From Melioribacter roseus P3M-2 (GTDB lineage: Bacteria; Bacteroidota; Ignavibacteria; Ignavibacteriales; Melioribacteraceae), in assembly GCF_000279145.1 (NCBI RefSeq), contig NC_018178.1, positions 3,171,688-3,235,687 on the forward strand: 64,000 nucleotides of DNA. The letters are read 5' to 3'. The notes under the pieces were generated by a model, which was not told where the DNA came from, did not search any database, and saw nothing but the letters and a program-made list of their open reading frames with translations. Made by a program: the position numbers and the translations under genes. Shown here one piece after another: positions 1 through 64,000 of this stretch; within the stretch, counting starts at the first letter, position 1, and every line of letters begins with the position of its first letter.

Positions 1-133
1 TGGCATCCGGAAGACGCCCTACCATCGCAGTGTCGACCATCGAAACGACCATCTGAGTGGAGAGTCCCGCAATAGCCGGAAGAGCTATCTTGAGTATATA
101 TTTATGATCTTCTGTAAAAGAAAATAATTTCAT
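1..133 (-). CDS. MATE-family efflux transporter, N-terminal fragment (cut by window edge)
   Basis: The minus strand reads ATG at 133 into about 44 residues before the window ends. After a short polar start (MKLFSFTEDHKYILK) comes a hydrophobic first helix with the segment LPAIAGLSTQMVVSMVDTAM followed by VGRLPDA. A first helix of this type, with the D-T-A-M-V-G-R-L stretch, is characteristic of MATE (NorM/DinF-like) cation- or proton-coupled multidrug exporters of the inner membrane. The rest of the protein lies outside the window, so substrate and subfamily cannot be judged. It is divergent from the HTH gene at 255; the 121 bases between them are AT-rich and must hold both promoters. Confidence 0.8.
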   Translation of the reverse strand, partial: MKLFSFTEDHKYILKIALPAIAGLSTQMVVSMVDTAMVGRLPDA

Positions 134-254
134 GGTTTCTAAAATATCGATTTAAGAATTACATCAAAAATAATTTATCTTTCCAATGCAATTAATTTAA
201 CATTAACTATTTGTGGAAAATTTTACTATTTTGCGGACAAAACAATCCGTCTGA

Positions 255-806
255 ATGGACAGAAGACAGGAAATATTGACTCTTATCAAAACTCTGGGGA
301 TTAGCATCAATCACCTGGCAGGGCAATTAGGACTTAAAACGCATACACTCAACTATCTGCTTCACGACTCATCAGCGCTCGACGACGAATTGTACGCTCA
401 AATAAAAGAAGCGTTGGATAATTATCAGTATGAGCTGAGATTATTCGACAACGACGAGAAAGATACGCTCGATTTATTCGACGAAGACGAACAGCATCAA
501 TTCATGGGCGAACGGATACGTCTGTTTGCCAGAAGAAAATTCGGCACGTTAAAGAAACTCGCAGACGCAATGGAAATTTCCCCTCAGCAATTGCAGCAGT
601 ATATCAGCGGCAAAAGAGAACCCGGCTCCAGAATATTGATGAAATTCCTGAAGCTCGGGTGCGATTTAAACTGGCTGCTCGGAGGCAGAGAATCCAACGA
701 GTCCTACAGGATTCAAAAACTCGAAGCTCGCATAAAAGAATTGACAAAAGGACTCGAAGAGACGTCTGAAAAAATCAATAAACTTCTGGGAAATCAAAAC
801 AGATAG
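255..806 (+). CDS. Putative DNA-binding regulator with two helix-turn-helix segments and a coiled-coil tail
   Basis: The protein has 183 residues. Residues 1-60 resemble a small HTH (a QLGLKTHTLNYLL recognition-helix pattern). After an acidic linker rich in D and E (about 65-80), residues 84-145 look like an XRE/Cro-type HTH: GERIRLFARRKFGTLKKLAD, then MEISPQQLQQYISGKREP and a helix ending NWLLGG, as in phage-repressor-like proteins. The last 35 residues are charged and heptad-like (KLEARIKELTKGLEETSEKI), suggesting dimerisation. No sensor or peptidase domain is present. It is probably a cytoplasmic transcriptional regulator, target unknown. Its 3' end overlaps the convergent outer-membrane protein gene by 13 bases. 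No good Shine-Dalgarno precedes the ATG. Confidence 0.75.
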   Translation: MDRRQEILTLIKTLGISINHLAGQLGLKTHTLNYLLHDSSALDDELYAQIKEALDNYQYELRLFDNDEKDTLDLFDEDEQHQFMGERIRLFARRKFGTLKKLADAMEISPQQLQQYISGKREPGSRILMKFLKLGCDLNWLLGGRESNESYRIQKLEARIKELTKGLEETSEKINKLLGNQNR

Positions 807-1408
807 ATGAATCTGAATGCAATCTCCCCGCCGCTGTAATTTTTTCTTCCTCCGATAGTATCTTTAAAATCCGTTATAAGATTGTAGCCGGCTTCGGCTC
901 CCATAATAAAATGTCTGCCTAAAACAAAATCGATCCCTGCAAGCGGTTTAATTCCGAAGACGGATTCGGATTTTGCGGAAACTTGAAGTATGGAATTTTT
1001 TGCCTCGCTGCCGATATAAACTCCGGCGGTAATACCTGCAAAAGGTCTTACTTTGCCCGGTTCTTCGTCAATAAAATAGTAATTAATTCCCATCAATAAC
1101 GGCACTACGCTGCTGGCGCTCTGTCCGGTATTCCAGCCGTCTACTTTTACTTCAGCAGAGCCGTTCAAAAAACCCAGACTCAACCGTAAAGCCAAATTTT
1201 CCTCAAGCCAGTTGCTATAGAATAAATTTCCCGTAAATCCAGTTGCAGAAGCCGTTACATTGTAAGCGGCTGTAGCGCTGCTTCTTTCAGAGTTGAGAAA
1301 CGTACCGATACTTAAACCTATAGCAGATCTTCCTTCCAGGGCAATCGATTGAGCATTCGCGCTTCCAAGCATGAGTACGATAATCATAATCAAATATAAC
1401 TTTTTCAT
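794..1408 (-). CDS. Outer-membrane beta-barrel protein with signal peptide
   Basis: I chose the ATG at 1408 because it follows a clear Shine-Dalgarno (GAGGGGA) and opens a normal signal peptide (MKKLYLIMIIVLMLGSANAQ, cleavage after NAQ); an upstream in-frame extension to 1462 has neither. The mature part of about 185 residues alternates polar and hydrophobic residues, has repeated short strands rich in G, Y and F, and ends in an aromatic residue (FRFIYLF), all typical of small OmpA/OmpW-like eight-stranded barrels. No specific function can be assigned. It overlaps the convergent regulator gene by 13 bases. Confidence 0.75.
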   Translation of the reverse strand: MKKLYLIMIIVLMLGSANAQSIALEGRSAIGLSIGTFLNSERSSATAAYNVTASATGFTGNLFYSNWLEENLALRLSLGFLNGSAEVKVDGWNTGQSASSVVPLLMGINYYFIDEEPGKVRPFAGITAGVYIGSEAKNSILQVSAKSESVFGIKPLAGIDFVLGRHFIMGAEAGYNLITDFKDTIGGRKNYSGGEIAFRFIYLF

Positions 1409-1513
1409 TATCCCCTCTTTTGAATGATATTGTAAACTAAAAATAGCATAATGTAAATGCAACTAAAATATCCTTTTTATTATATTTGTTCCTTAAAAAA
1501 TGAGAGAATTGCC

Positions 1514-2218
1514 ATGAAAATGCTTGAAAACAAATGGGCGCTAGTAACAGGAGCCAGCCGGGGTATAGGACGACAAATTGCCAAGGGATTATCCGAAAGG
1601 AAATGCAACCTGATTTTACACGCAAGGAAAAAAGAAAATTTGACGAAAATTAAGGAAGATCTGTCGGAAAGCGGAATTCAAATCCATTGCGTCGAAGCCG
1701 AATTATCCGACAGCAAAGCGCTCGATAAAATGGTTAAAGAAATTATGGAGAATATCGGCGCAATCGACATTCTTTATAACAACGCCGCAATAATGAGCAA
1801 ATACAAAGAAGATTTTTTTAGCATCAGCATAGAACATTATAAAGAAATATTCGAAGTAAATGTTTGGGCTGTTATCAAATTGTGTTCGGAATTTGCTCCG
1901 CAGATGAGAGAAAAAAAATGGGGCAGAATCATTAATGTAACTTCGGGAATTGAAAATCAGCCGCAACTTGCGCCTTATTCGATTTCGAAAGCTGCAATCG
2001 ACAAATACACAAAAGATATAGCGGGCGAACTAAAAAAAGATAACGTGCTTGTAAATTTACTGGATCCGGGCTGGCTTAAAACCGACTTGGGCGGTAAGAA
2101 TGCATGGTTCGAAGTTGAAACCGTATTGCCCGGAGCGCTTGTGCCGGCGTTGTTGGACGATTATTCGACAGCCGGAGAATTATTCAGAGCTCAGGATTAT
2201 AAAATGCTAGAGCGTTAA
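1514..2218 (+). CDS. Short-chain dehydrogenase/reductase (SDR)
   Basis: A classical NAD(P)-dependent SDR of 234 residues. The Rossmann glycine motif TGASRGIG lies at residues 12-19, NNAA near residue 90, the catalytic Ser in NVTSG and the Tyr/Lys pair in YSISK, followed by the cofactor-loop motif PGWLKTDLGG. The substrate is not predictable; the family includes 3-oxoacyl-ACP reductases and many alcohol dehydrogenases. I start it at the ATG at 1514; the frame stays open upstream to 1457, but those residues are not part of the fold. A TATATTTG box (1481-1488) about 25 bases upstream fits the -7 element of Bacteroidetes-type promoters, though no TTG sits 20 bases before it. It overlaps the convergent dehydrogenase gene by 4 bases. 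Confidence 0.85.
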   Translation: MKMLENKWALVTGASRGIGRQIAKGLSERKCNLILHARKKENLTKIKEDLSESGIQIHCVEAELSDSKALDKMVKEIMENIGAIDILYNNAAIMSKYKEDFFSISIEHYKEIFEVNVWAVIKLCSEFAPQMREKKWGRIINVTSGIENQPQLAPYSISKAAIDKYTKDIAGELKKDNVLVNLLDPGWLKTDLGGKNAWFEVETVLPGALVPALLDDYSTAGELFRAQDYKMLER

Positions 2219-3375
2219 AATATAGGATTCAATCCGAGCTGGCGCGCTATTACAATCCTTTGTATTTCCGAAGTGCCTTCTCCTATTTGCAGCAATCGTT
2301 GATCCCTGTAAAAACGTTCTATTTCATATTCTTTCATCAGTCCGTATCCGCCGTGAATTTGAAGAGCCTCGTCGGCGACCTCACGGGCAATTTCCGAGCA
2401 ATATAATTTTGCCATGGCGGCTTCGGTAGTAAATGGTTTATTGTTATCTTTCAACCAACAGGCTTTATACAGGAAAGTTCTTGCCAATTCGATTTTCATC
2501 GCCATATCTGCCAGCTTAAACGAGTTTACTTCGAAGTCGCCAATAAACCGCCCGAACTGTTTTCTCGTTTTGGAATATTTCAGAGCAAGTTCGAATGCGC
2601 CCTGCGCGCAGCCCAATCCCATAGCGGCTATTGCCAATCTGCCGGAGTCGAGCGTGGAAAGCATAATTTTGGAACCTTCGCCGATTTTTCCCAATAAATT
2701 TTCTTCGGGTACGAAGCAATCGCTCATAAATAATTCGGCTGTATTCGACGCGCGCCACATCATCTTGCCTTTCAACGTGGAAGTTGTAAAGCCGGGAGTT
2801 CCCGTTTCAAGGAGGAAACAGCTAAACTCTTTATGACCTTTATCTTTAATCCCCGTTAGAGCCTTGATTGTAGCGCCGATAGTCAAAGGGGTGTCTCCGT
2901 TCGTAATGAATGTCTTCTGCCCGTTCAAAATCCAGCCCTGTTCCGTTCTGACTGCCGATGTATTTGTACCGTTTGAATCCGAGCCCGCATTCGGTTCGGT
3001 CAAACCGAAAGCCCAAAGAGCCTTGCCGGCGGTTAAGTCGGGAAGATATTTTTCTTTCTGTTCCTTAGAACCGTATCTGTAAATCGGTCCTGTCCCGAGC
3101 GAATTGTGTGCGGCAACAGTAGCAGCCTGCGAAGCATCGACTCTTGCCAGTTCTTCAACAATAATTATATACGATAAATAATCCAATCCCTGGCCGCCGT
3201 AATCGGGCGATACTGTGACTCCCAAAAAGCCCATCTCCCCCATCTTTTTTGTAATCTCAAGCGAGAATTCCTCGTTTTCGTCGAGTTGTTTTGCAGCCGG
3301 TCGTATTTCATTTTCAGCAAAATCCCTAACCGTATTCTTCAATAGTCCATAGTTGTCGTCCAGTTCAAAATTCAT
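2215..3375 (-). CDS. liuA: Acyl-CoA dehydrogenase, probably isovaleryl-CoA dehydrogenase
   Basis: This is a full-length FAD-dependent acyl-CoA dehydrogenase (386 residues). Both family signatures are present: FGLTEPNAGSDSNGTNTSA (FAD/substrate loop) and QIHGGYGLMKEYEIERFYRD near the C terminus, followed by GEGTSEIQR. It is the last gene of a six-gene minus-strand operon (18 bases after the AtuA-like gene) with methylcrotonyl-CoA carboxylase and methylglutaconyl-CoA hydratase. That context makes isovaleryl-CoA the likely substrate: the first committed oxidation of leucine breakdown, passing electrons to ETF. Substrate choice is inferred from neighbours; a medium- or short-chain enzyme is possible. 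Confidence 0.85.
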   Translation of the reverse strand: MNFELDDNYGLLKNTVRDFAENEIRPAAKQLDENEEFSLEITKKMGEMGFLGVTVSPDYGGQGLDYLSYIIIVEELARVDASQAATVAAHNSLGTGPIYRYGSKEQKEKYLPDLTAGKALWAFGLTEPNAGSDSNGTNTSAVRTEQGWILNGQKTFITNGDTPLTIGATIKALTGIKDKGHKEFSCFLLETGTPGFTTSTLKGKMMWRASNTAELFMSDCFVPEENLLGKIGEGSKIMLSTLDSGRLAIAAMGLGCAQGAFELALKYSKTRKQFGRFIGDFEVNSFKLADMAMKIELARTFLYKACWLKDNNKPFTTEAAMAKLYCSEIAREVADEALQIHGGYGLMKEYEIERFYRDQRLLQIGEGTSEIQRIVIARQLGLNPIF

Positions 3376-3393
3376 TGCTCCTCCGTAATTTTG

Positions 3394-5187
3394 TTAATCA
3401 TCGTTTAGAATGCGCCGCGGGACGGAAATTTTTTGATTAAGAAACGCCTGTGCATAAGTTTTGCCCTGCGCGTCGATTTTCAGAGAGCGGGTGCCTCCGC
3501 CGTCAAGCGATTTTTCGAGCAAAAAGTTAAACGCATTCAGGTTGGGCAATTCATACCTTACAACTTTGCCTTTACATAGATCCCTGAAAAGATATTTCAT
3601 ATAATCGGCGGTAAGATAATCTTTAAGGAAACGATAAATTTTTTCGTTTCTGGCAATTACTCCGATATTTGCCGTATCGCCTTTATCGCCGGACCTAGCC
3701 AGGCAAAGGTCGTAAAATCTTACCGATGTATCGGCCTGCTCCGGCAATACGGGCGTAAACGATTCTACGCCATCTGATATTTGCGCTTCGTTGTTGTCGT
3801 TCTCAATTTCTTTTTCAAAGCCGGTAACCGTCTCGATTTCATATTGAGCATCGGGAAAGATAAGAAGATAAGCTTTAACGACGGATTTAGGGATGAGCGC
3901 AGGCCAGTAAGTAATTACATTCCGGGGTTTGGGGCGACCGCCTGTAACTGCGATTCCGGGAGGCGAACTCAAAATCAAAGGCGCTATTTGTTTCGAGAAT
4001 TCATTCAGTTTTTTCAAATCGTAATCGTATGCGCCGAAGCGCAATAATATTTCGTTCGTATCGTCGTACTCCGCAAGCGAACCGTGGCAGGCGTTGAATC
4101 CGACAAATTCAGTATTGATTCTCTCAAAATCGATTCCCAATCTGTTCCAGAAAATTTCTTTAATTTTTTCGGCTTTACGGAGTACGTCGGGACCGCTTAC
4201 GATTACCGAGCCTTCAATCTTATAACCGTCCTCGTAAGCCATCGACACTTTATAATAAGGCGTCGAAGGCTTGCCTTTAATATTTTTTACGCGCACTCTG
4301 TCGGCGCTTTCCTGAACGAGTTCTATTGATTTAAAATCCGCAATCACATCGGGCGAAATATATTCGGAGGGATTTCCCATTTCATAAAGCAGTTGTTCTT
4401 TAACTGTATCGATCGTTACGGCTCCTCCAGTATTATCGTGTTTTGTTACGACGAATTCGCCGTCGGGATAAATTTCGACAATCGGGTATCCGAAATTTTC
4501 CCATTTGTCGACCAGTCTCCAATCGGAAAAATTTCCGCCCGTAGCCTGGGCTCCGCATTCGATTATGTGTCCGGCTACAATTCCCGATGCGAGCTTATCC
4601 CAGTCGTCATAACTCCACCCGAATTCATAAATCATGGGCGCCATTGTAATCGACGTATCTGTAACCCTGCCGGTAATTATTATTTGCGCTCCTTTTTTCA
4701 ACGCTTCCACAATCGGTTTCGCTCCCAGATATACATTGGCGGTCTGCAATTTATCTTTTACAGTTTCGAAGTCTTCTCCTGTTTCGATATTCCGAAACGA
4801 AGTTTTTTCCGGATAAAATTCATCAATCTTATCTACAATATCGTCGCCGTAGACAACTGCCACTTTCAGGTCGAGGCGCATTTCGTTCAATACTTCCGTT
4901 ACTTTTTGTCCGCAGGCTACGGGATTGATGCCTCCGGCATTCGTTATAACGACAATCTTTTTTTCGGAAATCAATTCTGCGTTTTCCCTGATCTGCTCTA
5001 TAAAATCGGTTACATATCCGAGTTCGGGATTTTTCGTCATCTGCTTTTTAAGAATGCTCATCGTTATTTCTGCCAGAAAATCCATTGTGAGGTAATCGAT
5101 TTCGCCCTGAGTTATTTGCCTGTTGAATGCCTTCAAATCGTCGCCCCAGAAACCTCCCGCATTTGCAATGCGAAGTTTATTTTTCAT
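3394..5187 (-). CDS. AtuA-like protein (DUF1446 plus C-terminal AtuA ferredoxin-fold domain)
   Basis: This 597-residue protein starts KNKLRIANAGGFWGDDL, typical of the acyclic terpene utilisation AtuA family (DUF1446). Glycine-rich stretches such as VVITNAGGINPVACG and IIITGRVTDTS run through residues 1-450. A second domain, about 490-590, begins VRFYDLCLARSGDKGDTANI and matches the small ferredoxin-like fold often fused to or encoded next to AtuA. The biochemical activity of the family is not established; it recurs in acyclic terpene (citronellol) and leucine/isovalerate degradation clusters. Here it sits between the biotin carboxyl carrier protein (4-base gap) and isovaleryl-CoA dehydrogenase (18-base gap), so it belongs to the same pathway. 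No HMG-CoA lyase is visible in this operon. Confidence 0.8.
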   Translation of the reverse strand: MKNKLRIANAGGFWGDDLKAFNRQITQGEIDYLTMDFLAEITMSILKKQMTKNPELGYVTDFIEQIRENAELISEKKIVVITNAGGINPVACGQKVTEVLNEMRLDLKVAVVYGDDIVDKIDEFYPEKTSFRNIETGEDFETVKDKLQTANVYLGAKPIVEALKKGAQIIITGRVTDTSITMAPMIYEFGWSYDDWDKLASGIVAGHIIECGAQATGGNFSDWRLVDKWENFGYPIVEIYPDGEFVVTKHDNTGGAVTIDTVKEQLLYEMGNPSEYISPDVIADFKSIELVQESADRVRVKNIKGKPSTPYYKVSMAYEDGYKIEGSVIVSGPDVLRKAEKIKEIFWNRLGIDFERINTEFVGFNACHGSLAEYDDTNEILLRFGAYDYDLKKLNEFSKQIAPLILSSPPGIAVTGGRPKPRNVITYWPALIPKSVVKAYLLIFPDAQYEIETVTGFEKEIENDNNEAQISDGVESFTPVLPEQADTSVRFYDLCLARSGDKGDTANIGVIARNEKIYRFLKDYLTADYMKYLFRDLCKGKVVRYELPNLNAFNFLLEKSLDGGGTRSLKIDAQGKTYAQAFLNQKISVPRRILNDD

Positions 5188-5191
5188 AATC

Positions 5192-5698
5192 TCACTCCGT
5201 AGAAATAGGTTTTGTTTTAATTAATACTTTTTCCGTATTGACGCTTTCGCCTTCATGCACAAAAATATTTTCAACATATAAATCGAAAGGAGCGTAAATA
5301 TTATTTTCCATTTTCATTGCCTCCACAATCATCAATAAATCGCCCGCTTTTATTTTTGCGCCTTCGCTAACGCAAACTTTTACTACTTTACCGGGAATCG
5401 GGGATTTAATTTCTTCGTCCCCACCGTGCGCGTTGCCCGAGTTGTAATCTTCATCCGGTTCATTCACACGCAACTTATAATTTATTCCGTCCAGGGTGAT
5501 ATAAATTTTATCGCGAGATGCGGAAATAAAACAGCGATATTTTTTGCCGTCAATTGCCAAAATCAATTCATTATCGGCGGCATATAAAATTTTCGCTTCA
5601 ATTTCTTTCTGCCCCGTTTTAATGAAAATATTTTCATCTGATATTCTCCGGGCGGTAATAGCGATTTCTTTTCCGTTTATAATTAAGTTATGTTGCAT
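5192..5698 (-). CDS. Biotin carboxyl carrier protein of acyl-CoA carboxylase
   Basis: 168 residues. The C-terminal half is a biotinyl/lipoyl domain: SPIPGKVVKVCVSEGAKIKA followed by the biotinylation motif EAMKMEN, with Lys129 the expected biotinyl lysine. The first ~85 residues are beta-rich and resemble the BT (bridge) region that joins biotin carboxylase and carrier in methylcrotonyl-CoA and propionyl-CoA carboxylase alpha subunits. In those enzymes the two parts are usually one polypeptide of over 600 residues; here they are separate genes 15 bases apart. The protein shuttles CO2 from the biotin carboxylase to the carboxyltransferase. Confidence 0.9.
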   Translation of the reverse strand: MQHNLIINGKEIAITARRISDENIFIKTGQKEIEAKILYAADNELILAIDGKKYRCFISASRDKIYITLDGINYKLRVNEPDEDYNSGNAHGGDEEIKSPIPGKVVKVCVSEGAKIKAGDLLMIVEAMKMENNIYAPFDLYVENIFVHEGESVNTEKVLIKTKPISTE

Positions 5699-5713
5699 TC
5701 CTAGCTCCCTGAA

Positions 5714-7195
5714 TTAAAGACTTCCGATAATCTTCCATACATTATATTCGTTTTCAATCGGCTTCCCGTTTTTCACATCGTCTTTAGCTGCAAGTTTATT
5801 TGCAGCATAAATTGCCGCAAGCATTTCGGCTTCAATTACTCTTCTCTTTTTATTCATATGTTCTTTCAAATTTGTTTCTTCTGTTTTGCAAAAGTCGGTG
5901 TAGAATTCGTTCTTCCTGAATTTATTGTTTTCGAGGATTACCAGGAGATATTCAATATTTGTATCGATACCGTGCGCCGCATAATTTTGAAGCGCGTAAA
6001 TCATTTTATTAATCGCGTCGTTTCTGTTCTCGCCGTATGTAATTAATTTGGAAATCATCGGGTCGTAGCGAGGATGGATTTCGGCGGCTTCGAAAATACC
6101 GGCATCGTTTCTTACGCCCGCGCCGTGCGGGAATTTAATAAAGTTAATATAACCGGGAGACGGGCTGAAATTATTCAAAGGATTTTCGGCGTAAATTCGG
6201 CATTCAATCGAATGCCCTTTCGGTTCAATAAAATCGATCCGGAGCGGCTCTCCGGAAGCGACAAGAATTTGATGCTTAATCAAGTCGGCGCCCGTAACAA
6301 ATTCGGTGACGGGATGTTCGACTTGAATGCGAGTATTCATTTCGAGAAAATAATAATTCCCGTTTTCATCCAGAAGGAATTCTATGGTTCCGGCATTGTA
6401 ATAATTTATTTCGCCTGCGAGTTTAAGAGCGTCCTTCCCCATTCTTTCTCTTAAACGTGGGTCGATTGAAGGCGACGGCGATTCTTCTATAATCTTTTGA
6501 TATCTTCTTTGAATTGAACACTCTCTTTCATTCAAATGAATCAGTTTACCGAACATATCGCCCAGAATCTGGAATTCGATATGTTTCGGTTTCGCGATAT
6601 ATTTTTCGACATAAACCGTACCGTCGCCGAAATAACTTTTGGCTTCCCTGCCGGCTGCTTCGAGGGCCTCGGGCAGTTCGTTTTTGGAATTGATAATGCG
6701 CATTCCTTTGCCGCCTCCGCCCGCTGCCGCCTTAATAATCAAGGGGTATTCAAAATTATCAGCTTCTTTTAATATTGATTTAACGTCGCCTGTCGTGCCT
6801 TTGAGAACCGGGACGCCCAGCCGCTCGGCTAATTTTCTCGCATTCACTTTATTGCCCATAGCCCGAATTGCCTGGGGGGCGGGTCCTATAAAAATCAAAT
6901 TGTTATCGATGCATGCCTGCGCAAAATCGGCGTTCTCCGCTAAGAATCCGTAACCCGGATGGATGGCGTCGGCTCCGGAATCTTTAGCGGCTTTGATTAT
7001 TTTATCGATATTCAAATAAGTATCCGATAGACTTCCTTCGCCTATAAAAACAGATTCGTCGGATATTCTGTTATAGTAAGAAGCGCGGTCGTCGGCAGAA
7101 TAAATTGTAACGGTTTGGACATTCATTTCGCGGGCTGTTTGAATAATCCGGACGGCAATTTCCGATCGATTGGCAATAAGGATTTTTTTTATCAT
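5714..7195 (-). CDS. Biotin carboxylase subunit of (methylcrotonyl-type) acyl-CoA carboxylase
   Basis: 493 residues, opening KKILIANRSEIAVRIIQTAR as AccC/LiuD-type biotin carboxylases do. The ATP-grasp glycine loop is KAAAGGGGKGMRI, the catalytic region is FLEMNTRIQVEHPVTE, and HPGYGFLAENADFA is conserved. It carboxylates biotin on the carrier protein encoded 15 bases downstream, using ATP and bicarbonate. The usual C-terminal carrier domain is absent; the tail after about residue 445 is short, charged and ends with KPIENEYNVWKIIGSL. It is the third gene of the operon, after the hydratase. It could in principle also serve fatty-acid synthesis, but the genomic context favours leucine catabolism. 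Confidence 0.9.
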   Translation of the reverse strand: MIKKILIANRSEIAVRIIQTAREMNVQTVTIYSADDRASYYNRISDESVFIGEGSLSDTYLNIDKIIKAAKDSGADAIHPGYGFLAENADFAQACIDNNLIFIGPAPQAIRAMGNKVNARKLAERLGVPVLKGTTGDVKSILKEADNFEYPLIIKAAAGGGGKGMRIINSKNELPEALEAAGREAKSYFGDGTVYVEKYIAKPKHIEFQILGDMFGKLIHLNERECSIQRRYQKIIEESPSPSIDPRLRERMGKDALKLAGEINYYNAGTIEFLLDENGNYYFLEMNTRIQVEHPVTEFVTGADLIKHQILVASGEPLRIDFIEPKGHSIECRIYAENPLNNFSPSPGYINFIKFPHGAGVRNDAGIFEAAEIHPRYDPMISKLITYGENRNDAINKMIYALQNYAAHGIDTNIEYLLVILENNKFRKNEFYTDFCKTEETNLKEHMNKKRRVIEAEMLAAIYAANKLAAKDDVKNGKPIENEYNVWKIIGSL

Positions 7196-7214
7196 AATTT
7201 TTCCGGCTTTGGAA

Positions 7215-8006
7215 TTATTTATTTTTACGCCATGATGGTTTTCGTTTTTCCAAAAAGCTGCTCATTCCTTCCTGTCCTTCGGGCGAAACGCGCACTTCTG
7301 CAATAATTTTAGCGGTTAGTTCCGAAGCCTCTTCATAAGCGTAAGAATTAACAACGTCGCGAATCAATTTCTTGCATATTTGAACCGCGCCGGGGGCGGA
7401 CCTCAAAAACAGTTCGACGTTTTCCTTATATACTTTTTCAATTTCGTCTTGTCCCGCAACAATATTAACCAATCCCATCTTTTGCGCTTCGAAGGCGTCA
7501 ATTTTTTTACCCGAGAGCATTAAATAACGCGCATTAAATTCGCCGATTCTTTTAATAATGTACGGACTGATAACAGCCGGGACCAATCCGATTTTAACTT
7601 CGCTCAGCACGAAGAACGATTTTTCTTCGGCAATAACCAAATCGCACGAGGCTACAATGCCGTTGCCCCCGCCAATAACCGCGCCGTGCACAAGAGCAAT
7701 AGTCGGTTTGGAAAACGAATAGATTTTATCGATTAGTTTTGAAAGTTTCCGGCTGTCTTCAAGATTCGCATTAAAATCGTACCCGGCCATTTTCTTCATC
7801 CAATTCAAATCCGCGCCCGCGCAAAACGATTCCCCGCCGCCTTTGAACGTCAGTAAGCGGGAATCCCCTGCTTCGGCAATTTCAATCGCGTCGATTAATT
7901 CTTCAATCATTATATCGTCAAAAGCGTTATGTATTTCGGGTCTGTTAAATACGATGTTAAGAACTTCGTCTTCACGGATAAGATTGATCGTTTTATAGTT
8001 TTTCAT
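7215..8006 (-). CDS. liuC: Enoyl-CoA hydratase family, probable methylglutaconyl-CoA hydratase
   Basis: 263 residues with crotonase-fold landmarks: oxyanion-hole segments FCAGADLNWMK and HGAVIGGGNG, and the active-site region LSEVKIGLVPAVISPYI. The NWMK and LVPAVISPY wording is what one sees in LiuC-type 3-methylglutaconyl-CoA hydratases rather than housekeeping crotonases, and the gene sits between the methylcrotonyl-CoA carboxylase CT and BC genes (9 and 19 base gaps). It would hydrate 3-methylglutaconyl-CoA to HMG-CoA. The assignment is from motifs plus operon context. Confidence 0.85.
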   Translation of the reverse strand: MKNYKTINLIREDEVLNIVFNRPEIHNAFDDIMIEELIDAIEIAEAGDSRLLTFKGGGESFCAGADLNWMKKMAGYDFNANLEDSRKLSKLIDKIYSFSKPTIALVHGAVIGGGNGIVASCDLVIAEEKSFFVLSEVKIGLVPAVISPYIIKRIGEFNARYLMLSGKKIDAFEAQKMGLVNIVAGQDEIEKVYKENVELFLRSAPGAVQICKKLIRDVVNSYAYEEASELTAKIIAEVRVSPEGQEGMSSFLEKRKPSWRKNK

Positions 8007-8015
8007 TTAATTCTC

Positions 8016-9626
8016 CTACATTCTAAAAACGCCGTAGCGCGGATCGGGTATCGGTTTATTCAACGACATTGATATTCCGAGCGCGAGAATTTTTCTTGTG
8101 TCGACGGGATCTATAATTCCGTCGTCCCACAATCTGGACGTCGAGAAATAAGGCGAGCTTTCGTATTCATAACTTTCGAGAATTTCATTCAATAATTTTT
8201 CTTTTTCTTCGTCGTTCAAAGCATTGCCGCGTTCTTTTTTCAATTGAGCTTCTTTAATTTGAATCAAGACGCTTGCCGCCTGCCGACCACCCATAACGGA
8301 TATTCGCGAATTGGGCCACATAAAAAGGAGTCTCGGATTAAACGCTCTTCCAGCCATTGCATAATTGCCGGCTCCGAACGATCCGCCCGTAATAACAGTA
8401 AACTTGGGCACGTCGGCATTTGCTACCGCATGAACCAATTTGGCGCCGTCCCGAGCGATTCCTCCGTGTTCGTATTGCTTTCCTACAATAAAGCCGGTTA
8501 TATTCTGGAGAAAAACAATCGGGACTTTTCTTTGCGCGCATAGTTCGATAAAATGCGCGCCTTTGAGCGAGGATTCCGAAAAGAGAATGCCGTTGTTGGC
8601 AATTATGCCAACCGCGAATCCCATAATACGCGCAAATCCAGTTACGATAGTCGGAGCGTAGCGCGCTTTGAATTCATGAAATCTGCTGCCGTCCGCTATG
8701 CGCGCAATAATCTCGCGTGCGTCTATCTGCTTTTTTATATCGAGTGGAATTATTCCGTAAAGTTCATTCGGATCGTAGTACGGCTCTTCGGGCGGATTGA
8801 CATTGACAAACTGTTTTTTGTTTTTGGGAAGCGTTTCAAATATAGTCCTGCATATCTTCAAAGCGTGCAAATCGTCTTCCGCCATATGGTCGGAAACTCC
8901 TGAAATTCTCGTATGAACGTCGGCGCCGCCGAGTTCTTCGGCCGTTACTTCTTCGCCGGTAGCCGCTTTAACCAAAGGCGGACCTCCGATAAAAATCGTA
9001 CCTTGATTTTTAACAATTATTGTTTCATCCGACATAGCCGGCACGTATGCGCCGCCTGCCGTACAAGAGCCCATTACGATCGATATCTGAGGAATTCCCA
9101 TCCTCGACATTCTTGCCTGATTGTAGAAAATTCTGCCGAAATGGTCTCTGTCTGGAAAGACATCGGCTTGCTGCGGCAGAAAAACGCCGCCCGAGTCGAC
9201 CAGATAAACGCACGGCAGATTGTTTTCCATTGCAATTTCCTGAGCTCTCAGATGTTTTTTGATGGTTTCTTTAATGTACGTGCCGCCTTTAACCGTCGCG
9301 TCGTTTGCTACAACAACTGTTTCCCTCCCGTGAATAACTCCGATACCGGTAATAATACCGGCGGATGGGAATTGATTGTCGTATTGGTCGAACGCCGCCA
9401 ATTGGCTCAGTTCTAAGAAAGGAGTATCCGGATCGATCAGTCGTTCGATTCGTTCTCTGGGAAGGAGTTTGCCTCTGGCTTTGTGTTTTTCGACGGCTTC
9501 TTTAGAAGCGCCGTTTTTAACTTGTTCAATGCGTTGATTAAACTGTTCGATCAGAGAGCGGTATAGCGAAGCGTTTTCTTTGAACTCGGGCGAGTTCGGA
9601 TTAATGTTCGACTTCAGTCGTTGCAA
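8016..9626 (-). CDS. liuB: Methylcrotonyl-CoA carboxylase carboxyltransferase (beta) subunit
   Basis: 536 residues. Strings such as [57 protein letters not shown] and [19 protein letters not shown] are hallmarks of the methylcrotonyl-CoA carboxylase beta subunit and differ from propionyl-CoA carboxylase beta. It transfers CO2 from carboxybiotin to 3-methylcrotonyl-CoA. It is the first gene of the operon liuB-liuC-BC-BCCP-atuA-like-liuA, all with gaps under 20 bases. The start codon is TTG at 9626, preceded by a good AAGGAG about 8 bases upstream. The 176-base upstream gap should hold the operon promoter; a direct repeat CAGCTG about 25 bases apart occurs there but no strong promoter stands out. 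Confidence 0.92.
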
Positions 9627-9802
9627 CGGATTTCTCCTTAAATTATTCAGCTGTCAATAAAATTTATTTCATCAGCTGATTGCTCCGGAAAAGCGCAGGA
9701 AGTCGATCTAACTGAAGCCCCCCAATAATTTATTCGGATTTTAAGACACTCTATTGCAATTTAGCGAATTAATTTTCAAAATCAAATCTTATTCTAACAG
9801 GG

Positions 9803-10336
9803 TTACGGTTTAGATTTATAGACCGAAACCGCTCTGGCGGCATTCAGGAGTCTGAATGCCGAAGCCGTAACGGACGCCGCAATAAGCATAATCAATGTTA
9901 TGGGAATCCAATGATTGAACGACAAGCTCTCGTAAGCCGTGAAATAAATGATTAACAGTATCAATCCCACGCTCATATTTACCGACAAAAAGAAATTTCC
10001 GATAATTCTTTTCGTGTTGTCATAGAGTTTGCCGGCGGCTTCCAGTTCGAATCTTTTGCAGATGACGTAATACATATTAACCCATTTCTCCTTCTTTTTG
10101 AAAACCAACGCATACAATAACGATTCGATTACAAGACCCGCGGACTGCTGGATTAATGCAATTGCTGTAATTATACTCGCCGATACCAATGCGGATTCGT
10201 CGATGCGGCTAAGCGATTCGGAACTGACTTTTGCAAGCGGATAAAGAAGCATCAATATCCGCCATATGCCGTAAGTAAATAATCCGGGAATTATTAAAGT
10301 CAGAAGAATCCAGATATTTTTTGTTATCGATTCCAT
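9803..10336 (-). CDS. Hypothetical inner-membrane protein, about four transmembrane helices
   Basis: 177 residues with hydrophobic segments at about 8-32 (IWILLTLIIPGLFTYGIWRI), 48-78, 110-132 (SVNMSVGLILLIIYFTAY) and 140-162. A charged stretch (FKKKEKWVNMYYVICKRFEL) lies between helices 2 and 3. I recognise no family. The segment ICKRFELEAAGKLYDNTKRI is probably cytoplasmic. It is monocistronic: 176 bases separate it from the leucine operon downstream and a long non-coding stretch lies upstream. Confidence 0.6.
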   Translation of the reverse strand: MESITKNIWILLTLIIPGLFTYGIWRILMLLYPLAKVSSESLSRIDESALVSASIITAIALIQQSAGLVIESLLYALVFKKKEKWVNMYYVICKRFELEAAGKLYDNTKRIIGNFFLSVNMSVGLILLIIYFTAYESLSFNHWIPITLIMLIAASVTASAFRLLNAARAVSVYKSKP

Positions 10337-10653
10337 TTTCCATCTATTTTTAATGAGTGATTATTAACTCATTTTTATGCGCATGAATCTTTCTAAAACA
10401 AATCTATTCGAAATATCAAAAAGATGATAAGCAATTTTAAGGTTTATATCTACTTTTTTTGGAATCGGCTAGAGAAATTAGAATGTTAATCGAGCATGTA
10501 AACAGAGGTTAAGATGATTTTTCCAAATTAAAGGAAAACTGAGGAATCAATAATACCGTGAGAATTAATGTGATTAGAATTTCGGGAAGAAAATTATAAA
10601 AGAGTGGTATTAAGATATTATATTCTTCAGGAAAGATTAATGAAAACCATTAT

Positions 10654-10832
10654 TTGAAATTTCTTCACAAAACGTTTGCTACCAAACGATATCCAAAGAT
10701 GTCACGGCGCTGTTATTGGATCATGAATCGAAAAAATAACAATACACCGCAAAGCAAATGAAAGAGAGCGCATTTTACTACACCGCGATAGAACAATTAA
10801 GGCGCCAAATAGACGAGAGGATAAAATTCTGA
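10654..10832 (+). pseudogene. Possible decayed C-terminal end of a tyrosine recombinase
   Basis: Reading the plus strand from 10654 gives LKFLHKTFATKRYPK, which resembles the His-x-x-Arg-region pattern HxxxxFAT of tyrosine recombinases. A one-base shift then gives KDVTALLLDHESKK, like the D-V-xx-LLGH box, and after one in-frame stop QYTAKQMKESAFYYTAIEQL and RRQIDERIKF, where the catalytic Tyr would lie. Two inactivating lesions (a frameshift and a stop) are needed to read it, and the critical Arg and the GH of LGH are not intact. It lies about 100 bases from tRNA-Ala, a usual integration target. The match is weak and could be chance. Confidence 0.3.
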
Positions 10833-10870
10833 TAAAAAACTATCCAAAATACTATCCAAACTGATAATAA

Positions 10871-10900
10871 TAAAAAAAGCGGCTTTAATAAAAACCGCTT
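10871..10900 (-). terminator. Rho-independent terminator of tRNA-Ala
   Basis: On the minus strand an AAGCGG/CCGCTT stem with an A/T-rich inner part is followed by seven T residues and TATTATT. It lies about 35 bases beyond the 3' end of the tRNA. Confidence 0.7.
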
Positions 10901-10931
10901 CTAAATTATTGTGTTACAATAAGTTAATGTT

Positions 10932-11005
<74 letters not shown>

Positions 11006-11018
11006 GTATTTCAATACG

Positions 11019-11049
11019 CAAAGATATAAATCTTTTCCTTTTTCCACAA
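11019..11049 (-). promoter_or_regulatory. Bacteroidetes-type promoter of tRNA-Ala
   Basis: On the minus strand TTG (11047-11049) is followed by exactly 20 bases and TATCTTTG (11019-11026), the -33/-7 form TTG-N19/21-TAnnTTTG. The tRNA 5' end is 13 bases downstream of the -7 box. Confidence 0.75.
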
Positions 11050-11115
11050 AGAGTTTATTTCGATTTGTTTAATTCTTTTTATAAAAATATCTTTATGAAC
11101 AAAAAATCAAAAAAT

Positions 11116-11520
11116 ATGAAAATCAAATTAATCTCGTCCGTCTTGTTCATTATTTCGGCGACAATTATTTTTTACTCCTGCGACGATACAATAAATCAAA
11201 GCGAACTCGATTCGCGCCCGATTCCACAGTCGAATATCAGTTATTCGGAACATATTCAACCTGTATTCGACGCCAAGTGCAGTTATTCGGGATGCCATAA
11301 CGACGCCGATCTGGCAGGCGGCTTGAGCCTTACGTCGCACGCAAATACAACGGCTAATTTTTTAATAGTCGCCCCGGGATATCCGGATAACAGCCGTCTC
11401 GTTCTTGCAGTGGAAGGCAGAACCGTCAATCCGATGCCGCCTCTGGGATACTGGCCTTTGACAGACGAACAGATACGCGCAATAAGAACCTGGGTTAAAG
11501 AAGGTGCCAAAAATAACTGA
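11116..11520 (+). CDS. Lipoprotein with a single CxxxxCH cytochrome-c-like domain
   Basis: A lipoprotein signal peptide (MKIKLISSVLFIISATI, then FYSC) puts the lipid-bearing Cys at residue 22; in-frame ATGs at 11095 and upstream would only lengthen the n-region. The mature part (about 110 residues) has SEHIQPVFDAKCSYSGCHN: a C-x4-C-H motif instead of CxxCH. Further on come NTTANFLIVAPGYPDNSRLV and the terminal MPP..LTDEQIRAIRTWVKEGA, the layout of the small c-type-cytochrome-like domains common in Bacteroidetes and Planctomycetes lipoproteins. Whether haem is bound at C-x4-C-H is unsettled. It is probably anchored in the outer or inner membrane facing the periplasm. The 3' end overlaps the DUF123 gene by 17 bases. 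Confidence 0.8.
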   Translation: MKIKLISSVLFIISATIIFYSCDDTINQSELDSRPIPQSNISYSEHIQPVFDAKCSYSGCHNDADLAGGLSLTSHANTTANFLIVAPGYPDNSRLVLAVEGRTVNPMPPLGYWPLTDEQIRAIRTWVKEGAKNN

Positions 11521-11968
11521 CCAGGTTTCCGATTCCGGTATTTATCTGCTCGAAATTATTGCCCCGGACGACTTTTATACGGCTATAAAGAAATACGAAG
11601 GTCGTAAATTTCCAAAAGGATTTTATTACTACGCAGGCAGCGCGCAGAAGAATTTGCGCAAACGAATCGAACGCCATCTTAAAAAAAGCAAGAACATTTA
11701 TTGGCATATCGATTATATTACAAGCCGATTCGATATTAACAAAATATTTATTTTCAATAACGAGGGTAAAGATTTCGAGTGCGATCTTGTCGCAGAACTG
11801 CTCGAACATTTCGGTTTGATATCGACTGCCCCCGGCTTTGGAAATTCAGACTGCAACCGATGCGATTCGCACTTGCTCTATTCTGAACGACAGCTCGACT
11901 ATAACCATTTCATTTCGCGGTACCATCCGATAGTTCGTTTCATACCTTCTTCCAGCGAAACTTTTTGA
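11504..11968 (+). CDS. DUF123 / GIY-YIG-like nuclease-fold protein
   Basis: 154 residues. The start SGIYLLEI, then GFYYYAGSAQKNLRKRIERH, KSKNIYWHIDYI and the cysteine/histidine-rich end APGFGNSDCNRCDSHLLY match the DUF123 family, which adopts a GIY-YIG endonuclease-like fold and is best known from archaea. No biological role is established. The likely start is GTG at 11504, inside the last codons of the lipoprotein gene, suggesting translational coupling. After the domain ends (SHLLY) the frame runs on about 28 residues that are antisense to the last 70 bases of the epimerase gene, an unusually long convergent overlap. Confidence 0.8.
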   Translation: MPKITDQVSDSGIYLLEIIAPDDFYTAIKKYEGRKFPKGFYYYAGSAQKNLRKRIERHLKKSKNIYWHIDYITSRFDINKIFIFNNEGKDFECDLVAELLEHFGLISTAPGFGNSDCNRCDSHLLYSERQLDYNHFISRYHPIVRFIPSSSETF

Positions 11969-12891
11969 CGAAAGCCCAGTTCTTTTACGGCTTTCGACAC
12001 GTCGCACGTCCAGGCGGGTTGAACAAAATCCCTTGCTTTTTCCATATTGAACGTAGCCGCCTTTTTGCTGAAGAGGGCAAAGAATTCTGCTATTGCAGCT
12101 ACGGCATAAACGAGGAAATGCGGTATTTTTATTTTCAAAGCTCCCCTTCCGAAAGCTTTTTTAATTGCTTCGCTTATTTCGTGCCAATCGTAAATTTTCT
12201 CGGATGCGATAAAATAAATTTGTCCTTTGGATTGCTCGCTTACAGCCGCAAGATAAATGCCTTCGACCGCATCGGCTACGTGAATGAGATTTAACTTCTT
12301 ATTGTCGAATCCTACGAGAGTCATTAAACCCATTTTGTAGGTTTTAAATACCTGATAAATTTCCGTATCCCTTTCGCCGTAAACGGCAGGCAGTCTCACA
12401 ATTGTAATAGGCAATTTATCCATATAACTTTTGGCTGCTTTTTCCTGCTCGAGTTTGCTCCTTCCGTATGTGGTAATAGGATGTTCGGGTGTTTCTTCAT
12501 TCACGGGTTTTCCGTCGAGAGACGGACCGCATGCGGTTTGACTGCTCGATATTACGACTCTCTTTATAGAAGGATTTACTTCGAGCAAGGCATCGAGTAA
12601 ATTCCTGGTGGTTTCCACATTCCCTTTGAAATATCCCTCTTCGGTTTTGGACTTTACAACTCCGGCAATATGAAACAGATAGTCGGCGTCTTTCAATACT
12701 TCCTTAAGCCCTTCTTTATCGAACAATCCGGTAGTATAAACTTCCACCGGTTTATTTTCGAGCCATCTCCTCGAACTCGTTTCCCTCAAAATACATTTAA
12801 TTTTGTGACCTTTAGACAATAAATAATCGACCAGATGGCTTCCTACGAAGCCCGAAGCTCCCGTTACGACAGATGTAATTTTCGATTCCAT
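11899..12891 (-). CDS. NAD(P)-dependent epimerase/dehydratase-type SDR, candidate ceramide reductase
   Basis: 330 residues of the extended SDR family. TGASGFVGSH (residues 10-19) binds the dinucleotide; SSSQTACGPS and the YGRSK catalytic Tyr/Lys pair follow, then RLPAVYGERD and LIHVADAVEGIYLAA. A hydrophobic helix near residue 260 (PHFLVYAVAAIAEFFALF) could touch the membrane. It is divergent from serine palmitoyltransferase and 95 bases away. In Caulobacter, ceramide synthesis uses an SDR annotated as an epimerase (CerR) near Spt and a GNAT acyltransferase; the same three kinds of gene are together here. The reductase role is inferred from this arrangement. A 3-ketosphinganine reductase or a sugar-nucleotide enzyme are alternatives. 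It overlaps the convergent DUF123 gene by 70 bases. Confidence 0.8.
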   Translation of the reverse strand: MESKITSVVTGASGFVGSHLVDYLLSKGHKIKCILRETSSRRWLENKPVEVYTTGLFDKEGLKEVLKDADYLFHIAGVVKSKTEEGYFKGNVETTRNLLDALLEVNPSIKRVVISSSQTACGPSLDGKPVNEETPEHPITTYGRSKLEQEKAAKSYMDKLPITIVRLPAVYGERDTEIYQVFKTYKMGLMTLVGFDNKKLNLIHVADAVEGIYLAAVSEQSKGQIYFIASEKIYDWHEISEAIKKAFGRGALKIKIPHFLVYAVAAIAEFFALFSKKAATFNMEKARDFVQPAWTCDVSKAVKELGFRQKVSLEEGMKRTIGWYREMKWL

Positions 12892-12986
12892 AGTGTTAAA
12901 TATTTCTTTATATTGTTTAAGTTAATTGAAAAAAATTATTTCTAAATATAAGCAAGATAAAAATACAAATAAAATTCGGAGGTATT

Positions 12987-14180
12987 TTGGTAGATCTATT
13001 CAAAAAATGTTACGATTTCACCCGAGCAGACGAAGTTAAAGCAATGGGTGTTTATCCCTACTTCAGACCAATCGAAGAAAACGAAGGACCCGTCGTGCAA
13101 ATCGAAGGCAGAAAAATTGTGATGGCGGGTTCAAACAATTATCTAGGATTAACCGCACATCCGAAAGTAAAAGAAGCGGCTATTAAAGCAGTTGAAAAGT
13201 ATGGTACGGGATGTTCCGGTTCAAGATATCTTACCGGAACGCTCGATTTACACGTTGAATTGGAAGAAAGATTGGCAAAGTTTTTTGGAACGGAAGCGGT
13301 ACTTTTATACAGCACGGGTTATCAAACGGCTCAGGGGGTAATTGCAACGCTGGTACAGCGCGGCGAATACGTGGTTTCCGATAAAGACAATCACGCATGT
13401 ATAGTCGCAGGTCAAATTATGGCTCGAGGCGCTACCGCTGAACTGGTACGCTACAAACACAACGACATGAACGACCTCGAAAGAGTATTGAAAAAAATTC
13501 CCGTCGAAGCGGGCAAGTTAATCGTAAGCGACGGCGTTTTCAGTACTGGCGGCGAAATTGTCGATCTGCCTACTCTCGTAGACCTTGCAAAAAAATACAA
13601 TGCCCGTTTGCTTATCGACGACGCTCATGCAGTCGGTGTAATCGGCAAAGGCGGAAGAGGAACCGCAAGCGAATTCGATCTCGAAGAGGAAGTCGACCTT
13701 ACAATGGGAACTTTCAGCAAAACGTTTGCGTCGCTCGGCGGATTCGTCGCCGGGAAAGAACGTGTAATCAATTACCTCAAACACAATTCGCCCGCATTGA
13801 TATTCAGCGCTTCCCCCACTCCGGCGTCCGTTGCGGCTGCTCTGGCGGCTTTGGATATTCTAGAAGCAGAACCGTGGCGCGTGCAGAAATTGATCGACAA
13901 TGCAAATAAAGTACGCACCGAATTAAAAGAGGCGGGCTTCAATGTGCTCGATGGCAGAACCGCAATTGTGCCCGTTATTGTAGGCGACGACGCTCTTGCA
14001 TTTCAAATGTGGCGCCGTCTGTTTGACGAAGGAGTTTTCGTCAACGTATTTATTTCGCCCGGCGTTCCGCAGGGCAGACAAATGATGCGCACCAGTTATA
14101 TGTCGACACACGAAGAAGAACACCTCGATTATATTATCAATACATTTAAGAAAGTTGGCAAAGAATTGGGATTAATCTAA
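12987..14180 (+). CDS. spt: Alpha-oxoamine synthase, probable serine palmitoyltransferase
   Basis: 397 residues, PLP-dependent. The opening [20 protein letters not shown], the segment [34 protein letters not shown], and the PLP-lysine motif [16 protein letters not shown] (Lys245) match bacterial serine palmitoyltransferases better than 2-amino-3-ketobutyrate CoA ligase, whose lysine motif reads GTLGKALGG. The enzyme condenses serine with a long-chain acyl thioester to 3-ketosphinganine, the first step of sphingolipid synthesis, in the cytoplasm. The start is TTG at 12987, 5 bases after GGAGG. The next gene, 21 bases downstream, is a GNAT-like acyltransferase. A glycine acetyltransferase remains a possible alternative. 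Confidence 0.85.
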
Positions 14181-14201
14181 AATTATTACGGAGTATCTTC
14201 A

Positions 14202-15322
14202 ATGTCGGAAGTTACAATAAGAACGGTGAAATCCAAAAAGGATTTAATGACATTTCTCAAATTTCCGTGGGAAATTTACAAAGGCGACCCGTATTGGGTT
14301 CCGCCTCTCTTATACGACAAAAAGAAGATTCTGGACAAGAAAAAAATCCGTTCTTTGAACATGCCGATATGGAACTCTTCCTGGCAGAAAAAAACGGCAA
14401 GACTGTCGGTAGAATTGCGGCAATCAGCAATCAGTTGCACAATAAATATCACAATGACAAAGTCGGATTCTGGGGATTTTTCGAGTCGATTAACGATCAG
14501 GCGGTTGCAAATAGATTATTCGACGCCGCCAAAGAATGGCTCAAAGCCAGAGGCTTCGATACGATGCGAGGTCCCGCAAATCCTTCTTCGAACGATGAAT
14601 GGGGAATGCTGATTGACGGATTCGAAGATACTCCGCGTATTTTAATGACCTACAATCCGCGTTATTATCTGGAACTCTGCGACAACTACGGCTTCCAAAA
14701 AGCAAAAGATCTGTACGCATACAAATTAGAACACGATAAAGTCGTTTCTTCCGACAAATTGAGAAGAGTAGCCGAAATAGCCCGCAAACGTTCTAACATT
14801 AAAATAACCCAGTTGAATATGAAGAATTTCAAAGCGGAACTGGATAAGGTCAAATATGTTTACAACAAAGCCTGGGCTCCCAATTGGGGATTTATTCCAA
14901 TGACGGAAAAAGAAATCGACGCTATGGCAAAAGATTTGAAACCGTTGGTGGAACCGTCATTAGTGCTGTTCGGCGAGATCGACAACAAACTCGTAGGTTT
15001 TGCGCTTGTCATACTCGATTACAACCAGATTTTTAAAGATATGAACGGCAAACTCCTCCCGTTCAATTTCATCAAGCTTTTTACGCAACGGAAGAAGATC
15101 ACCTGGTGCAGGATCATTACATTGGGCATAATACCCGAATTTCAAAAAAGAGGTCTAGATTCGGTATTCTACTGGGAAATAGTAAACCGCGCAGCAGAAC
15201 TGGGAATTTATCTCGGAGAAGCCAGCTGGATTCTCGAGGACAATGAAATGATGAACCGCGGCGCTAACGTTATGAACGGAGAACTCTATAAAAAATACCG
15301 TATTTACGATATTCCGATTTAG
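14202..15322 (+). CDS. GNAT-like acyltransferase, candidate bacterial ceramide synthase; internal frameshift
   Basis: Two frames together make one conserved protein of about 373 residues. Residues 1-48 (MSEVTIRTVKSKKDLMTFLK onward to ILDKKK) are read from ATG 14202 after GGAG. The remainder, starting NPFFEHADMELFLAEKNGKT, VGRIAAISNQLHNKYHND and VGFWGFFESIND, is in the -1 frame. The join is a run of seven A (14340-14346); an eighth A, or a -1 slip, gives the continuous protein. The second half has GPANPSSNDEWGMLIDGFED and a GNAT-like IITLGIIPEFQKRGLDSVFY. It lies 21 bases after the serine palmitoyltransferase gene. A GNAT-family protein is the ceramide synthase (bCerS) in Caulobacter, so N-acylation of sphinganine is a reasonable inference. 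The frame break may be a real lesion, a homopolymer sequencing error or recoding. Confidence 0.8.
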
Positions 15323-15328
15323 CTCGAA

Positions 15329-16222
15329 TCAATCGACTTTCATCGCCTCGTCGTATTTGGAAATGTGAGGCGGGTCGATTTTTTTCAAAGCCTCCAACAG
15401 CGGTTTGTTTTCGGGATAGTTTTTCAGAAGTTCCGCAATCTCGCCCGCTTTTGCGTCGAAAAATACTTTCAACAACGGACTTCTCGGATCCAATTGGTCT
15501 TTTACTCTATCCAGATTCTTTATCAGTTTTACAATATTATTATACGCCGTTTCCGGCTCCGAATTCAACAAGTCCAGACCGTTATAATGATAATCGTAAT
15601 AATCCATTCTGAACTGTTGGTACTTTGCATTCATTAAATTTTCCACAAGTCCCCTGCGGCTGTAGAGCGTGCTTTTCGATTCCCAGCCTTCCATATAAGC
15701 CGTATTAATTCCTCTGATTGCAATATCCAGCGCTTTCGAGAAATAAGGAGTGCCGGCAAGTTTTCCGTACGAATCGCTGTCGAATCCGATGATTACGTAT
15801 GCATAATAATCGAGGAAACTGACGAGCGGGTCAAAATCGGATTGATTGAAATAGAGCGCTTGATTTTTTTCGTAAGCGAAGCTCCACGCATTGTCGAATA
15901 TATTCAGCATCAATGTATTTCGTTCCGAATTTTCTATCGGTCTTTGACTTGTAATTACTACCTGAGCTTTATATGTGGTTTCGTCGTCTGCGGCTTTAAG
16001 GAAGAAAATATTGAATCCGCATCTGATTTTATAATCGCCCCAATTTTCTGTGGTAAATTTGGTATTGTTTAAGTAACTTTCCACCTGACTTTGAAAATTT
16101 ATTAATCTTTCCTTTGCAGCAACGGGCAGCTGTTCATAATTCACTACAACTGTAGCATCCAATTCCTGCGCTTTTATTGTCGTTATTAATAATGCGACTA
16201 TTACCAGTATTAGTTTTTTCAT
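15329..16222 (-). CDS. DUF4835 family periplasmic protein (type IX secretion associated)
   Basis: 297 residues with a signal peptide (MKKLILVIVALLITTIKAQ). The sequence beginning ELDATVVVNYEQLP and containing FTTENWGDYKIRC, YKAQVVITSQRPI, NTLMLNIFDNAWSFAY, FDPLVSFLDYYAYVIIGFDSDSY and KYQQFRMDYYDYHYNGLDLL is characteristic of DUF4835, a family confined to Bacteroidetes and relatives and usually found in genomes with the type IX secretion system (some databases call it PorD). Its molecular role is uncertain. AGGAAG precedes the ATG. It is divergent from the PorV-like gene (66-base gap), supporting an envelope/secretion role. Confidence 0.85.
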   Translation of the reverse strand: MKKLILVIVALLITTIKAQELDATVVVNYEQLPVAAKERLINFQSQVESYLNNTKFTTENWGDYKIRCGFNIFFLKAADDETTYKAQVVITSQRPIENSERNTLMLNIFDNAWSFAYEKNQALYFNQSDFDPLVSFLDYYAYVIIGFDSDSYGKLAGTPYFSKALDIAIRGINTAYMEGWESKSTLYSRRGLVENLMNAKYQQFRMDYYDYHYNGLDLLNSEPETAYNNIVKLIKNLDRVKDQLDPRSPLLKVFFDAKAGEIAELLKNYPENKPLLEALKKIDPPHISKYDEAMKVD

Positions 16223-16288
16223 TTTTCTTCCTGCAAATTTTATAGCAAGATAAATAATTAAATAATTTTATACAATCACGGATGAACG

Positions 16289-17092
16289 ATGAAGAAAATC
16301 AGTTTTGTTCTTCTACTTCCGATTGTAGTAAATTGTTTCGCTCAAACCGGCGCAGGCGCCCGCAGAACGGCGCTCAATTCCTCGGATGTGATTAGCTGCC
16401 GCGACCCCTTTGCAATCTTTTATAATCCCGCCTCTGCAGCCTTGAGCTCTTCAAGGCAAATCGGTTTTTTCTATTCCCCTTCCCCTTTCGAATTAAAAGA
16501 ACTGGCTACGTTCTATGCCGCTTATATTCAGCCGACTTCGATTGCCACATTTTCGGCGGGATTAATGAAATACGGATTCGAACTCTATAACGTAAAGACG
16601 ATTCAGACGGGCATTGCATTCAGCTTTTATGAACATTTTTCAGCAGGTATAAATTTTTCGATGCAAAATCTCGCTATCGCCAATTACGGCTCGCGGAATT
16701 TCTTTTTTGCAGACGTTGGTTTGACCGCTCAAATAAACGACAGAGTAATTACCGGCGTATTCGTAAAAAACATAACCGGCACATCAATCGGCAATTTCGA
16801 CAATCAATTCCCGACGTTTTTTTGCGCCGGAGTTTTCTACAAAATAATCGACGCGATAGACCTATACGCAAGCCTATACAAAGAAATCGGATACAAACCG
16901 GCGTTGCAATACGGCGTCGAATACAATTTGGCGGAGTTTCTGAACCTGCGAGCGGGTATATCGGATTTTCCGGAAACATACAGCGGCGGCATCGGAATAA
17001 CGTTCAAATCTTTCGAATTGGGTTACAGCGTTAATTCCCATTTCGAGCTCGGACTATCACATCAGTTCGATATCATACTCAGGACAGATTAA
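16289..17092 (+). CDS. PorV/PorQ-like outer-membrane barrel protein
   Basis: 267 residues with a signal peptide (MKKISFVLLLPIVVNCFAQ). The mature start TGAGARRTALNSSDVISCRD, then FAIFYNPASAALSSSR, is the opening seen in PorV-type proteins (UPF0164/FadL-like barrels of the type IX secretion system and related Ignavibacteria proteins). The remainder alternates strand-like segments and ends in an F-x-I-x-L pattern. It stops one base before the ATG of the HHH-barrel gene, so the two are translated together. It is shorter than typical PorV (about 380 residues), so PorQ-like or an uncharacterised relative is possible. Confidence 0.7.
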   Translation: MKKISFVLLLPIVVNCFAQTGAGARRTALNSSDVISCRDPFAIFYNPASAALSSSRQIGFFYSPSPFELKELATFYAAYIQPTSIATFSAGLMKYGFELYNVKTIQTGIAFSFYEHFSAGINFSMQNLAIANYGSRNFFFADVGLTAQINDRVITGVFVKNITGTSIGNFDNQFPTFFCAGVFYKIIDAIDLYASLYKEIGYKPALQYGVEYNLAEFLNLRAGISDFPETYSGGIGITFKSFELGYSVNSHFELGLSHQFDIILRTD

Positions 17093-17093
17093 A

Positions 17094-19022
17094 ATGAAAT
17101 ATCTTTCGGCAATATTGATGACGCTATTCTTCATGTCCGAAACGGTCGCTCAGCGGGACACCGCTTATGAAGAAGTAATGTCGCAATTACTCGAAGATAA
17201 TTTGGGCGAAATTGAGGAATCGGAAATCGCAGATGAAATCGAAGAACTGCTCGATAATCCGATCGATATCAACAATGCATCTCAGGAAGAACTTTTAAGA
17301 ATACCGTTGCTCGACAATCGCAGAGCAGCCGCTATTATTCGATACAGAAAATCTCACGGAGGTTTCGATAACAAAAACGAATTATTCCTGGTACCCGAAC
17401 TAAACGATAAGATTGCAAGGTGGATTTCGTATTTCATTACTATCGCGCCTGCAACGAAATCAGTTAATATTTTTTCCTATTCAAAAATTACGCTCCGCTC
17501 GAGAATTCAAAGCGACCTTCAGCTCCGCAAGGCTTACACTGAGAACAAATTTGCCGGCAACAGACTGAAATCTTACAATCGCATTCTTTATTACGGAAAT
17601 TATTTCAGCGCCGGAATATTAACCGACAAAGACCCCGGCGAAAAGAGCTATACCGATTTTATTTCCGGATTTATTCAAATCAATACAAAAACTTTTTTGA
17701 ATAAAATTATCTTAGGCAATTATATAATCGAGGCGGGCGGCGGATTGATATTATGGTCGCCTTACAACTATCGCAAAGGGAGCGAAGTTATTATACCAAT
17801 CTCAAATTTCAGGAACAGGAGCAAGCCTTATAAAAGCTCGGGAGAATACGGTTATTTATCCGGCGCAGCGGCAAGTCTTTCTTCCGGGATTATCGAATTC
17901 ACTCCTTTTCTATCTTTGAAGAAAATTGACGCGTCGCTCGACTCGACGGGCAACATTAATTCGTTCAGATACGACGGCTACCACCGCTCTTCGACCGAAC
18001 TGGCTATAAATTCTAATACAAAAGAATTTACTTACGGCGCGCTCATTAAAATTAATCCTTTGGAAAATTTAACCGTAGGATTAACTACCGTTGCATATCA
18101 ATACGACAGAGATATTGCTTCGCTTGCTTTGCGTAAGATTCAAAATCATTCTATAAATTTTGTTTACGTCAATTCGCTGATAAATGTCAACGGCGAAACC
18201 GCTATGTTCAAGAACCATTTATCCTCAATAACTTCGATCGTATTTACTCCTGTCGAAGATATGAAAATAGGATTTTCCTACCGGAATTACTCTCCCGGCT
18301 TTTATTCTGTAACGGGCAATTCTTTCGGAGAGAATATGAATTCAAAGAACGAAAAAGGATTTTACTGTTCGGTCGAAGCAAACACGCGATTCGGTCTATT
18401 CTCGGTTTATTATGATATTTACTACTTCCCTAACGTTAAAAATAATTTTCCGTCGAAGGGAAAAGATTTTCTTATGACTTATAAATACAAGCTAAATAAA
18501 ACAAACGGGCTATATTTATTATATAAAAACGAATCAAGCGAGAAGCTATCCGACAAAGAGACTTATCCTTTTTTGGAGCCGCAATCAAGGAGACGTTACA
18601 GAATTGAGCTTACAAATTTTTTCAGGGACAGGATAAGATTCAAAACCCGTTTTGAATATGTGCGTTTCATCTCCGCGTCGAAAAAAGAGAACGGTTTTTT
18701 AATTTATCAGGACGCGCGCTACAAACCGATTGAAAATTTAGCCGCATACGCCAGAATCGTGTTTTTCGATACCGACTCATACGATTCCAGACTTTACGTT
18801 TATGAAAACGACCTGGAGGGCTTATTGACCAACGGATTGATGTACGGAGAAGGGATAAAATGGTATTTATTGATTAAGTATATAATCAAAGAATTTTCGA
18901 TATCTCTAAAATATTCCGAATTATATAAACCTTTTGAGGACAAACTGGGAAGCGGATATTCCGAAATCGGAGGCAATACGGACAACAGAATTTCATTTCA
19001 AATCGACTATGCATTAAAATAA
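17094..19022 (+). CDS. Secreted helix-hairpin-helix protein fused to a predicted outer-membrane barrel
   Basis: 642 residues. After a signal peptide (MKYLSAILMTLFFMSETVAQ) and an acidic linker, residues 53-105 are a ComEA-like helix-hairpin-helix pair: NPIDINNASQEELLRIPLLD, NRRAAAIIRYRKSHGGFDNK, ELFLVPELNDKIARWI. The following 500 residues are rich in aromatic, alternating strands, for example IILGNYIIEAGGGLILWSPY and YRKGSEVI, and look like a large beta-barrel. Such fusions occur in the Bacteroidetes group, with function unknown. HHH motifs bind DNA in ComEA, so a link to DNA at the surface is conceivable but unproven. It is coupled to the PorV-like gene and ends at a strong hairpin. Confidence 0.7.
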   Translation: MKYLSAILMTLFFMSETVAQRDTAYEEVMSQLLEDNLGEIEESEIADEIEELLDNPIDINNASQEELLRIPLLDNRRAAAIIRYRKSHGGFDNKNELFLVPELNDKIARWISYFITIAPATKSVNIFSYSKITLRSRIQSDLQLRKAYTENKFAGNRLKSYNRILYYGNYFSAGILTDKDPGEKSYTDFISGFIQINTKTFLNKIILGNYIIEAGGGLILWSPYNYRKGSEVIIPISNFRNRSKPYKSSGEYGYLSGAAASLSSGIIEFTPFLSLKKIDASLDSTGNINSFRYDGYHRSSTELAINSNTKEFTYGALIKINPLENLTVGLTTVAYQYDRDIASLALRKIQNHSINFVYVNSLINVNGETAMFKNHLSSITSIVFTPVEDMKIGFSYRNYSPGFYSVTGNSFGENMNSKNEKGFYCSVEANTRFGLFSVYYDIYYFPNVKNNFPSKGKDFLMTYKYKLNKTNGLYLLYKNESSEKLSDKETYPFLEPQSRRRYRIELTNFFRDRIRFKTRFEYVRFISASKKENGFLIYQDARYKPIENLAAYARIVFFDTDSYDSRLYVYENDLEGLLTNGLMYGEGIKWYLLIKYIIKEFSISLKYSELYKPFEDKLGSGYSEIGGNTDNRISFQIDYALK

Positions 19023-19056
19023 AGCGCGTCCCTGCGTCGAATAGGCGCAGGGACGC
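19012..19056 (-). terminator. Strong hairpin between convergent genes, terminator of the ALDH gene
   Basis: A perfect 11-base-pair stem (GCGTCCCTGCG with CGCAGGGACGC, 19026-19036 and 19046-19056) closes a 9-base loop. On the minus strand it is followed by GCTTTATTTTAA, a usable T-tract 8 bases beyond the ALDH stop. On the plus strand there is no T-tract, though the hairpin may still protect the barrel mRNA. Confidence 0.7.
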
Positions 19057-19063
19057 ATTGAAC

Positions 19064-20593
19064 TCAGATTTCGAATTTAATTCCCTGAGCGAGCGGAAGT
19101 TTAGCGCCGAAGTTTATCGTATTGGTTTGTCTGCGCATATAAAACTTCCAGGCGTCTGAGCCTGATTCCCGGCCTCCGCCGGTGTGTTTTTCTCCTCCGA
19201 AAGCTCCGCCGATTTCCGCGCCCGAAGTGCCGATATTCACATTTGCAATTCCGCAATCGCTTCCCCATGCGGAAAGAAATTCTTCAGCCTCTCTCAAATT
19301 ATTCGTAAATATCGACGAAGAGAGTCCCTGCACTACGTCGTTCTGAATATTTATCGCATTCTGAACGTCGCCCGAATATTTAATCAAATACAGAATCGGA
19401 GCAAATGTTTCCTCCTGTACGATTTTGTAATGATTTTCGGCTTCGACTATTGCCGGAACAACATAGCATCCCGATTCATACCCGTTGCCCGACAGGACGT
19501 CGCCTCCGTATAAAATCTTTCCGCCTTCTTCTACGACCTGTTTAAGAGCGCTTTTGAAATCTTCAACGGCGGCTTTGTCGATAAGAGGTCCGACATGATT
19601 TTTTTCGTCCAGGGGATTTCCTATTCTCAAACTTTTATATGCGGTTATCAAAGATTCTTTTACTTTGTCGTAAACGTCCTCGTGCACAATAAGTCTTCGG
19701 GTCGTGGTGCATCTCTGTCCGGCGGTTCCAACCGCACCGAAAACAACCGCGGGAATTGCAAGGTTAAGGTCGGCGTTTGGAGTTATAATTATTGCATTGT
19801 TGCCGCCCAGTTCGAGTATGGAACGCCCGAATCGTCCGGCAATTATGCCCGCGGCTCTTTTACCGACGGCAATCGACCCCGTAAGTGAAATCAACGGAAT
19901 CCGTTCGTCGCTCAATAATTTGTTGCCGATAACGGAGCCTTTGCCGATAATCAGATTGAAAATACCTTCGGGCAGGTTGTTCGATTTAATAACGTTCGCC
20001 AAAATATTTTGCACCGCAATTGCGGATAACGGCGTTTTGGATGAAGGTTTCCAGAGATTGACGTCGCCGCATACGGTTGCAATCATTGCGTTCCACGCCC
20101 ATACTGCAACGGGGAAATTAAACGCCGTTATCATGCCTACGATACCGAGCGGATGATATTGTTCGTACATACGGTGTTTTTCTCTTTCCGAGGCGATCGT
20201 CAAACCGTAAAGCTGCCTCGACAATCCGACGGCAAAATCGCAAATATCGATCATCTCCTGAACTTCGCCCAGCCCTTCCTGCAGAGATTTTCCCATCTCG
20301 TAGGAAACCAATTTACCGAGCGGCTCCTTATATTTTCTCAGTTCAATACCGATTTGTCTTACGATTTCGCCTCTTTTTGGAGCCGGTACCGTTCGCCAAT
20401 ATTTGAAAGCCTGCGCGGCTTTTTCAATAACCCGGTCGTATTCTTCTTCTTCAGCCTGCGCCACTTTCGAAATCAATTTGCCGTCAACCGGCGAAACCAC
20501 ATCGAGCTCTTCGCCTTTAGTCTTCATCCAATCGATGCCTGTGGAAGCTCCGTTATTTTTTTCGCCGATCAATAATTGATTTAAGAATTCCAT
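19064..20593 (-). CDS. ALDH7-type aldehyde dehydrogenase (aminoadipate semialdehyde / piperideine-6-carboxylate dehydrogenase)
   Basis: 509 residues. The catalytic Glu region is [11 protein letters not shown] and the catalytic Cys is in [16 protein letters not shown]. The C-terminal stretch [17 protein letters not shown] then [19 protein letters not shown] is diagnostic of the antiquitin (ALDH7) group, which oxidises 2-aminoadipate-6-semialdehyde to 2-aminoadipate with NAD+. The facing gene at 21470 encodes lysine 6-aminotransferase, which makes exactly this semialdehyde, so the function is well supported. GGAGGAG precedes the ATG. The gene lies 21 bases after a lipoprotein gene and ends at a hairpin terminator. 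Confidence 0.92.
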
Positions 20594-20614
20594 AATTTTT
20601 CTCCTCCCCGATTT

Positions 20615-21187
20615 TTATGGGATTTTTTTGACGGTGTTTATGACGATATCAATTTCGTTATTATTATTTTCCCTCCCCGTCGTAAAATCGAACAATATCA
20701 GCTCTCCTTCGTCTTCGAATAAATACTTCCTGTTGACGTTACTTTCTAATTCCGAAATTATTTCTGCCGTCTCATGCCCGTTAATGAAGTAACGATTTAC
20801 ATTGCCATTAAATCTCGTGGCGAGATATTCCAGATACAATTCCGCATTTTGTCCGACGCTATTTCCGCCGGCAAAGGAAATACGCGAAACGATCAAAATC
20901 GAGTTAGTCGAATCGTCATAAAATATTCTGCACGGTTGTATTCTGAATTCAATATTCTTAAAGATTTTCGAAATGCTTTTGACTTCGGCTGGAGTTTCTT
21001 CTCTCCATTCGGCGGGTATGTCGTAAGCGTACCCTATGAGAGAATCCGTCACCCTAACAAAGTTCATGTCGGTTTCATTTAATTCATACTTATCGCCGTC
21101 GCCGCAATAAGTCAACAGCAATACGCCGAAAAAGAATCCCCCTCTTAATAGATACAGATAGCTGAAATAGTTTTTATAATGATTCAT
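20615..21187 (-). CDS. Hypothetical lipoprotein
   Basis: 190 residues. A hydrophobic stretch (LRGGFFFGVLLLTYC) followed by GDGDKYE suggests a lipoprotein signal with the lipid Cys at residue 28, although Tyr at -1 is unusual. The mature domain begins MNFVRVTDSLIGYAYDIPAE and contains FRIQPCRIFYDDSTNSILIV, the layout of small periplasmic proteins related to PsbP/DUF1795-like folds. I do not recognise the family. It is the first gene of a two-gene unit with the ALDH7 gene (21-base gap) and is divergent from lysine 6-aminotransferase. A role in lysine uptake or catabolism is only guilt by association. Confidence 0.65.
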   Translation of the reverse strand: MNHYKNYFSYLYLLRGGFFFGVLLLTYCGDGDKYELNETDMNFVRVTDSLIGYAYDIPAEWREETPAEVKSISKIFKNIEFRIQPCRIFYDDSTNSILIVSRISFAGGNSVGQNAELYLEYLATRFNGNVNRYFINGHETAEIISELESNVNRKYLFEDEGELILFDFTTGRENNNNEIDIVINTVKKIP

Positions 21188-21290
21188 TATTATTCCGATA
21201 TATCAGAAGGGATTTAACGCATCCCTTAATTACGTTACCTAATTTAGTAAATTGAACGGTGCCAGGAAACAAAAATTCTTTTTTGAAAAC

Positions 21291-21321
21291 TTGACGAATA
21301 GCAACTCATTCGATATATTGA
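21291..21321 (+). promoter_or_regulatory. Candidate promoter of the lysine aminotransferase gene
   Basis: TTG (21291-21293), 20 bases, then TATATTGA (21314-21321). The second box departs at the last two positions from TAnnTTTG. It would give a leader of about 140 bases before the lat ATG. Confidence 0.45.
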
Positions 21322-21341
21322 AGCGTTAATATCGATATAAG

Positions 21342-21419
21342 ATGAAGAACTTCAGAAAATTAACGGGCAGAAACACACTTCGAAACTATCTGGTTTCCCG
21401 CTTCGAACACGTCTTTTAA
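21342..21419 (+). CDS. Possible 25-residue leader peptide upstream of lat
   Basis: An ATG about 20 bases after the candidate promoter opens a short frame that reads MKNFRKLTGRNTLRNYLVSR then FEHVF and stop. It is basic, with no repeated amino acid that would suggest classical stalling. It ends 6 bases before a hairpin that masks the lat ribosome-binding site, which is why I list it. It could be a chance frame. Confidence 0.3.
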   Translation: MKNFRKLTGRNTLRNYLVSRFEHVF

Positions 21420-21424
21420 ATTCC

Positions 21425-21463
21425 TTCTCCCTCCGAGCTTCATTAAATTAAAATAAGGGAGAA
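21425..21463 (+). promoter_or_regulatory. Hairpin sequestering the lat ribosome-binding site
   Basis: TTCTCCCT (21425-21432) is the exact complement of AGGGAGAA (21456-21463), which contains the Shine-Dalgarno of the lysine aminotransferase gene 6 bases before its ATG. The 8-pair stem closes a 23-base A/T-rich loop. If it forms, translation is shut; translation of the small frame just upstream could open or close it. Confidence 0.45.
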
Positions 21464-21469
21464 ATTAAC

Positions 21470-22786
21470 ATGATAACAAAAGAAAACGCATTGGAATTCT
21501 TACGTCGTTATATGTTAATCGACGGTTTTGATATTCTGCTCGATCTTTCCGGAAGCCGAGGAATTTATCTTACCGACAAGAGGAACGGGAATAAATTTCT
21601 AGATTTCTATTCATTCTTTGCATCCTCGCCGTTGGGCATGAATCACCCCGAATTATTCGACAAAGAATTCCTCGAAGAGATACAAAGAGCCGCTTTGACC
21701 AAACCGTCGAATTCCGATATTTACACAATGGAAATGGCTAAATTCGTAGAAGCGTTTTCCAAATATGCTTTACCTCCTGATTTCAATCACCTCTTTTTTA
21801 TTGACGGAGGCGCTCTTGCCGTTGAAAACGCATTAAAAGCCGCTTTCGATTGGAAAGTAAAAAAGAATTTCCAAAAAGGTTATAAAGAAGAAAAAGGGAC
21901 GCAGGTAATCCATTTTAAAAACGCTTTTCACGGCAGGACGGGTTATACGCTCTCGCTTACCAATACCGACCCGAACAAGACGGCGTATTTTCCCAAATTC
22001 AATTGGCCTAGAATTTTGAATCCTAAGATTATTTTTCCGCTTGAAGATAATCTGGAGAAAATAATTAAAGCCGAAGCGGAAGCCGTCGATCAAATTTATG
22101 CCGCCATAAAAAATAATCCCGACGATATCGCCGCTCTCATAATCGAACCGGTTCAGGGCGAAGGAGGCGACAATTTTTTCAGAAAAGAATTTTTCGAAAA
22201 ACTGCGCGACATAACATTGGAAAACGATATTATGCTGATTTTCGACGAAGTCCAAACTGGTATCGGAATTACGGGTAAAATGTGGGCGTTCGAACATTAC
22301 GTTCAACCCGATATGATTTCATTCGGTAAAAAGACTCAGGTTTGCGGTTTTATGTCGACCGGCAGAATCGACGAAGTGGAAGACAATGTATTCAGAAAAT
22401 CGAGCCGTATAAATTCAACCTGGGGCGGAAATTTAGTCGATATGGTGCGTTCGCGTAAATACCTCGAAATAATAGCCCGGGAAAATCTTGTTAAAAACGC
22501 AGAGACAACGGGCAATTATCTGCTTGATAACTTAAAGAGATTAGAAAACAAATTTCCCACTCTTATATCGCAAGCCCGAGGTTTGGGGCTTATGTGTTCG
22601 TTCGATTTGCCTAATCCGGAATTACGAAAAAAATTCTTGTCAAAACTATTTGAAAAAAGGATGTTGATGCTCGGATGCGGCGTAAGCACGGTTCGTTTCA
22701 GACCGCCTCTCATTGTAAATAAAAACGATATTGATACGGGCATAGGAATTATTGAAGAAACGCTTGAATCTCTTAAAACAGACTGA
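21470..22786 (+). CDS. lat: L-lysine 6-aminotransferase
   Basis: 438 residues, class III PLP aminotransferase. Segments FYSFFASSPLGMNHPELFD, LTKPSNSDIYTMEMAKFVE, FIDGGALAVENALKAAFDWK, IEPVQGEGGDNFFRKEFF, SFGKKTQVCGFM (PLP lysine) and SSRINSTWGGNLVDMVR closely match mycobacterial and actinobacterial lysine epsilon-aminotransferase (Lat). It transfers the epsilon-amino group of lysine to 2-oxoglutarate, giving glutamate and aminoadipate semialdehyde, which the divergent ALDH7 enzyme oxidises. The pair forms a lysine-to-2-aminoadipate route. The leader contains a promoter candidate, a small frame and an RBS-masking hairpin; the stop codon lies inside a long inverted repeat. Confidence 0.92.
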   Translation: MITKENALEFLRRYMLIDGFDILLDLSGSRGIYLTDKRNGNKFLDFYSFFASSPLGMNHPELFDKEFLEEIQRAALTKPSNSDIYTMEMAKFVEAFSKYALPPDFNHLFFIDGGALAVENALKAAFDWKVKKNFQKGYKEEKGTQVIHFKNAFHGRTGYTLSLTNTDPNKTAYFPKFNWPRILNPKIIFPLEDNLEKIIKAEAEAVDQIYAAIKNNPDDIAALIIEPVQGEGGDNFFRKEFFEKLRDITLENDIMLIFDEVQTGIGITGKMWAFEHYVQPDMISFGKKTQVCGFMSTGRIDEVEDNVFRKSSRINSTWGGNLVDMVRSRKYLEIIARENLVKNAETTGNYLLDNLKRLENKFPTLISQARGLGLMCSFDLPNPELRKKFLSKLFEKRMLMLGCGVSTVRFRPPLIVNKNDIDTGIGIIEETLESLKTD

Positions 22787-22854
22787 CTAAAAAGTAATTC
22801 ATTTGGGATCCGGTCGTCCGTGACTCGGTCTGCATCGATTACTTTTTAGTCAGT
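22782..22854. repeat. Perfect 17-base-pair inverted repeat with 39-base loop between convergent genes
   Basis: ACTGACTAAAAAGTAAT (22782-22798) is repeated as its exact reverse complement at 22838-22854. The loop of 39 bases is GC-richer than the flanks (it holds GGATCCGGTCGTCC). The left arm contains the stop codon of lat, and the right arm ends 5 bases before the stop of the lipoprotein gene on the other strand. It may serve as a bidirectional terminator or mRNA-end structure, though there is no pure T-tract after it. Confidence 0.75.
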
Positions 22855-22859
22855 TCTTA

Positions 22860-23297
22860 TTAATTGCCGCCAACTCCCTGGTCGTGCTTTTTGCTCATAT
22901 TTTTTACGAGTTGAAAGCGGATCGGACCGTTGATTAATGTGCCAGAATTCCAGAGTTTATATCCACCTGCCATACTGAGGTCTTCGCCCAGCCAGGCGTC
23001 GATATCGCCGTTGAGATCACCCATATTTGTGTCCTTCAGCTGGAATGTAAAAATGGTATGTTTATTTACCATCGTGCCTTCAAAATTGAATGTAATAGCA
23101 TTCCAACTGCCGGTTCCGTAAACCTTGTTTCCTTCCTGTGTGTAAAGAAGAACTACGACGGGTTCTTCGGAAGCTGAGTTATAGGGCACCGATTGATACT
23201 GTCCGCTGAAGATTTCCGCGGCGACGGGTTCGACTATCTTTTCGGCATTGCAGGCAAATAAGAACGGCAGCAATACGAGAGCGATTAGCTTTTTCAT
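22860..23297 (-). CDS. Hypothetical small lipoprotein
   Basis: 145 residues. MKKLIALVLLPFLFAC gives a clean lipobox (LFAC, Cys16). The mature part has EIFSGQYQSVPYNSASEEPV, VVLLYTQEGNKVYGTGSWNA, ITFNFEGTMVNKHTIFTF and a glycine- and asparagine-rich end (KHDQGVGGN); the strand pattern suggests a small beta-sandwich or calycin-like fold. No family recognised. AGGAAGGA precedes the ATG. It is convergent with lat across the long inverted repeat. Confidence 0.7.
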   Translation of the reverse strand: MKKLIALVLLPFLFACNAEKIVEPVAAEIFSGQYQSVPYNSASEEPVVVLLYTQEGNKVYGTGSWNAITFNFEGTMVNKHTIFTFQLKDTNMGDLNGDIDAWLGEDLSMAGGYKLWNSGTLINGPIRFQLVKNMSKKHDQGVGGN

Positions 23298-23517
23298 AGT
23301 ATCCTTCCTATGATTTTATTGTTTAGAAAGTATCCTTACTTCTGTCCTATTATCGATTCCCGCCTCTCTTTTGTTTAGTATTCTTCTAATAAAAATTTGA
23401 GGGATAAATTTTTCATTAAAATTATTTTCCCTGATTACGATAATCGAATTTATACCCCCCTTCGGATTAATAATCGCAAGGATTTTATTACATTTGATTA
23501 AAAGAATGGTAATTTTT
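23298..23517. other. Intergenic spacer of about 220 bases without visible gene
   Basis: AT-rich spacer between divergent genes. I see no RNA gene or strong repeat. It must hold promoters for the lipoprotein gene and rsmI. Confidence 0.5.
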
Positions 23518-24228
23518 ATGGCGGAAAAAGAATCGGGCAAAATCTACGTCGTTGCCACGCCCATCGGAAATTTACAGGACATTACTTTCAGAGCGGTTGA
23601 AGTGTTAAATAATGTCGATTTTATCGTATGTGAAGACACGCGAGTTTCCGGCATTTTATTGTCGCACTACGGCATCGAAAAAAAACTGAAAGTATTAAAC
23701 GCGCGCAACGAATCCAGAACAACCGATGAAATAATTGAAGAAGTCAAGAGCGGGAAAGATTGCGCATTGATATCAGACGCCGGCACGCCGCTTATTTCCG
23801 ATCCGGGTAGCCGATTGATAAATAAAGCCGTCGCCGAAGATATAAACGTTGCGCCCGTACCGGGTCCCAGCGCTTTGACGGCGGCGCTCAGCGTCAGCGG
23901 ACTCCCTTCCAGTTCTTTTGTATTCGACGGTTTCCTGCCGCAGAAAAAAGGAAGACAAAAGAAACTCGAACAACTTTCGCGTGAGAGCCGCACAATAGTG
24001 CTTTATGAATCGACTTACAGAATAGAAAAACTTCTGAAAGAACTATCGGTATATATGCCCGAAAGGACAGTTGTGGTATGTAGGGAATTGACTAAAAAAT
24101 TCGAAGACGTATGGCGCGGTAAACCTTCGGAACTATTGGAAGAACTCCCCTCAAAAAATACCAAAGGGGAGTTTGTAGTAATAATATCGCCATTGGAATG
24201 GACCGATCACGATTATTCCGAATCGTAA
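23518..24228 (+). CDS. rsmI: 16S rRNA (cytidine1402-2'-O)-methyltransferase
   Basis: 236 residues from the ATG at 23518 (in-frame ATG at 23506 and TTG at 23494 are alternatives). The family signature is complete: GKIYVVATPIGNLQDIT, VDFIVCEDTRVSGILLSHYG, ALISDAGTPLISDPG and VAPVPGPSALTAALSVSGLP, then FDGFLPQKKGRQKKLE and ERTVVVCRELTKKFED. RsmI uses S-adenosylmethionine to 2'-O-methylate C1402 of 16S rRNA in the ribosomal P site. Length is slightly under the usual 275-285, with a shorter C terminus. It overlaps the convergent apt gene by 16 bases. Confidence 0.95.
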   Translation: MAEKESGKIYVVATPIGNLQDITFRAVEVLNNVDFIVCEDTRVSGILLSHYGIEKKLKVLNARNESRTTDEIIEEVKSGKDCALISDAGTPLISDPGSRLINKAVAEDINVAPVPGPSALTAALSVSGLPSSSFVFDGFLPQKKGRQKKLEQLSRESRTIVLYESTYRIEKLLKELSVYMPERTVVVCRELTKKFEDVWRGKPSELLEELPSKNTKGEFVVIISPLEWTDHDYSES

Positions 24229-24734
24229 TCGATAAGCGAATGAATTTCGTAACCGCTTAATTTATCTCGTCCTTTCAAAAACGACAATTCGATTAAAAAG
24301 GAAATTTGAACGATTTTGCCCCCCAACTTTTCGACCAGTTTACAAGCTGCTTCCATAGTGCCGCCGGTAGCCAGCAGATCGTCGTGCATCAGAACAATGT
24401 CGCCTTTTTGAATTGCGTCTTTGTGAATTTCGATTGTATCGGAGCCGTATTCGAGTTCGTAGGTTTCGGCCAATTTTTCGGCGGGTAATTTACCGGGCTT
24501 GCGAACGGGGACAAAACCCGCATTCAATTTCAGAGCCAGAGCCGCTCCTAAAATAAAACCCCTTGATTCGATTCCCACTACTTTTGTAATGCCTCTATCC
24601 TTGCTTATTTCGTACAATCTGTCGACGGCATAATTCAAAGCCCTACCATCCTTTAAAAGCGTTGTCACGTCGCGAAACATAATTCCCTTTTTGGGAAAAT
24701 CAGGCACCGTTCGAATGTAATCTTTCAAATCCAT
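24213..24734 (-). CDS. apt: Adenine phosphoribosyltransferase
   Basis: 173 residues from the ATG at 24734, chosen because GAGG lies 9 bases upstream and the protein then begins DLKDYIRTVPDFPKKGIMFR like other Apt proteins; in-frame ATGs at 24743 and 24749 overlap that GAGG. The PRPP-binding loop is IVLMHDDLLATGGTMEAACK, and GIESRGFILGAALALKLNAG and RKPGKLP are conserved. It salvages adenine to AMP with PRPP. It follows dus by 18 bases and is the last gene of MFS-dus-apt. Confidence 0.95.
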   Translation of the reverse strand: MDLKDYIRTVPDFPKKGIMFRDVTTLLKDGRALNYAVDRLYEISKDRGITKVVGIESRGFILGAALALKLNAGFVPVRKPGKLPAEKLAETYELEYGSDTIEIHKDAIQKGDIVLMHDDLLATGGTMEAACKLVEKLGGKIVQISFLIELSFLKGRDKLSGYEIHSLIDYDSE

Positions 24735-24752
24735 TTTGAGCATCCTCATTTA

Positions 24753-25748
24753 TTAATTGGAAAGTTGGCTTTCTGTCGCGTTCAATTCTTCGAGATATCT
24801 CATCAGTAAGTCTTCAATGGGAGCATATTCCGTATATTTCATCATTTCCTGTTTAACTTTGGAAGAATTTTTCAGCCCTTTCAGATATCCCGACCAAAAT
24901 TTTCTGAAGGGAATAATAGCGGTTCTTTCGTCATTTTTTAATTCAATAGAATATTTAAGATGTCGCAGAGCAATTTCGAATCTTTTTTCGGGAGTATCCT
25001 CAAATTTAATTTCTCCGTATTCTAGAAGTTCTTTGGCTTCCCGGAAAATCCAGGGACGCTCGATCGCGCCACGGGCAATCATAACTCCGTCGGCCGCCGA
25101 AGTTTCGAAAGCGCGTTTAACGTCTTCTGCGGAAAATATACCGCCGTTTAGTATAACCGGAATTGAAACAACCTCTTTAACCCTATCGATCCACGACCAG
25201 TCCGGTTCGCCGCTGTGGCCCTGGCTTCTGGTTCTGCAATGGATTGTCAGCGCGGCTGCTCCCGCTTCCTCTAACCTTTTAGCAACTTCCTGAATATTAA
25301 TCGTAGTTTCGTCCCATCCGATTCGGGTTTTAACAGTGACCGGCAATTTTACGTTTTTTACGATTTCTTTTACCATCGTTCCCATAAATTCCGGGTTTTT
25401 TAACAGCCCGGCTCCTGCGCCTCTATTGGCAACTTTTTTTACCCAGCAGCCTGCATTGATATCGATAATGTCGGGATTCAAGCCTTCGACTATTTTAGCC
25501 GATTCAATCATCGGTTCCAGATTGCCTCCGTAGATCTGAATTCCTACAGGGCGCTCCTGTTCAGTGATTTCCATTTTACGATGAGTTTTTTTATTCGAAC
25601 GCACCAGCCCGTCGGAATTAATAAATTCAGTATAAACTATATCGGCGCCCAATTCCTTGCATAATTTACGGAATGCAATATCAGTAACGTCTTCCATCGG
25701 CGCCAGCAGCAGAGGTTTATTCAATTCGATATTACCAATTTTTAACAT
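24753..25748 (-). CDS. dusB: tRNA-dihydrouridine synthase
   Basis: 331 residues from the ATG at 25748; a TTG two codons upstream would overlap the transporter stop. LLLAPMEDVTDIAFRKL binds FMN; VGIQIYGGNLEPMIESAKI and DINAGCWVKKVANRGAGAGL contain the catalytic Cys; TVKTRIGWDE, HCRTRSQGHSGEPDW and NGGIFSAEDVKRAFETSAAD with MIARGAIERPWIF complete the family pattern. GCWVKKV replaces the usual GCPVKKV. It reduces specific uridines in tRNA D-loops. Assignment to DusB over other Dus types rests on overall pattern. Confidence 0.93.
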   Translation of the reverse strand: MLKIGNIELNKPLLLAPMEDVTDIAFRKLCKELGADIVYTEFINSDGLVRSNKKTHRKMEITEQERPVGIQIYGGNLEPMIESAKIVEGLNPDIIDINAGCWVKKVANRGAGAGLLKNPEFMGTMVKEIVKNVKLPVTVKTRIGWDETTINIQEVAKRLEEAGAAALTIHCRTRSQGHSGEPDWSWIDRVKEVVSIPVILNGGIFSAEDVKRAFETSAADGVMIARGAIERPWIFREAKELLEYGEIKFEDTPEKRFEIALRHLKYSIELKNDERTAIIPFRKFWSGYLKGLKNSSKVKQEMMKYTEYAPIEDLLMRYLEELNATESQLSN

Positions 25749-25750
25749 GC

Positions 25751-26920
25751 TCAATCAGTCCTTAAATAATAGTACGTCAATACGAGAGTAACAAACGTAA
25801 AGAAAGCGCCGGTTAAAAAAGGCGCATAGTAACCCAGATAGTCGAACGAAAATCCGCCCCAAAGCGGTCCCAGAACGCGCGCCAGAGACGCCAACGACTG
25901 ATTTATTCCGAGTATTGCGCCCTGCTCGTTATCCGGCGAAAATTTTGATACCAAACTTAATATTGTCGGTTGTAAAATACCAGTGCCAATAGACAGGATA
26001 ACCACTACAATCGATACGCCGATAAAATTATAACCGTACGGAATTGCGCCCAATCCTAACATCATCAAGACCGTTCCCCATATGACCAATTTCCTTTCGT
26101 TAATTTTGCCGCCGGCCGTTTTTACAAAAAATCCTTGAACCAATACGCCAACCGCTCCCATAATTCCGTAGAGGAATCCGTTTTGCTGATCCGTAAAGTT
26201 GAAATGTTTATAGCCTAATAACGCAAAAGTACCGTATAAATTTGCAATAGAAAAAATTATGATGAAAAAGAGAACAATCAGCAGTCCGACGCGCGGAATT
26301 TTCAAAACCTTTATAATGTATTTTACGTCGATTAACTTTAATGATATCTTGGAATCTTTCGATTTACTTAGATTGGATTCGGGCAGGAAAAAGAACGCAA
26401 AGAGAAAAGCCATAAAAGAAAATGCGGCGCTCCCGAATCCCGCAACGTAGTATCCGAATTTAGAAAGGAAGGCACCGATTAAAGGACCGAATACAAAACC
26501 GAGTCCGAATGCCACTCCGATTAATGCCATTCCCTTTGCCCTGTCTTCTTTCGAAGTTACATCTGCAATATAAGCCTGCGCCACTGCGATATTGCCGCCT
26601 CCGATACCCGCAAGCATTCTGGAAATGAGCAGAATCAGAAACGAGTCGGCAAAACTGAAGATTATATACGATGTAGCCGTCATCAAAAGCGTGGTTGTAA
26701 TAATCGGTTTTCTGCCGATTCTGTCGGAAAGTTTACCCAAGATTGGATTGAATAAAAATTGCATCAGTGAAAAAATCGCCACAATAATTCCGATACCGAA
26801 ATCGGAAACGGCAAGCTGCTTACTGGCAAATGTGGGCAGTAAAGGAATCAGTATTCCGAATCCCATTAAATCGATAAAAATCGTAAAGAATACGATTACA
26901 AGAGAAGTTCTATTTTTCAT
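25751..26920 (-). CDS. MFS transporter (TetA-like drug:proton antiporter family)
   Basis: 389 residues with 12 predicted helices. Motif A is GKLSDRIGRKP after helix 2, the start is FFTIFIDLMGFGILIPLLPT, and helix 5 has the antiporter motif GVAFGLGFVFGPLIGAFLS, all typical of the TetA/MdtG-like DHA1 branch of the major facilitator superfamily. It probably exports small hydrophobic molecules in exchange for protons. The substrate cannot be predicted. It is the first gene of the MFS-dus-apt unit, with only 2 bases to dus. Confidence 0.85.
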   Translation of the reverse strand: MKNRTSLVIVFFTIFIDLMGFGILIPLLPTFASKQLAVSDFGIGIIVAIFSLMQFLFNPILGKLSDRIGRKPIITTTLLMTATSYIIFSFADSFLILLISRMLAGIGGGNIAVAQAYIADVTSKEDRAKGMALIGVAFGLGFVFGPLIGAFLSKFGYYVAGFGSAAFSFMAFLFAFFFLPESNLSKSKDSKISLKLIDVKYIIKVLKIPRVGLLIVLFFIIIFSIANLYGTFALLGYKHFNFTDQQNGFLYGIMGAVGVLVQGFFVKTAGGKINERKLVIWGTVLMMLGLGAIPYGYNFIGVSIVVVILSIGTGILQPTILSLVSKFSPDNEQGAILGINQSLASLARVLGPLWGGFSFDYLGYYAPFLTGAFFTFVTLVLTYYYLRTD

Positions 26921-26991
26921 ATATCGAAAATTTCTTGAGAAATAAAATTCAAAGATAGGAATTTTCGGATAAATAAGATGCGAAGTACGTA

Positions 26992-27034
26992 TAAAAAGGA
27001 GGGCGACCCGAAGATGAGCTTGCCGGGTCTGCCC
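26992..27034 (-). terminator. Rho-independent terminator after the Hc1 gene
   Basis: On the minus strand GGGCAGACCCG pairs imperfectly with CGGGTCGCCC across a 13-base loop and is followed by TCCTTTTTATAC. It lies directly after the Hc1-like gene stop at 27044. Confidence 0.65.
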
Positions 27035-27043
27035 CGTTTGATA

Positions 27044-27235
27044 TTATTCTTTTGGAGCCTTTCTTTGCGCTTTAACTTCCTGAACTTCATTGCGAATATC
27101 CTGAGCCATTTTTTTCAATTCGCTCAGTCCTTTTCTAAGGCGCGTTCCTGCTGCAGCCTGTCCTTTTTCGTAAAATTTGACTGCATCGGCTTCCAAACTT
27201 TTAACGAATTCTACCAACTGTTGATATTTTTGCAT
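27044..27235 (-). CDS. Histone H1-like protein Hc1 family
   Basis: 63 residues from the ATG at 27235, which has a strong AGGAGG 6 bases upstream. MQKYQQLVEFVKSLEADAVK, FYEKGQAAAGTRLRKGLSEL and KKMAQDIRNEVQEVKAQRK match the small Hc1-type histone-like proteins of Bacteroidetes and Chlamydiae, basic, helical, and likely to bind DNA or RNA without sequence specificity. It is 13 bases downstream of the Fe-S oxidoreductase gene, so it is expressed with an electron-transfer operon, which is an odd partner. A terminator follows. Confidence 0.85.
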   Translation of the reverse strand: MQKYQQLVEFVKSLEADAVKFYEKGQAAAGTRLRKGLSELKKMAQDIRNEVQEVKAQRKAPKE

Positions 27236-27248
27236 ACTTCCTCCTTTT

Positions 27249-29255
27249 TTAGTTATTAATAACATTTTCGAGAATAATTTCAGCAATATCTTTAATTTCT
27301 ATTTCTTCGGATTTATTTAGACTCTTCATACCGTCGTTCAGCATAGTCATACAGAAAGGGCAAGCCGAAGCGATTTTCCTGGCTCCCGTTTCAACAGCTT
27401 CTTTTGACCGGTTGATATTAATCCGTTCACCCTCGTTTTCTTCAAGGAACATTCTTCCGCCTCCGGCTCCGCAACAAAAACCTTTGTCTTTCGAACGTTC
27501 CATTTCGACCAGTTCAAAATTTCCCAATTTATTCAAAATTTCGCGCGGCGGATTGTAGATATTATTATACCTGCCGAGATAACACGAGTCGTGATAGGTT
27601 ACCTTAATCTTTTCTTTGACTTCCTTAGCGATCTCGATTTTACCTTCTTCGATTAATTTCGTCAACAATTCCGTATGATGCACAACCTCGAATTTGCCTC
27701 CGAACAGGGGATACTCGTTTTTAATCGTGTTCAGACAATGCGGACACGCAGTAATAATTTTCTTCACGCCATAGTTATTCAAAGTTTCGACATTTTCCTG
27801 AATAAGCATCTGCGCCAGATACTCATTGCCCAGTCTTCGAGCCGTATCTCCGTTGCATTTTTCCTCAACGCCGAGAATTCTGAAGTTAATATTCGCAATT
27901 TGCAGCAATTTTGCAATTGCTTTCGTCACATTTTGATATCGGGCATCGAACGAACCGGCGCAGCCGACCCAGAAGAGATATTCGCATTCGGGGTCTTCCG
28001 CCATTGATTTAATATCCATTCCTTCAGCCCAATTGGCTCTATCCTGCCAGTTGAACGCCCACGGAGTGAAATTCGTTTCGATATTTTTGAAAACTGTATT
28101 TAATTCCGGCGGAAAATTCGATTCCATTAAAACAAGATTTCTGCGCATATCGATAATTGCGTCGAGATGCTCAATCGAAACGGGACATTCGTTAACGCAA
28201 GCGCCGCAAGTAGTACATGCCCACAATTCTTCATCGGATACATAATTATGGACGAGAGACTTTTCGAATAATTCGTTTTCTTTGTCGCCCCGTATTATCA
28301 GCGGGGCTTTTTCTTCGGTTCTGTGGCGAATGCTGACGATTATTTCCCTCGGCGATAATTTTTTCCCCGTATTTGCGGCGGGACACGCGGCTGTACATCG
28401 TCCGCATTCAGTACAGGAAAAACCGTCGAGCAATTGTTTCCAGGTTAAATGCTCGATATCCGCCGCGCCGAATTGCTCGGCATTTTCGTCTTCAAGGTCG
28501 ATCGTCTTTGGAATGAATTTTTCTCTCTCCGGCTTGGAAAAAAATACATTCGGAATCGAAGTGACTACATGGAAATGCTTGGAATACGGCAAAAAGTTCA
28601 GGAACAATAAGATCAAACCGATATGCATCCACCAGAAAAATTCGTAGTACGACAAGCTGATTTGATGCGGGCTGTCGAATAACACGCCGCTCAAAAGCAT
28701 TGAAACAGGTTTAAACTCGTTTGCTGCATAATGAAAATCGTTATTTACAATATGAATGATATTTTGTCCGAACATCGAAAAGACAATGCCCAAAATCATC
28801 AGTAGAATAAACGCCGCATCGAAATTGCCTTTCTTCCCCACATTCAGCCGGGGCACTTTAATTACGAATCTTCTGAAGAGCGCCGCAAGCACGGCGAGCA
28901 TTACGAACAGTCCGAATATGTCCTGTACAAAAGTTATAATTAGATAAATTTTTCCAAAGAAGCTGAAATTAAAGCCTTCAAAAAATCCCTGAATTATCGA
29001 TTCGACTACAGCCAGTAAGAAAATCATGAATCCCCAGAAAATCAGAAAATGGATTACGCCCGCTACCGGTTCTCGCAATAATTTGGACTGACCGAAAGCA
29101 ATTTTAATTACGTTTATAATTCTCTCAGGTATATTATCGAATCGGTTTTCAGGCTGCCCTACTTTAAGATACGAAAGGATCCTTCTTAAATTGAATAAGA
29201 AGAATCCCATCGCAGTTAAAAATATAATTGTAAAAACTATGGTTTTTGTAGTCAT
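27249..29255 (-). CDS. Membrane-anchored Fe-S oxidoreductase, ETF:menaquinone oxidoreductase type
   Basis: 668 residues. Residues 1-230 hold about five to six membrane helices of the NarI/HdrE-like cytochrome type (IHFLIFWGFMIFLLAVVESI; histidines such as IIHIVNNDFHYA could ligate haem). Two [4Fe-4S] motifs follow, CTECGRCTAACP and CTTCGACVNECP. Then come two CCG domains: VGCAGSFDARYQN with ACPHCLNTIKNEYP, and YHDSCYLGRYN with GFCCGAGGGRMF and ACPFCMTMLNDG. This architecture (HdrD-like with a fused membrane domain) is known as a quinone reductase receiving electrons from ETF and acyl-CoA dehydrogenases in several anaerobes. Two acyl-CoA dehydrogenases in this window would be logical donors. 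The etfAB genes are not in the window. The role is inferred from architecture. Confidence 0.8.
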   Translation of the reverse strand: MTTKTIVFTIIFLTAMGFFLFNLRRILSYLKVGQPENRFDNIPERIINVIKIAFGQSKLLREPVAGVIHFLIFWGFMIFLLAVVESIIQGFFEGFNFSFFGKIYLIITFVQDIFGLFVMLAVLAALFRRFVIKVPRLNVGKKGNFDAAFILLMILGIVFSMFGQNIIHIVNNDFHYAANEFKPVSMLLSGVLFDSPHQISLSYYEFFWWMHIGLILLFLNFLPYSKHFHVVTSIPNVFFSKPEREKFIPKTIDLEDENAEQFGAADIEHLTWKQLLDGFSCTECGRCTAACPAANTGKKLSPREIIVSIRHRTEEKAPLIIRGDKENELFEKSLVHNYVSDEELWACTTCGACVNECPVSIEHLDAIIDMRRNLVLMESNFPPELNTVFKNIETNFTPWAFNWQDRANWAEGMDIKSMAEDPECEYLFWVGCAGSFDARYQNVTKAIAKLLQIANINFRILGVEEKCNGDTARRLGNEYLAQMLIQENVETLNNYGVKKIITACPHCLNTIKNEYPLFGGKFEVVHHTELLTKLIEEGKIEIAKEVKEKIKVTYHDSCYLGRYNNIYNPPREILNKLGNFELVEMERSKDKGFCCGAGGGRMFLEENEGERININRSKEAVETGARKIASACPFCMTMLNDGMKSLNKSEEIEIKDIAEIILENVINN

Positions 29256-29293
29256 CAGTCTCTTCTTTTAAGTTTGATAAAACAAGAGCGATT

Positions 29294-29848
29294 TTATTTT
29301 TTCTTAATGGCAACTACCAAAAAAGCGGCTGCCGTAATTTTCAAAATATCCCATACCGAGAAGAGAACGGCGCCGCTGAATAAAGCCGCCTTGAGGTTAC
29401 CTCCGAAGAATACTGAAAGATAAAGCGCTCCGGACAATATAATCATAGCGTCGGCAAAGAGGAACGAAACGAAAACTCTCAAAAAACTACGATTCTTTTC
29501 GAGCAGATATCCGGTTAAAAATGCCGCAAAAGGAAAAGCAAGCAGATATCCTCCCGTAGGTCCGAATAACTTCATAAAACCGAATCCGAATCCTGCAAAT
29601 ACGGGAATTCCGATAGCGCCTGCGGCAATATATATAATTTGACTGTAAGCGCCGTTGCGCGCGCCCAGAAATGCACCCGAAAGCAACACTACCATTGTCT
29701 GCAATGTAAAAGGCACGGGTTGAGCCGGTATTATAATTTGAGCGCTCAAAAATGTAAGAGCTGAAAAAAGCAATACGAGAGCCGCGTCTTTGGATTTAGT
29801 CGCCGAAAGCGGCAGAATAAAACGCTTTGCATTTTCTTTGGTTGTCAT
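29294..29848 (-). CDS. bioY: Biotin transporter substrate-binding protein BioY
   Basis: 184 residues, about six helices. IIIPAQPVPFTLQTMVVLLS, GAFLGARNGAYSQIIYIAAG and AIGIPVFAGFGFG then GPTGGYLLAFPFAAFLTGYL are the BioY signatures (S component of an ECF-type biotin transporter, also active alone in some bacteria). AGGGGA precedes the ATG. Biotin import suits a genome with a biotin-dependent acyl-CoA carboxylase. The EcfA/EcfT energy-coupling genes are not in the window. Confidence 0.93.
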   Translation of the reverse strand: MTTKENAKRFILPLSATKSKDAALVLLFSALTFLSAQIIIPAQPVPFTLQTMVVLLSGAFLGARNGAYSQIIYIAAGAIGIPVFAGFGFGFMKLFGPTGGYLLAFPFAAFLTGYLLEKNRSFLRVFVSFLFADAMIILSGALYLSVFFGGNLKAALFSGAVLFSVWDILKITAAAFLVVAIKKK

Positions 29849-29858
29849 AGTATCCCCT

Positions 29859-30689
29859 TTATTTGAGATTGTTATTAAAAAATGTCACAGTTTTATCGAG
29901 CAATTTATCAAATTTTTCGTTTGAATGCTTAAAAGGATGAACTATTCCGAAAGTATGCCCGGTATTGCGGATAATGCAGAGATCGGTCTTTTCTTTGTTT
30001 GCCCGGTTATAAAGTTCTTCTGCCTCCTCGGGTGGAACAGCCAAATCCCGGTCGCCGTGAGCTATCAACAAAGGTCGATCGAAATTAGAGACTGCTTTTT
30101 GAATATTGAGCAAATCCTCGCCGTTTTTTTCGATATCTTCCAGGAGAGTGAGGTTTAATTTCATTTTTTGTTTAGTGCGCATATTCATAACCTGGAAATA
30201 ACCTTTCTTACGCCATTCTTCCTTTTGCCTTTCCGAATAGCGGTCTAATTTCGATACCGAAGCCCACAAAGCAACGGCGGGAATGTCGGTTCTGCGGGAA
30301 GCAGTCAGAATCGAAATGGCTCCTCCCCTGCTGTGTCCGATATATCCGATTTTTCCTTTGAAGTTCAGATTCAGACAATCATTGTAGACGGCGTCGGTAA
30401 TTTCGTTTAATTCTCTTATCTCCCTGGAAAAAGTATTGGCGGCAAATTTGTCGAGCCTTGTAAATTCGTTATTCTCGTCTACTCCGTTGTGCGAAAAGTT
30501 AAAAGCCACGGTCAGATATCCGTTATCGGCAAAGAATTGGGAAGCATACGGACCGAATCCCCAGTCTTTAAATCCTTTAAAACCGTGGACAAGAACGAGT
30601 GCATTTCCCGAAAAGCGAGTTTCATTCAGGTATGCAGTAGCAAAAATCTGCTCGTTATCGGAAGCCGTAAAAGTGAAATTTCTTATCAT
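29859..30689 (-). CDS. Alpha/beta hydrolase, prolyl-oligopeptidase-like serine hydrolase
   Basis: 276 residues. The oxyanion region LVHGFKGFKDWGFGPYASQF, the nucleophile elbow GYIGHSRGGAISIL (Ser in GHSRGG), the acid in IAHGDRDLAVP and the His in NTGHTFGIVHPF make a complete catalytic triad. The family (dienelactone-hydrolase/BAAT-like) includes esterases and peptidases; the substrate is unknown. No signal peptide, so cytoplasmic. It lies 10 bases upstream of bioY. A hydrolase next to bioY could release biotin from an ester or peptide, but that is a guess from position. Confidence 0.8.
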   Translation of the reverse strand: MIRNFTFTASDNEQIFATAYLNETRFSGNALVLVHGFKGFKDWGFGPYASQFFADNGYLTVAFNFSHNGVDENNEFTRLDKFAANTFSREIRELNEITDAVYNDCLNLNFKGKIGYIGHSRGGAISILTASRRTDIPAVALWASVSKLDRYSERQKEEWRKKGYFQVMNMRTKQKMKLNLTLLEDIEKNGEDLLNIQKAVSNFDRPLLIAHGDRDLAVPPEEAEELYNRANKEKTDLCIIRNTGHTFGIVHPFKHSNEKFDKLLDKTVTFFNNNLK

Positions 30690-30800
30690 ATTGCACGAAA
30701 TATCAAGATTCGCCCGTCTAAAGTCAAGTAATTTTCTTTAAAACTAAAGTCTTTTTACTTTTATCCGATTATTAAAGTAGAATAAATAAAGACTAGTGCC

Positions 30801-31088
30801 ATGACAATTGAAGAAAAAGCAAAATGGTTTGACGTAGCAATGAGATTTGGATTGGAGGGAAAGATACATCTTGTCATGAAATCGTATAAGGACGGTGTTG
30901 CAAAGTGGGCTATAGTCGATACAGCCAGTAACAAGGTGCTCAATTCAAATCTGGAATGGGAGCCGGAACCGCCGTTAAAACAACGGGACGAAAGTTTTTT
31001 AATAAGAACGCGCTTCGATTTCGAAAGCGCTGTTGCTCTATATAAACAGTACAAAATGTTCGCCGTTGAAACGTCCGAAGCGGTTTAA
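30801..31088 (+). CDS. Small hypothetical protein
   Basis: 95 residues, start ATG 30801. The sequence MTIEEKAKWFDVAMRFGLEG, LVMKSYKDGVAKWAIVDTAS and FDFESAVALYKQYK is soluble and of mixed helix/strand type, with no family I recognise. The opposite strand is also open but its translation is far less protein-like. The gap to the next gene is 57 bases and holds a TATTTTTG box, so it is probably its own unit. Confidence 0.55.
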   Translation: MTIEEKAKWFDVAMRFGLEGKIHLVMKSYKDGVAKWAIVDTASNKVLNSNLEWEPEPPLKQRDESFLIRTRFDFESAVALYKQYKMFAVETSEAV

Positions 31089-31111
31089 TTTTCTTTTAGC
31101 TCTCATTTATG

Positions 31112-31119
31112 TATTTTTG
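31112..31119 (+). promoter_or_regulatory. Candidate -7 element of the acyl-CoA dehydrogenase operon
   Basis: TATTTTTG fits TAnnTTTG and lies 27 bases before the ATG at 31146. No TTG is present 19-21 bases upstream. A small inverted repeat (GACCTTCAAAAAGGTC, 31119-31134) follows at the expected transcript start and could be an operator. Confidence 0.35.
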
Positions 31120-31145
31120 ACCTTCAAAAAGGTCGAAAATCATCT

Positions 31146-32297
31146 ATGTATCTGAAATTTACCGAAGAACATCTAATGCTGCGCCAAACCGTGAGGGAAT
31201 TTGCGAATTCTGAAATTAAACCGCTTGCCCGAAAAATCGACGAGGAAGAATATATTCCGCGCGATTTGATCGAAAAAATTGCCGAAGTCGGACTTCTGGG
31301 AACGGCTTTTCCTGAAAAATACGGAGGAGGAGGATTCGGCGAAGTCGGCTATTGTATAGCTCAGGAAGAAGTTGCCCGGGTGTGCGGTTCTACCGCTACT
31401 TTTATCGGCGCTCATCAATCGATCGGAACAAATGCCATTTTTATCGGCGGTTCCGAAGAATTAAAAGAAAAATACCTTCCCCTTCTTACGTCGGGCAATA
31501 AAATTGCGGCATTCTGCCTTACCGAAGCGCAAGCCGGTTCGGATTCTTTCAATATAAAAACCTCAGCGGTTAAAAAAGGAAATAAATGGATTATTAACGG
31601 GGAAAAATTATGGATTACCAACGGCGCTATAGCCGACATATTTACGGTATTCGCCCGGACAGACAAAGGAATAACTGGATTCGTAGTTGAAAAAGATTTT
31701 GGCGGAGTAGAAGTGGGACCTAACGAAAAAAAAATGGGAATTCGCGGAAGCGTTACGAATCCGATCCGTTTTAACAACGTAGAAGTTCCGGAAGAAAATT
31801 TAATAGGCAAAGAAGGCAGAGGATTTCCGATTGCAATGAAAGCTTTGGACGCCGGCAGATTGACGGTGGGCGCCTGCTCGCTCGGCGCTGCCAAAGAGAT
31901 GCTCGAACTTTCGGTTCAATATGCAAATCAAAGGATACAATTCGACCAGCCGATTTCCCGCTTCGAAGCAATTCAGTTTATGATTGCGGATATGACTTCA
32001 AAAATATATCTTATGGAGAGTATATTATTCCGAGCCGCGCAAAAATACGACGAAGGTCTCGATGTCAGTCAGGACGCGGCAATTGTAAAATTATATGCTT
32101 CCGAAGCCGTCCAGGAAATTGCGGATATGGCTCTTCAGATCCACGGCGGAATGGGTTATTCGCGGGAACTGCCGATAGAACGTTTTTACAGAGACGTCAG
32201 GATTTTGAAAATTTTCGAAGGCACAAGCGAGATTCAAAAGTTGATTATCAGCAGAAAGACAATTAAAAATAACGGTAAATGGCGCTTCGATGGCTAA
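31146..32297 (+). CDS. Acyl-CoA dehydrogenase (short/branched-chain type)
   Basis: 383 residues with both family signatures: AFCLTEAQAGSDSFNIKTSA and QIHGGMGYSRELPIERFYRD, and FEGTSEIQKLIISR carrying the usual catalytic Glu position. EIAD..LQIHGGMGY and the overall length resemble butyryl-CoA/short-chain or branched-chain enzymes. It oxidises an acyl-CoA and passes electrons to ETF. It is the first gene of a tightly packed five-gene operon and overlaps the HisA paralogue by 8 bases. It is clearly diverged from the isovaleryl-CoA dehydrogenase at 2215. Confidence 0.88.
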   Translation: MYLKFTEEHLMLRQTVREFANSEIKPLARKIDEEEYIPRDLIEKIAEVGLLGTAFPEKYGGGGFGEVGYCIAQEEVARVCGSTATFIGAHQSIGTNAIFIGGSEELKEKYLPLLTSGNKIAAFCLTEAQAGSDSFNIKTSAVKKGNKWIINGEKLWITNGAIADIFTVFARTDKGITGFVVEKDFGGVEVGPNEKKMGIRGSVTNPIRFNNVEVPEENLIGKEGRGFPIAMKALDAGRLTVGACSLGAAKEMLELSVQYANQRIQFDQPISRFEAIQFMIADMTSKIYLMESILFRAAQKYDEGLDVSQDAAIVKLYASEAVQEIADMALQIHGGMGYSRELPIERFYRDVRILKIFEGTSEIQKLIISRKTIKNNGKWRFDG

Positions 32298-33045
32298 GAA
32301 GATTTTAATTATACCTTCGATTGATATTCAGGACGGCAAAACCGTCAGGGTTGTTCAGGGCATTCCAGAATTAAACTGTCCGTCATACGGCAACGACCCG
32401 GTTGAGATGGCTCTTATCTGGCGCGCCGAGAACGCAAAATGCCTTCATGTGGTCGATTTCAATTCCGCATGGTATCATTCGCACGTAAATCACGACGTAA
32501 TCAGAAGAATATGCGAAAGCGTAATAATTCCCGTAGAGCTCGGCGGCGGTATAAGCAATCTGGAAGACGCGGAAAAAGCTTTCGATCTGGGAGCGGCAAG
32601 GATTGTTATCGGAACTCTAGCTCACGAAAATAAAAACGAGTACGTAAAAATACTCGAAAAATTTTCGCCCAATAAAGTTGTCGCCGCAATCGATGTTATT
32701 GAAGGTCAGGTGGTTACAAGAGGCAGAAGAGTTTTCACGGGTATCGATGCGCTCGATTATGCAAAAATGTTGAAAGAACTGGGAACCGAACGTTATATTG
32801 TCACCGACGTAAGACGCAACGGAATGTTATTGGGTCCGAACATTGAATTATCCAAAAAAATTGCCGAAATTACAGAAAAGAAAGTCACACATTCGGGAGG
32901 CATTTCCGGATACAGTGATCTGATACAGTTGCAAAAAGAAGGCGGAAATCATATCGATTCGGTAATAATCGGAAGAGCTTTATACGAAAACCGTTTTTCG
33001 TGTCAAAAAATTTGGCGTGTGGCTGAAGCGGGATTATTTAATTGA
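32290..33045 (+). CDS. Diverged HisA paralogue (phosphoribosyl isomerase-like TIM barrel)
   Basis: 251 residues. The HisA/HisF fold is plain: IPSIDIQDGKTVRVVQG with the first catalytic Asp, VELGGGISNLEDAEKAFDLG, AARIVIGTLAHEN, VVAAIDVIEGQVVTRG with the second Asp, and THSGGISGYSDLIQL. However, the segment that reads TDISRDGTLTG in the canonical HisA of this window reads TDVRRNGMLLGPN here. A second complete hisA sits in the his operon at 50865, so this copy is not needed for histidine synthesis. Its substrate is probably a related phosphoribosyl compound; unknown. It overlaps the preceding gene by 8 bases and touches the next one. Confidence 0.8.
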   Translation: MAKKILIIPSIDIQDGKTVRVVQGIPELNCPSYGNDPVEMALIWRAENAKCLHVVDFNSAWYHSHVNHDVIRRICESVIIPVELGGGISNLEDAEKAFDLGAARIVIGTLAHENKNEYVKILEKFSPNKVVAAIDVIEGQVVTRGRRVFTGIDALDYAKMLKELGTERYIVTDVRRNGMLLGPNIELSKKIAEITEKKVTHSGGISGYSDLIQLQKEGGNHIDSVIIGRALYENRFSCQKIWRVAEAGLFN

Positions 33046-33056
33046 GCCGAGATAAA

Positions 33057-33605
33057 ATGGAACCCCAAATAAGAGTACCGGAAAAAAGCAGTTTCTGGGC
33101 AAACCTGTTCAAAAGCCCGACGGACAAGAATGAATTGGAAGAAGTGCTGGCTTCCATACCTCCGTTTAAAAATCTAACTCCGAAATACCTGAAATTACTG
33201 ATGAAATTAATACACAATCGTTTTTATAAAGCCAACGAATACATCTTTTATCAGAACGATCCCGGAATAGCTCTCTATATAATCGTCAGCGGCGAAGTGT
33301 TAATTACACAGGAAAACGAGGACGGCGAACAATTCGATCTTGCTCACCTTACAAGAGGCGACTTCTTCGGCGAGTTGGCTCTGATAGACGAAGAACGGCG
33401 AGCCGCCAGCTCCGTCGCTCTGAAAGATTCTTTTATAGCCGCCATTTTCAAACCCGACCTCGACGAATTTATCGAAGCTCATCCCCAGGAAGGCATTAAA
33501 ATTCTGAAAGGTCTTATACATATAATTGCAACTCGTCTGCGTAATGTTAACAAAGAATATCTGGAGCTCTATAATCAAATAAGAACAAGGGAGAAGCAGC
33601 TATGA
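33057..33605 (+). CDS. Cyclic-nucleotide-binding domain protein
   Basis: 182 residues from the ATG at 33057; a TTG at 33042 that overlaps the preceding stop (TTGA) is an alternative giving 187. Residues 30-150 form a CAP-like cNMP domain: FKNLTPKYLKLLMKLIHNRF, then YIFYQNDPGIALYIIVSGEV, with the phosphate-binding cassette GDFFGELALIDEERRAASSV containing the conserved Glu and Arg. There is no DNA-binding HTH after it, only about 40 helical residues, so it is not a Crp-type regulator but a small cyclic-nucleotide sensor. The last four bases overlap the UspA gene (ATGA). Confidence 0.85.
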   Translation: MEPQIRVPEKSSFWANLFKSPTDKNELEEVLASIPPFKNLTPKYLKLLMKLIHNRFYKANEYIFYQNDPGIALYIIVSGEVLITQENEDGEQFDLAHLTRGDFFGELALIDEERRAASSVALKDSFIAAIFKPDLDEFIEAHPQEGIKILKGLIHIIATRLRNVNKEYLELYNQIRTREKQL

Positions 33606-34084
33606 ATCTGATTAAAAAAATTTTGGTGCCCGTTGATTTTTCCGATTATTCCAAAGACGCATTGAAATACGCAGTGCAATTTGCAAAACAATTCGACGCC
33701 AAACTTTATATTATCTACGTAATCGAACCGGTCATTTATCCGGCGGACTTCAGCATGGGTCAGGTTGCCATTCCGTCGCTCGAAAACGACATAAAGAACA
33801 GAGCCGAAGAAGAGATGGATTCACTCATAAAATCTTACGTCGACCCTTCGCTCGAAACAGAAAGAATAATTAAAACCGGCAAACCGTTCGTCGAGATAAT
33901 CGAAACGGCGCGCGATTTGGACGCAGATATAATTATAATGGCTACTCACGGTCATACCGGCGTTGAACATCTTCTGTTCGGCAGCACGGCTGAAAAAGTC
34001 GTTCGCAAAGCTCCCTGTCCAGTCCTGACTTTGCGTAAGCCGATCAAAGGTTTCCAGTTTAGCGCTCAAAACGGACAAGTCTGA
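33602..34084 (+). CDS. Universal stress protein UspA family
   Basis: 160 residues. NLIKKILVPVDFSDYSKDAL opens the fold, and GHTGVEHLLFGSTAEKVVRK is the ATP-binding motif G-x2-G-x9-G-(S/T), so this is the nucleotide-binding kind. Usp proteins are cytoplasmic stress and energy sensors. The gene overlaps the cNMP-binding gene by 4 bases, which argues for joint function in signalling metabolic state. Confidence 0.93.
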   Translation: MNLIKKILVPVDFSDYSKDALKYAVQFAKQFDAKLYIIYVIEPVIYPADFSMGQVAIPSLENDIKNRAEEEMDSLIKSYVDPSLETERIIKTGKPFVEIIETARDLDADIIIMATHGHTGVEHLLFGSTAEKVVRKAPCPVLTLRKPIKGFQFSAQNGQV

Positions 34085-34100
34085 TTTTACCCGAATCGAT

Positions 34101-34862
34101 ATGAAAAATTTCACGGACGACAATATTTCGGGCAGCAGCGAACTGCTCGAAGAATTGCATAAACATTTAAAATCTCAAAAGAACATACTCCCCCTTTTCC
34201 CCGACCTGCTCGATAATTTCGGAAATAAATTCGCAACTTTCGAAAATATCCGACATTATTTGCGTGAATTAAGAAAAGCTGCTAAAACTAAAAAAAGCCT
34301 CGATGAATTTTTTGAAAAATACGACAGGCTCATATTAAACATCTACGACAATATCTATCAAAATTGCCGTAACCGGCTTGTTAAATACTCCTCTTTCATA
34401 ACCATATCCAACAGCAAAACAGTTTACGAGATATTGAAGCGGCTCACCGAAGAAAGAGACAATCTAAAGGCGGCGGTAGCCGAATCTCGACCGCAGTTCG
34501 AAGGACGCGTACTGGCTCGCCGGTTACATAAAACCGGTATTAATGTTAAACTGATAACCGAAGCGATGATATATAATGAAACCTCGAAATACGAAGCGGG
34601 AATTATAGGGGCAGACGCAGTGCTTAAAAGCGGCAATGTGGTTAATAAAACCGGAAGCGGCGTTCTGGCTCTTGCGTGTAAACACCGGAAAATCCCTCTC
34701 TACGTCGTGTGCGATAGGAAAAAATTTTCAGGCAAAAACAAATTCGAAAATAAAATAATGCCGCCCGAAGAAATATGGAAGACCCGTTCCGGAATAAAGA
34801 TTGAGAATTACTATTTCGAAGAAATCGATAAAAACTTAATCACGGAAATCTTTACCGATTAG
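34101..34862 (+). CDS. eIF2B-alpha/ribose-1,5-bisphosphate-isomerase-like protein
   Basis: 253 residues. The C-terminal two thirds carry family motifs: FITISNSKTVYEIL, AVAESRPQFEGRVLARRLH, KYEAGIIGADAVLKSGNVVN and KTGSGVLALACKHRKIPLYV. The family includes eukaryotic eIF2B regulatory subunits, archaeal ribose-1,5-bisphosphate isomerase and methylthioribose-1-phosphate isomerase (MtnA). At 253 residues it is shorter than MtnA and close to the simple archaeal type. Substrates in the family are sugar phosphates such as ribose-1,5-bisphosphate, which fits the neighbouring HisA paralogue. Function here is unproven. It ends 11 bases inside the convergent TPR gene. Confidence 0.8.
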   Translation: MKNFTDDNISGSSELLEELHKHLKSQKNILPLFPDLLDNFGNKFATFENIRHYLRELRKAAKTKKSLDEFFEKYDRLILNIYDNIYQNCRNRLVKYSSFITISNSKTVYEILKRLTEERDNLKAAVAESRPQFEGRVLARRLHKTGINVKLITEAMIYNETSKYEAGIIGADAVLKSGNVVNKTGSGVLALACKHRKIPLYVVCDRKKFSGKNKFENKIMPPEEIWKTRSGIKIENYYFEEIDKNLITEIFTD

Positions 34863-35451
34863 CGGTTTTAAGACTTTCCAGAATCTCCTTGGCGTTTTGA
34901 GCTGCCCGGCTGTTCGGATGTTTTTCAATCAATTTTTCCCAGTATCTGCGCGCCTCTTTTTCGTTGCCTTTCACCTGCTGGATGACGCCCATATTATAAA
35001 GTCCCAGCGGATAGTTCTCGTCCAATTTCAAAATTTTTCCGGTATATACTTCGGCTTTGTCGAGTTCGCCGAGGTTAAAATGAATAAAGGTAAGCTGCAG
35101 CATTGCGTCGATTCGTTTCGGGTCGATTGAATGGAGTTTCTCATAAAGCTTAAGAGCCTCTTCCGGTTTATGCGCCATTGTAAGCATATCGGCATATTCT
35201 CTAATTCTAAGCGTGTCGTTTGGATTTTCTTCGTAGGCCTTTTTAAGAGCGTTCAATTTCTGAATGGCTTGTTCCATAACGTTCGACCCGGAGGGCATTT
35301 CCCTTTTCTTCTGCGACATCCCTTTATGGATTTCGTCGTTCGGCATATTCGGATGCGGATTGGTAGTATCCGTATTTACCGAAAGAAAAATTACCGTTAC
35401 GATAAAAGCGGTAAAGAGCAATAAATATATATAAACTGATTTGAATTTCAT
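34852..35451 (-). CDS. Membrane-anchored TPR-repeat protein
   Basis: 199 residues. Residues 5-25 (SVYIYLLLFTAFIVTVIFLS) are one membrane helix or uncleaved signal; a charged linker follows. From about residue 62 there are three tetratricopeptide repeats, for example YADMLTMAHKPEEALKLYEK, LTFIHFNLGELDKAEVYTGK and YNMGVIQQVKGNEKEARRYW. The TPR part should face the periplasm and act as a protein scaffold. No partner can be named. It overlaps the convergent eIF2B-like gene by 11 bases. Confidence 0.8.
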   Translation of the reverse strand: MKFKSVYIYLLLFTAFIVTVIFLSVNTDTTNPHPNMPNDEIHKGMSQKKREMPSGSNVMEQAIQKLNALKKAYEENPNDTLRIREYADMLTMAHKPEEALKLYEKLHSIDPKRIDAMLQLTFIHFNLGELDKAEVYTGKILKLDENYPLGLYNMGVIQQVKGNEKEARRYWEKLIEKHPNSRAAQNAKEILESLKTANR

Positions 35452-35594
35452 TTCTGGCTCCGTATTTATAACTCCACAAACTTAGTAAATTTCGTAATAA
35501 TTTATCTTCATTTTTTTTACAGAATTGAGACAAATTGAACTAAAAATACCCTCTGTCTGTTAATAAGATTAAATGTCATATTTAAAGGAAGAAA

Positions 35595-36182
35595 ATGGCC
35601 AGAACAAACGAAAGCAGACGTAAAGAATTCGACTATGAGATAACGCCGCACATTCCGTCTCTAAAGTCGTTTGCGTTAAAATTATCGAGGGATTCGGATG
35701 ATGCGGAAGACCTGCTCCAGGATACATTGTTGAAAGCATTCCGCTTTTTTGATCAATACGAAAAAGGAACTAATGTAAAAGCCTGGTTATTTCAGATTAT
35801 GAAAAATTCCTTTATTAATTCTTACCGCAAAATCAAAAGACAGCCGGGGAAAGTAAATTATGACGATATCGAAAACTTTTATGAAAATATACGTTCTGAA
35901 GAAATAACCTCATCGCATGTGCAAAACGACGCCTTCAGCGACGTAATGAGCGACGAGATAGCCGATGCCTTGGCAAAACTTCCAAATGATTTCAGAACAA
36001 TCATTTTCCTGAGCGACATCGAGGGATATTCTTACGAAGAGATAGCCGATTTTATCGATTGTCCGGTTGGTACGGTACGCTCGCGCCTTCACAGAGCCCG
36101 CAAAATGCTCTATACGCTCCTCTATTCGTATGCAAAAGGTAAGTCTTTAGTAGGCGGAGAAAGCAAATTAATTTTAAATTAA
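35595..36182 (+). CDS. ECF-type RNA polymerase sigma factor
   Basis: 195 residues. Sigma region 2 is at about 18-90 (DAEDLLQDTLLKAFRFFDQY, then KAWLFQIMKNSFINSYRK) and region 4 at about 125-175 (ALAKLPNDFRTIIFLSDIEG, YSYEEIADFIDCPVGTVRSR). This is a RpoE/SigH-like extracytoplasmic-function sigma factor. There is no anti-sigma factor gene beside it: the downstream gene is rpoD, 270 bases on. AAAGGAAG precedes the ATG. The control mechanism is therefore unknown. Confidence 0.92.
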   Translation: MARTNESRRKEFDYEITPHIPSLKSFALKLSRDSDDAEDLLQDTLLKAFRFFDQYEKGTNVKAWLFQIMKNSFINSYRKIKRQPGKVNYDDIENFYENIRSEEITSSHVQNDAFSDVMSDEIADALAKLPNDFRTIIFLSDIEGYSYEEIADFIDCPVGTVRSRLHRARKMLYTLLYSYAKGKSLVGGESKLILN

Positions 36183-36229
36183 AAATAAAATTTTCTGAAT
36201 TTTTTCTGGACAATGATATTTATTTTGCG

Positions 36230-36237
36230 TATTTTTG
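36230..36237 (+). promoter_or_regulatory. Candidate -7 box of the rpoD transcript
   Basis: TATTTTTG matches TAnnTTTG; a CTG, not TTG, lies about 21 bases upstream. The rpoD leader would then be about 210 bases and begin almost at the small frame at 36242. Confidence 0.4.
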
Positions 36238-36241
36238 CCGG

Positions 36242-36334
36242 ATGAGAAATCGAGCAACATATCTACGAGCTACTATCGAAGACCTTTACATTACTATCAT
36301 TAAACACTTCTCTGTAAGAGGAGAAATTAAATAG
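36242..36334 (+). CDS. Possible 30-residue small protein in the rpoD leader
   Basis: An ATG directly after the TATTTTTG box opens a frame reading MRNRATYLRATIEDLYITII then KHFSVRGEIK and stop. Translation would have to be leaderless. The residue composition is protein-like, but nothing else proves it; it may be a chance frame. Confidence 0.3.
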   Translation: MRNRATYLRATIEDLYITIIKHFSVRGEIK

Positions 36335-36452
36335 CAATACAAAAATAAATCAATTTTCCGACCGGGCAAAATTAGAGCCCCGTGGAACTATTATGTATTG
36401 ATTGAAGTTAAAAACAGAGTAATTCAATAATATAATAAGGAGAAATGAAGAG

Positions 36453-37313
36453 TTGAAGATAACCAAGCAATTTACGAACCGGGAAAGCAAATCTTTAGAC
36501 CAATATCTTCAAGAAATCGGAAAAGTTGACCTCCTTACCCCGGAAGAAGAAATCGAATTAGCCAAAAGAATTAAAAAGGGCGACAAACAAGCCCTCGATA
36601 AATTGACAAAGGCTAATTTGAGATTCGTTGTCAGCGTGGCAAAACAATACCAGAATCAGGGTCTTCCTTTAGGCGACTTGATAAACGAAGGAAACTTAGG
36701 CTTGATTAAAGCGGGTCTTCGTTTCGACGAAACGCGCGGATTTAAGTTCATTTCTTACGCCGTCTGGTGGATTCGACAATCTATTATGCAGGCTATTGCC
36801 GAACAATCCAGAATGGTGCGCCTCCCGTTAAATCGCGTTGGCGCTTTGAATAAAATGGGCAAGGCTCTCAGTCAGCTCGAGCAGGAATACGAAAGAAAAC
36901 CGAGCGCCGAGGAAATTGCAGAACAGCTCGACATGGACGTCCAGGACGTCAATTATGCAATGCAGATTGCCGGAAGACACATTTCAATGGACGCTCCTTT
37001 TGCACACAGCGACGACAGCAATAATAGTCTGCTCGACGTTATGCCAAACGAGGATCAACCTTCGCCCGACCATACTCTGTTAAAAGAGTCTCTCAAAACC
37101 GAAATCGAACGCTCCCTTTCAACACTGACTGAAAGAGAAGCCGAAGTGATTCGTCTCTATTTCGGTTTAGGCAAGGAACATTCATTAACTCTGGAAGAAA
37201 TCGGAGAAAAATTAAATCTTACACGCGAACGCGTGCGCCAAATTAAAGAAAAAGCTCTTATCAGACTGCGTCATTCTTCCAGAAGCAAAAATTTGAAAGC
37301 TTATTTAGGATAA
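36453..37313 (+). CDS. rpoD: Primary RNA polymerase sigma factor, Bacteroidetes type
   Basis: 286 residues. Region 1.2 ([20 protein letters not shown]), region 2 ([40 protein letters not shown]), region 3 and region 4 ([40 protein letters not shown]) are all present, while the long acidic region 1.1 of proteobacterial RpoD is missing. This is the short form of Bacteroidetes primary sigma factors, which recognise TTG/TAnnTTTG promoters, as found in this window. The start is TTG at 36453 ([14 protein letters not shown] follows), overlapped by a three-codon frame ATG AAG AGT TGA beginning at 36445, 5 bases after AGGAG. A strong terminator follows the gene. Confidence 0.95.
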
Positions 37314-37341
37314 TCTTCATTTCTACCCCCTTTTTTAGTGT

Positions 37342-37379
37342 AAGCCTCTCATCTATTCTTATGAGAGGCTTTTTTTTTA
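37342..37379 (+). terminator. Rho-independent terminator of rpoD
   Basis: AAGCCTCTCAT pairs perfectly with ATGAGAGGCTT over 11 base pairs around an 8-base loop and is followed by a run of T residues. Confidence 0.9.
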
Positions 37380-37399
37380 CCCTCAGAATAAAATCTTCT

Positions 37400-37407
37400 T
37401 ATATTTG
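37400..37407 (+). promoter_or_regulatory. Candidate -7 box of the class V aminotransferase gene
   Basis: TATATTTG fits TAnnTTTG. The spacer upstream runs into the T-tract of the rpoD terminator, so no TTG is found. The 5' leader would be under 25 bases. Confidence 0.4.
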
Positions 37408-37426
37408 TACTAAAAAATGGATGCAT

Positions 37427-38902
37427 ATGAATACTCTCGAAAAGCATTTTGAAAAATTCAGACGAAATATTACGGGCATCGACCAGACATTCGACGGTCC
37501 TTACGGCAAAAAAAAGATAGTCTATGCCGACTGGATTGCAAGCGGCAGGTTATACGACCCGATCGAACAAATAATACGAGAGCGTTTCGGACCGTTTGTT
37601 GGGAATACGCATTCGGAATCATCCGTTACGGGCACTTCGATGACTAAAGCTTACCATGAAGCGCGAAATATTATCAAAAAACACGTCAACGCTTCGGATA
37701 AGGATGTTTTGCTCTTTGCAGGCTACGGTATGACAGCCGCTGTAAACAAATTTCAGCGACTCCTCGGTTTGAGATTGCCCGAACAGCTTCAAAAGCATGT
37801 TAAAATTCCAAAAGAAGAAAAGCCCGTAGTATTTCTGACGCATATGGAACATCATTCCAATCAAACGTCATGGCTGGAAACAATTTGCGACGTTGTTCTG
37901 ATAGAACCCGACGAAAGAGGATTGGTCGACTTAAATCATTTCAAACATTTATTGGATCTTTATAGCCACCGGAAATTTAAAATAGGCTCGTTTACGGCGG
38001 CATCAAACGTTACGGGAATAGAACCTCCTTACTATGAAATGGCAGAATTGATACACCGGTACGACGGTTATTGTTTTGTCGATTTTGCGGCGGCGGCGCC
38101 GTATGTGAAAATCAATATGCACCCCGAAAATCCCGCTCGGAAACTCGACGCAATCTTTTTTTCGCCGCATAAATTTTTAGGCGGACCGGGCACTTCGGGC
38201 GTTTTGATATTCGATTCCAAGTTATATAATCGAAGAGTGCCCGATCACCCCGGCGGCGGAACTGTGGACTGGACAAATCCGTGGGGCGAACACAAATACA
38301 TACAAGACATTGAAACTCGAGAAGACGGCGGCACGCCTGGTTTCCTGCAGGCAATTAAAACTGCGCTCGTCGTCAAATTGAAAGAAAAGATGGGAGTCGA
38401 CAATATACGTATGCGAGAGAATCAATTGCTCGCTAAAGCGTTCGAACGCTTGAAAAAAGTCAAAGAGCTCCATATCCTCGCGGCTGAACACGAAGAGAGA
38501 ATCGGCGTAATCTCTTTCTACGTTGAAAACGTCCACTACAATTTAATGGTTAAATTGCTGAATGACAGATACGGAATACAGATGCGAGGCGGATGTTCCT
38601 GCGCCGGCACCTACGGCCATTATTTACTTCACGTCGATCCGACCCGCTCCAAATATATCACCGAAAAAATTAACAAGGGCGACCTATCGGAAAAACCCGG
38701 CTGGGTAAGACTCTCGCTTCATCCGACCATGACCGACGCGGAACTTGAATTTATTCTCGACGCAATCGAGGAAATAATTCAGAATGTCGATAGTTGGTCG
38801 AAAGATTATGTCTACTCGCCCAGGACAAATGAATACAGTCACACTTTCTATAACGACAACAGCTGGCAGCATATTGAGAAGTGGTTTGAGATTAGTGATT
38901 AG
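37427..38902 (+). CDS. Class V PLP-dependent aminotransferase, cysteine-desulfurase-like
   Basis: 491 residues from the ATG at 37427 (an in-frame ATG two codons upstream is also possible). Landmarks: IVYADWIASGRLYDPIEQII, GNTHSESSVTGTSMTKAYHE, VFLTHMEHHSNQTSWLE, FVDFAAAAPYVKINMH, and the PLP-lysine motif AIFFSPHKFLGGPGTSGVLI. Near the end, RGGCSCAGTYGHYLLH carries a Cys loop as in SufS/CsdA-type desulfurases. The protein is longer than SufS (about 410) and may act on cysteine or a related amino acid; substrate unknown. The coding end merges into a G-rich repeat. Confidence 0.8.
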   Translation: MNTLEKHFEKFRRNITGIDQTFDGPYGKKKIVYADWIASGRLYDPIEQIIRERFGPFVGNTHSESSVTGTSMTKAYHEARNIIKKHVNASDKDVLLFAGYGMTAAVNKFQRLLGLRLPEQLQKHVKIPKEEKPVVFLTHMEHHSNQTSWLETICDVVLIEPDERGLVDLNHFKHLLDLYSHRKFKIGSFTAASNVTGIEPPYYEMAELIHRYDGYCFVDFAAAAPYVKINMHPENPARKLDAIFFSPHKFLGGPGTSGVLIFDSKLYNRRVPDHPGGGTVDWTNPWGEHKYIQDIETREDGGTPGFLQAIKTALVVKLKEKMGVDNIRMRENQLLAKAFERLKKVKELHILAAEHEERIGVISFYVENVHYNLMVKLLNDRYGIQMRGGCSCAGTYGHYLLHVDPTRSKYITEKINKGDLSEKPGWVRLSLHPTMTDAELEFILDAIEEIIQNVDSWSKDYVYSPRTNEYSHTFYNDNSWQHIEKWFEISD

Positions 38903-38937
38903 GGATTAGGGACTTGGGATTAGGGGTTAGGATTGGG
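38902..38937 (+). repeat. GATTAGG-type repeat with a G-quadruplex pattern
   Basis: Directly after and including the aminotransferase stop codon the sequence contains GGG-ATTA-GGG-ACTT-GGG-ATTA-GGGG (38902-38926), four G-runs with four-base loops, then TTAGGATTGGG. It resembles a degenerate heptamer array and fills the whole gap to the convergent radical SAM gene. Confidence 0.7.
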
Positions 38938-38938
38938 C

Positions 38939-39982
38939 TCATTCTTTGATTTCTGAAATATACTTGGCGCCGCAGCGGTAGCAGACTGCGAGCGGTTTAT
39001 TTCTTCTGTATTTTCTGAAAGCCTCTGCTTCGGCACTATGCCATAGTTCTTTAATGGAAGAGGTTTTCACATTTCCGAATTTGTAATCCGGGAAATCGAC
39101 GCAAAAATTAACATCTCCGTTTGGTTGGATATCAATCAGATTCTCTATATTATTGCAGGCTAACGAACCGACGGGAGTTGATGAATCATTAAACCAAATT
39201 TTATACTCATCCATTTTAAAGGGCATATAGGGAAAGTTTTCGATTCCGTTCAGATCTTCCAGATAGTCCGAATATTCACGCTCGAAGCGGCTAAAATTCA
39301 CGCCGGAGTCATTATGATTAAATCCTTTCCACGAAAATGCCTTTATATTAAAATTTTCCTCCAGTTCTTTTTTATAGAGATCGCCGGTTTCCTTGGAAAA
39401 ATAATAATAAGGCACGGTATTGATCGAACCGATTCCCATGCTTCTTGCAACTGCGGGCATCTTACTCAATACGGTATAGTTATATTTACTGATTGTAAAA
39501 CAAATGCTTTTGCTTATTTTGTTGTTGTGCTTGTTTTCCATTTCGTTCAATAATCTTATGTTGTTTTTGATTTTCTCAAAACTTCCATTCACCATTCTCA
39601 CATTGTCGTGCGCCTCTTCATCGCCGTCTACTGAAAAAGTAATATGCATGTTAGTAATTTTTGCAAGCTCTCCGGCATATTTGTCTATAAGCGTTCCGTT
39701 CGTATCGACGGAGAGAAAAATTCCTTTACCGTTTATATATTTCAATAAATCGATTATACCATTGAAAAGGAAAGGTTCTCCCCCTCTTATCAGTATGAAT
39801 CTTATTTTATAATTTGCAATCTCGTCGACCAGTCTTTTCCAATCTTCTAACTTTAACGTTCCTTTATTATCGATAACGCGATTCTTCACATAGCCGTTTT
39901 CGCTCCATTGACCGCACATTTGGCACCGTAAATTGCATCCGTTTGTAAGCGTAAAAGATATAAATTCAGGAAACGAATTCAT
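38939..39982 (-). CDS. Radical SAM/SPASM protein
   Basis: 347 residues from the ATG at 39982, preferred to the ATG at 39994 because AGGTG lies 5 bases upstream. FTLTNGCNLRCQMCGQW gives the CxxxCxxC cluster for the radical SAM [4Fe-4S] centre; LIRGGEPFLFNGIIDLLKYI and VDTNGTLIDKY bind S-adenosylmethionine. A SPASM-like C-terminal part has NIENLIDIQPNGDVNFCVDF, FGNVKTSSIKELWHSAEAEA and CYRCGAKY. Such enzymes modify peptides or sugars, or act as anaerobic sulfatase-maturing-like enzymes; no precursor peptide gene is seen nearby. Substrate unknown. Confidence 0.88.
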   Translation of the reverse strand: MNSFPEFISFTLTNGCNLRCQMCGQWSENGYVKNRVIDNKGTLKLEDWKRLVDEIANYKIRFILIRGGEPFLFNGIIDLLKYINGKGIFLSVDTNGTLIDKYAGELAKITNMHITFSVDGDEEAHDNVRMVNGSFEKIKNNIRLLNEMENKHNNKISKSICFTISKYNYTVLSKMPAVARSMGIGSINTVPYYYFSKETGDLYKKELEENFNIKAFSWKGFNHNDSGVNFSRFEREYSDYLEDLNGIENFPYMPFKMDEYKIWFNDSSTPVGSLACNNIENLIDIQPNGDVNFCVDFPDYKFGNVKTSSIKELWHSAEAEAFRKYRRNKPLAVCYRCGAKYISEIKE

Positions 39983-40051
39983 TTTCACCTGCATTTCGGT
40001 TTCGGGGAATCAATTCATCCATCTAATAAATAAAAATACCAACAACGCAAC

Positions 40052-40774
40052 TTAATAAAAAGTATTTGTATTAATCATGAATCCTACAACAATTCTTCTT
40101 CCGAGATAATTTCCGTTATCAAAATCCGGCGCCCAGCTTATCCAGTACAGATATTCATTATTATTGTTTATAACTACGCTGGGAGTGATAAAGCCCGGAG
40201 TCCCGACATTAAACTGCGCAGATGCAAGAGTCTTCTCCGAAACATTTAACGCAAACACTGGAAACAGAGTAATCATAGGGAAAAGCACTCCTTGCTCGCT
40301 TTGAATCACCCCCTCGCTGTTGGCTCTTTTTCTGAACGAATAATAACCTCCTGTTTCCGCGGCAATCCCTGCTGAAAGTCCGAACCCAAGCTTAAACGAG
40401 TTAATTTTCATGTTAAGAACGCCGTTAAATTCTCCTCCGACTCCAAAAATACTTTTCGTTCCGTCATATTTTTCCACTCCCGAAACTCTGTAAATTCCCG
40501 TATAAACGTAAAGTCTGGTGTTAACATTATTATGCTTATTTGTGTTAACTACGGTATAGCTTCCGCGCAGCATATACAAAGATTCGTTTTCATAGTCTCC
40601 CCTGGATGCGGTAAAGTCTGCCTCTGCATATTTAGACTCATAACGTTCTTTTGTTTCAACTTCGAAAATCACAGGTTGAGCGCTTGTTTGATAAATCGCG
40701 GGATAATATGTACGAAGACATCCGGATAAAATTAACGGACTTAAAAGAAGAATAATATTCAATAGCTTATTCAT
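40052..40774 (-). CDS. Hypothetical lipoprotein, beta-barrel-like
   Basis: 240 residues. MNKLLNIILLLSPLILSGC is a canonical lipoprotein signal (LSGC, Cys19). The mature protein has repeated strands (SLYMLRGSYTVVNTNKHNNV, FKLGFGLSAGIAAETGGYYS) and ends RRIVVGFMINTNTFY with a terminal aromatic residue, so it may be an outer-membrane-associated barrel or sandwich. No family recognised. The two following minus-strand genes upstream are also envelope proteins. Confidence 0.65.
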   Translation of the reverse strand: MNKLLNIILLLSPLILSGCLRTYYPAIYQTSAQPVIFEVETKERYESKYAEADFTASRGDYENESLYMLRGSYTVVNTNKHNNVNTRLYVYTGIYRVSGVEKYDGTKSIFGVGGEFNGVLNMKINSFKLGFGLSAGIAAETGGYYSFRKRANSEGVIQSEQGVLFPMITLFPVFALNVSEKTLASAQFNVGTPGFITPSVVINNNNEYLYWISWAPDFDNGNYLGRRIVVGFMINTNTFY

Positions 40775-40809
40775 TTAATCCGGACTCCAATTACAAGGAC
40801 GCGCTGCCA

Positions 40810-41256
40810 TTAAAAAATACATTTTTCAATTTGAATGTTAGCACTGAATATTTCAGAATAGACATAAGAATTTGCCGCTTTATAATAAAATTGAAGATCA
40901 TGCCTCCCGGCAGATTTGATTCTGAAGACAAACATAGTTTCATGCCGGCAAACGCATCTAGAAACTATACTGTTAGTATCTTGTAAAAACACCCTGATTT
41001 TATAATTGTCGATATGCACGCTGTCCTTGAATAAAGCCGAGCAATGCGTGTTGAACATCACTTTGAATTTCAAGCTGTCGTTAATAATCGCCCATGCCCA
41101 GTACGGCTCGTCGATACTGTCGCGTTCCGCAATGCAACCGTATTCTTCGAACGATAGATAGTCCATTGTTTTACTTCCCGATATTTCGGGAGAATACGAC
41201 TCGCATTTTAAAACCGCAATGACTATAAAAACAAGAAAAATCAGATTCTTTTTCAT
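40810..41256 (-). CDS. Hypothetical lipoprotein, cysteine-rich
   Basis: 148 residues. MKKNLIFLVFIVIAVLKC looks like a lipoprotein signal with Cys18 (Lys at -1 is atypical). The mature part has five further cysteines, including EEYGCIAE, NTHCSALF and SRCVCRHETM, more than expected for a periplasmic lipoprotein, and ends IQIEKCIF. No family recognised. It lies 35 bases upstream of the barrel-like lipoprotein gene and is likely co-transcribed with it. Confidence 0.6.
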   Translation of the reverse strand: MKKNLIFLVFIVIAVLKCESYSPEISGSKTMDYLSFEEYGCIAERDSIDEPYWAWAIINDSLKFKVMFNTHCSALFKDSVHIDNYKIRVFLQDTNSIVSRCVCRHETMFVFRIKSAGRHDLQFYYKAANSYVYSEIFSANIQIEKCIF

Positions 41257-41316
41257 TATATATTGCTATGTTAATTGCCTCCAGATGTAATGAATATTAT
41301 ATGCCAAATACCTAAA

Positions 41317-41733
41317 TCAAGTCCGTAATATTTTGATATCCGGGGCGAAACGCTTTAAGTTATCCAGAATATAGTTTATTCCTGTGAAAGCATTAATCGC
41401 ATAGAAGCTCTCTCTGCCCGCTTTGATAATAAAAATACCATGTTTAATTTCAATCGCCCAAATCTTAATAAGTTCAAGCGTAATTTCTTTCCCGAATATA
41501 CTTTTCAGGACTAATTTATTTTCATAAAGGTTTATCTTTTTAGGCATCTTAAAAAAGTTAATAGATTTCAGAAGCGCTCCAAACAAAATTAAAATAAGCA
41601 AATAAACGTAACTTAATTTTGACTCTTCATCAAAAGAGAAATATAAAATCATCAGACCGATCAGTCCGGGCAATATTGTAAGAACTATTAAATAAAACGG
41701 TTTCAATGATGTTGAATATTTAGGCTCGTTCAT
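41317..41733 (-). CDS. Hypothetical small membrane protein
   Basis: 138 residues from the ATG at 41733, which has GGAAGAG upstream; the frame extends 11 codons further without a better start. Two helices (FYLIVLTILPGLIGLMILYF and YVYLLILILFGALLKSI) are followed by a soluble strand-rich domain (KINLYENKLVLKSIFGKEIT, IWAIEIKHGIFIIKAGRESF) that resembles the small PH-like domain of many two-helix membrane proteins. Function unknown. Confidence 0.65.
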   Translation of the reverse strand: MNEPKYSTSLKPFYLIVLTILPGLIGLMILYFSFDEESKLSYVYLLILILFGALLKSINFFKMPKKINLYENKLVLKSIFGKEITLELIKIWAIEIKHGIFIIKAGRESFYAINAFTGINYILDNLKRFAPDIKILRT

Positions 41734-41874
41734 ATCTCTTCCCTCTCCATAAAGTAGAAATGACAAGTAAGATTGTTATTCTTCTTGCAAGATAATTTTC
41801 AATCCATAAATTATCAAGAAATCGTACTGCCGGCGCAGGCGGGAAAAATTTGATAATTATAATTTAGGAGGATA

Positions 41875-41906
41875 TTGACTTAATGGTATAATTTTCTCTA
41901 TCTTTG
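41875..41906 (+). promoter_or_regulatory. Promoter of the trp operon
   Basis: TTG (41875-41877), 21 bases, TATCTTTG (41899-41906): the Bacteroidetes-type -33/-7 pair, same -7 box as the tRNA-Ala promoter. Transcription should start near 41912. Confidence 0.75.
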
Positions 41907-41940
41907 CATTCAAATGATGAATTTAAAATCAACATATAAC

Positions 41941-42006
41941 ATGAAAAATAGAAATCACTGGTGGTGGTGGCGCAGTGTTATACCCGTCATCTCAGTGATA
42001 ACATAA
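41941..42006 (+). CDS. trpL: trp operon leader peptide
   Basis: A 21-residue frame starting MKNRNH, then four consecutive tryptophan codons (41959-41970), then RSVIPVISVIT and stop TAA at 42004. The ribosome stalls at the Trp codons when charged tRNA-Trp is scarce. The frame is open upstream to ATG ATG at 41914, so the peptide could start nine codons earlier; that would be almost at the transcript 5' end. The stop codon lies just after attenuator arm 2, exactly as in known trp leaders. Confidence 0.88.
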   Translation: MKNRNHWWWWRSVIPVISVIT

Positions 42007-42070
42007 ATTAGTTTAAATAATTCAATACAAGAGACCCTTCTTAGTTATCACTGAGAAGGGTTTTTTGTTT
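41989..42070 (+). promoter_or_regulatory. trp attenuator (terminator/antiterminator pair)
   Basis: Terminator: ACCCTTCT (42034-42041) pairs with AGAAGGGT (42054-42061), followed by a T-run. Antiterminator: the leader end TCTCAGTGATAAC (41990-42002) is the exact complement of GTTATCACTGAGA (42044-42056), which overlaps the terminator loop and right arm. Ribosomes stalled on the Trp codons leave the left arm free, so the antiterminator forms; ribosomes that reach the stop cover it and transcription ends. Confidence 0.88.
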
Positions 42071-42082
42071 TAAAGGTGAATC

Positions 42083-43564
42083 ATGGAATACAATAAATTT
42101 TTATCGCTGGCAGAAAAATACAATACCGTTCCGGTATACGACAGACTTGCCGCGGATCTACAGACTCCGGTTTCCGCTTATCTAAAATTGCGCAAGCATT
42201 CCGACTCTTCTTTTCTGCTCGAATCGGTTGAAGGAATCGGCAGGCTGGCGCGTTATTCGTTTATCGGCATCGATCCGGAAATCATTATTTCCAACCGACA
42301 CAAAAAAATTAAGATTGAAAAGCCGGATAAATCCGAAATGATCGAGAATAATCTTTTCGATTATCTGCAACGCTCGACAGAGCGTCGGGACTATCCTGTT
42401 ATCGACGAACTTCCCTATTTCACCGGCGGCTGGGTAGGTTATATCGGTTTCGACAATATTTCATTAATAGAAGACGTTATCGATTATAAAGACCGCAACG
42501 GTCACGAATTCCCCGATTCGATACTCGGCTTTTTCAGAACCATTATAGTTTTCGACCATTTCAAACATCAGCTGATTTTAATTAATAACTCAGATTGTAC
42601 AGATAAAACAAAACTGAAAAATTCATACGAAGTTTCAATTAATAAGTTGAATAAAATAAAAAAAATACTGAACGAAGAATTAAACTATAAATCGGATTTC
42701 AAAGTGATTCCGAAAGAATTCCACAAAGACGAGGAAGAAGAATTTCTAAACTCGGTAGAAAAAAGTAAATCGAATATCTACAACGGAGACGTATTTCAAA
42801 TTGTACTTTCTAGGAGATTCGAAGCCGAATATAGCGGGGACCTTTTTAATGTTTACAGGGCTCTGAGAATGATCAATCCTTCGCCGTATATGTATTATAT
42901 AAGTTTTGGGAATGATATTAAGGTGGCGGGAACATCGCCCGAAGACTTACTCAAAGTAAATGACCGGAAAGCTGAAATACTTCCGATTGCCGGCACACGC
43001 CGCCGCGGCAAAAACGAGGAGGAAGACAAAAAGCTCGAAGAAAATTTGATTAACGACCCGAAAGAAATAGCCGAACACGTAATGCTCGTAGACCTGGCGC
43101 GCAATGACCTGGGAAGAGTTTGCAAAACCGGCACCGTAAAGATAAGCGAGAATATGAAAATCAATCGTTTTTCGCATGTTATGCATATAGTGTCGAGAGT
43201 AGAGGGAATATTGAAAGACGGGCTCGATTCAATCGACGCATTGAAAGCCGCATTCCCTGCGGGCACCGTTTCGGGAGCTCCGAAAATAAGAGCTATACAA
43301 TTAATTAATCAATACGAAAAGCTCAAACGCGGTCTTTATGCCGGCTCGGTCGGCTATATCGACTTCCGCGGCAATCTCGATATGTGCATCGCAATCCGAA
43401 CGTTGTGGGCCAATAATCAGTCAGTCTTCTGGCAAGCCGGCGCCGGAATAGTGGCAGACAGCCGCCCCGAACTGGAATTAAAAGAAATTAAAAATAAATC
43501 CGCCGTTCTTCTTAGCGCATTAAAATTAGCCGAGGTAATTGATGAAAATATTGATAATAGATAA
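42083..43564 (+). CDS. trpE: Anthranilate synthase component I
   Basis: 493 residues. The chorismate-binding part is complete: DVFQIVLSRRFEAEYSGDLF, NPSPYMYYISFGNDIKVAGT, PIAGTRRRGKNEEEDKKLEE, VDLARNDLGRVCKTGTVKIS, AAFPAGTVSGAPKIRA and GGNLDMCIAIRT-like GNLDMCIAIRTLW. The N-terminal LLES (Leu45-Ser48) is the tryptophan feedback-inhibition motif, so the enzyme is probably inhibited by Trp. With TrpG it converts chorismate to anthranilate. AAAGGTG precedes the ATG. It overlaps trpG by 23 bases. Confidence 0.97.
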   Translation: MEYNKFLSLAEKYNTVPVYDRLAADLQTPVSAYLKLRKHSDSSFLLESVEGIGRLARYSFIGIDPEIIISNRHKKIKIEKPDKSEMIENNLFDYLQRSTERRDYPVIDELPYFTGGWVGYIGFDNISLIEDVIDYKDRNGHEFPDSILGFFRTIIVFDHFKHQLILINNSDCTDKTKLKNSYEVSINKLNKIKKILNEELNYKSDFKVIPKEFHKDEEEEFLNSVEKSKSNIYNGDVFQIVLSRRFEAEYSGDLFNVYRALRMINPSPYMYYISFGNDIKVAGTSPEDLLKVNDRKAEILPIAGTRRRGKNEEEDKKLEENLINDPKEIAEHVMLVDLARNDLGRVCKTGTVKISENMKINRFSHVMHIVSRVEGILKDGLDSIDALKAAFPAGTVSGAPKIRAIQLINQYEKLKRGLYAGSVGYIDFRGNLDMCIAIRTLWANNQSVFWQAGAGIVADSRPELELKEIKNKSAVLLSALKLAEVIDENIDNR

Positions 43565-44111
43565 TTACGATTCGTTCACATACAATCTCGTTCAACTCGT
43601 CGGCATGTACGCTTCCGACATTACGGTAGAACGAAACGACAAGGTTTCAATTCCCGATATAATCGGGATGAAACCGGATAAAATAGTTATATCACCCGGA
43701 CCCGGCACACCCGAAGAATCCGGAATTTCGGTCGAAGTAATCCAGACTCTCGGAAAGGATATTCCCATTCTCGGAGTTTGTCTCGGTCATCAGGCCATCG
43801 GTTACAGTTTCGGAGCCCAAATAATTAACGCCCCCTCTCTGATGCACGGCAAAACTTCGTTGATTCGACACGACGGAAAAACAATCTACTCCGGTATCGA
43901 ACAGGAATTTCAGGCGGGAAGATACCATTCGCTGGTTGTCGACCGCGCTACGCTTCCCGATGAGCTCGAAATTTCTTCAACTACTCCGGATGGAATAATA
44001 ATGGGCGTGAGACATAAATCTTATCCTATTGAAGGCATTCAATTTCATCCCGAATCGATATTAACTAAAGTGGGCAATTTAATAATCAAAAACTGGTTGG
44101 AAGTATGTTAA
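43542..44111 (+). CDS. trpG: Anthranilate synthase component II (glutamine amidotransferase)
   Basis: 189 residues from the ATG at 43542 (a TTG one codon earlier is possible); GAGG lies 7 bases upstream. Class I amidotransferase motifs: ISPGPGTPEESGIS, GVCLGHQAIGYSFGA with the catalytic Cys, and GIQFHPESILT with the His/Glu pair. It supplies ammonia to TrpE; a gene for 4-amino-4-deoxychorismate synthase is not seen here, so it may also serve folate synthesis. It overlaps trpE by 23 and trpD by 7 bases. Confidence 0.96.
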   Translation: MKILIIDNYDSFTYNLVQLVGMYASDITVERNDKVSIPDIIGMKPDKIVISPGPGTPEESGISVEVIQTLGKDIPILGVCLGHQAIGYSFGAQIINAPSLMHGKTSLIRHDGKTIYSGIEQEFQAGRYHSLVVDRATLPDELEISSTTPDGIIMGVRHKSYPIEGIQFHPESILTKVGNLIIKNWLEVC

Positions 44112-45118
44112 AGGAATACATAGAAAAAATAAGCGGCGGGGAAAATTTAACGTTTCTCGAAGCTCAAACCGCCATGTCCCGTATAATGAGCGGAGAATGC
44201 AATAATTCGCAAATAGCAGGTCTTTTGACAGCCTTGAAAACAAAGGGTGAAACAGCCGAAGAAGTCGCTGGCTTTGCCAGCGCCATGCGTCAATTCAGCG
44301 TTAAAATTGAAATTGACGACGAAAATGTAATTGACGTTTGCGGAACGGGAGGAGACAATTCAGGCACGTTCAATATATCTACAGCCGCCGCGTTTGTCGT
44401 GTCGGGCGCCGGCGTTAAAGTAGCCAAACACGGCAACAGATCGATTTCCAGCAAATGCGGTAGCGCGGACGTCCTTTCCATGCTGGGCGTCAACATAAAT
44501 CTTACGCCCGAACAGTCGAAACTCGCTCTCGAAAAAACGGGCATAGCCTTTTTATTTGCCCCGCTTTATCATCCCGCTATGAAATACGCCGCGCCTGTGC
44601 GCAAAGAACTCGGTATGAAAACTATATTTAACATACTGGGTCCCCTGACAAATCCTGCGGGCACAAAAAAACAACTCGTCGGAACATTCAATAATCGAAC
44701 GTCGGCTTTAATGGCTGAAGCCGCTTCTTATCTAGATATGGAATCGGTATCTTTCGTATGCACCGCCGACAGATACGATGAAATAACTTTGACCGATAAA
44801 AGCGACGTTATCATCTACAAAAAAGAAAAACCGGCGGAAAAGTTTACTATTGACCATTCGGATTTTTCGTTCGACAAAATTAATATGAACAATATAATCA
44901 GCAACACTCCCGAAAAGAATGCGGAGTTTATTTTGAGAGTCATTAAAGAAAAACAAAAAAGCGACGCATACAACGTAGTGGTTGCTAATTCGGCTTTAGC
45001 GCTTTTAACAGCCGGCGCAGCCGCGTCGCTCGATGAAGCCAAATCTCTCGCAATCGAATCGATTGAATCGGGCAGCGCTTACAAAAAATTATCAGAGCTA
45101 ATTAATTTCGGAAATTAA
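44105..45118 (+). CDS. trpD: Anthranilate phosphoribosyltransferase
   Basis: 337 residues. VIDVCGTGGDNSGTFNIST, GAGVKVAKHGNRSISSKCGS and ADVLSMLGVNINLTPEQSKL bind PRPP and anthranilate; FNILGPLTNPA is conserved. It makes phosphoribosyl-anthranilate. It is a separate protein, not fused to trpG as in enterobacteria. The gap to trpC is 3 bases. Confidence 0.97.
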   Translation: MLKEYIEKISGGENLTFLEAQTAMSRIMSGECNNSQIAGLLTALKTKGETAEEVAGFASAMRQFSVKIEIDDENVIDVCGTGGDNSGTFNISTAAAFVVSGAGVKVAKHGNRSISSKCGSADVLSMLGVNINLTPEQSKLALEKTGIAFLFAPLYHPAMKYAAPVRKELGMKTIFNILGPLTNPAGTKKQLVGTFNNRTSALMAEAASYLDMESVSFVCTADRYDEITLTDKSDVIIYKKEKPAEKFTIDHSDFSFDKINMNNIISNTPEKNAEFILRVIKEKQKSDAYNVVVANSALALLTAGAAASLDEAKSLAIESIESGSAYKKLSELINFGN

Positions 45119-45121
45119 GCA

Positions 45122-45925
45122 ATGAGCTTTCTCGAACAAATAATCAACACAAAAAAAGAAGAAATAAAAAACTTACATAACAGATACTCGCTCAGTTTTT
45201 TCGAAGAACAGGAATTTTTTCATTCTTCTACGCTAAGTCTCGTTGGTTCATTATTCGAATCTAAAAGATTGGGCTTGATTGCGGAAATTAAAAAAGCAAG
45301 TCCTTCAAAAGGAATACTGAGAGCGGATTTCAATCATGCGGAGATTGCGAAGATTTACATGAACAACAAAGTTAATGCAATCTCGGTTTTAACCGATTCC
45401 AAATACTTTAAGGGGTCGATCGAATACTTAAAAGAGATTGCAAAGTTCAAGACCGTTCCTTTGCTGCGAAAAGATTTTATAATAGACGAATACCAAATTT
45501 TCGAAGCGAAGGCTTCCGGCGCGGACGTTGTATTGTTGATTGGCGAAGCTTTGTCGGCGGAACAATCCGACTCATTAATCGCCGCTGCCAGCGAATGCAA
45601 TCTTGAGATTTTATACGAAATTCACTCGCCCGCCCAACTCGATAAAATCGATTTTGACAAAATTAAATTAATCGGAATAAATAACCGCAATCTTGACACA
45701 TTCGAAGTCGATATTCGGACCACCAGGCTAATAGCAGATATGCTGCCCGAAGGAACTGTTGCAATTTCAGAAAGCGGCATAAATACGCCTGATGACATTA
45801 AGATTATTTCTCACCCAAAAGTTAAAGGTCTTTTGGTCGGCGAGTATTTTATGAAATCGGAAGACATCGATAAAACGCTCAAACAATTTATTAATATACT
45901 TGAAGAAACAAACAATGAGAATTAA
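45122..45925 (+). CDS. trpC: Indole-3-glycerol-phosphate synthase
   Basis: 267 residues, TIM barrel. GLIAEIKKASPSKGILRADF, ISVLTDSKYFKGSIEYL, PLLRKDFIIDEYQIFEAKAS, IGINNRNLDTFEVDIRTTRL and ISESGINTPDDIKII with VGEYFM are the IGPS signatures. It converts CdRP to indole-3-glycerol phosphate. It overlaps trpF by 11 bases when trpF is started at its ATG. Confidence 0.97.
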   Translation: MSFLEQIINTKKEEIKNLHNRYSLSFFEEQEFFHSSTLSLVGSLFESKRLGLIAEIKKASPSKGILRADFNHAEIAKIYMNNKVNAISVLTDSKYFKGSIEYLKEIAKFKTVPLLRKDFIIDEYQIFEAKASGADVVLLIGEALSAEQSDSLIAAASECNLEILYEIHSPAQLDKIDFDKIKLIGINNRNLDTFEVDIRTTRLIADMLPEGTVAISESGINTPDDIKIISHPKVKGLLVGEYFMKSEDIDKTLKQFINILEETNNEN

Positions 45926-46556
45926 AATCTGCGGAATAACGAATTTCGAAGACGCAATTGCTGCATACGAGGCAGGCGCCGACGCGCTGGGATTTATCTT
46001 CTATGAAAAAAGCCAAAGATACATTGAACCCGGAACAGCGTCAAAAATTATAGGTAAACTGCCGCCGTTTATCACCACGGTCGGAGTATTTGTTAATTCA
46101 TCCGCGGACGAAATAAACCGAATTGTCGACGCAAGCGGCATTCACATGATTCAATTGCACGGAGAGGAAACCCCGGATATTATTCCTAAACTTATAAGAC
46201 CTGTGATTAAAAGTTTCAGGGTGCATAATGAATTCCGTTTCGAGGAAATGGAACAGTATAGAAATTGTTATTACTTGCTGGATACCTATTCCGAGCTCGG
46301 ATACGGAGGCACAGGCGAGAAATTCGACTGGAATTTGATACCAGCAAACCTCAAGCACAAAATAATTCTTGCCGGAGGAATCGGTAAAGACGATCTGGGA
46401 AAGATTCAACGATACGTCAATCCGGCTGCTATCGACGTATCGTCGTCGATAGAATTAAAACCCGGCAAAAAAAATATCAACAAATTAAAAGAATTAATCG
46501 ATGAGTTACGCAGAATTAACCCCAGACAGATGCATACACTCCGACCGGGTCTTTGA
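45915..46556 (+). CDS. trpF: Phosphoribosylanthranilate isomerase
   Basis: 213 residues from the ATG at 45915 (MRIKICGITNFEDAIAAYEA), the standard TrpF opening with the catalytic Cys. GADALGFIFYEKSQRYIEP, TVGVFVNSS, DTYSELGYGGTGEKFDW with the catalytic Asp, and ILAGGIGKDDL and IDVSSSIELKPGKKN follow. The C terminus runs about 15 residues beyond the usual end (RRINPRQMHTLRPGL). It is a stand-alone protein, unlike the TrpC-TrpF fusion of E. coli. The 60-base gap to trpB contains only a weak inverted repeat. Confidence 0.96.
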   Translation: MRIKICGITNFEDAIAAYEAGADALGFIFYEKSQRYIEPGTASKIIGKLPPFITTVGVFVNSSADEINRIVDASGIHMIQLHGEETPDIIPKLIRPVIKSFRVHNEFRFEEMEQYRNCYYLLDTYSELGYGGTGEKFDWNLIPANLKHKIILAGGIGKDDLGKIQRYVNPAAIDVSSSIELKPGKKNINKLKELIDELRRINPRQMHTLRPGL

Positions 46557-46616
46557 GTTCGTTTACCCGACGGACAGAAGGCCCGGCTTATTTTTTAATT
46601 ATTCGGGAAAAGGATA

Positions 46617-47810
46617 ATGAGAAACTATAACGCACCTGATAAATCGGGCAAATTCGGAATCTACGGCGGTAAATTCGTTCCGGAAACATTAATCGGCGCG
46701 CTCGAATCGCTCGAAAAAGTTTATCTGGAATTAAAAGACAATAAAGATTTCTTAAATCAGTTAAACGAACTGCAAAACGAATATAACGGCAGACCTACTC
46801 CGTTAACTTTTGCCAACCGTTTAACCGATTATTACGGTAAAGCTAAAATTTATCTAAAGCGAGAAGACTTATGCCATACGGGCGCTCATAAACTCAATAA
46901 TGCTCTCGGACAAATTTTACTGGCTAAATATTTGGGTAAAGAAAGAATAATAGCCGAAACGGGCGCGGGTCAACACGGAGTAGCGACAGCTACGGTTTGC
47001 GCAAAATTCGGAATGCAGTGCGTTGTGTATATGGGAGAAGAAGATATCGAAAGGCAAAAACCGAATGTCTTTAGAATGAAACTGCTCGGAGCCGAAGTAA
47101 GACCGGTTTCATCAGGAAGCAGAACTCTAAAAGACGCTACCAACGAAGCAATTCGCGACTGGGTAACAAATGTCGAGAACACACATTACATTATCGGTTC
47201 GGTCGTAGGACCGCATCCTTATCCGATGATTGTACGCGACTTTCAATCTGTAATAGGCAATGAAACCCGTTATCAAATTTTACGCAAAGAAAATCGTTTG
47301 CCGGACTATATAATCGCATGCGTCGGAGGAGGCTCAAACGCAATCGGCATGTTCTATCCTTTTATTGACGACGACTCTGTAAAATTAATTGGTATAGAAG
47401 CCGCGGGCGAAGGGCTCGATACAAATAAACATTGCGCAACTCTTAGTTCGGGATCGCCGGGCGTTTTTCAGGGTATGCATACCTATCTTATTCAATCGGA
47501 AGAAGGTCAGATTTCCGAAGTCCACTCGATTTCTGCCGGACTCGATTATCCGGGCGTAGGACCGGAACATTCTTATTTAAAAGACGAAGGTCGTGTCAAA
47601 TACGGAGCAGTGACGGATAATGAAGCGCTTAAGGCGGTAAACCTGCTAACCAGGTTGGAAGGCATTCTGCCTGCCTTAGAGTCCGCGCACGCAATAGCAT
47701 ATCTGGAAAAAATGATAGAGTCTACGAATAAAGACGAAATTATTGTCGTTAACCTGAGCGGACGCGGCGACAAAGACCTTTCCACTTTAATCAATCACAA
47801 CGGAAATTAA
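46617..47810 (+). CDS. trpB: Tryptophan synthase beta chain
   Basis: 397 residues. [20 protein letters not shown] carries the PLP lysine; [54 protein letters not shown] and the end [17 protein letters not shown] are canonical. It is of the common TrpB1 type that works with TrpA. AAAAGG precedes the ATG. Only 2 bases separate it from trpA. Confidence 0.98.
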
Positions 47811-47812
47811 GT

Positions 47813-48592
47813 ATGAAAATCAGAGACTCAATTGACGTCGTAAATAAGGATAACAAAAAAGCTCTGGCTGTTTTTTTGACGGCTGGATTTCCGGACAAAA
47901 ACAAGTTTATCGAATATGCAAAAGCGGCTATTGACGGCGGAGCCGATATACTGGAAATTGGGATTCCATTCAGCGACCCTCTTGCCGACGGACCCGTCAT
48001 TCAGGCGTCCTCTTCTATAGCCTTAAAAAAGAAGTTCACAATTAAAGATATATTTAATTTTATAGAGACAATAAGAAATTATTCCGATATACCTGCCGTA
48101 CTAATGGGTTATGCAAACCCGATCAATAAATACGGAAAAGAAAAATTTCTGATCGACTCGTCAAACTCGGGCGCGAATGGTTTAATCGTTCCCGACATAC
48201 CGCTTGAAGAATACGATTTTTTCTTCCCTGCCAATAAATATGGACTTGATATAATTCTTTTAACCACACCCGCTTCTTCCGACGAGCGGATAAAGAACAT
48301 CGACAGGAAGAGCGCAGGCTTCGTTTACTGCGTAAGCGTTACAGGCACTACCGGCGCCGACAAAAAATTCGACGATTCCACCGTCGAGCATCTTAAACGC
48401 ACTTATTCGTTGATAACAAAAAACAAAATGATGATTGGATTCGGCATAAGCAAACCCGAAGACATAAGAAAATTTTACGATTATGCAGACGGCTTTATTG
48501 TGGGAAGCAGGATAATTAAATCGATACTCGAAGGCGTCGAGCCTGCCGGGATTTCTGAAGCAATAAAACAATTTAGGAATGCATGCAATTAG
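47813..48592 (+). CDS. trpA: Tryptophan synthase alpha chain
   Basis: 259 residues. FLTAGFPDKNKFIEYAKAAI, DILEIGIPFSDPLADGPVIQ (catalytic Glu and Asp), VLMGYANPINKYG, GLIVPDIPLEEYDFF, YCVSVTGTTGADKKF and MIGFGISKPEDI are all family signatures. It cleaves indole-3-glycerol phosphate to indole for TrpB. It is the last gene of trpEGDCFBA and overlaps the convergent sulfurtransferase gene by 4 bases; no terminator hairpin is evident between them. Confidence 0.97.
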   Translation: MKIRDSIDVVNKDNKKALAVFLTAGFPDKNKFIEYAKAAIDGGADILEIGIPFSDPLADGPVIQASSSIALKKKFTIKDIFNFIETIRNYSDIPAVLMGYANPINKYGKEKFLIDSSNSGANGLIVPDIPLEEYDFFFPANKYGLDIILLTTPASSDERIKNIDRKSAGFVYCVSVTGTTGADKKFDDSTVEHLKRTYSLITKNKMMIGFGISKPEDIRKFYDYADGFIVGSRIIKSILEGVEPAGISEAIKQFRNACN

Positions 48593-49449
48593 TGTTTTCG
48601 CTTCGGATAACCATGTTCAATGGGCAATGAAAAATCACGCGACCATTCGTTCCACGACGCCAGATAATTAAAAACTTTTTCGAATCCGGCCATTTTTAAC
48701 GCCACGAAGAGGTTCGACGTGCGGGCGCCTTTGAAACAATAAAGATACAACTCTTTATCTTCCGAAAGTCCGAACCTTCTGAACATTTCATTTAGTTGCT
48801 CGGGACTTTTGAACCACGGGATATAATCTTTATATTCCATGCTGTTATACCATTCAATCCAGATCGAACCGGGAATCCTGCCCTTTCGGGGCGTAAATTC
48901 CGGACCGTACGGCGACGAGCTAACTCCGACCCATTCTGTTCTGTCACGGCAATCAATAATCGTAATAGCGGGATTTTCGATTGCTTTAAGCATTTGCCTT
49001 TTATTTAAAATAATCGAGTTGTCCGCGACAATTTCGAATTTTTTGAGTTCGGGATGCGGCGTATTTTTTTCCACTCTCATATTTTTATCGAGCCAGGCTT
49101 GATAACCTCCGTGAAGTATTCTGGTATTCTTATGCCCCATATGACTGAAAATAAACCATCCGCGGCACGATCGTCCGTATCCGTTATCCATAGCGTCTTC
49201 ATAAACAACAACTTCTTTAGACGAATCGATGCCGTTTAAGCCGAATAAGCCGGCAAAGTGATTTCTCATTTGTTCATAACCGCCGTTGGATTCGGTCGCA
49301 AGATAGCTGAAAATATCATAAATATTTATTGCCCCGGGAATATGATCAATCAGATAATCTTCCGGTTCCCGTGTGTCCACTATTACCAGGTTATCTTCAT
49401 TTAATTTATCGTAAAGCTCGTCAACTTCTATCAGATATCTATTTGCCAT
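48589..49449 (-). CDS. Two-domain rhodanese-like sulfurtransferase
   Basis: 286 residues, two rhodanese domains. Domain 1 (about 5-125) has VIVDTREPEDYLIDHIPGAI and the inactive-site region VYEDAMDNGYGRSCRGWFIF. Domain 2 (about 155-280) has IIDCRDRTEWVGV, GRIPGSIWIEW and the active loop LYCFKGARTSNLFVALKM with the persulfide Cys. The six-residue loop CFKGAR suggests thiosulfate or 3-mercaptopyruvate sulfurtransferase. No signal peptide. It lies 86 bases after hisIE on the same strand and may be partly read through from the his operon. Confidence 0.88.
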   Translation of the reverse strand: MANRYLIEVDELYDKLNEDNLVIVDTREPEDYLIDHIPGAINIYDIFSYLATESNGGYEQMRNHFAGLFGLNGIDSSKEVVVYEDAMDNGYGRSCRGWFIFSHMGHKNTRILHGGYQAWLDKNMRVEKNTPHPELKKFEIVADNSIILNKRQMLKAIENPAITIIDCRDRTEWVGVSSSPYGPEFTPRKGRIPGSIWIEWYNSMEYKDYIPWFKSPEQLNEMFRRFGLSEDKELYLYCFKGARTSNLFVALKMAGFEKVFNYLASWNEWSRDFSLPIEHGYPKRKH

Positions 49450-49535
49450 AGAATAGGATACGATCCTTTTAAGAATAATATCGGTATTATACTATCGAAA
49501 TTTTGCGGAAATTTTTTAGGCGCAGTTCGGAATAG

Positions 49536-50144
49536 TTATTTTTTTGTATGTCGTTGGATTAAATTATTTACAATTTCATCAAGTCCGATATCGAGTTCCG
49601 CCATAAGCACAAACAAATGATAAATTAAATCGGAAGATTCGTCTATAAATTCTTTTTTGTCTTTGTTTTTTGCGGCAATAACCGTTTCGATCGATTCTTC
49701 CCCCACCTTTTGAATAATTCTGTCGATTCCGCTTCGGAATAATTTTGTCGTATATGAATTCTCCGGCAAATTTTTCTTTCTTTCTTTGATTAAATCGTAG
49801 AGATAAGAAAGAAATTTTACATTTTCTTTATCGATCCCGAAGCACGAATATCGGTTCATGTGACATGTGGGTCCTTCCGGTACGGCTGTAACCAGAAGAG
49901 TATCATTGTCGCAATCGGTCGTAATCGAATCGAGTTTGAGATAGTTGCCGGAGGTTTCTCCTTTTGTCCACAATTGATTTCTGCTTCTGCTGTAAAACGT
50001 AACAAGTCCGGTATCTATAGTTTTTGTGAGCGCTTCTTTATTCATATAGCCGAGCATAAGAACCTGTCCCGTAAATTTATCTTGTATGATTGCCGGTACC
50101 AATCCGCCCGATTTTTCAAAGATGATATTGTCGATGTTAATCAT
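49536..50144 (-). CDS. hisIE: Bifunctional phosphoribosyl-AMP cyclohydrolase / phosphoribosyl-ATP pyrophosphatase
   Basis: 202 residues. Residues 1-110 are HisI: GQVLMLGYMNKEALTKTIDT, LWTKGETSGNYLKLDSITTD, CDNDTLLVTAVPEGPTCHM with Zn-binding cysteines. Residues 120-202 are HisE, a helical pyrophosphatase: IQKVGEESIETVIAAKNKDK and ESSDLIYHLFVLMAELDIGL. Steps 2 and 3 of histidine synthesis in one protein, as in Bacteroidetes and enterobacteria. Last gene of the his operon, overlapping hisF by 4 bases (ATGA). Confidence 0.96.
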   Translation of the reverse strand: MINIDNIIFEKSGGLVPAIIQDKFTGQVLMLGYMNKEALTKTIDTGLVTFYSRSRNQLWTKGETSGNYLKLDSITTDCDNDTLLVTAVPEGPTCHMNRYSCFGIDKENVKFLSYLYDLIKERKKNLPENSYTTKLFRSGIDRIIQKVGEESIETVIAAKNKDKKEFIDESSDLIYHLFVLMAELDIGLDEIVNNLIQRHTKK

Positions 50145-50896
50145 ATTCTTATGTTTACCTTATTTTCCAATAAATATTGCTTTAATTCCCGAATAGAAAG
50201 TTCGCCGTAATGAAAAAGACCTGCAGCCAAGCAGGCGTCAACATTAGCCTTTTGAAATGCTTCCAAGAAGTGTTCTTTTTTCCCCGCCCCTCCGCTTGCT
50301 ATAACGGGTACGGTTACGTTTTGAACAACTTTAGACAAGAATTCGACGTCGTAACCGTTTCTAGTGCCGTCGTGGTCCATCGATGTAAGAAGAATTTCGC
50401 CGGCGCCCAGTTCGCAAACTCTTTTACACCATTCAAATCCTTCGAGGTCGGTTTCTTCCTTGCCGCCTTTTATAAATACTTTTTTAATACCGTCGACAAT
50501 TTTGACGTCGACAGCGGCTACCACTGCCTGCGAACCGAATCTTTTTGCTGCTTCGGTAATAAGTCCGGGATTCCGAACGATCGATGAATTGAGAGAAACT
50601 TTATCGGCTCCGGCGTTTAGCAATTCTTCAATATTGTTCAATTCAGAAATGCCTCCGCCCACCGTAAATGGAATTCTCAAAACTTTGGCTACATCTTTGA
50701 CTAATTCAACCAGAGTTTTTCTCTTTTCTTCCGTTGCCGTTATATCGAGGAATACAAGTTCGTCCGCCCCCTCCTTGTAATATCTTTCGGAAAGTTCGAC
50801 GGCCGAACCGGCGTCTTTAAGGTTTACGAAATTAGTGCCTTTAACCACTCTTCCGTCTTTAACGTCAAGACAAGGTATTATTCTCTTTGCTACCAA
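50141..50896 (-). CDS. hisF: Imidazole glycerol phosphate synthase cyclase subunit
   Basis: 251 residues. AKRIIPCLDVKDGRVVKGTN with catalytic Asp, FLDITATEEKRKTLVELV, FTVGGGISELNNIEELLNAG, VVAAVDVKIVDG with the second Asp, LLTSMDHDGTRNGYDVEFL and VIASGGAGKKEHF are canonical. The start codon is TTG at 50896 (VAKRIIP follows) lying inside the end of hisA, giving a 32-base overlap. It works with HisH to form IGP and AICAR. Confidence 0.96.
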   Translation of the reverse strand: MVAKRIIPCLDVKDGRVVKGTNFVNLKDAGSAVELSERYYKEGADELVFLDITATEEKRKTLVELVKDVAKVLRIPFTVGGGISELNNIEELLNAGADKVSLNSSIVRNPGLITEAAKRFGSQAVVAAVDVKIVDGIKKVFIKGGKEETDLEGFEWCKRVCELGAGEILLTSMDHDGTRNGYDVEFLSKVVQNVTVPVIASGGAGKKEHFLEAFQKANVDACLAAGLFHYGELSIRELKQYLLENKVNIRI

Positions 50897-51605
50897 TTTT
50901 TGCCAAATCCTTAATGTTTATTTTGTTTTCATAAATTGCTTTGCCAACAATGACCGCATAGATATTCAACTGGCTTAAGACCAGCACATCGTGAATTGAT
51001 CCGATACCGCCGGAAGCAATCAATTTAATATCGGGACTGTATTTCATAATTTTACCGTAAAGTTGTGTATTGGAGCCCGTCAGCGTTCCGTCCCGACTGA
51101 TATCAGTACACAAAAAAGTATCGATGCCGAGCTCTTTGCAATAATCGATGTGTTCGTAAATCGAAACTCCGCTGTCCTCCGTCCACCCTTTAACCAGAAT
51201 TTTTTCATTGTACGAATCGAGCGCCACAACAAATTTGTCGGCTCCGTATTCATCAACTATTTCTGCAAACGCCGCTTTATTTTTAATTGAGAGCGAGCCG
51301 ATTACTATTCTGTCCGCGCCCGCATTCAATGCCTCTTTAACTTGAGAAGAATTTCTGATGCCCCCGCCAAATTCCAGTTTGAGACCGGTGTTGTTTTTTA
51401 TTTCCTTTAGTACGGGCAGGATATTAATTTTTTTATCGAGCGTTGCGCCGAGGTCTACAATATGAATCCACTGGAATCCCGCTTCTTCATACTTGCGGGC
51501 AATTTCGAGCGGTGTGGTATCGTAATATTTGGCTTTGTTGAAATCTCCTTTGGTCAGCCGGGCGACTTTGTTATTCAATATGTCGATAGCAGGTATAATT
51601 AACAT
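50865..51605 (-). CDS. hisA: ProFAR isomerase (canonical HisA)
   Basis: 246 residues. LIIPAIDILNNKVARLTKGD, IHIVDLGATLDKKINILPVL, LEFGGGIRNSSQVKEALNAG, VVALDSYNEKILVKGW and LCTDISRDGTLTGSNTQLYG give a complete isomerase active site, in contrast to the diverged paralogue at 32290. It overlaps hisH by 7 and hisF by 32 bases. Confidence 0.96.
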   Translation of the reverse strand: MLIIPAIDILNNKVARLTKGDFNKAKYYDTTPLEIARKYEEAGFQWIHIVDLGATLDKKINILPVLKEIKNNTGLKLEFGGGIRNSSQVKEALNAGADRIVIGSLSIKNKAAFAEIVDEYGADKFVVALDSYNEKILVKGWTEDSGVSIYEHIDYCKELGIDTFLCTDISRDGTLTGSNTQLYGKIMKYSPDIKLIASGGIGSIHDVLVLSQLNIYAVIVGKAIYENKINIKDLAKIGSKENNTLS

Positions 51606-52186
51606 TTCTCTATAAAGTTTTTTAGAATTTGTATTCCTTTGGGTCCCGATTTTTCGGGATGAAATTGCACTCCGTAAAAGTTATCCTTTGCTATAGCCGC
51701 GGAAAACCTTACCCCATAATCCGAGACTGTGATTGTATTTTCATTTTGAGGTACGTAGTACGAATGGGCGAAATAAAAATATGAATTGTTTTCTATGCCG
51801 TCGAAGAGAGGGCTGTCTTTAATAACTTCAACTCTGTTCCATCCCATGTGAGGAACTTTGACTTTCGACGGTTCGAACATTTCGGTGGTAGTATTTAATA
51901 CGCTCAGGCAACAAACATCCCCTTCCTTCGATTTGGCAGTCAACAACTGCATGCCGAGGCAAATGCCGAGGAGAGGTTTTTTTGTAATTCTCAGCATAGT
52001 AAAAAGATTGAGCAAATGCAGCTTTCTGATTGCAAAAGAAGCCTCGCCGACTCCAGGGAAAATTATTTTATCGCATTTTAAAATGTCGCTTTCTCTGTTT
52101 GTTACGGTATAAACGACATTCAAGTCGTCAAGCGCGTTTTTAACCGATTGAATATTGCCGGCGCCGTAATCGATAAGAGCAATCAT
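51599..52186 (-). CDS. hisH: Imidazole glycerol phosphate synthase glutamine amidotransferase subunit
   Basis: 195 residues, class I amidotransferase. IALIDYGAGNIQSVKNALDD, KIIFPGVGEASFAI, LLGICLGMQLLTAKSKEGDV with the catalytic Cys, VPHMGWNRVEVIK, YFAHSYYVP and YGVQFHPEKSGPKGIQIL with His and Glu. It supplies ammonia to HisF. It overlaps hisB by 4 bases (ATGA). Confidence 0.96.
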   Translation of the reverse strand: MIALIDYGAGNIQSVKNALDDLNVVYTVTNRESDILKCDKIIFPGVGEASFAIRKLHLLNLFTMLRITKKPLLGICLGMQLLTAKSKEGDVCCLSVLNTTTEMFEPSKVKVPHMGWNRVEVIKDSPLFDGIENNSYFYFAHSYYVPQNENTITVSDYGVRFSAAIAKDNFYGVQFHPEKSGPKGIQILKNFIEKC

Positions 52187-53061
52187 AATTTACCCTTAGT
52201 TGATGGAAGTTGACCTTTGGCTCGTTCGTCTATTCTGAACGCCTCGTTTAATGATTTTGCAAAAGCTTTGAACATCGATTCTATTTTATGATGGTCGTTT
52301 TTGCCTTTGGCTTCAAGATAAATATTAGCCATCATGCCCAACGCCACTCCTCTAAAAAATTCCTCGGTCAATTCCGTCGGGAACTGTCCCACTTTCTCGC
52401 GTTCGAACTTGCACTTGAAATTGAGGTAATTCCTGCCGCTCAGGTCGATGGCGCATTTGGCAATCGAATCGTCCATCGGCAAAAAATATCCGAAACGTTT
52501 AATACCCTTTTTGTCGCCCAAGGCTTGTTTAATAGCCTCACCGAGGGCGATACCTGTGTCTTCGACCGTATGATGCTCGTCCACATCGAGATCGCCTTTA
52601 ACATCGACTTTCAAATTTATATTCGAATGTCGCGCTATTTGATCGAGCATATGGTCGAAAAAGCCGATGCCGGTTTTGATTTTCGATTTCCCTTCTCCGT
52701 CGATATCAATTGCAATTTTGATATCCGTCTCTTTCGTTTTACGTTCAACTTTGGCGCTTCTCCTTTTTCTCAACAATCGAGTTACAATATCGAGCACATT
52801 CTTATTCGTCTTACCAACCGTATAAACATCTCCGGCCGTTTTACCTTTTATAAGAATTTTAATAGCAGGATTTTGTTTGTCGCAGCCGGTTATATCAAGA
52901 CCGTTCTTGTTAAGAAATTCGAGTATTAGCGGATTAATTTCATGTATATCGCTTTCTATTGAATAAGAATAATCGCGTAAAAGGAATAAAGCTTTTAGCA
53001 AACCGTTCGAAGCTTTTGCCTTCATATTAAAAAATTCAGGCGCTATATAAATTCTATTCAT
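52183..53061 (-). CDS. hisB: Imidazoleglycerol-phosphate dehydratase with a degenerate N-terminal domain
   Basis: 292 residues. From about residue 101 it is a full IGP dehydratase: RRSAKVERKTKETDIKIAID, GFFDHMLDQIARHSNINLKV, VDEHHTVEDTGIALGEAIKQ, YFLPMDDSIAKCAIDLSGRN and KGKNDHHKIESMFKAFAKSL, with the metal-binding His-rich motifs. Stand-alone IGPD has about 195 residues, and bifunctional HisB about 360-380 with an N-terminal HAD histidinol-phosphatase. Here the extra ~100 residues show no DxDxT nucleophile motif and are too short for the HAD fold, so they are probably a shrunken relic. Histidinol-phosphatase must come from elsewhere. It overlaps hisC and hisH by 4 bases. Confidence 0.92.
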   Translation of the reverse strand: MNRIYIAPEFFNMKAKASNGLLKALFLLRDYSYSIESDIHEINPLILEFLNKNGLDITGCDKQNPAIKILIKGKTAGDVYTVGKTNKNVLDIVTRLLRKRRSAKVERKTKETDIKIAIDIDGEGKSKIKTGIGFFDHMLDQIARHSNINLKVDVKGDLDVDEHHTVEDTGIALGEAIKQALGDKKGIKRFGYFLPMDDSIAKCAIDLSGRNYLNFKCKFEREKVGQFPTELTEEFFRGVALGMMANIYLEAKGKNDHHKIESMFKAFAKSLNEAFRIDERAKGQLPSTKGKL

Positions 53062-54107
53062 AAAATTTCGTTTAGTTTTTTTAAGAATAATTTGTTTTCC
53101 TCCGGGGTTCCGACAGTCACTCTGAGATAACCTTGAAAATTAAATTGACCGCTCCTGTCTCTTATTATTATGCCGTTTTTTTCGAGATAGTTGTAAACCT
53201 CATGGGGATTTTCGACTTTAAAAGAAATAAAATTAGCGTCGGAAGGCAATACATTAATAATTTTTTTATTGTTTTTCAGTTCGTCAAACAGAAATTCGCG
53301 CTGTTCAATTATTTCTTTGACATATTCGTCTTTGACGCCTGCATTATCGACAGCTTTAGCCACCGTCATTGAGGTCAATTTATTAATATTATACGGCATC
53401 TTTACTTTGAAGAGTAAACCGATAATTTCTTCCTGTGCGATGCAATAACCGCACCTTAGTCCTGCCATTCCCCATGCTTTGGAAAACGTTCTTGTTACTA
53501 CGAGATTGGGCGTATGCAAAGCTTCTTTCGCAAAGCCTTCGTCGCCGGAGAAGTCAATATATGCTTCGTCAATAACCACAATCAAATTCAATTCCGCAGT
53601 TAATTTACGGATTATATTTTTATCGAGTAAGTTTGAAGTTGGATTGTTAGGCGAACACAGGAAGAGGATTTTTGTATTTTCATTCACGCCGGAATGTATC
53701 GCATCATAATCGAGGTCATATTTTTCGTTTAACGGCGCATTAATCACTTCGACATTATTAATGTCGCAGGCAACTTTATACATACCGTATGTGGGCTCGC
53801 ACACGATTACATTATCTTTGCCCGGTTCGCAGAAAATTCGTATCAACAAATCGATAACTTCGTCCGAACCGACTCCGAAGAAGAGATTTGTTCCGGGAAT
53901 GCCGAGATAATCGCCCGTTTTTTTCCTCAACAATTTTTGATACGGATCCGGGTAGCGATTGAAGTCGAGATCATTGAGGTCTTCAGCGACGGTTCCGAAG
54001 CTGTTTTCATTTGCGTCGAGTAAAATTCCGTCGGTATGAGATTGCCGCGCGGAGGTATACGGTTTTAGATTGAGAATATTATTTCTGACCAGTTTTTCGA
54101 TATTCAT
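53058..54107 (-). CDS. hisC: Histidinol-phosphate aminotransferase
   Basis: 349 residues, fold-type I PLP enzyme. RYPDPYQKLLRKKTGDYLGI, FFGVGSDEVIDLLIRIFCEP, PTYGMYKVACDINNVEVIN, LCSPNNPTSNLLDKNIIRKL, VVIDEAYIDFSG and VVTRTFSKAWGMAGLRCGYC (PLP lysine) establish HisC. It transfers the amino group of glutamate to imidazole acetol phosphate. ATGA overlaps on both sides with hisD and hisB. Confidence 0.96.
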   Translation of the reverse strand: MNIEKLVRNNILNLKPYTSARQSHTDGILLDANENSFGTVAEDLNDLDFNRYPDPYQKLLRKKTGDYLGIPGTNLFFGVGSDEVIDLLIRIFCEPGKDNVIVCEPTYGMYKVACDINNVEVINAPLNEKYDLDYDAIHSGVNENTKILFLCSPNNPTSNLLDKNIIRKLTAELNLIVVIDEAYIDFSGDEGFAKEALHTPNLVVTRTFSKAWGMAGLRCGYCIAQEEIIGLLFKVKMPYNINKLTSMTVAKAVDNAGVKDEYVKEIIEQREFLFDELKNNKKIINVLPSDANFISFKVENPHEVYNYLEKNGIIIRDRSGQFNFQGYLRVTVGTPEENKLFLKKLNEIL

Positions 54108-55375
54108 TTTTTCAACCTTATTTTGACTGCATTTGCGTGCGCATGTAGATTTTCTTTTTCAGCCATTGTAATTATAGCAGGGGCAAGATTCGACAATCCC
54201 CGTTTAGATAATTTCTGAAAAGTAACGGATTTCATAAACGATTCGACATTAACTCCGCCGTACGATTTTGCATATCCGTATGTGGGCAACGAGTGATTTG
54301 TGCCGGAGGCGTAATCTCCCGCGCTTTCCGGAGAATACGCTCCGATAAAAACCGAGCCGGCATTTTTTACAAGCCGTTTATATTTCGAAAAGCTTTTCAA
54401 ATTCAGTATTAAATGCTCCGGCGCATAATCGTTTGAAATTTCGAATGCGGTTTCAATCTTCCGAACGACGATAATTTTCGAGTGTATTAACGCTTTGCGA
54501 GCGGTTTCCCTTCGTGGTAATTTTTTCAGTTGTAATTGAATTTCCGAGTATACTCTTTCTGCAAGTTTTTCGCTGTCGGTAATCAATAAAGCCTGCGAAT
54601 CGGCGCCGTGTTCAGCCTGCGAAAGCAAGTCGGCGGCTATAAAAGAAGGGTCGCCGTTTTTATCGGCAATTACCAAAACTTCGCTCGGTCCCGCCGGCAT
54701 ATCGATAGCGCATCCCTCCGGATCAATACTCACAAGAGACTTTGCGGCGGTAACAAATTGATTTCCCGGTCCGAATATTTTATCTACTTTATTTACAAAA
54801 GCGAGCATGCCGATAGCCTGAGCTCCTCCCACATTATAAAATTCATCAATTCTCAATTTGCAGGCTGCATACGCTAATGCAGGTTCAATTTTATCTCCTA
54901 CGGGCGACGCGACAATAATCTTTTCGCTGCCTGCGATCCGAGCCGGTATGGCAAGCATCAACAAAGTAGAAAACAAAACGGCGCTTCCGCCCGGTATGTA
55001 TAATCCTACTTTTTCAATGGGAATAAAAGTTCTGCTGCATTCCACTCCGGGCATCGTTTCGACTCTATAACCCGAGGGATATTGTAACTTATGGAATCGA
55101 GTAATATTATTTACAGCCGTCTCAATTGCCTTTTTTGTCCGGCCGTCGAGCTGTCCGGCTGATTTTTCCAATTCATTTTTCGAGATCAATAAATTCTTAT
55201 TCTTAGCATTATCGAATTTGCGGGCGTATTTTACTACCGCTTTCATCCCGTATTTCTTTATATCTTTCAAGACGGGTGAAATATATTCGTAAACGTCGCC
55301 CGTTTTGATGGCGGGTCTCCTTAATAATTTATCCCGCTCTTTTTTTGTAAGCTTGTTGTAATAAATAATTTTCAT
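54104..55375 (-). CDS. hisD: Histidinol dehydrogenase
   Basis: 423 residues. VGLYIPGGSAVLFSTLLMLA, VGGAQAIGMLAFVNKVDKIF, GPGNQFVTAAKSLV, DMPAGPSEVLVIADKNGDPS, DLLSQAEHGADSQALLIT and GDYASGTNHSLPTYGYAKSY are the signatures, with the Zn and catalytic residues around EHG and TNHSLPT. It oxidises histidinol to histidine with two NAD+. ATGA overlaps with hisG and hisC. Confidence 0.97.
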   Translation of the reverse strand: MKIIYYNKLTKKERDKLLRRPAIKTGDVYEYISPVLKDIKKYGMKAVVKYARKFDNAKNKNLLISKNELEKSAGQLDGRTKKAIETAVNNITRFHKLQYPSGYRVETMPGVECSRTFIPIEKVGLYIPGGSAVLFSTLLMLAIPARIAGSEKIIVASPVGDKIEPALAYAACKLRIDEFYNVGGAQAIGMLAFVNKVDKIFGPGNQFVTAAKSLVSIDPEGCAIDMPAGPSEVLVIADKNGDPSFIAADLLSQAEHGADSQALLITDSEKLAERVYSEIQLQLKKLPRRETARKALIHSKIIVVRKIETAFEISNDYAPEHLILNLKSFSKYKRLVKNAGSVFIGAYSPESAGDYASGTNHSLPTYGYAKSYGGVNVESFMKSVTFQKLSKRGLSNLAPAIITMAEKENLHAHANAVKIRLKK

Positions 55376-56241
55376 ACGATCATATTCTCAATTGGTAATA
55401 ATAAAATGCCGGAGGCGCCGGCTTCTTTCAGGTCTTTATAAATTTCCCAGAACTTGCTTGTCGGGATTACGGCGTGAACTGCTACCATCTCCGGGTCTGC
55501 AAGCGGCAAAATTGTAGGGCTCTTAAGCGAAGGTATAATAGACTCAATCTTTTCAAGCGAGTTTTTGGGAGCGTTCATCATCAAGTATTTCGACTTGCGC
55601 GCCGTCAACGCCGAATCGATTCTGACAAGCAGGTTATCGAGTTGGGATTTTTTATCCGGGTCATTTTCGATATTCTTATTGGCAATCAAAACAGCTTGCG
55701 ATGAAAAAATATCGAACGACTTTTTGAGTTTATTGAATTTAAGAGTATTCCCGGTAGACACCAAATCGCAGATATAATCGGCAACTCCGAGCGAAGGTGC
55801 AATTTCGACCGACCCGCTGATTTCAACAACTGTGGCGTTAATATTATTCTGCGTCAGATAGCTCTTTAAAATATTCGGAAAAGAAGTCGCGATTCTTTTG
55901 CCGTTCAACTCGGACAGATCTTCGAGAGTTTGACTTTCGGGAATCGCCAATGAGAGTTTACATTTGCCGTATCCCAATTTCCTTACTACATCCACGTTTG
56001 CTTTTTTTTCATAGAGTACGTCCTCTCCTACAATTCCGATATCCGCCACGCCGTCCATAACATATTCGGGTATATCGTCGTCCCTCAACAATAAAATATC
56101 GAGATTGTAATTCCTGGCAGTTACTATCAGTCTGGCGGAGTATTCTTCTATGTCGATATCGCAGCTTTTAAGAAGATTCAACGACTTTTCGGTCAGTCTT
56201 CCGTTTTTTTGCAATGCGAGTTTCAAATTTCCGTTTAACAT
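55372..56241 (-). CDS. hisG: ATP phosphoribosyltransferase, long form
   Basis: 289 residues from the ATG at 56241, which has GGGAGA 6 bases upstream. The frame continues upstream through the attenuator hairpin, but those codons are leader sequence. LKLALQKNGRLTEKSLNLLK, VMDGVADIGIVGEDVLYE, GKCKLSLAIPESQTLEDLSE, RIATSFPNILKSYLTQNNIN and DLVSTGNTLKFNKLKK make up the catalytic part. From about residue 215 the C-terminal ACT-like domain (ILPLADPEMVAVHAVIPTSK, ASGILLLPIENMI) is the long-form HisG regulatory domain bound by histidine. First gene of hisGDCBHAF(IE). Confidence 0.95.
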   Translation of the reverse strand: MLNGNLKLALQKNGRLTEKSLNLLKSCDIDIEEYSARLIVTARNYNLDILLLRDDDIPEYVMDGVADIGIVGEDVLYEKKANVDVVRKLGYGKCKLSLAIPESQTLEDLSELNGKRIATSFPNILKSYLTQNNINATVVEISGSVEIAPSLGVADYICDLVSTGNTLKFNKLKKSFDIFSSQAVLIANKNIENDPDKKSQLDNLLVRIDSALTARKSKYLMMNAPKNSLEKIESIIPSLKSPTILPLADPEMVAVHAVIPTSKFWEIYKDLKEAGASGILLLPIENMIV

Positions 56242-56251
56242 ATTGTCTCCC

Positions 56252-56322
56252 ATAAAAAAAAACCCCGACATGCGCCGGGGTCTGTTAAGAATTTTTCAAT
56301 TTTATTTAAACCATACCGGCGC
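56252..56322 (-). promoter_or_regulatory. his attenuator (terminator/antiterminator pair)
   Basis: On the minus strand, arm 2 GCGCCGGTATG (56312-56322) lies at the end of the leader peptide. Arm 3 holds CCCCGGCGC (56272-56280) and arm 4 CGGGG (56263-56267). Arms 3:4 (ACCCCG/CGGGGT) followed by a run of nine T (complement of 56252-56260) form the terminator. Arm 2 GCGCCGG pairs perfectly with arm 3 CCGGCGC to form the antiterminator, and arm 2 can instead pair with arm 1 CATACCGGC (56354-56362) over 9 bases. The three exclusive pairings are those of a classical his attenuator. Confidence 0.88.
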
Positions 56323-56377
56323 TACTGAAGTAGTTGTAATGATGATGCCAATTGCCGGTATGAATTTTTCTTTTCAT
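56306..56377 (-). CDS. hisL: his operon leader peptide
   Basis: A 23-residue frame (ATG at 56377, TAA at 56306) reading MKRKIHTGNW, then three consecutive His codons, then YNYFSSAGMV; a fourth His is at residue 6. It has only 14 bases of 5' leader from the promoter. Ribosomes waiting for His-tRNA at the three codons would cover arm 1 and free arm 2. The stop lies just past arm 2. Confidence 0.85.
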   Translation of the reverse strand: MKRKIHTGNWHHHYNYFSSAGMV

Positions 56378-56397
56378 AATTTTTCTTATTTTCGGAC

Positions 56398-56428
56398 GAA
56401 ATTTAATAAACTTAACAAAAAGAAACAA
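56398..56428 (-). promoter_or_regulatory. Promoter of the his operon
   Basis: On the minus strand TTG (56426-56428), 20 bases, TAAATTTC (56398-56405). The -7 box differs only in its last base from TAnnTTTG. The start of transcription would be about 56391. Confidence 0.6.
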
Positions 56429-56449
56429 AATAAAAAAAACGGATTCGCT

Positions 56450-57280
56450 TTGATTTGTTTTCATGTGTCCGACTTACACGGGCGTCAAGAGAGATACGAA
56501 AAATTATTTGCCGAAATTATCAAAGAAAAACCCGAAGTGGTTTTAATGGGCGGCGACCTCTTACCACACGGGATTTCGAATAATCGGTTTATTTCCGGCT
56601 ATTTAAAAAATAAGCTAAGAACTCTGAAAGAAATTCTTAAAAAAGAATTTCCGAAATTTTTAATTATCATGGGCAACGACGACCCTAAAAAATTTGAAAA
56701 GGATTTCGAGAATTTGTCTGACGAGAATTTAATTTTCTATTTGAATCTCAAAAAAATATCCATAGGAGATTATCAGTTTTACGGTTATTCTTATGTGCCC
56801 CCGACGCCGTTCCGAATGAAAGACTGGGAAAAGTACGATGTCTCCAGATATACGGAACCCGGCATTATACCGCCCGAGGAAGGTTACATTACAAGCCAAC
56901 GCGCTCAATACGACATCAAATACTCAACAATAAAAGAAGATATACAAAACTATCTCGGGAACGAAGACCTTTCGAAATCCGTGATACTCTTTCATACTCC
57001 TCCGTACAACACTAAACTCGATTTGGTAAGGCCTGTATTAATTGAAAACGTGGAAACCGACAAACATGCGGGAAGCATTGCAGTTCGCAATTTCATAGAG
57101 TTGAAGCAGCCTTTGATCACGCTGCACGGTCATCTGCATGAATCTTCGTGCCTGAGCGGCGCATGGCATGACAGAATAGGCAATACATATTGTTTCAACG
57201 CGGCATATCATAAGTCCGAACTCTCGATAATAAAATTCGACCTGTCAGCTCCTCAGGATGCAAAAAGAATCCTAATCTGA
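56450..57280 (+). CDS. Metallophosphoesterase
   Basis: About 276 residues if started at the TTG at 56450 (ICFHVSDLHGRQERYEKLFA follows). No ATG fits: the open frame upstream runs back through the his leader and hisG on the other strand and cannot be coding. Metal and phosphate motifs are complete: SDLHG, MGGDLLPHG, IIMGNDDPKKFE, ILFHTPPYNTKLD and LHGHLHESSCLSG, as in calcineurin-like phosphodiesterases of the Rv0805/YfcE kind. The substrate is unknown (a nucleotide or phosphodiester). It is divergent from the his leader and overlaps the convergent PPDK_N gene by 9 bases. Confidence 0.8.
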   Translation: MICFHVSDLHGRQERYEKLFAEIIKEKPEVVLMGGDLLPHGISNNRFISGYLKNKLRTLKEILKKEFPKFLIIMGNDDPKKFEKDFENLSDENLIFYLNLKKISIGDYQFYGYSYVPPTPFRMKDWEKYDVSRYTEPGIIPPEEGYITSQRAQYDIKYSTIKEDIQNYLGNEDLSKSVILFHTPPYNTKLDLVRPVLIENVETDKHAGSIAVRNFIELKQPLITLHGHLHESSCLSGAWHDRIGNTYCFNAAYHKSELSIIKFDLSAPQDAKRILI

Positions 57281-60200
57281 TTTTTCAATTACTTTTAATG
57301 GTTTAGCGGCGTCCGTAAGAGCGTTTATCTTAACTGCATAACTCGTTTTATTTTTAATATCCTCGTCGGTAATAAAATGCACATCGAGGAGTCCGTCGGA
57401 TTTTATACCAGTACGCATATAGTTAATTTGGCTCAAGCATAAGCTCCACCCTTCAAGCCAGGCTGCCAGTTCTTTTCGCGGACATTTATTCTCGTCGATA
57501 TGAATAATAAGGTCGATATCGCTGCCGGGACCCGAAACTGCATTTTTAACGCTGCCGAACAAATAGATTCCTTTTACTCCCATTTTATCGGCATCCAATT
57601 CCTGTGCAAGATTTTCCGCTATTTTCAGTCTCCATCGCCAATGATCGCTGGGACTGTAATTTTCTACTTCGGTCTTTATTTCGGTTTCGTTAATTACTTC
57701 GTTAGTCGGATCGGCAAATATGGCGACGGCTTCTTCAAGATCGGCGTTCATCAATACACGCAGAATCATTCCTTCTTTTGATGCGGGAACGTCGATTACT
57801 TTTATAGTATCTTCCAGATAGAAATACTCCGGCAATATTTCCGAAAGGATATTTTTAGATTCATTGAAAAATTTCTCGTTGAAAATAATACCCGGATCGT
57901 CCGGATAAAGAGGCAGATATTTTATATTAGCCTCTACAAGATCCTGGAAAAAGTGAGTGCCGAAAGACACATCCGGGATATAGTTCCCTTTTTTACGTGC
58001 GATTTCGATTAACATGGCAGTATTGTTAATGTCGGAATAAGTAACGCTGACGCCCAGTTTAATATCCCCGCGACTTCCCCATCTGCCGGGCCCGAGCAGA
58101 ATAAATTTTCGTTTCGGAAGGATTTTATTCAATTTCCCGATAACCCTGCCAACTTTCAATAATTTATTTCTGTCCGTTATTTCAGAGTATTTTTGAGGAT
58201 CGACATAAACAATGTGAGTTATTTCCGGCACCTTCCCGTTTGAAACAAATTTTTTTGCGTTGAAAAGTATTTTCTCCTCTGGAATATCTTTCGGAATAGG
58301 ATCGCCCGATGTTTCGCGGCTTCTGCTTTGAGGTCGGCACTGAAGCAAATACAAATCGTTACCGTCGGAAACAAATTCTATATCGACTGGAGTTTTCATT
58401 CTTGCCTGTAATGTCTTTAATATCGTATCCATTTTCTTGAGAAAATCCGTTTTCGCAAAAAGACCTTCGAAAGTGACCACATAATCGCTTTTATCGTCGT
58501 CCATTATGGAAGGCATTCGTATCATACCTCCGTCGAGAACCGAAAAAACATGATCGAATGCCGGGTAATCTCTTTTAATTTCCTTTAATAATTTTTCCAG
58601 CTCAATCGTTTCAAATTCATTCGTCTTTAAGTTGATAACGTCCACCTTTTTGGGAGAATAACGGATTACTTCTTCGGGAGTGACATTGACTCTGATTGAG
58701 GACTGACCCGGCGAAATTAAAATCGGATAGTCGTCGCTCAGTCTGTCGACGGCTCTGGTGCCGAGACCGGGAACTATTCTCAAGAGTCCGTCTTCTCTTT
58801 TTATTCTGGGCGACCACCTGAATTCATTAACGCTGAACGCTACGCCTGCATAGGCTGGAATAAAATAATCCCCTACGCGTTTTCCAATCACTTCCTGAAT
58901 CATGATCCCCATTTCTTCATGGAAATCAAGAAGCCCCCTCTCGGCTCTGTATTCGATCGGGTCGGGACTGAAGGTCGAAGCGTACACTTCCGCAATGGCA
59001 TCCATTAATGCCGCAAGACGTTCAGCCTTGCTCCCCTGATTCGCCAAAAACAAACTCTTATATTTACCCGAAAACGAAGCATCCATCTGATCCTCCAGCA
59101 GACTCGAGCTTCGTACAACAAGCGGAACATCCCCGAAATCATCCAATGCTACAGACAAACCCTTTACGATATCTGGCGGAAATTCCGAATTTTTAAATAA
59201 CTGAACTATATGAGGATATTCGATTCTGACTTCTTCTATTTCCTTATATTTTTGTTCAAGCACTTCCTCTAAATTATTATGCTGCATAAAATTAAGAATT
59301 CCATCGGAAGTAATATACCAAGTATTAGGTACTTTAATATTTTTCAGTAAGTCATTGTTCGAAGCCTCTTTTCGTAAAATATGAGAAGCTACAAAAAGCC
59401 CTGCGCTCTTGCCTCCAAGTTTACCATGACTTTGCGGCGGAAAAATCATTTTATCGATCAACTTATAAAAATCCGTCAGTTTAACGTATTCTTTTGCAAT
59501 CGAAATAAAACTCAGTTGATCGGTAAAAAATCTGCGGAGCAAGGACACGCGTAAGCCTTTTATGGTTTGCGGCGGCAGCTCGAATTTTTCGGGAGCAAGA
59601 TGATAATATTTTCTGAGCGCTTCTGCAATTTCCGTTAAAGAGGTATCCTGATTATCGACCACTTTAATAAGCGCGCTCGATTTATCTTCCTGAATCCATT
59701 TCTGAATTTTACTCAAAATAACTTCGTCGGGCAGATTCTCGTCTGCCAGACGTTGAATGGTATCGACATATTCGTCGTAATTTACAATCCGTTCTACTTT
59801 GGTAGGTTTATTTTCGTCTTCTTTTTCGACGTCGTCGTTCAAACCGATTTTAATTTTACGGGCAATGCTCGTATGTTTCATCAGTAATTCCGCTTCTTCA
59901 ACGCCTTTCCAGCACAAGAGATGGAGTAATTTCCTCATTAAGCTCATGAACAGATTCGGATCGGTTTTGCGTATCATATCGAGCACAACTTTCCATTCGC
60001 CCCGCGCCGTTTTTCCGACAGATTGACGAACTGTTTGAAGTTCGTTAATTACGTTCTTCAATTTATTATGGAGTATGAAATGTCCCAATCTGTCTGCTAT
60101 CGTTTTAATTAAACGAACTTCTTCTTTCAGGAAAGGACTGCCGTCCTTGGCAGGCACGCCTTCGAGGTAATAGACTTCTATGCGCCCGACCGTTTTATCC

Positions 60201-60469
60201 TGTACTTTAATATCTTCGGATATCATCCATTTGCTCTCGGGAAATTCTTCCGTTTGATAGACAATATCTCCGTATATTATTCGGGATTTACAATAATTCG
60301 GGTAGAGAAAAGCCGACGGGATTGTATTAATTACCGTATGGAAAGCCTGCCTGAGAGAAATTTCAGAGCGATTTAATGTATCTTCGATTGTGTAAAGGCA
60401 ATTTAATTCTTTAGTCCTTTCCTGCAACTCAGTCATTAAAATTTCGATAGGTTTATTTTCCGCAGTCAT
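57272..60469 (-). CDS. PEP/pyruvate-binding (PPDK_N) protein with GAF-like start and C-terminal nucleotidyltransferase
   Basis: 1065 residues. Residues ~15-145 resemble a GAF-like sensory domain; ~150-340 are helical and charged. Residues ~348-716 are the ATP-grasp domain of PEP synthase/pyruvate phosphate dikinase: GKLGGKSAGLFVASHIL, VPLVVRSSSLLEDQMDASFS and the final VDIEFVSDGNDLYLLQCRPQ. Residues ~780-850 share a domain with the next protein: FILLGPGRWGSRGDIKLGVS and SFGTHFFQDL. Residues ~966-1035 are a minimal nucleotidyltransferase, GIYLFGSVKNAVSGPGSDID then LIIHID, with the GS and DxD residues. The phosphohistidine and PEP-barrel domains of true PEP synthase are missing, so it cannot make PEP by the usual route. 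It overlaps the second PPDK_N gene by 4 bases. Function unknown, probably a phosphotransfer or sensory enzyme. Confidence 0.8.
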   Translation of the reverse strand: MTAENKPIEILMTELQERTKELNCLYTIEDTLNRSEISLRQAFHTVINTIPSAFLYPNYCKSRIIYGDIVYQTEEFPESKWMISEDIKVQDKTVGRIEVYYLEGVPAKDGSPFLKEEVRLIKTIADRLGHFILHNKLKNVINELQTVRQSVGKTARGEWKVVLDMIRKTDPNLFMSLMRKLLHLLCWKGVEEAELLMKHTSIARKIKIGLNDDVEKEDENKPTKVERIVNYDEYVDTIQRLADENLPDEVILSKIQKWIQEDKSSALIKVVDNQDTSLTEIAEALRKYYHLAPEKFELPPQTIKGLRVSLLRRFFTDQLSFISIAKEYVKLTDFYKLIDKMIFPPQSHGKLGGKSAGLFVASHILRKEASNNDLLKNIKVPNTWYITSDGILNFMQHNNLEEVLEQKYKEIEEVRIEYPHIVQLFKNSEFPPDIVKGLSVALDDFGDVPLVVRSSSLLEDQMDASFSGKYKSLFLANQGSKAERLAALMDAIAEVYASTFSPDPIEYRAERGLLDFHEEMGIMIQEVIGKRVGDYFIPAYAGVAFSVNEFRWSPRIKREDGLLRIVPGLGTRAVDRLSDDYPILISPGQSSIRVNVTPEEVIRYSPKKVDVINLKTNEFETIELEKLLKEIKRDYPAFDHVFSVLDGGMIRMPSIMDDDKSDYVVTFEGLFAKTDFLKKMDTILKTLQARMKTPVDIEFVSDGNDLYLLQCRPQSRSRETSGDPIPKDIPEEKILFNAKKFVSNGKVPEITHIVYVDPQKYSEITDRNKLLKVGRVIGKLNKILPKRKFILLGPGRWGSRGDIKLGVSVTYSDINNTAMLIEIARKKGNYIPDVSFGTHFFQDLVEANIKYLPLYPDDPGIIFNEKFFNESKNILSEILPEYFYLEDTIKVIDVPASKEGMILRVLMNADLEEAVAIFADPTNEVINETEIKTEVENYSPSDHWRWRLKIAENLAQELDADKMGVKGIYLFGSVKNAVSGPGSDIDLIIHIDENKCPRKELAAWLEGWSLCLSQINYMRTGIKSDGLLDVHFITDEDIKNKTSYAVKINALTDAAKPLKVIEKSD

Positions 60470-62166
60470 TTAAGAATTACTCCCTTCCCTTTTTTACCGT
60501 CTACTTTAATTATTAAATTATTTTCCGTTCGGATGCGTTTTACAAACTTTAATTCTTCGATCGTATTCTGTTCTTCAATCCATTTCCAATCGATATAATC
60601 AGTGTCATAATTTAATGAAAAATAATAAACATCCAAATTCGACATGTTATGGAAAAAATGGGAACCCTGACTGAATTCCACATAAAAATTCTTCATATTT
60701 ATTTCAACGATTGCTTTTGCGGCGTTTACATCCGTCCATTCCACCGGAATTCCGAGCCACGGATCGGCGCTTCCCCATCTGCCGTAACCGATTAATATAT
60801 ATCTTTTATTTTCATCAATGATTTTCTTGTTCATTTGTGAAATTTCATTTGCAATGGCGACCGAGTTCTTAATATCAAAATTTTCCATCTTTACCATTAT
60901 TATATCAGTAATTTCCTCGCTTATTCCATGCCCCAATACTTTGTTTGATTTTAGTAGAATTCTGCCGTTTTCCTCCTCAATCTCATCCATACTGACGGCG
61001 TTGGCGTATTTTTTCATCGGGCGTACCTGTAAAAAAGCAAAATTCAGTATTCCTTTTTTATAATCCTGCCAACAAGCAAACTCGATTTCTACCAGAGAAT
61101 TATACTCTTCTTCGCAGATTTCCAACAACATCTTAATAAAATCATTGAATCCGTACATATTCAGTTCAATCAAAGGAGCGAAATTTATTATCCTCGGACC
61201 GTCTTTACCGGAGCCCATAATAATTTTATCGTCATTCGGTATGTAAGTGGAAACAATATTTTTAAGAACATTATCGTACTCAGCCGTATTTAACTCTTCA
61301 TGCGTCAAGTATTCCGTTTCTTTAAGAGGATCGTACTTGACACCCGGACTAATGTCAACCGCCCAGAATTTTTTTTGAGTGAGTTGCACTATGTCTCTAA
61401 CGCTTTTGTAGGGCAATGAATGTCTTGGATATTTTGGACAATAAGACCATACTATATCGCCGTCCACGATAGTTTTGCCGAGTCCCAATGCAAGATGAAC
61501 TATACCGTCTTCCGGTCGGGCTTTGCCAAAAGGATAAAAGTTGTATGATTTCGCCACTCCTGAAAAATCCGGGTAAAAGCGGTTGTAATGTTTTTGCCCG
61601 GCAATTCTCTGGATTATAACCGCCATTTTTTCTTTTTTAATCGGATAGCCCGCAAGCGTAAAATAATTTTTAGCCGCATTCGAATAGACAGAGGCGTACA
61701 CGTATTTTATAGAGTCGATAAATCTCTTGAAACGTAAATCCGGCGCTCCGGGCTGAGGGTTAATCATTTTAGTTTTGTAGACTCCGGCAAAAGGTTCGTC
61801 CGTAGAGTCCTCCAGCAGTCCTGAAGACCTGACTGCCAGCGGAAATTTTGCTTCGTTCAGAATATTGTTAAGTTCTCCCAGGAACTCATTCGGAAATACG
61901 GAATCGAGAAAATTTTTAATCAGATATCTTTCATCATTTTCATTAGTTGCATATTCCAATAAATTATTACGTTCGATAAATTTGTCGAAAATATCCGATG
62001 TAACGACCGCCATTCCGGGAATGAATAGGTTAATAGTTGACGGAATATTTTTCATCCCGGGAAGTATCGAAGCCGCTTTCAATAATCCGGCGGCTTTTCC
62101 ACCCACTTCTCCATTGCCTATTTTTAAGCAGGTATTATTGGAAAAGTATTTTGATGTCTTCTCCAT
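60466..62166 (-). CDS. PEP/pyruvate-binding (PPDK_N) protein, paralogue of the downstream gene
   Basis: 566 residues from the ATG at 62166; the ATG at 62184 would lie in the loop of a terminator hairpin. GNGEVGGKAAGLLKAASILP, FPLAVRSSGLLEDSTDEPFA, HLALGLGKTIVDGD and EIEFACWQDYKKGILNFAFL with QVRPM form a PPDK_N ATP-grasp domain. Residues ~440-520 repeat the domain of the partner: YILIGYGRWGSADPWLGIPV, EWTDVNAAKAIVEI and FSQGSHFFHNMSNLDVYYFS. It has no GAF, no phosphohistidine domain, no PEP barrel and no nucleotidyltransferase. The 4-base overlap (ATGA) with the 1065-residue partner implies a stable pair or complex. Function unknown. Confidence 0.78.
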   Translation of the reverse strand: MEKTSKYFSNNTCLKIGNGEVGGKAAGLLKAASILPGMKNIPSTINLFIPGMAVVTSDIFDKFIERNNLLEYATNENDERYLIKNFLDSVFPNEFLGELNNILNEAKFPLAVRSSGLLEDSTDEPFAGVYKTKMINPQPGAPDLRFKRFIDSIKYVYASVYSNAAKNYFTLAGYPIKKEKMAVIIQRIAGQKHYNRFYPDFSGVAKSYNFYPFGKARPEDGIVHLALGLGKTIVDGDIVWSYCPKYPRHSLPYKSVRDIVQLTQKKFWAVDISPGVKYDPLKETEYLTHEELNTAEYDNVLKNIVSTYIPNDDKIIMGSGKDGPRIINFAPLIELNMYGFNDFIKMLLEICEEEYNSLVEIEFACWQDYKKGILNFAFLQVRPMKKYANAVSMDEIEEENGRILLKSNKVLGHGISEEITDIIMVKMENFDIKNSVAIANEISQMNKKIIDENKRYILIGYGRWGSADPWLGIPVEWTDVNAAKAIVEINMKNFYVEFSQGSHFFHNMSNLDVYYFSLNYDTDYIDWKWIEEQNTIEELKFVKRIRTENNLIIKVDGKKGKGVILK

Positions 62167-62171
62167 ACAAT

Positions 62172-62195
62172 AAAAGCCGGGCATTACCCGGCTTT
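62172..62195 (-). terminator. Terminator hairpin between gdhA and the PPDK_N pair
   Basis: On the minus strand AAAGCCGGG (62187-62195) pairs exactly with CCCGGCTTT (62173-62181) around a 5-base loop and is followed by TTATTG. It lies 23 bases after the gdhA stop and 7 bases before the chosen PPDK_N start, so it may be leaky or act as an attenuator. Confidence 0.65.
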
Positions 62196-62217
62196 ATACA
62201 ATTTAATTAATAGTCGA

Positions 62218-63504
62218 TTATACCCAACCTCTATCCTTGCAAGCCTGAGCCACTCGGTTAATTGCAATTACATACGCAGCGTCGCGCATATACAATTTTT
62301 TGTTTCGGGCTAACTCGCTTACGGATAAATAAGCATTCGTCATTTTAGTGTCGAGTTTCGCCAATACTTCTTCTTTTTCCCAGTAATAATTCATATTAGA
62401 CTGAACTTGTTCAAAATAGCTGCATGTGACGCCTCCGGCATTTGCCAGGAAGTCTGGAATGACGAAAATATTTCTTTCCTGAATTACCTTGTCGGCTTCG
62501 ATAGTAGTGGGACCGTTTGCGCCTTCGGCAATAATTTTCACGCGTTTGCTTATCTTATTAACATTGTCGGCGTTGATTTGGTTTTCGAGCGCGGCTGGTA
62601 TTAAAATATCAACGTCCTGCTCGATCCACGCATCGCCTTCGAGGATTTCATACCCGAGTTCTTTTGCCTTTGTTTTGTCGATACCGCCGAACTTATCGGT
62701 AATACCGAGCAGCTCGTCCCGGTTAATTCCGTCCATTTTTCTGAATGTGTATGAACATTTATCCTGTTCGTCCCAGCTTGCCACTGCAATTACTTTTCCG
62801 CCCAGTTGAGTGTATAATTCGATTGCATACTGAGCAACGTTGCCGAAGCCTTGCACAGAAGCCAGAGTTTCTTCGGGTTTTATATTCATTTCTTTCAATG
62901 CTTCTCTCAGAGTAAAAATAACTCCGTATCCGGTAGCTTCTGTTCTGCCCAAAGAGCCTCCCATGCCTACGGGTTTACCCGTGATAAAGCCCGGATATTT
63001 ACCTCCGGTAATACTTTCATATTCATCGAGCATCCAGAGCATATGCTGCGCGTTAGTCATTACGTCCGGAGCCGGCACGTCATTTACAGGTCCTACGTTC
63101 TTAGCCATTTGACGCACCCATCCGCGGCAGATTTGTTCCTGTTCTTTCATACTCAGATGATGCGGGTCGCATATAACTCCTCCCTTGCCTCCGCCGAGAG
63201 GAATATTAACAACGGCGCATTTCCAGGTCATCCACATTGCCAACGCTCTTACCGTATCGACCGTTTCTTGCGGGTGAAATCGGATTCCGCCTTTCGAAGG
63301 TCCGCGTGCGTCATTATGCTGAACGCGAAAACCTCTGAAAATTTTTGTGGAACCGTCGTCCATTTTAACGGGAATACTGAAATGATATTCCCGGAGAGGA
63401 TTTCTTAATAATTCTCGAGTGGATTCGTCTAAATTGAGTAATTCAGCTACTCTGTCGAATTGAGCTTGTGCCATTTCAAAAGGATTAAACTCTTTGGATT
63501 TCAT
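62218..63504 (-). CDS. gdhA: Glutamate dehydrogenase (Glu/Leu/Phe/Val family)
   Basis: 428 residues. Substrate motifs PLREYHFSIPVKMDDGSTKI, FRGFRVQHNDARGPSKGGIR, VVNIPLGGGKGGVICDP (catalytic Lys) and VNDVPAPDVMTNAQHMLWML precede the nucleotide domain GMGGSLGRTEATGYGV, VQGFGNVAQYAIEL, PAALENQINADNVNKI and EGANGPTTIEADKVI. It is the NAD(P)-dependent hexameric GDH type II of about 420-430 residues, interconverting glutamate and 2-oxoglutarate, and would recycle the glutamate made by the lysine aminotransferase. GAGG precedes the ATG. Confidence 0.95.
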   Translation of the reverse strand: MKSKEFNPFEMAQAQFDRVAELLNLDESTRELLRNPLREYHFSIPVKMDDGSTKIFRGFRVQHNDARGPSKGGIRFHPQETVDTVRALAMWMTWKCAVVNIPLGGGKGGVICDPHHLSMKEQEQICRGWVRQMAKNVGPVNDVPAPDVMTNAQHMLWMLDEYESITGGKYPGFITGKPVGMGGSLGRTEATGYGVIFTLREALKEMNIKPEETLASVQGFGNVAQYAIELYTQLGGKVIAVASWDEQDKCSYTFRKMDGINRDELLGITDKFGGIDKTKAKELGYEILEGDAWIEQDVDILIPAALENQINADNVNKISKRVKIIAEGANGPTTIEADKVIQERNIFVIPDFLANAGGVTCSYFEQVQSNMNYYWEKEEVLAKLDTKMTNAYLSVSELARNKKLYMRDAAYVIAINRVAQACKDRGWV

Positions 63505-63566
63505 AAAAACCTCATTGTTTGAATATGTTCATACGGGGAAAATAATTTCCCTTTTTTCTTTTATAC

Positions 63567-63597
63567 CAAAAATAGATACGCTTATATTGTTAAGCAA
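63567..63597 (-). promoter_or_regulatory. Promoter of gdhA
   Basis: On the minus strand TTG (63595-63597), 20 bases, TATTTTTG (63567-63574), an exact match to TTG-N20-TAnnTTTG. Expected leader of about 55 bases to the gdhA ATG. Confidence 0.75.
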
Positions 63598-63669
63598 ACA
63601 AAATCAGTTTCAGTCGTTCTTATTACCGAATGCCATTTTCTTAATAATTATTGACTTATAATTATTTAG

Positions 63670-63688
63670 GCATATTTAGTTAATATGC
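63670..63688. promoter_or_regulatory. Inverted repeat, possible operator
   Basis: GCATATT-TAGTT-AATATGC is a perfect 7-base inverted repeat with a 5-base spacer, about 75 bases upstream of the gdhA promoter and 140 bases upstream of the promoter candidate on the other strand. A dimeric regulator site is plausible. Confidence 0.35.
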
Positions 63689-63824
63689 ACGTTGTCTCTG
63701 CCTGTAATAATTAGTTCGTATACATAATTATTATTAAAAAATAAAAAAGTTATTTTTTTGCTTTTTTTTATGCACATCAGATATTTTTCCACTTAATTCC
63801 AATTATTTAAACTCATTCTATGAT

Positions 63825-63855
63825 TTGGATATTTTAGATGCATCCGGTATTTTTA
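63825..63855 (+). promoter_or_regulatory. Candidate promoter of the prolyl-oligopeptidase-like gene
   Basis: TTG (63825-63827), 20 bases, TATTTTTA (63848-63855); the -7 box misses only the final G. The ATG follows 41 bases later. Confidence 0.5.
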
Positions 63856-63895
63856 TAGAAGTTATATCCTTAGGGTCACAATTTAGAGCTTCGCC

Positions 63896-64000
63896 ATGAA
63901 AACAAAATTATACTTACTAATCTTAGGAATATTTTGCGCCGCAACATATTTCGGTCAAAGCGCCAACTACCCGGAATCGAAGAAAATTGAACATAAGGAC
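63896..64000 (+). CDS. N-terminal fragment of a secreted protein, probable prolyl oligopeptidase (S9)
   Basis: The last 105 bases encode 35 residues: a signal peptide (MKTKLYLLILGIFCAATYFG) and the mature start NYPESKKIEHKD. This closely resembles the beginning of secreted prolyl endopeptidases such as the Elizabethkingia meningoseptica enzyme, where YPETKK is followed by a Tyr-His-Gly region and DPYRWLE. The remainder is outside the window, so the call rests on this short match only. Start ATG follows a TTG/TATTTTTA promoter candidate. Confidence 0.55.
   Translation, partial: MKTKLYLLILGIFCAATYFGQSANYPESKKIEHKD

Follow-up and report, generated by a model that had tools for sequence, protein, structure and literature searches.

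A widely distributed PPDK_N protein family with genomic linkage to glutamate dehydrogenase and a candidate role in its control

The window analysed here (a stretch of 64,000 nucleotides from Melioribacter roseus P3M-2) contains two overlapping genes, A and B, which together with a paralog C of the same genome represent a protein family that is genomically linked to glutamate dehydrogenase (GDH). In A and B a PPDK_N ATP-grasp domain is directly followed by a highly conserved domain, here called X. We put it at an even chance that A, B and C are GDH-associated, signal-gated ATP:histidine phosphotransferase modules ('half-dikinases') acting on GDH; the phosphohistidine chemistry, the regulatory role and GDH as the target are what we infer from the results below.

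Gene A (57272..60469, minus strand; 1065 aa) was delineated from its ORF, Pfam matches and a structure model (mfe8e8854247e, mean pLDDT 81.9), and shows the domain order GAF-like, helical region, PPDK_N ATP-grasp, X and minimal nucleotidyltransferase. The initial annotation had assigned a GAF-like sensor to this larger gene, and the fold agrees: residues 10-142 (60044..60442, minus strand) match the GAF domain 3cit (VIA Z 13.4, rmsd 2.1, 123 aligned) as well as the GAFs of two PEP-protein phosphotransferases (3trc, Z 11.5; 3ci6, Z 11.1). Histidine kinases encoded close to some of the A loci contain a related stretch. Gene B (ORF 60466..62184, minus strand; 572 aa, or 566 aa from the ATG at 62166 used in the initial annotation) consists of ATP-grasp and X only. 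A PEP synthase-like ATP-grasp had been claimed for both genes and is confirmed by PF01326 (PPDK_N) in A (residues 350-732, 58274..59422, minus strand; E 4.8e-67) and in B (residues 26-403, 60976..62109, minus strand; E 3.1e-32). The ATP-grasp of A retains K354, R453, D696, E698, Q710 and R712, which we take to be the equivalents of the PPDK catalytic residues. Structural comparison of the A model gives rifampin phosphotransferase 5hv3 as the top match of the whole protein (Z 23.6, rmsd 5.6, 395 aligned), aligns residues 311-920 with PEP synthase 2ols (Z 22.9, rmsd 4.3, 363 aligned) and places HpeI (9goj) among the matches of the ATP-grasp.

Neither the phosphohistidine domain PF00391 nor the PEP/pyruvate barrel PF02896 is matched by Pfam in A or B at E<=1, and A has no Pfam match to an Enzyme I domain. 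The earlier claim that both genes lack a PEP-barrel domain is therefore upheld. The parallel claim for the phosphohistidine domain holds as far as profiles are concerned; against it stands domain X, with its swivel-like model and invariant histidine. In A it covers residues 733-920 (57710..58273, minus strand), as supported by conservation, VIA matches and a separate model of residues 722-925 (m5be123d82c41, pLDDT 94.2); in B it occupies residues ~408-572 (60469..60963, minus strand), as found by hhalign and a match to the X profile. The X domain of A is related to that of B and C with an hhalign probability of 99.7%; with PF00391-type domains the probability stays below 1%, so that hhalign gives no sequence link to them. 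A and X were modelled singly, and among the best VIA matches of X are the C-terminal part of pyruvate kinase (474-583, Z 6.0), rifampin phosphotransferase (756-867, Z 5.7) and PPDK (381-513, Z 5.0), which is modest support, as Z 5-6 is the range where according to the tool a match may mean just a common arrangement. The matches are presumably mostly swivel-type folds; the unrelated folds CD38 and polymerase epsilon come next at Z ~4. Foldseek finds no match of the X model at E<=0.001, and absence of a family from such fold lists is not evidence against membership. Based on these models X likely resembles the swivelling phosphohistidine domains in a diverged form. The candidate phospho-acceptor is H839 of A (codon 57953..57955, minus strand), situated in the motif S-F-G-T-H-F-F (S-Q-G-S-H-F-F in B); the motif reads S-F-G-T-H in A and S-Q-G-S/T-H in C, and the GGxT[SC]H motif of PF00391-type domains is absent from A and B. 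We propose that H839 takes the known phosphohistidine position in the model, judged by the order of strands and helices rather than by superposition.

Conservation was counted over distinct ORFs, with near-copies left unweighted: 81 A proteins (score >700 bits, at least 1020 aa), 32 B proteins (score >480, 560-640 aa) and 33 C proteins (score >300, at least 960 aa, score above the A score). These counts exclude fragments at contig edges and A relatives of lesser length (931 aa in L018, 782 aa in L019). Set A1 holds 69 of the 81 A proteins after a cut at 88% identity, and set A3 comprises 68 A proteins and 60 B/C proteins out of 61 non-redundant ones, giving 128 rows without L074 (A) and the fragment L090 (C). 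The positions of K354, R453, E698, Q710, R712 and H839 are identical in all 146 A, B and C proteins, the histidine included; the D696 position is D in 81/81 A and E in 64/65 B/C. Judging by sequence, A, B and C look like intact ATP-to-histidine modules rather than fragments.

Directly upstream of B in the window lies GDH (62218..63504, minus strand; 428 aa; PF00208 E 2e-72, PF02812 E 1.5e-54), a conserved neighbour that the initial annotation had overlooked. Among 80 A loci, GDH is found upstream of A in 71; given that 6 of the other 9 loci end too early to tell, this corresponds to 71 of 74 informative loci (not adjacent in 3). The GDH nearest to A is on the same strand in 68 loci and divergent in 3, and in L096 and L100 the nearer GDH is divergent. 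For a second phylum (G148, L107), which we take to be Aminicenantes (Acidobacteriota in GTDB), 20 X-domain loci were hand-picked down a profile-match list without looking at GDH, and GDH adjoins 18 of them (not adjacent in 2). Paralog C carries ATP-grasp and X on a single chain with receivers and without nucleotidyltransferase, and its second receiver keeps E, D, D and K in 33/33 proteins. In the home phylum GDH lies beside C in 17 of 21 loci, our own included and the copy of G062 at a contig end excluded (not adjacent in 4). In Bacteroidales records it lies beside C in 2 of 3 (not adjacent in 1); in Parabacteroides the neighbour is annotated as gdhA and C as 'PEP/pyruvate-binding domain-containing protein'. 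The genome under study has two GDHs in all, and these flank all three X-domain genes. The counts are not to be read as independent events, since the loci share descent. Our search of the open-access literature brought up no description of a link between PPDK_N proteins and GDH, which is weak evidence of absence as several queries came back empty.

A minimal nucleotidyltransferase had also been claimed for the larger gene, and Pfam bears this out: NTP_transf_2 (PF01909) matches at A 957-1005 with 26.9 bits (cut-off 21). The domain spans residues ~940-1058 (57296..57652, minus strand) and has the expected GS, DxD and third D (G972, S973, D984, D986, D1029); Foldseek matches are weak (2rff, E 0.032; MNT 8xeh, E 0.062). 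All five residues are present in 71 of the 81 A proteins and at least one is lost in the other 10. Of six A-type genes sampled from the second phylum, the match to A stops at residue 916-924, the end of X, and GDH adjoins five of these six. The nucleotidyltransferase is thus apparently dispensable in part of the family. The initial annotation had suggested a phosphotransfer or nucleotide-transfer system; the conserved ATP-site residues and candidate phosphohistidine support phosphotransfer, and nucleotide transfer is possible but secondary in view of the residue losses and the genes that end after X. A main role in defence was considered and rejected: PADLOC matches only the nucleotidyltransferase part of A, weakly (PDC-S09, best E 1.4e-5, 23.4 bits), and gives no match for B or C.

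Several known systems share parts of this architecture. PtsP of PTS-Ntr is a GAF-Enzyme I phosphohistidine protein of nitrogen control that uses PEP via the Enzyme I barrel; A would resemble it as a GAF-gated phosphohistidine protein with a link to nitrogen control, and has a GAF close to those of 3trc and 3ci6, but shows an ATP-grasp and no Enzyme I domain match. The MNT/MntA nucleotidyltransferases share the GS...DxD...D motif, the Pfam match above cut-off and the weak Foldseek matches, whereas in A this domain is fused to an ATP-grasp/X protein. PEP synthase and PPDK likewise have an ATP-grasp followed by what corresponds to our proposed histidine domain, with presumably the same catalytic residues; A and B differ in lacking PF02896 and PF00391, in their GDH linkage and in the added signal and nucleotidyltransferase domains. 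Rifampin phosphotransferase (RPH) combines a PPDK_N-type ATP-grasp and a swivelling phosphohistidine domain without pyruvate barrel, and for X a swivel-like fold is likely; according to PMC4844700, however, the ATP-grasp and His domain of RPH are separated by a large domain that binds rifampin, and the histidine lies near the C-terminal end. In A and B X adjoins the ATP-grasp without a recognised substrate domain, and A adds GAF and nucleotidyltransferase; the NCBIfam model RIF_Ptrans_rph yields 38.7 bits in A and 17.4 in B at a cut-off of 999. HpeHI, PpsAB and CreHI similarly have dikinase machinery without pyruvate barrel in a multi-gene architecture, and HpeHI carries the His and substrate domains on one chain and the ATP-grasp on another (PMC12167813). 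Unlike HpeHI and PpsAB, A, B and C each carry the ATP-grasp and the proposed His domain X on a single chain, and A and B have no recognised substrate domain.

In the mechanism that we propose, the ATP-grasp would bind ATP and hand the beta-phosphate to H839 of X, with release of AMP and Pi. As neither a PEP/pyruvate domain nor any other substrate domain is recognisable, X would pass either the phosphate or its conformational state on to a partner protein, in the simplest case the neighbouring GDH. The reaction would be gated by a GAF in A and by a receiver in C, with no sensor domain in B, and the nucleotidyltransferase of many A proteins would provide a second possible covalent output. GDH would then respond to energy charge and to an additional signal. 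GDH stands at the junction of carbon and nitrogen metabolism, and to our knowledge its control is not known for many bacteria; a widely distributed GDH-adjacent family, built like a signal-gated dikinase, is a specific candidate for its regulator, gut Bacteroidales included. More tentatively, there may be an unrecognised branch of nitrogen control in which GDH is covalently regulated by phosphohistidine modules that run on ATP, are gated through a GAF or receiver domain and in some cases include a nucleotidyltransferase, in Ignavibacteria, Aminicenantes and relatives, Calditrichota, gut Bacteroidales and others, with a swivel domain beyond the reach of current profiles. Should X indeed be a swivel domain of this kind, profile searches would be showing too small a swivel phosphohistidine family.

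Other readings have to be weighed against these regulatory modules. As described in PMC4844700 and PMC12167813, the characterised relatives PEP synthase, PPDK, rifampin phosphotransferase, HpeHI, PpsAB and CreHI phosphorylate small molecules, and with their catalytic residues intact ATP-grasp and X might do the same, acting on a small molecule made or used beside GDH (e.g. a 2-oxo acid or a glutamate-derived compound), with the acceptor bound by X, by GDH or between domains at their interface. We regard such a metabolic dikinase as unlikely, given that B, being ATP-grasp and X, is too short for a known substrate domain and that the GAF (A) or receiver (C) domains are typical of regulation. The GDH linkage would also suit proteins that bind ATP or AMP in the ATP-grasp fold and regulate GDH by forming a complex with it, with no phosphate transferred, and protein-type regulators of GDH have precedents (GarA in mycobacteria, an APRT homologue in Thermus). 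Here the invariance of the ATP-site residues and the X histidine in 146/146 proteins suggests catalysis, and we regard a non-covalent adenylate sensor as likewise unlikely.

It is improbable that the nucleotidyltransferase leads, with A adenylylating or uridylylating GDH (or B) and the ATP-grasp merely sensing or gating. The Pfam match above the curated cut-off and the five motif residues in 71/81 A speak for it, as does the precedent of GlnE and GlnD, nucleotidyltransferases that regulate nitrogen enzymes; yet B and C have no such domain, 10/81 A have lost a motif residue, and the six second-phylum genes match only through X with GDH still beside five. Least probable by far is that A, B and C are decaying fragments of a PEP synthase or PPDK that stayed close to GDH by accident or through common descent, a reading for which only PPDK_N homology without barrel would argue. 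Conservation of the core residues in all 146 proteins in effect refutes this; in addition, a separate 935-aa gene of the same genome encodes a PPDK-like protein with PPDK_N and PF00391, the A, B and C cores form separate groups in a tree of 76 of the 146 proteins, relatives aligning over almost all of A come from several phyla (best 80 of 169), and the GDH linkage recurs across separate samples.

The initial annotation had further derived a stoichiometric pair from the overlap of A and B. The overlap itself is present (4 nt, ATGA) and is of the same type in 17 of 32 A-B loci, based on coinciding tblastn ends. The pairing is weakened by comparison with other genomes, where A often occurs without an adjoining B: B adjoins A in 32/80 loci, and an obligate A-B pair is rejected accordingly. 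Upstream, the gap between GDH and B holds a terminator-like hairpin (62173..62195, minus strand; 10-pair stem and T-rich tail) with a folding energy of -16.2 kcal/mol (z -2.6), so that simple co-transcription of GDH and B is not established. Within 2 kb the scan gives 3 terminator-like sites where 2.3 would be expected, and of 61 gaps measured elsewhere 34 hold such a hairpin; the one described here is possibly an attenuator. On the other side a convergent metallophosphoesterase ORF (56150..57280, plus strand; PF00149 E 2.7e-11, in the part from 56330) overlaps A with its 3' end, and its true start is probably downstream of 56150. Of 68 informative loci, 41 have a homologue on the downstream side of A, making this the next commonest neighbour after GDH, followed by hisG- and hisD-like genes with 13 of 80 A loci each.

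The two overlapping minus-strand genes A (57272-60469, 1065 aa) and B (60466-62184, 572 aa) share an ATGA junction and lie in a genome of 3.30 Mb on a single contig. Pfam places a PPDK_N domain in each protein and, at the end of A, an NTP_transf_2 domain. Neither PF00391 nor PF02896 is matched in A or B at E<=1, in line with the initial annotation, which had read the pair as having no phosphohistidine or PEP-barrel domain; matches to the NCBIfam PEP-synthase models are far under their cut-offs (the best scores 67.3 bits where 598 is required). The GAF-like sensor suggested for the larger gene is borne out by a fold search, which matches 3cit at A 10-142 (Z 13.4) and identifies A ~311-720 as an ATP-grasp of the PEP-synthase/rifampin-phosphotransferase type. 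Minimal nucleotidyltransferases match the C-terminal part of A weakly (Foldseek; 2rff, E 0.032; 8xeh, E 0.062). The ATG at 62184 falls within a terminator-like hairpin (62173-62195, minus strand; ten-pair stem, T-rich tail) and the ATG at 62166 lies 3' of it; the latter, already chosen in the initial annotation, is the likelier start of B.

Conservation was counted over 146 proteins (A, 81; B, 32; C, 33), C being a third paralog elsewhere in the genome. K354, R453, E698, Q710 and R712 (A numbering throughout, unless stated) are kept in all 146, and position 696 is D in 81/81 A and E in 64/65 B/C; these positions, with D696, we take to be equivalent to the PPDK catalytic residues. Among the most conserved stretches of A is ~785-857, with GPGRWGS and SFGTHFFQD, outside the Pfam matches. 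It belongs to a domain, X (A 733-920), that comes after the ATP-grasp in B and in C as well (99.7% probability by hhalign) and whose histidine, H839, is present in 146/146 proteins. Judged by these residues, the core (ATP-grasp plus X) of A, B and C appears intact.

Sequence profiles (hhalign) gave no connection between X and phosphohistidine domains, and a model of A 722-925 built from 128 rows spanning A, B and C (pLDDT 94.2) found nothing with E<=0.001 using Foldseek alone. With VIA-align the model matched the C-terminal part of pyruvate kinase (3t05 474-583; Z 6.0, rmsd 3.1, 107 aligned), the His domain of rifampin phosphotransferase (5fbu 756-867; Z 5.7, rmsd 3.7, 110 aligned) and PPDK (5jvl 381-513; Z 5.0, rmsd 3.8, 120 aligned), with RraA and others also among the rows. 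By fold class, 18 of the first 20 rows are swivelling beta/beta/alpha domains; unrelated folds such as CD38 come next at Z ~4. When A is modelled in full, residues 311-920 align to PEP synthase 2ols (Z 22.9, rmsd 4.3, 363 aligned), which puts X in the place of the PEP synthase His domain. The predicted topology, rather than a superposition, suggests that the histidine of X follows a strand and stands at a helix start, as in known phosphohistidine domains. Since Z values of 5-6 are modest, we rate it as likely, and not higher, that X is a swivelling domain.

Directly upstream of B lies a glutamate dehydrogenase gene (GDH; 62218-63504, minus strand, 428 aa; PF00208 E 2e-72). Among 80 A loci chosen on sequence only (the top 80 of 169 relatives), GDH is upstream of A in 71, or in 71 of the 74 informative ones: six loci end too early to judge (L073, L102, L111, L123, L140, L142) and three truly have no upstream GDH (L094, L095, L106). 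Measured from tblastn ends, GDH and A are separated by a median of 141 bp at the 45 loci where B is absent from the gap and of 1.85 kb at the 26 where B intervenes. Record titles, which may be wrong for MAGs, include Ignavibacteria, Zixibacteria, Aminicenantes, Acidobacteria, Calditrichota, Cloacimonadota and Neomarinimicrobiota. The rest of the synteny decays, hisG-like and hisD-like genes (our labels) each occurring in 13/80 loci.

The linkage extends to other members of the family. In a second phylum, that of the Aminicenantes-titled genome G148, the X profile matches 81/198 genomes, and GDH adjoins in 18 of 20 loci picked down the match list; L251 has GDH ~6 kb off and L250 none in its stretch. 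For home-phylum C loci, own genome included, GDH stands beside C in 17/21 (gap 2.5 kb in L197; not beside it in L188, L191, L196 and L200). C is also present in three Bacteroidales records of the plasmid collection, beside GDH in two, the Prevotella record having no GDH within 8 kb; in Parabacteroides distasonis an annotated gdhA is next to a 'PEP/pyruvate-binding domain-containing protein', which is C. The own genome has two GDHs (two further PF00208 matches are weak) and three X-domain proteins, arranged as GDH-B-A in the window and GDH-C at C1:2354-2358k. Most sampled genomes have one to five GDH genes, and by rough estimate a random gene would have a GDH no more than 2 kb away in at most a very few per cent of cases; loci are non-independent through shared descent. 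The linkage outlasts rearrangement: GDH occurs on the same strand or divergently, alongside A, B-A or C, and on either side. Three loci (L232, L233, L236) have the order GDH2-C-GDH1, two different GDH types flanking C.

Around the core the signal domains vary: A consists of GAF, core and nucleotidyltransferase, B of the core alone, and C of two receiver-like domains and core. The first receiver-like domain of C has a weak Pfam score, under cut-off; the second, unmatched by Pfam, carries E175, D176, D245 and K298 (C numbering) in 33/33, retaining a full active site. This receiver-carrying C adjoins the second GDH of the own genome (L181:5029-9404). All five checked nucleotidyltransferase residues occur in 71/81 A. 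In six second-phylum A-type genes the match to A stops at 916-924, and the five whose ends were located finish shortly beyond and so have no nucleotidyltransferase; two of the six (L243, L251) are also without a GAF match. L018 and L019 match A from residue 154-158 onward only. Some A loci encode, upstream of GDH-B-A, histidine kinases (L084:2536-3747, L117:683-2773) that contain a stretch related to A's GAF-like start, hinting at a common signal. One gene past C in Parabacteroides is a stand-alone nucleotidyltransferase-family gene (L252:11915-12652) that may be a split counterpart of the C-terminal domain of A; a second GDH lies beyond it. In a 76-core tree, a branch sets each of A, B and C apart from the rest (support 100, 88 and 69, respectively), and B groups with C. 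The B genes of the window and of L067, its nearest relative (A 88% identical), form a long branch of 1.01 changes per column with core residues retained; B may be fast-evolving in this genus.

The simplest machine fitting these data would be a relay from ATP through the X histidine to a partner. The ATP-grasp would load the histidine with the ATP beta-phosphate, and charged X would swing over to the partner. Signals received by the GAF or receiver domains would gate the relay, and nucleotidyl transfer could add a second, optional mark. For rifampin phosphotransferase, PMC4844700 proposes His825 of the His domain as attacker of the ATP beta-phosphate. Known dikinases, as described in PMC12167813, have their substrate domain on the same or a second chain. 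Because B has no recognisable substrate domain and GDH is the most conserved partner gene, we propose GDH as the target, which might be phosphorylated or switched through docking; both this target and the phosphotransfer chemistry are what we infer. That these proteins act as a small-molecule dikinase is unlikely, and that they serve as a non-covalent adenylate sensor is a little less probable again. The ATP-grasp dikinase, the probable swivel His domain and, as ingredients, GAF, receiver and nucleotidyltransferase domains are of known kinds; what sets the family apart is how these are combined, together with its cryptic X domain and its linkage to GDH. We found no account of the A/B/C family or the GDH linkage in an open-access paper library, though papers may exist elsewhere or in other wording.

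In our own scan (measured gaps of 15-500 bp, loci L067-L146), a hairpin with T-rich tail occurs in 34/61 gaps between GDH and the next A/B gene, against ~5% of mononucleotide-shuffled gaps. Given these hairpins, GDH and the B-A genes may be separate units or joined by partial read-through. The one between GDH and B tempers the operon reading, not the linkage, and a hairpin after GDH may set a low regulator-to-GDH ratio. At the other end, the 3' end of a calcineurin-like metallophosphoesterase gene (56150-57280, plus strand) overlaps the 3' end of A. It may be part of the A/B/GDH system and, as 41/68 informative loci have a homologue downstream of A (convergent in 40/41), may counteract whatever A does.
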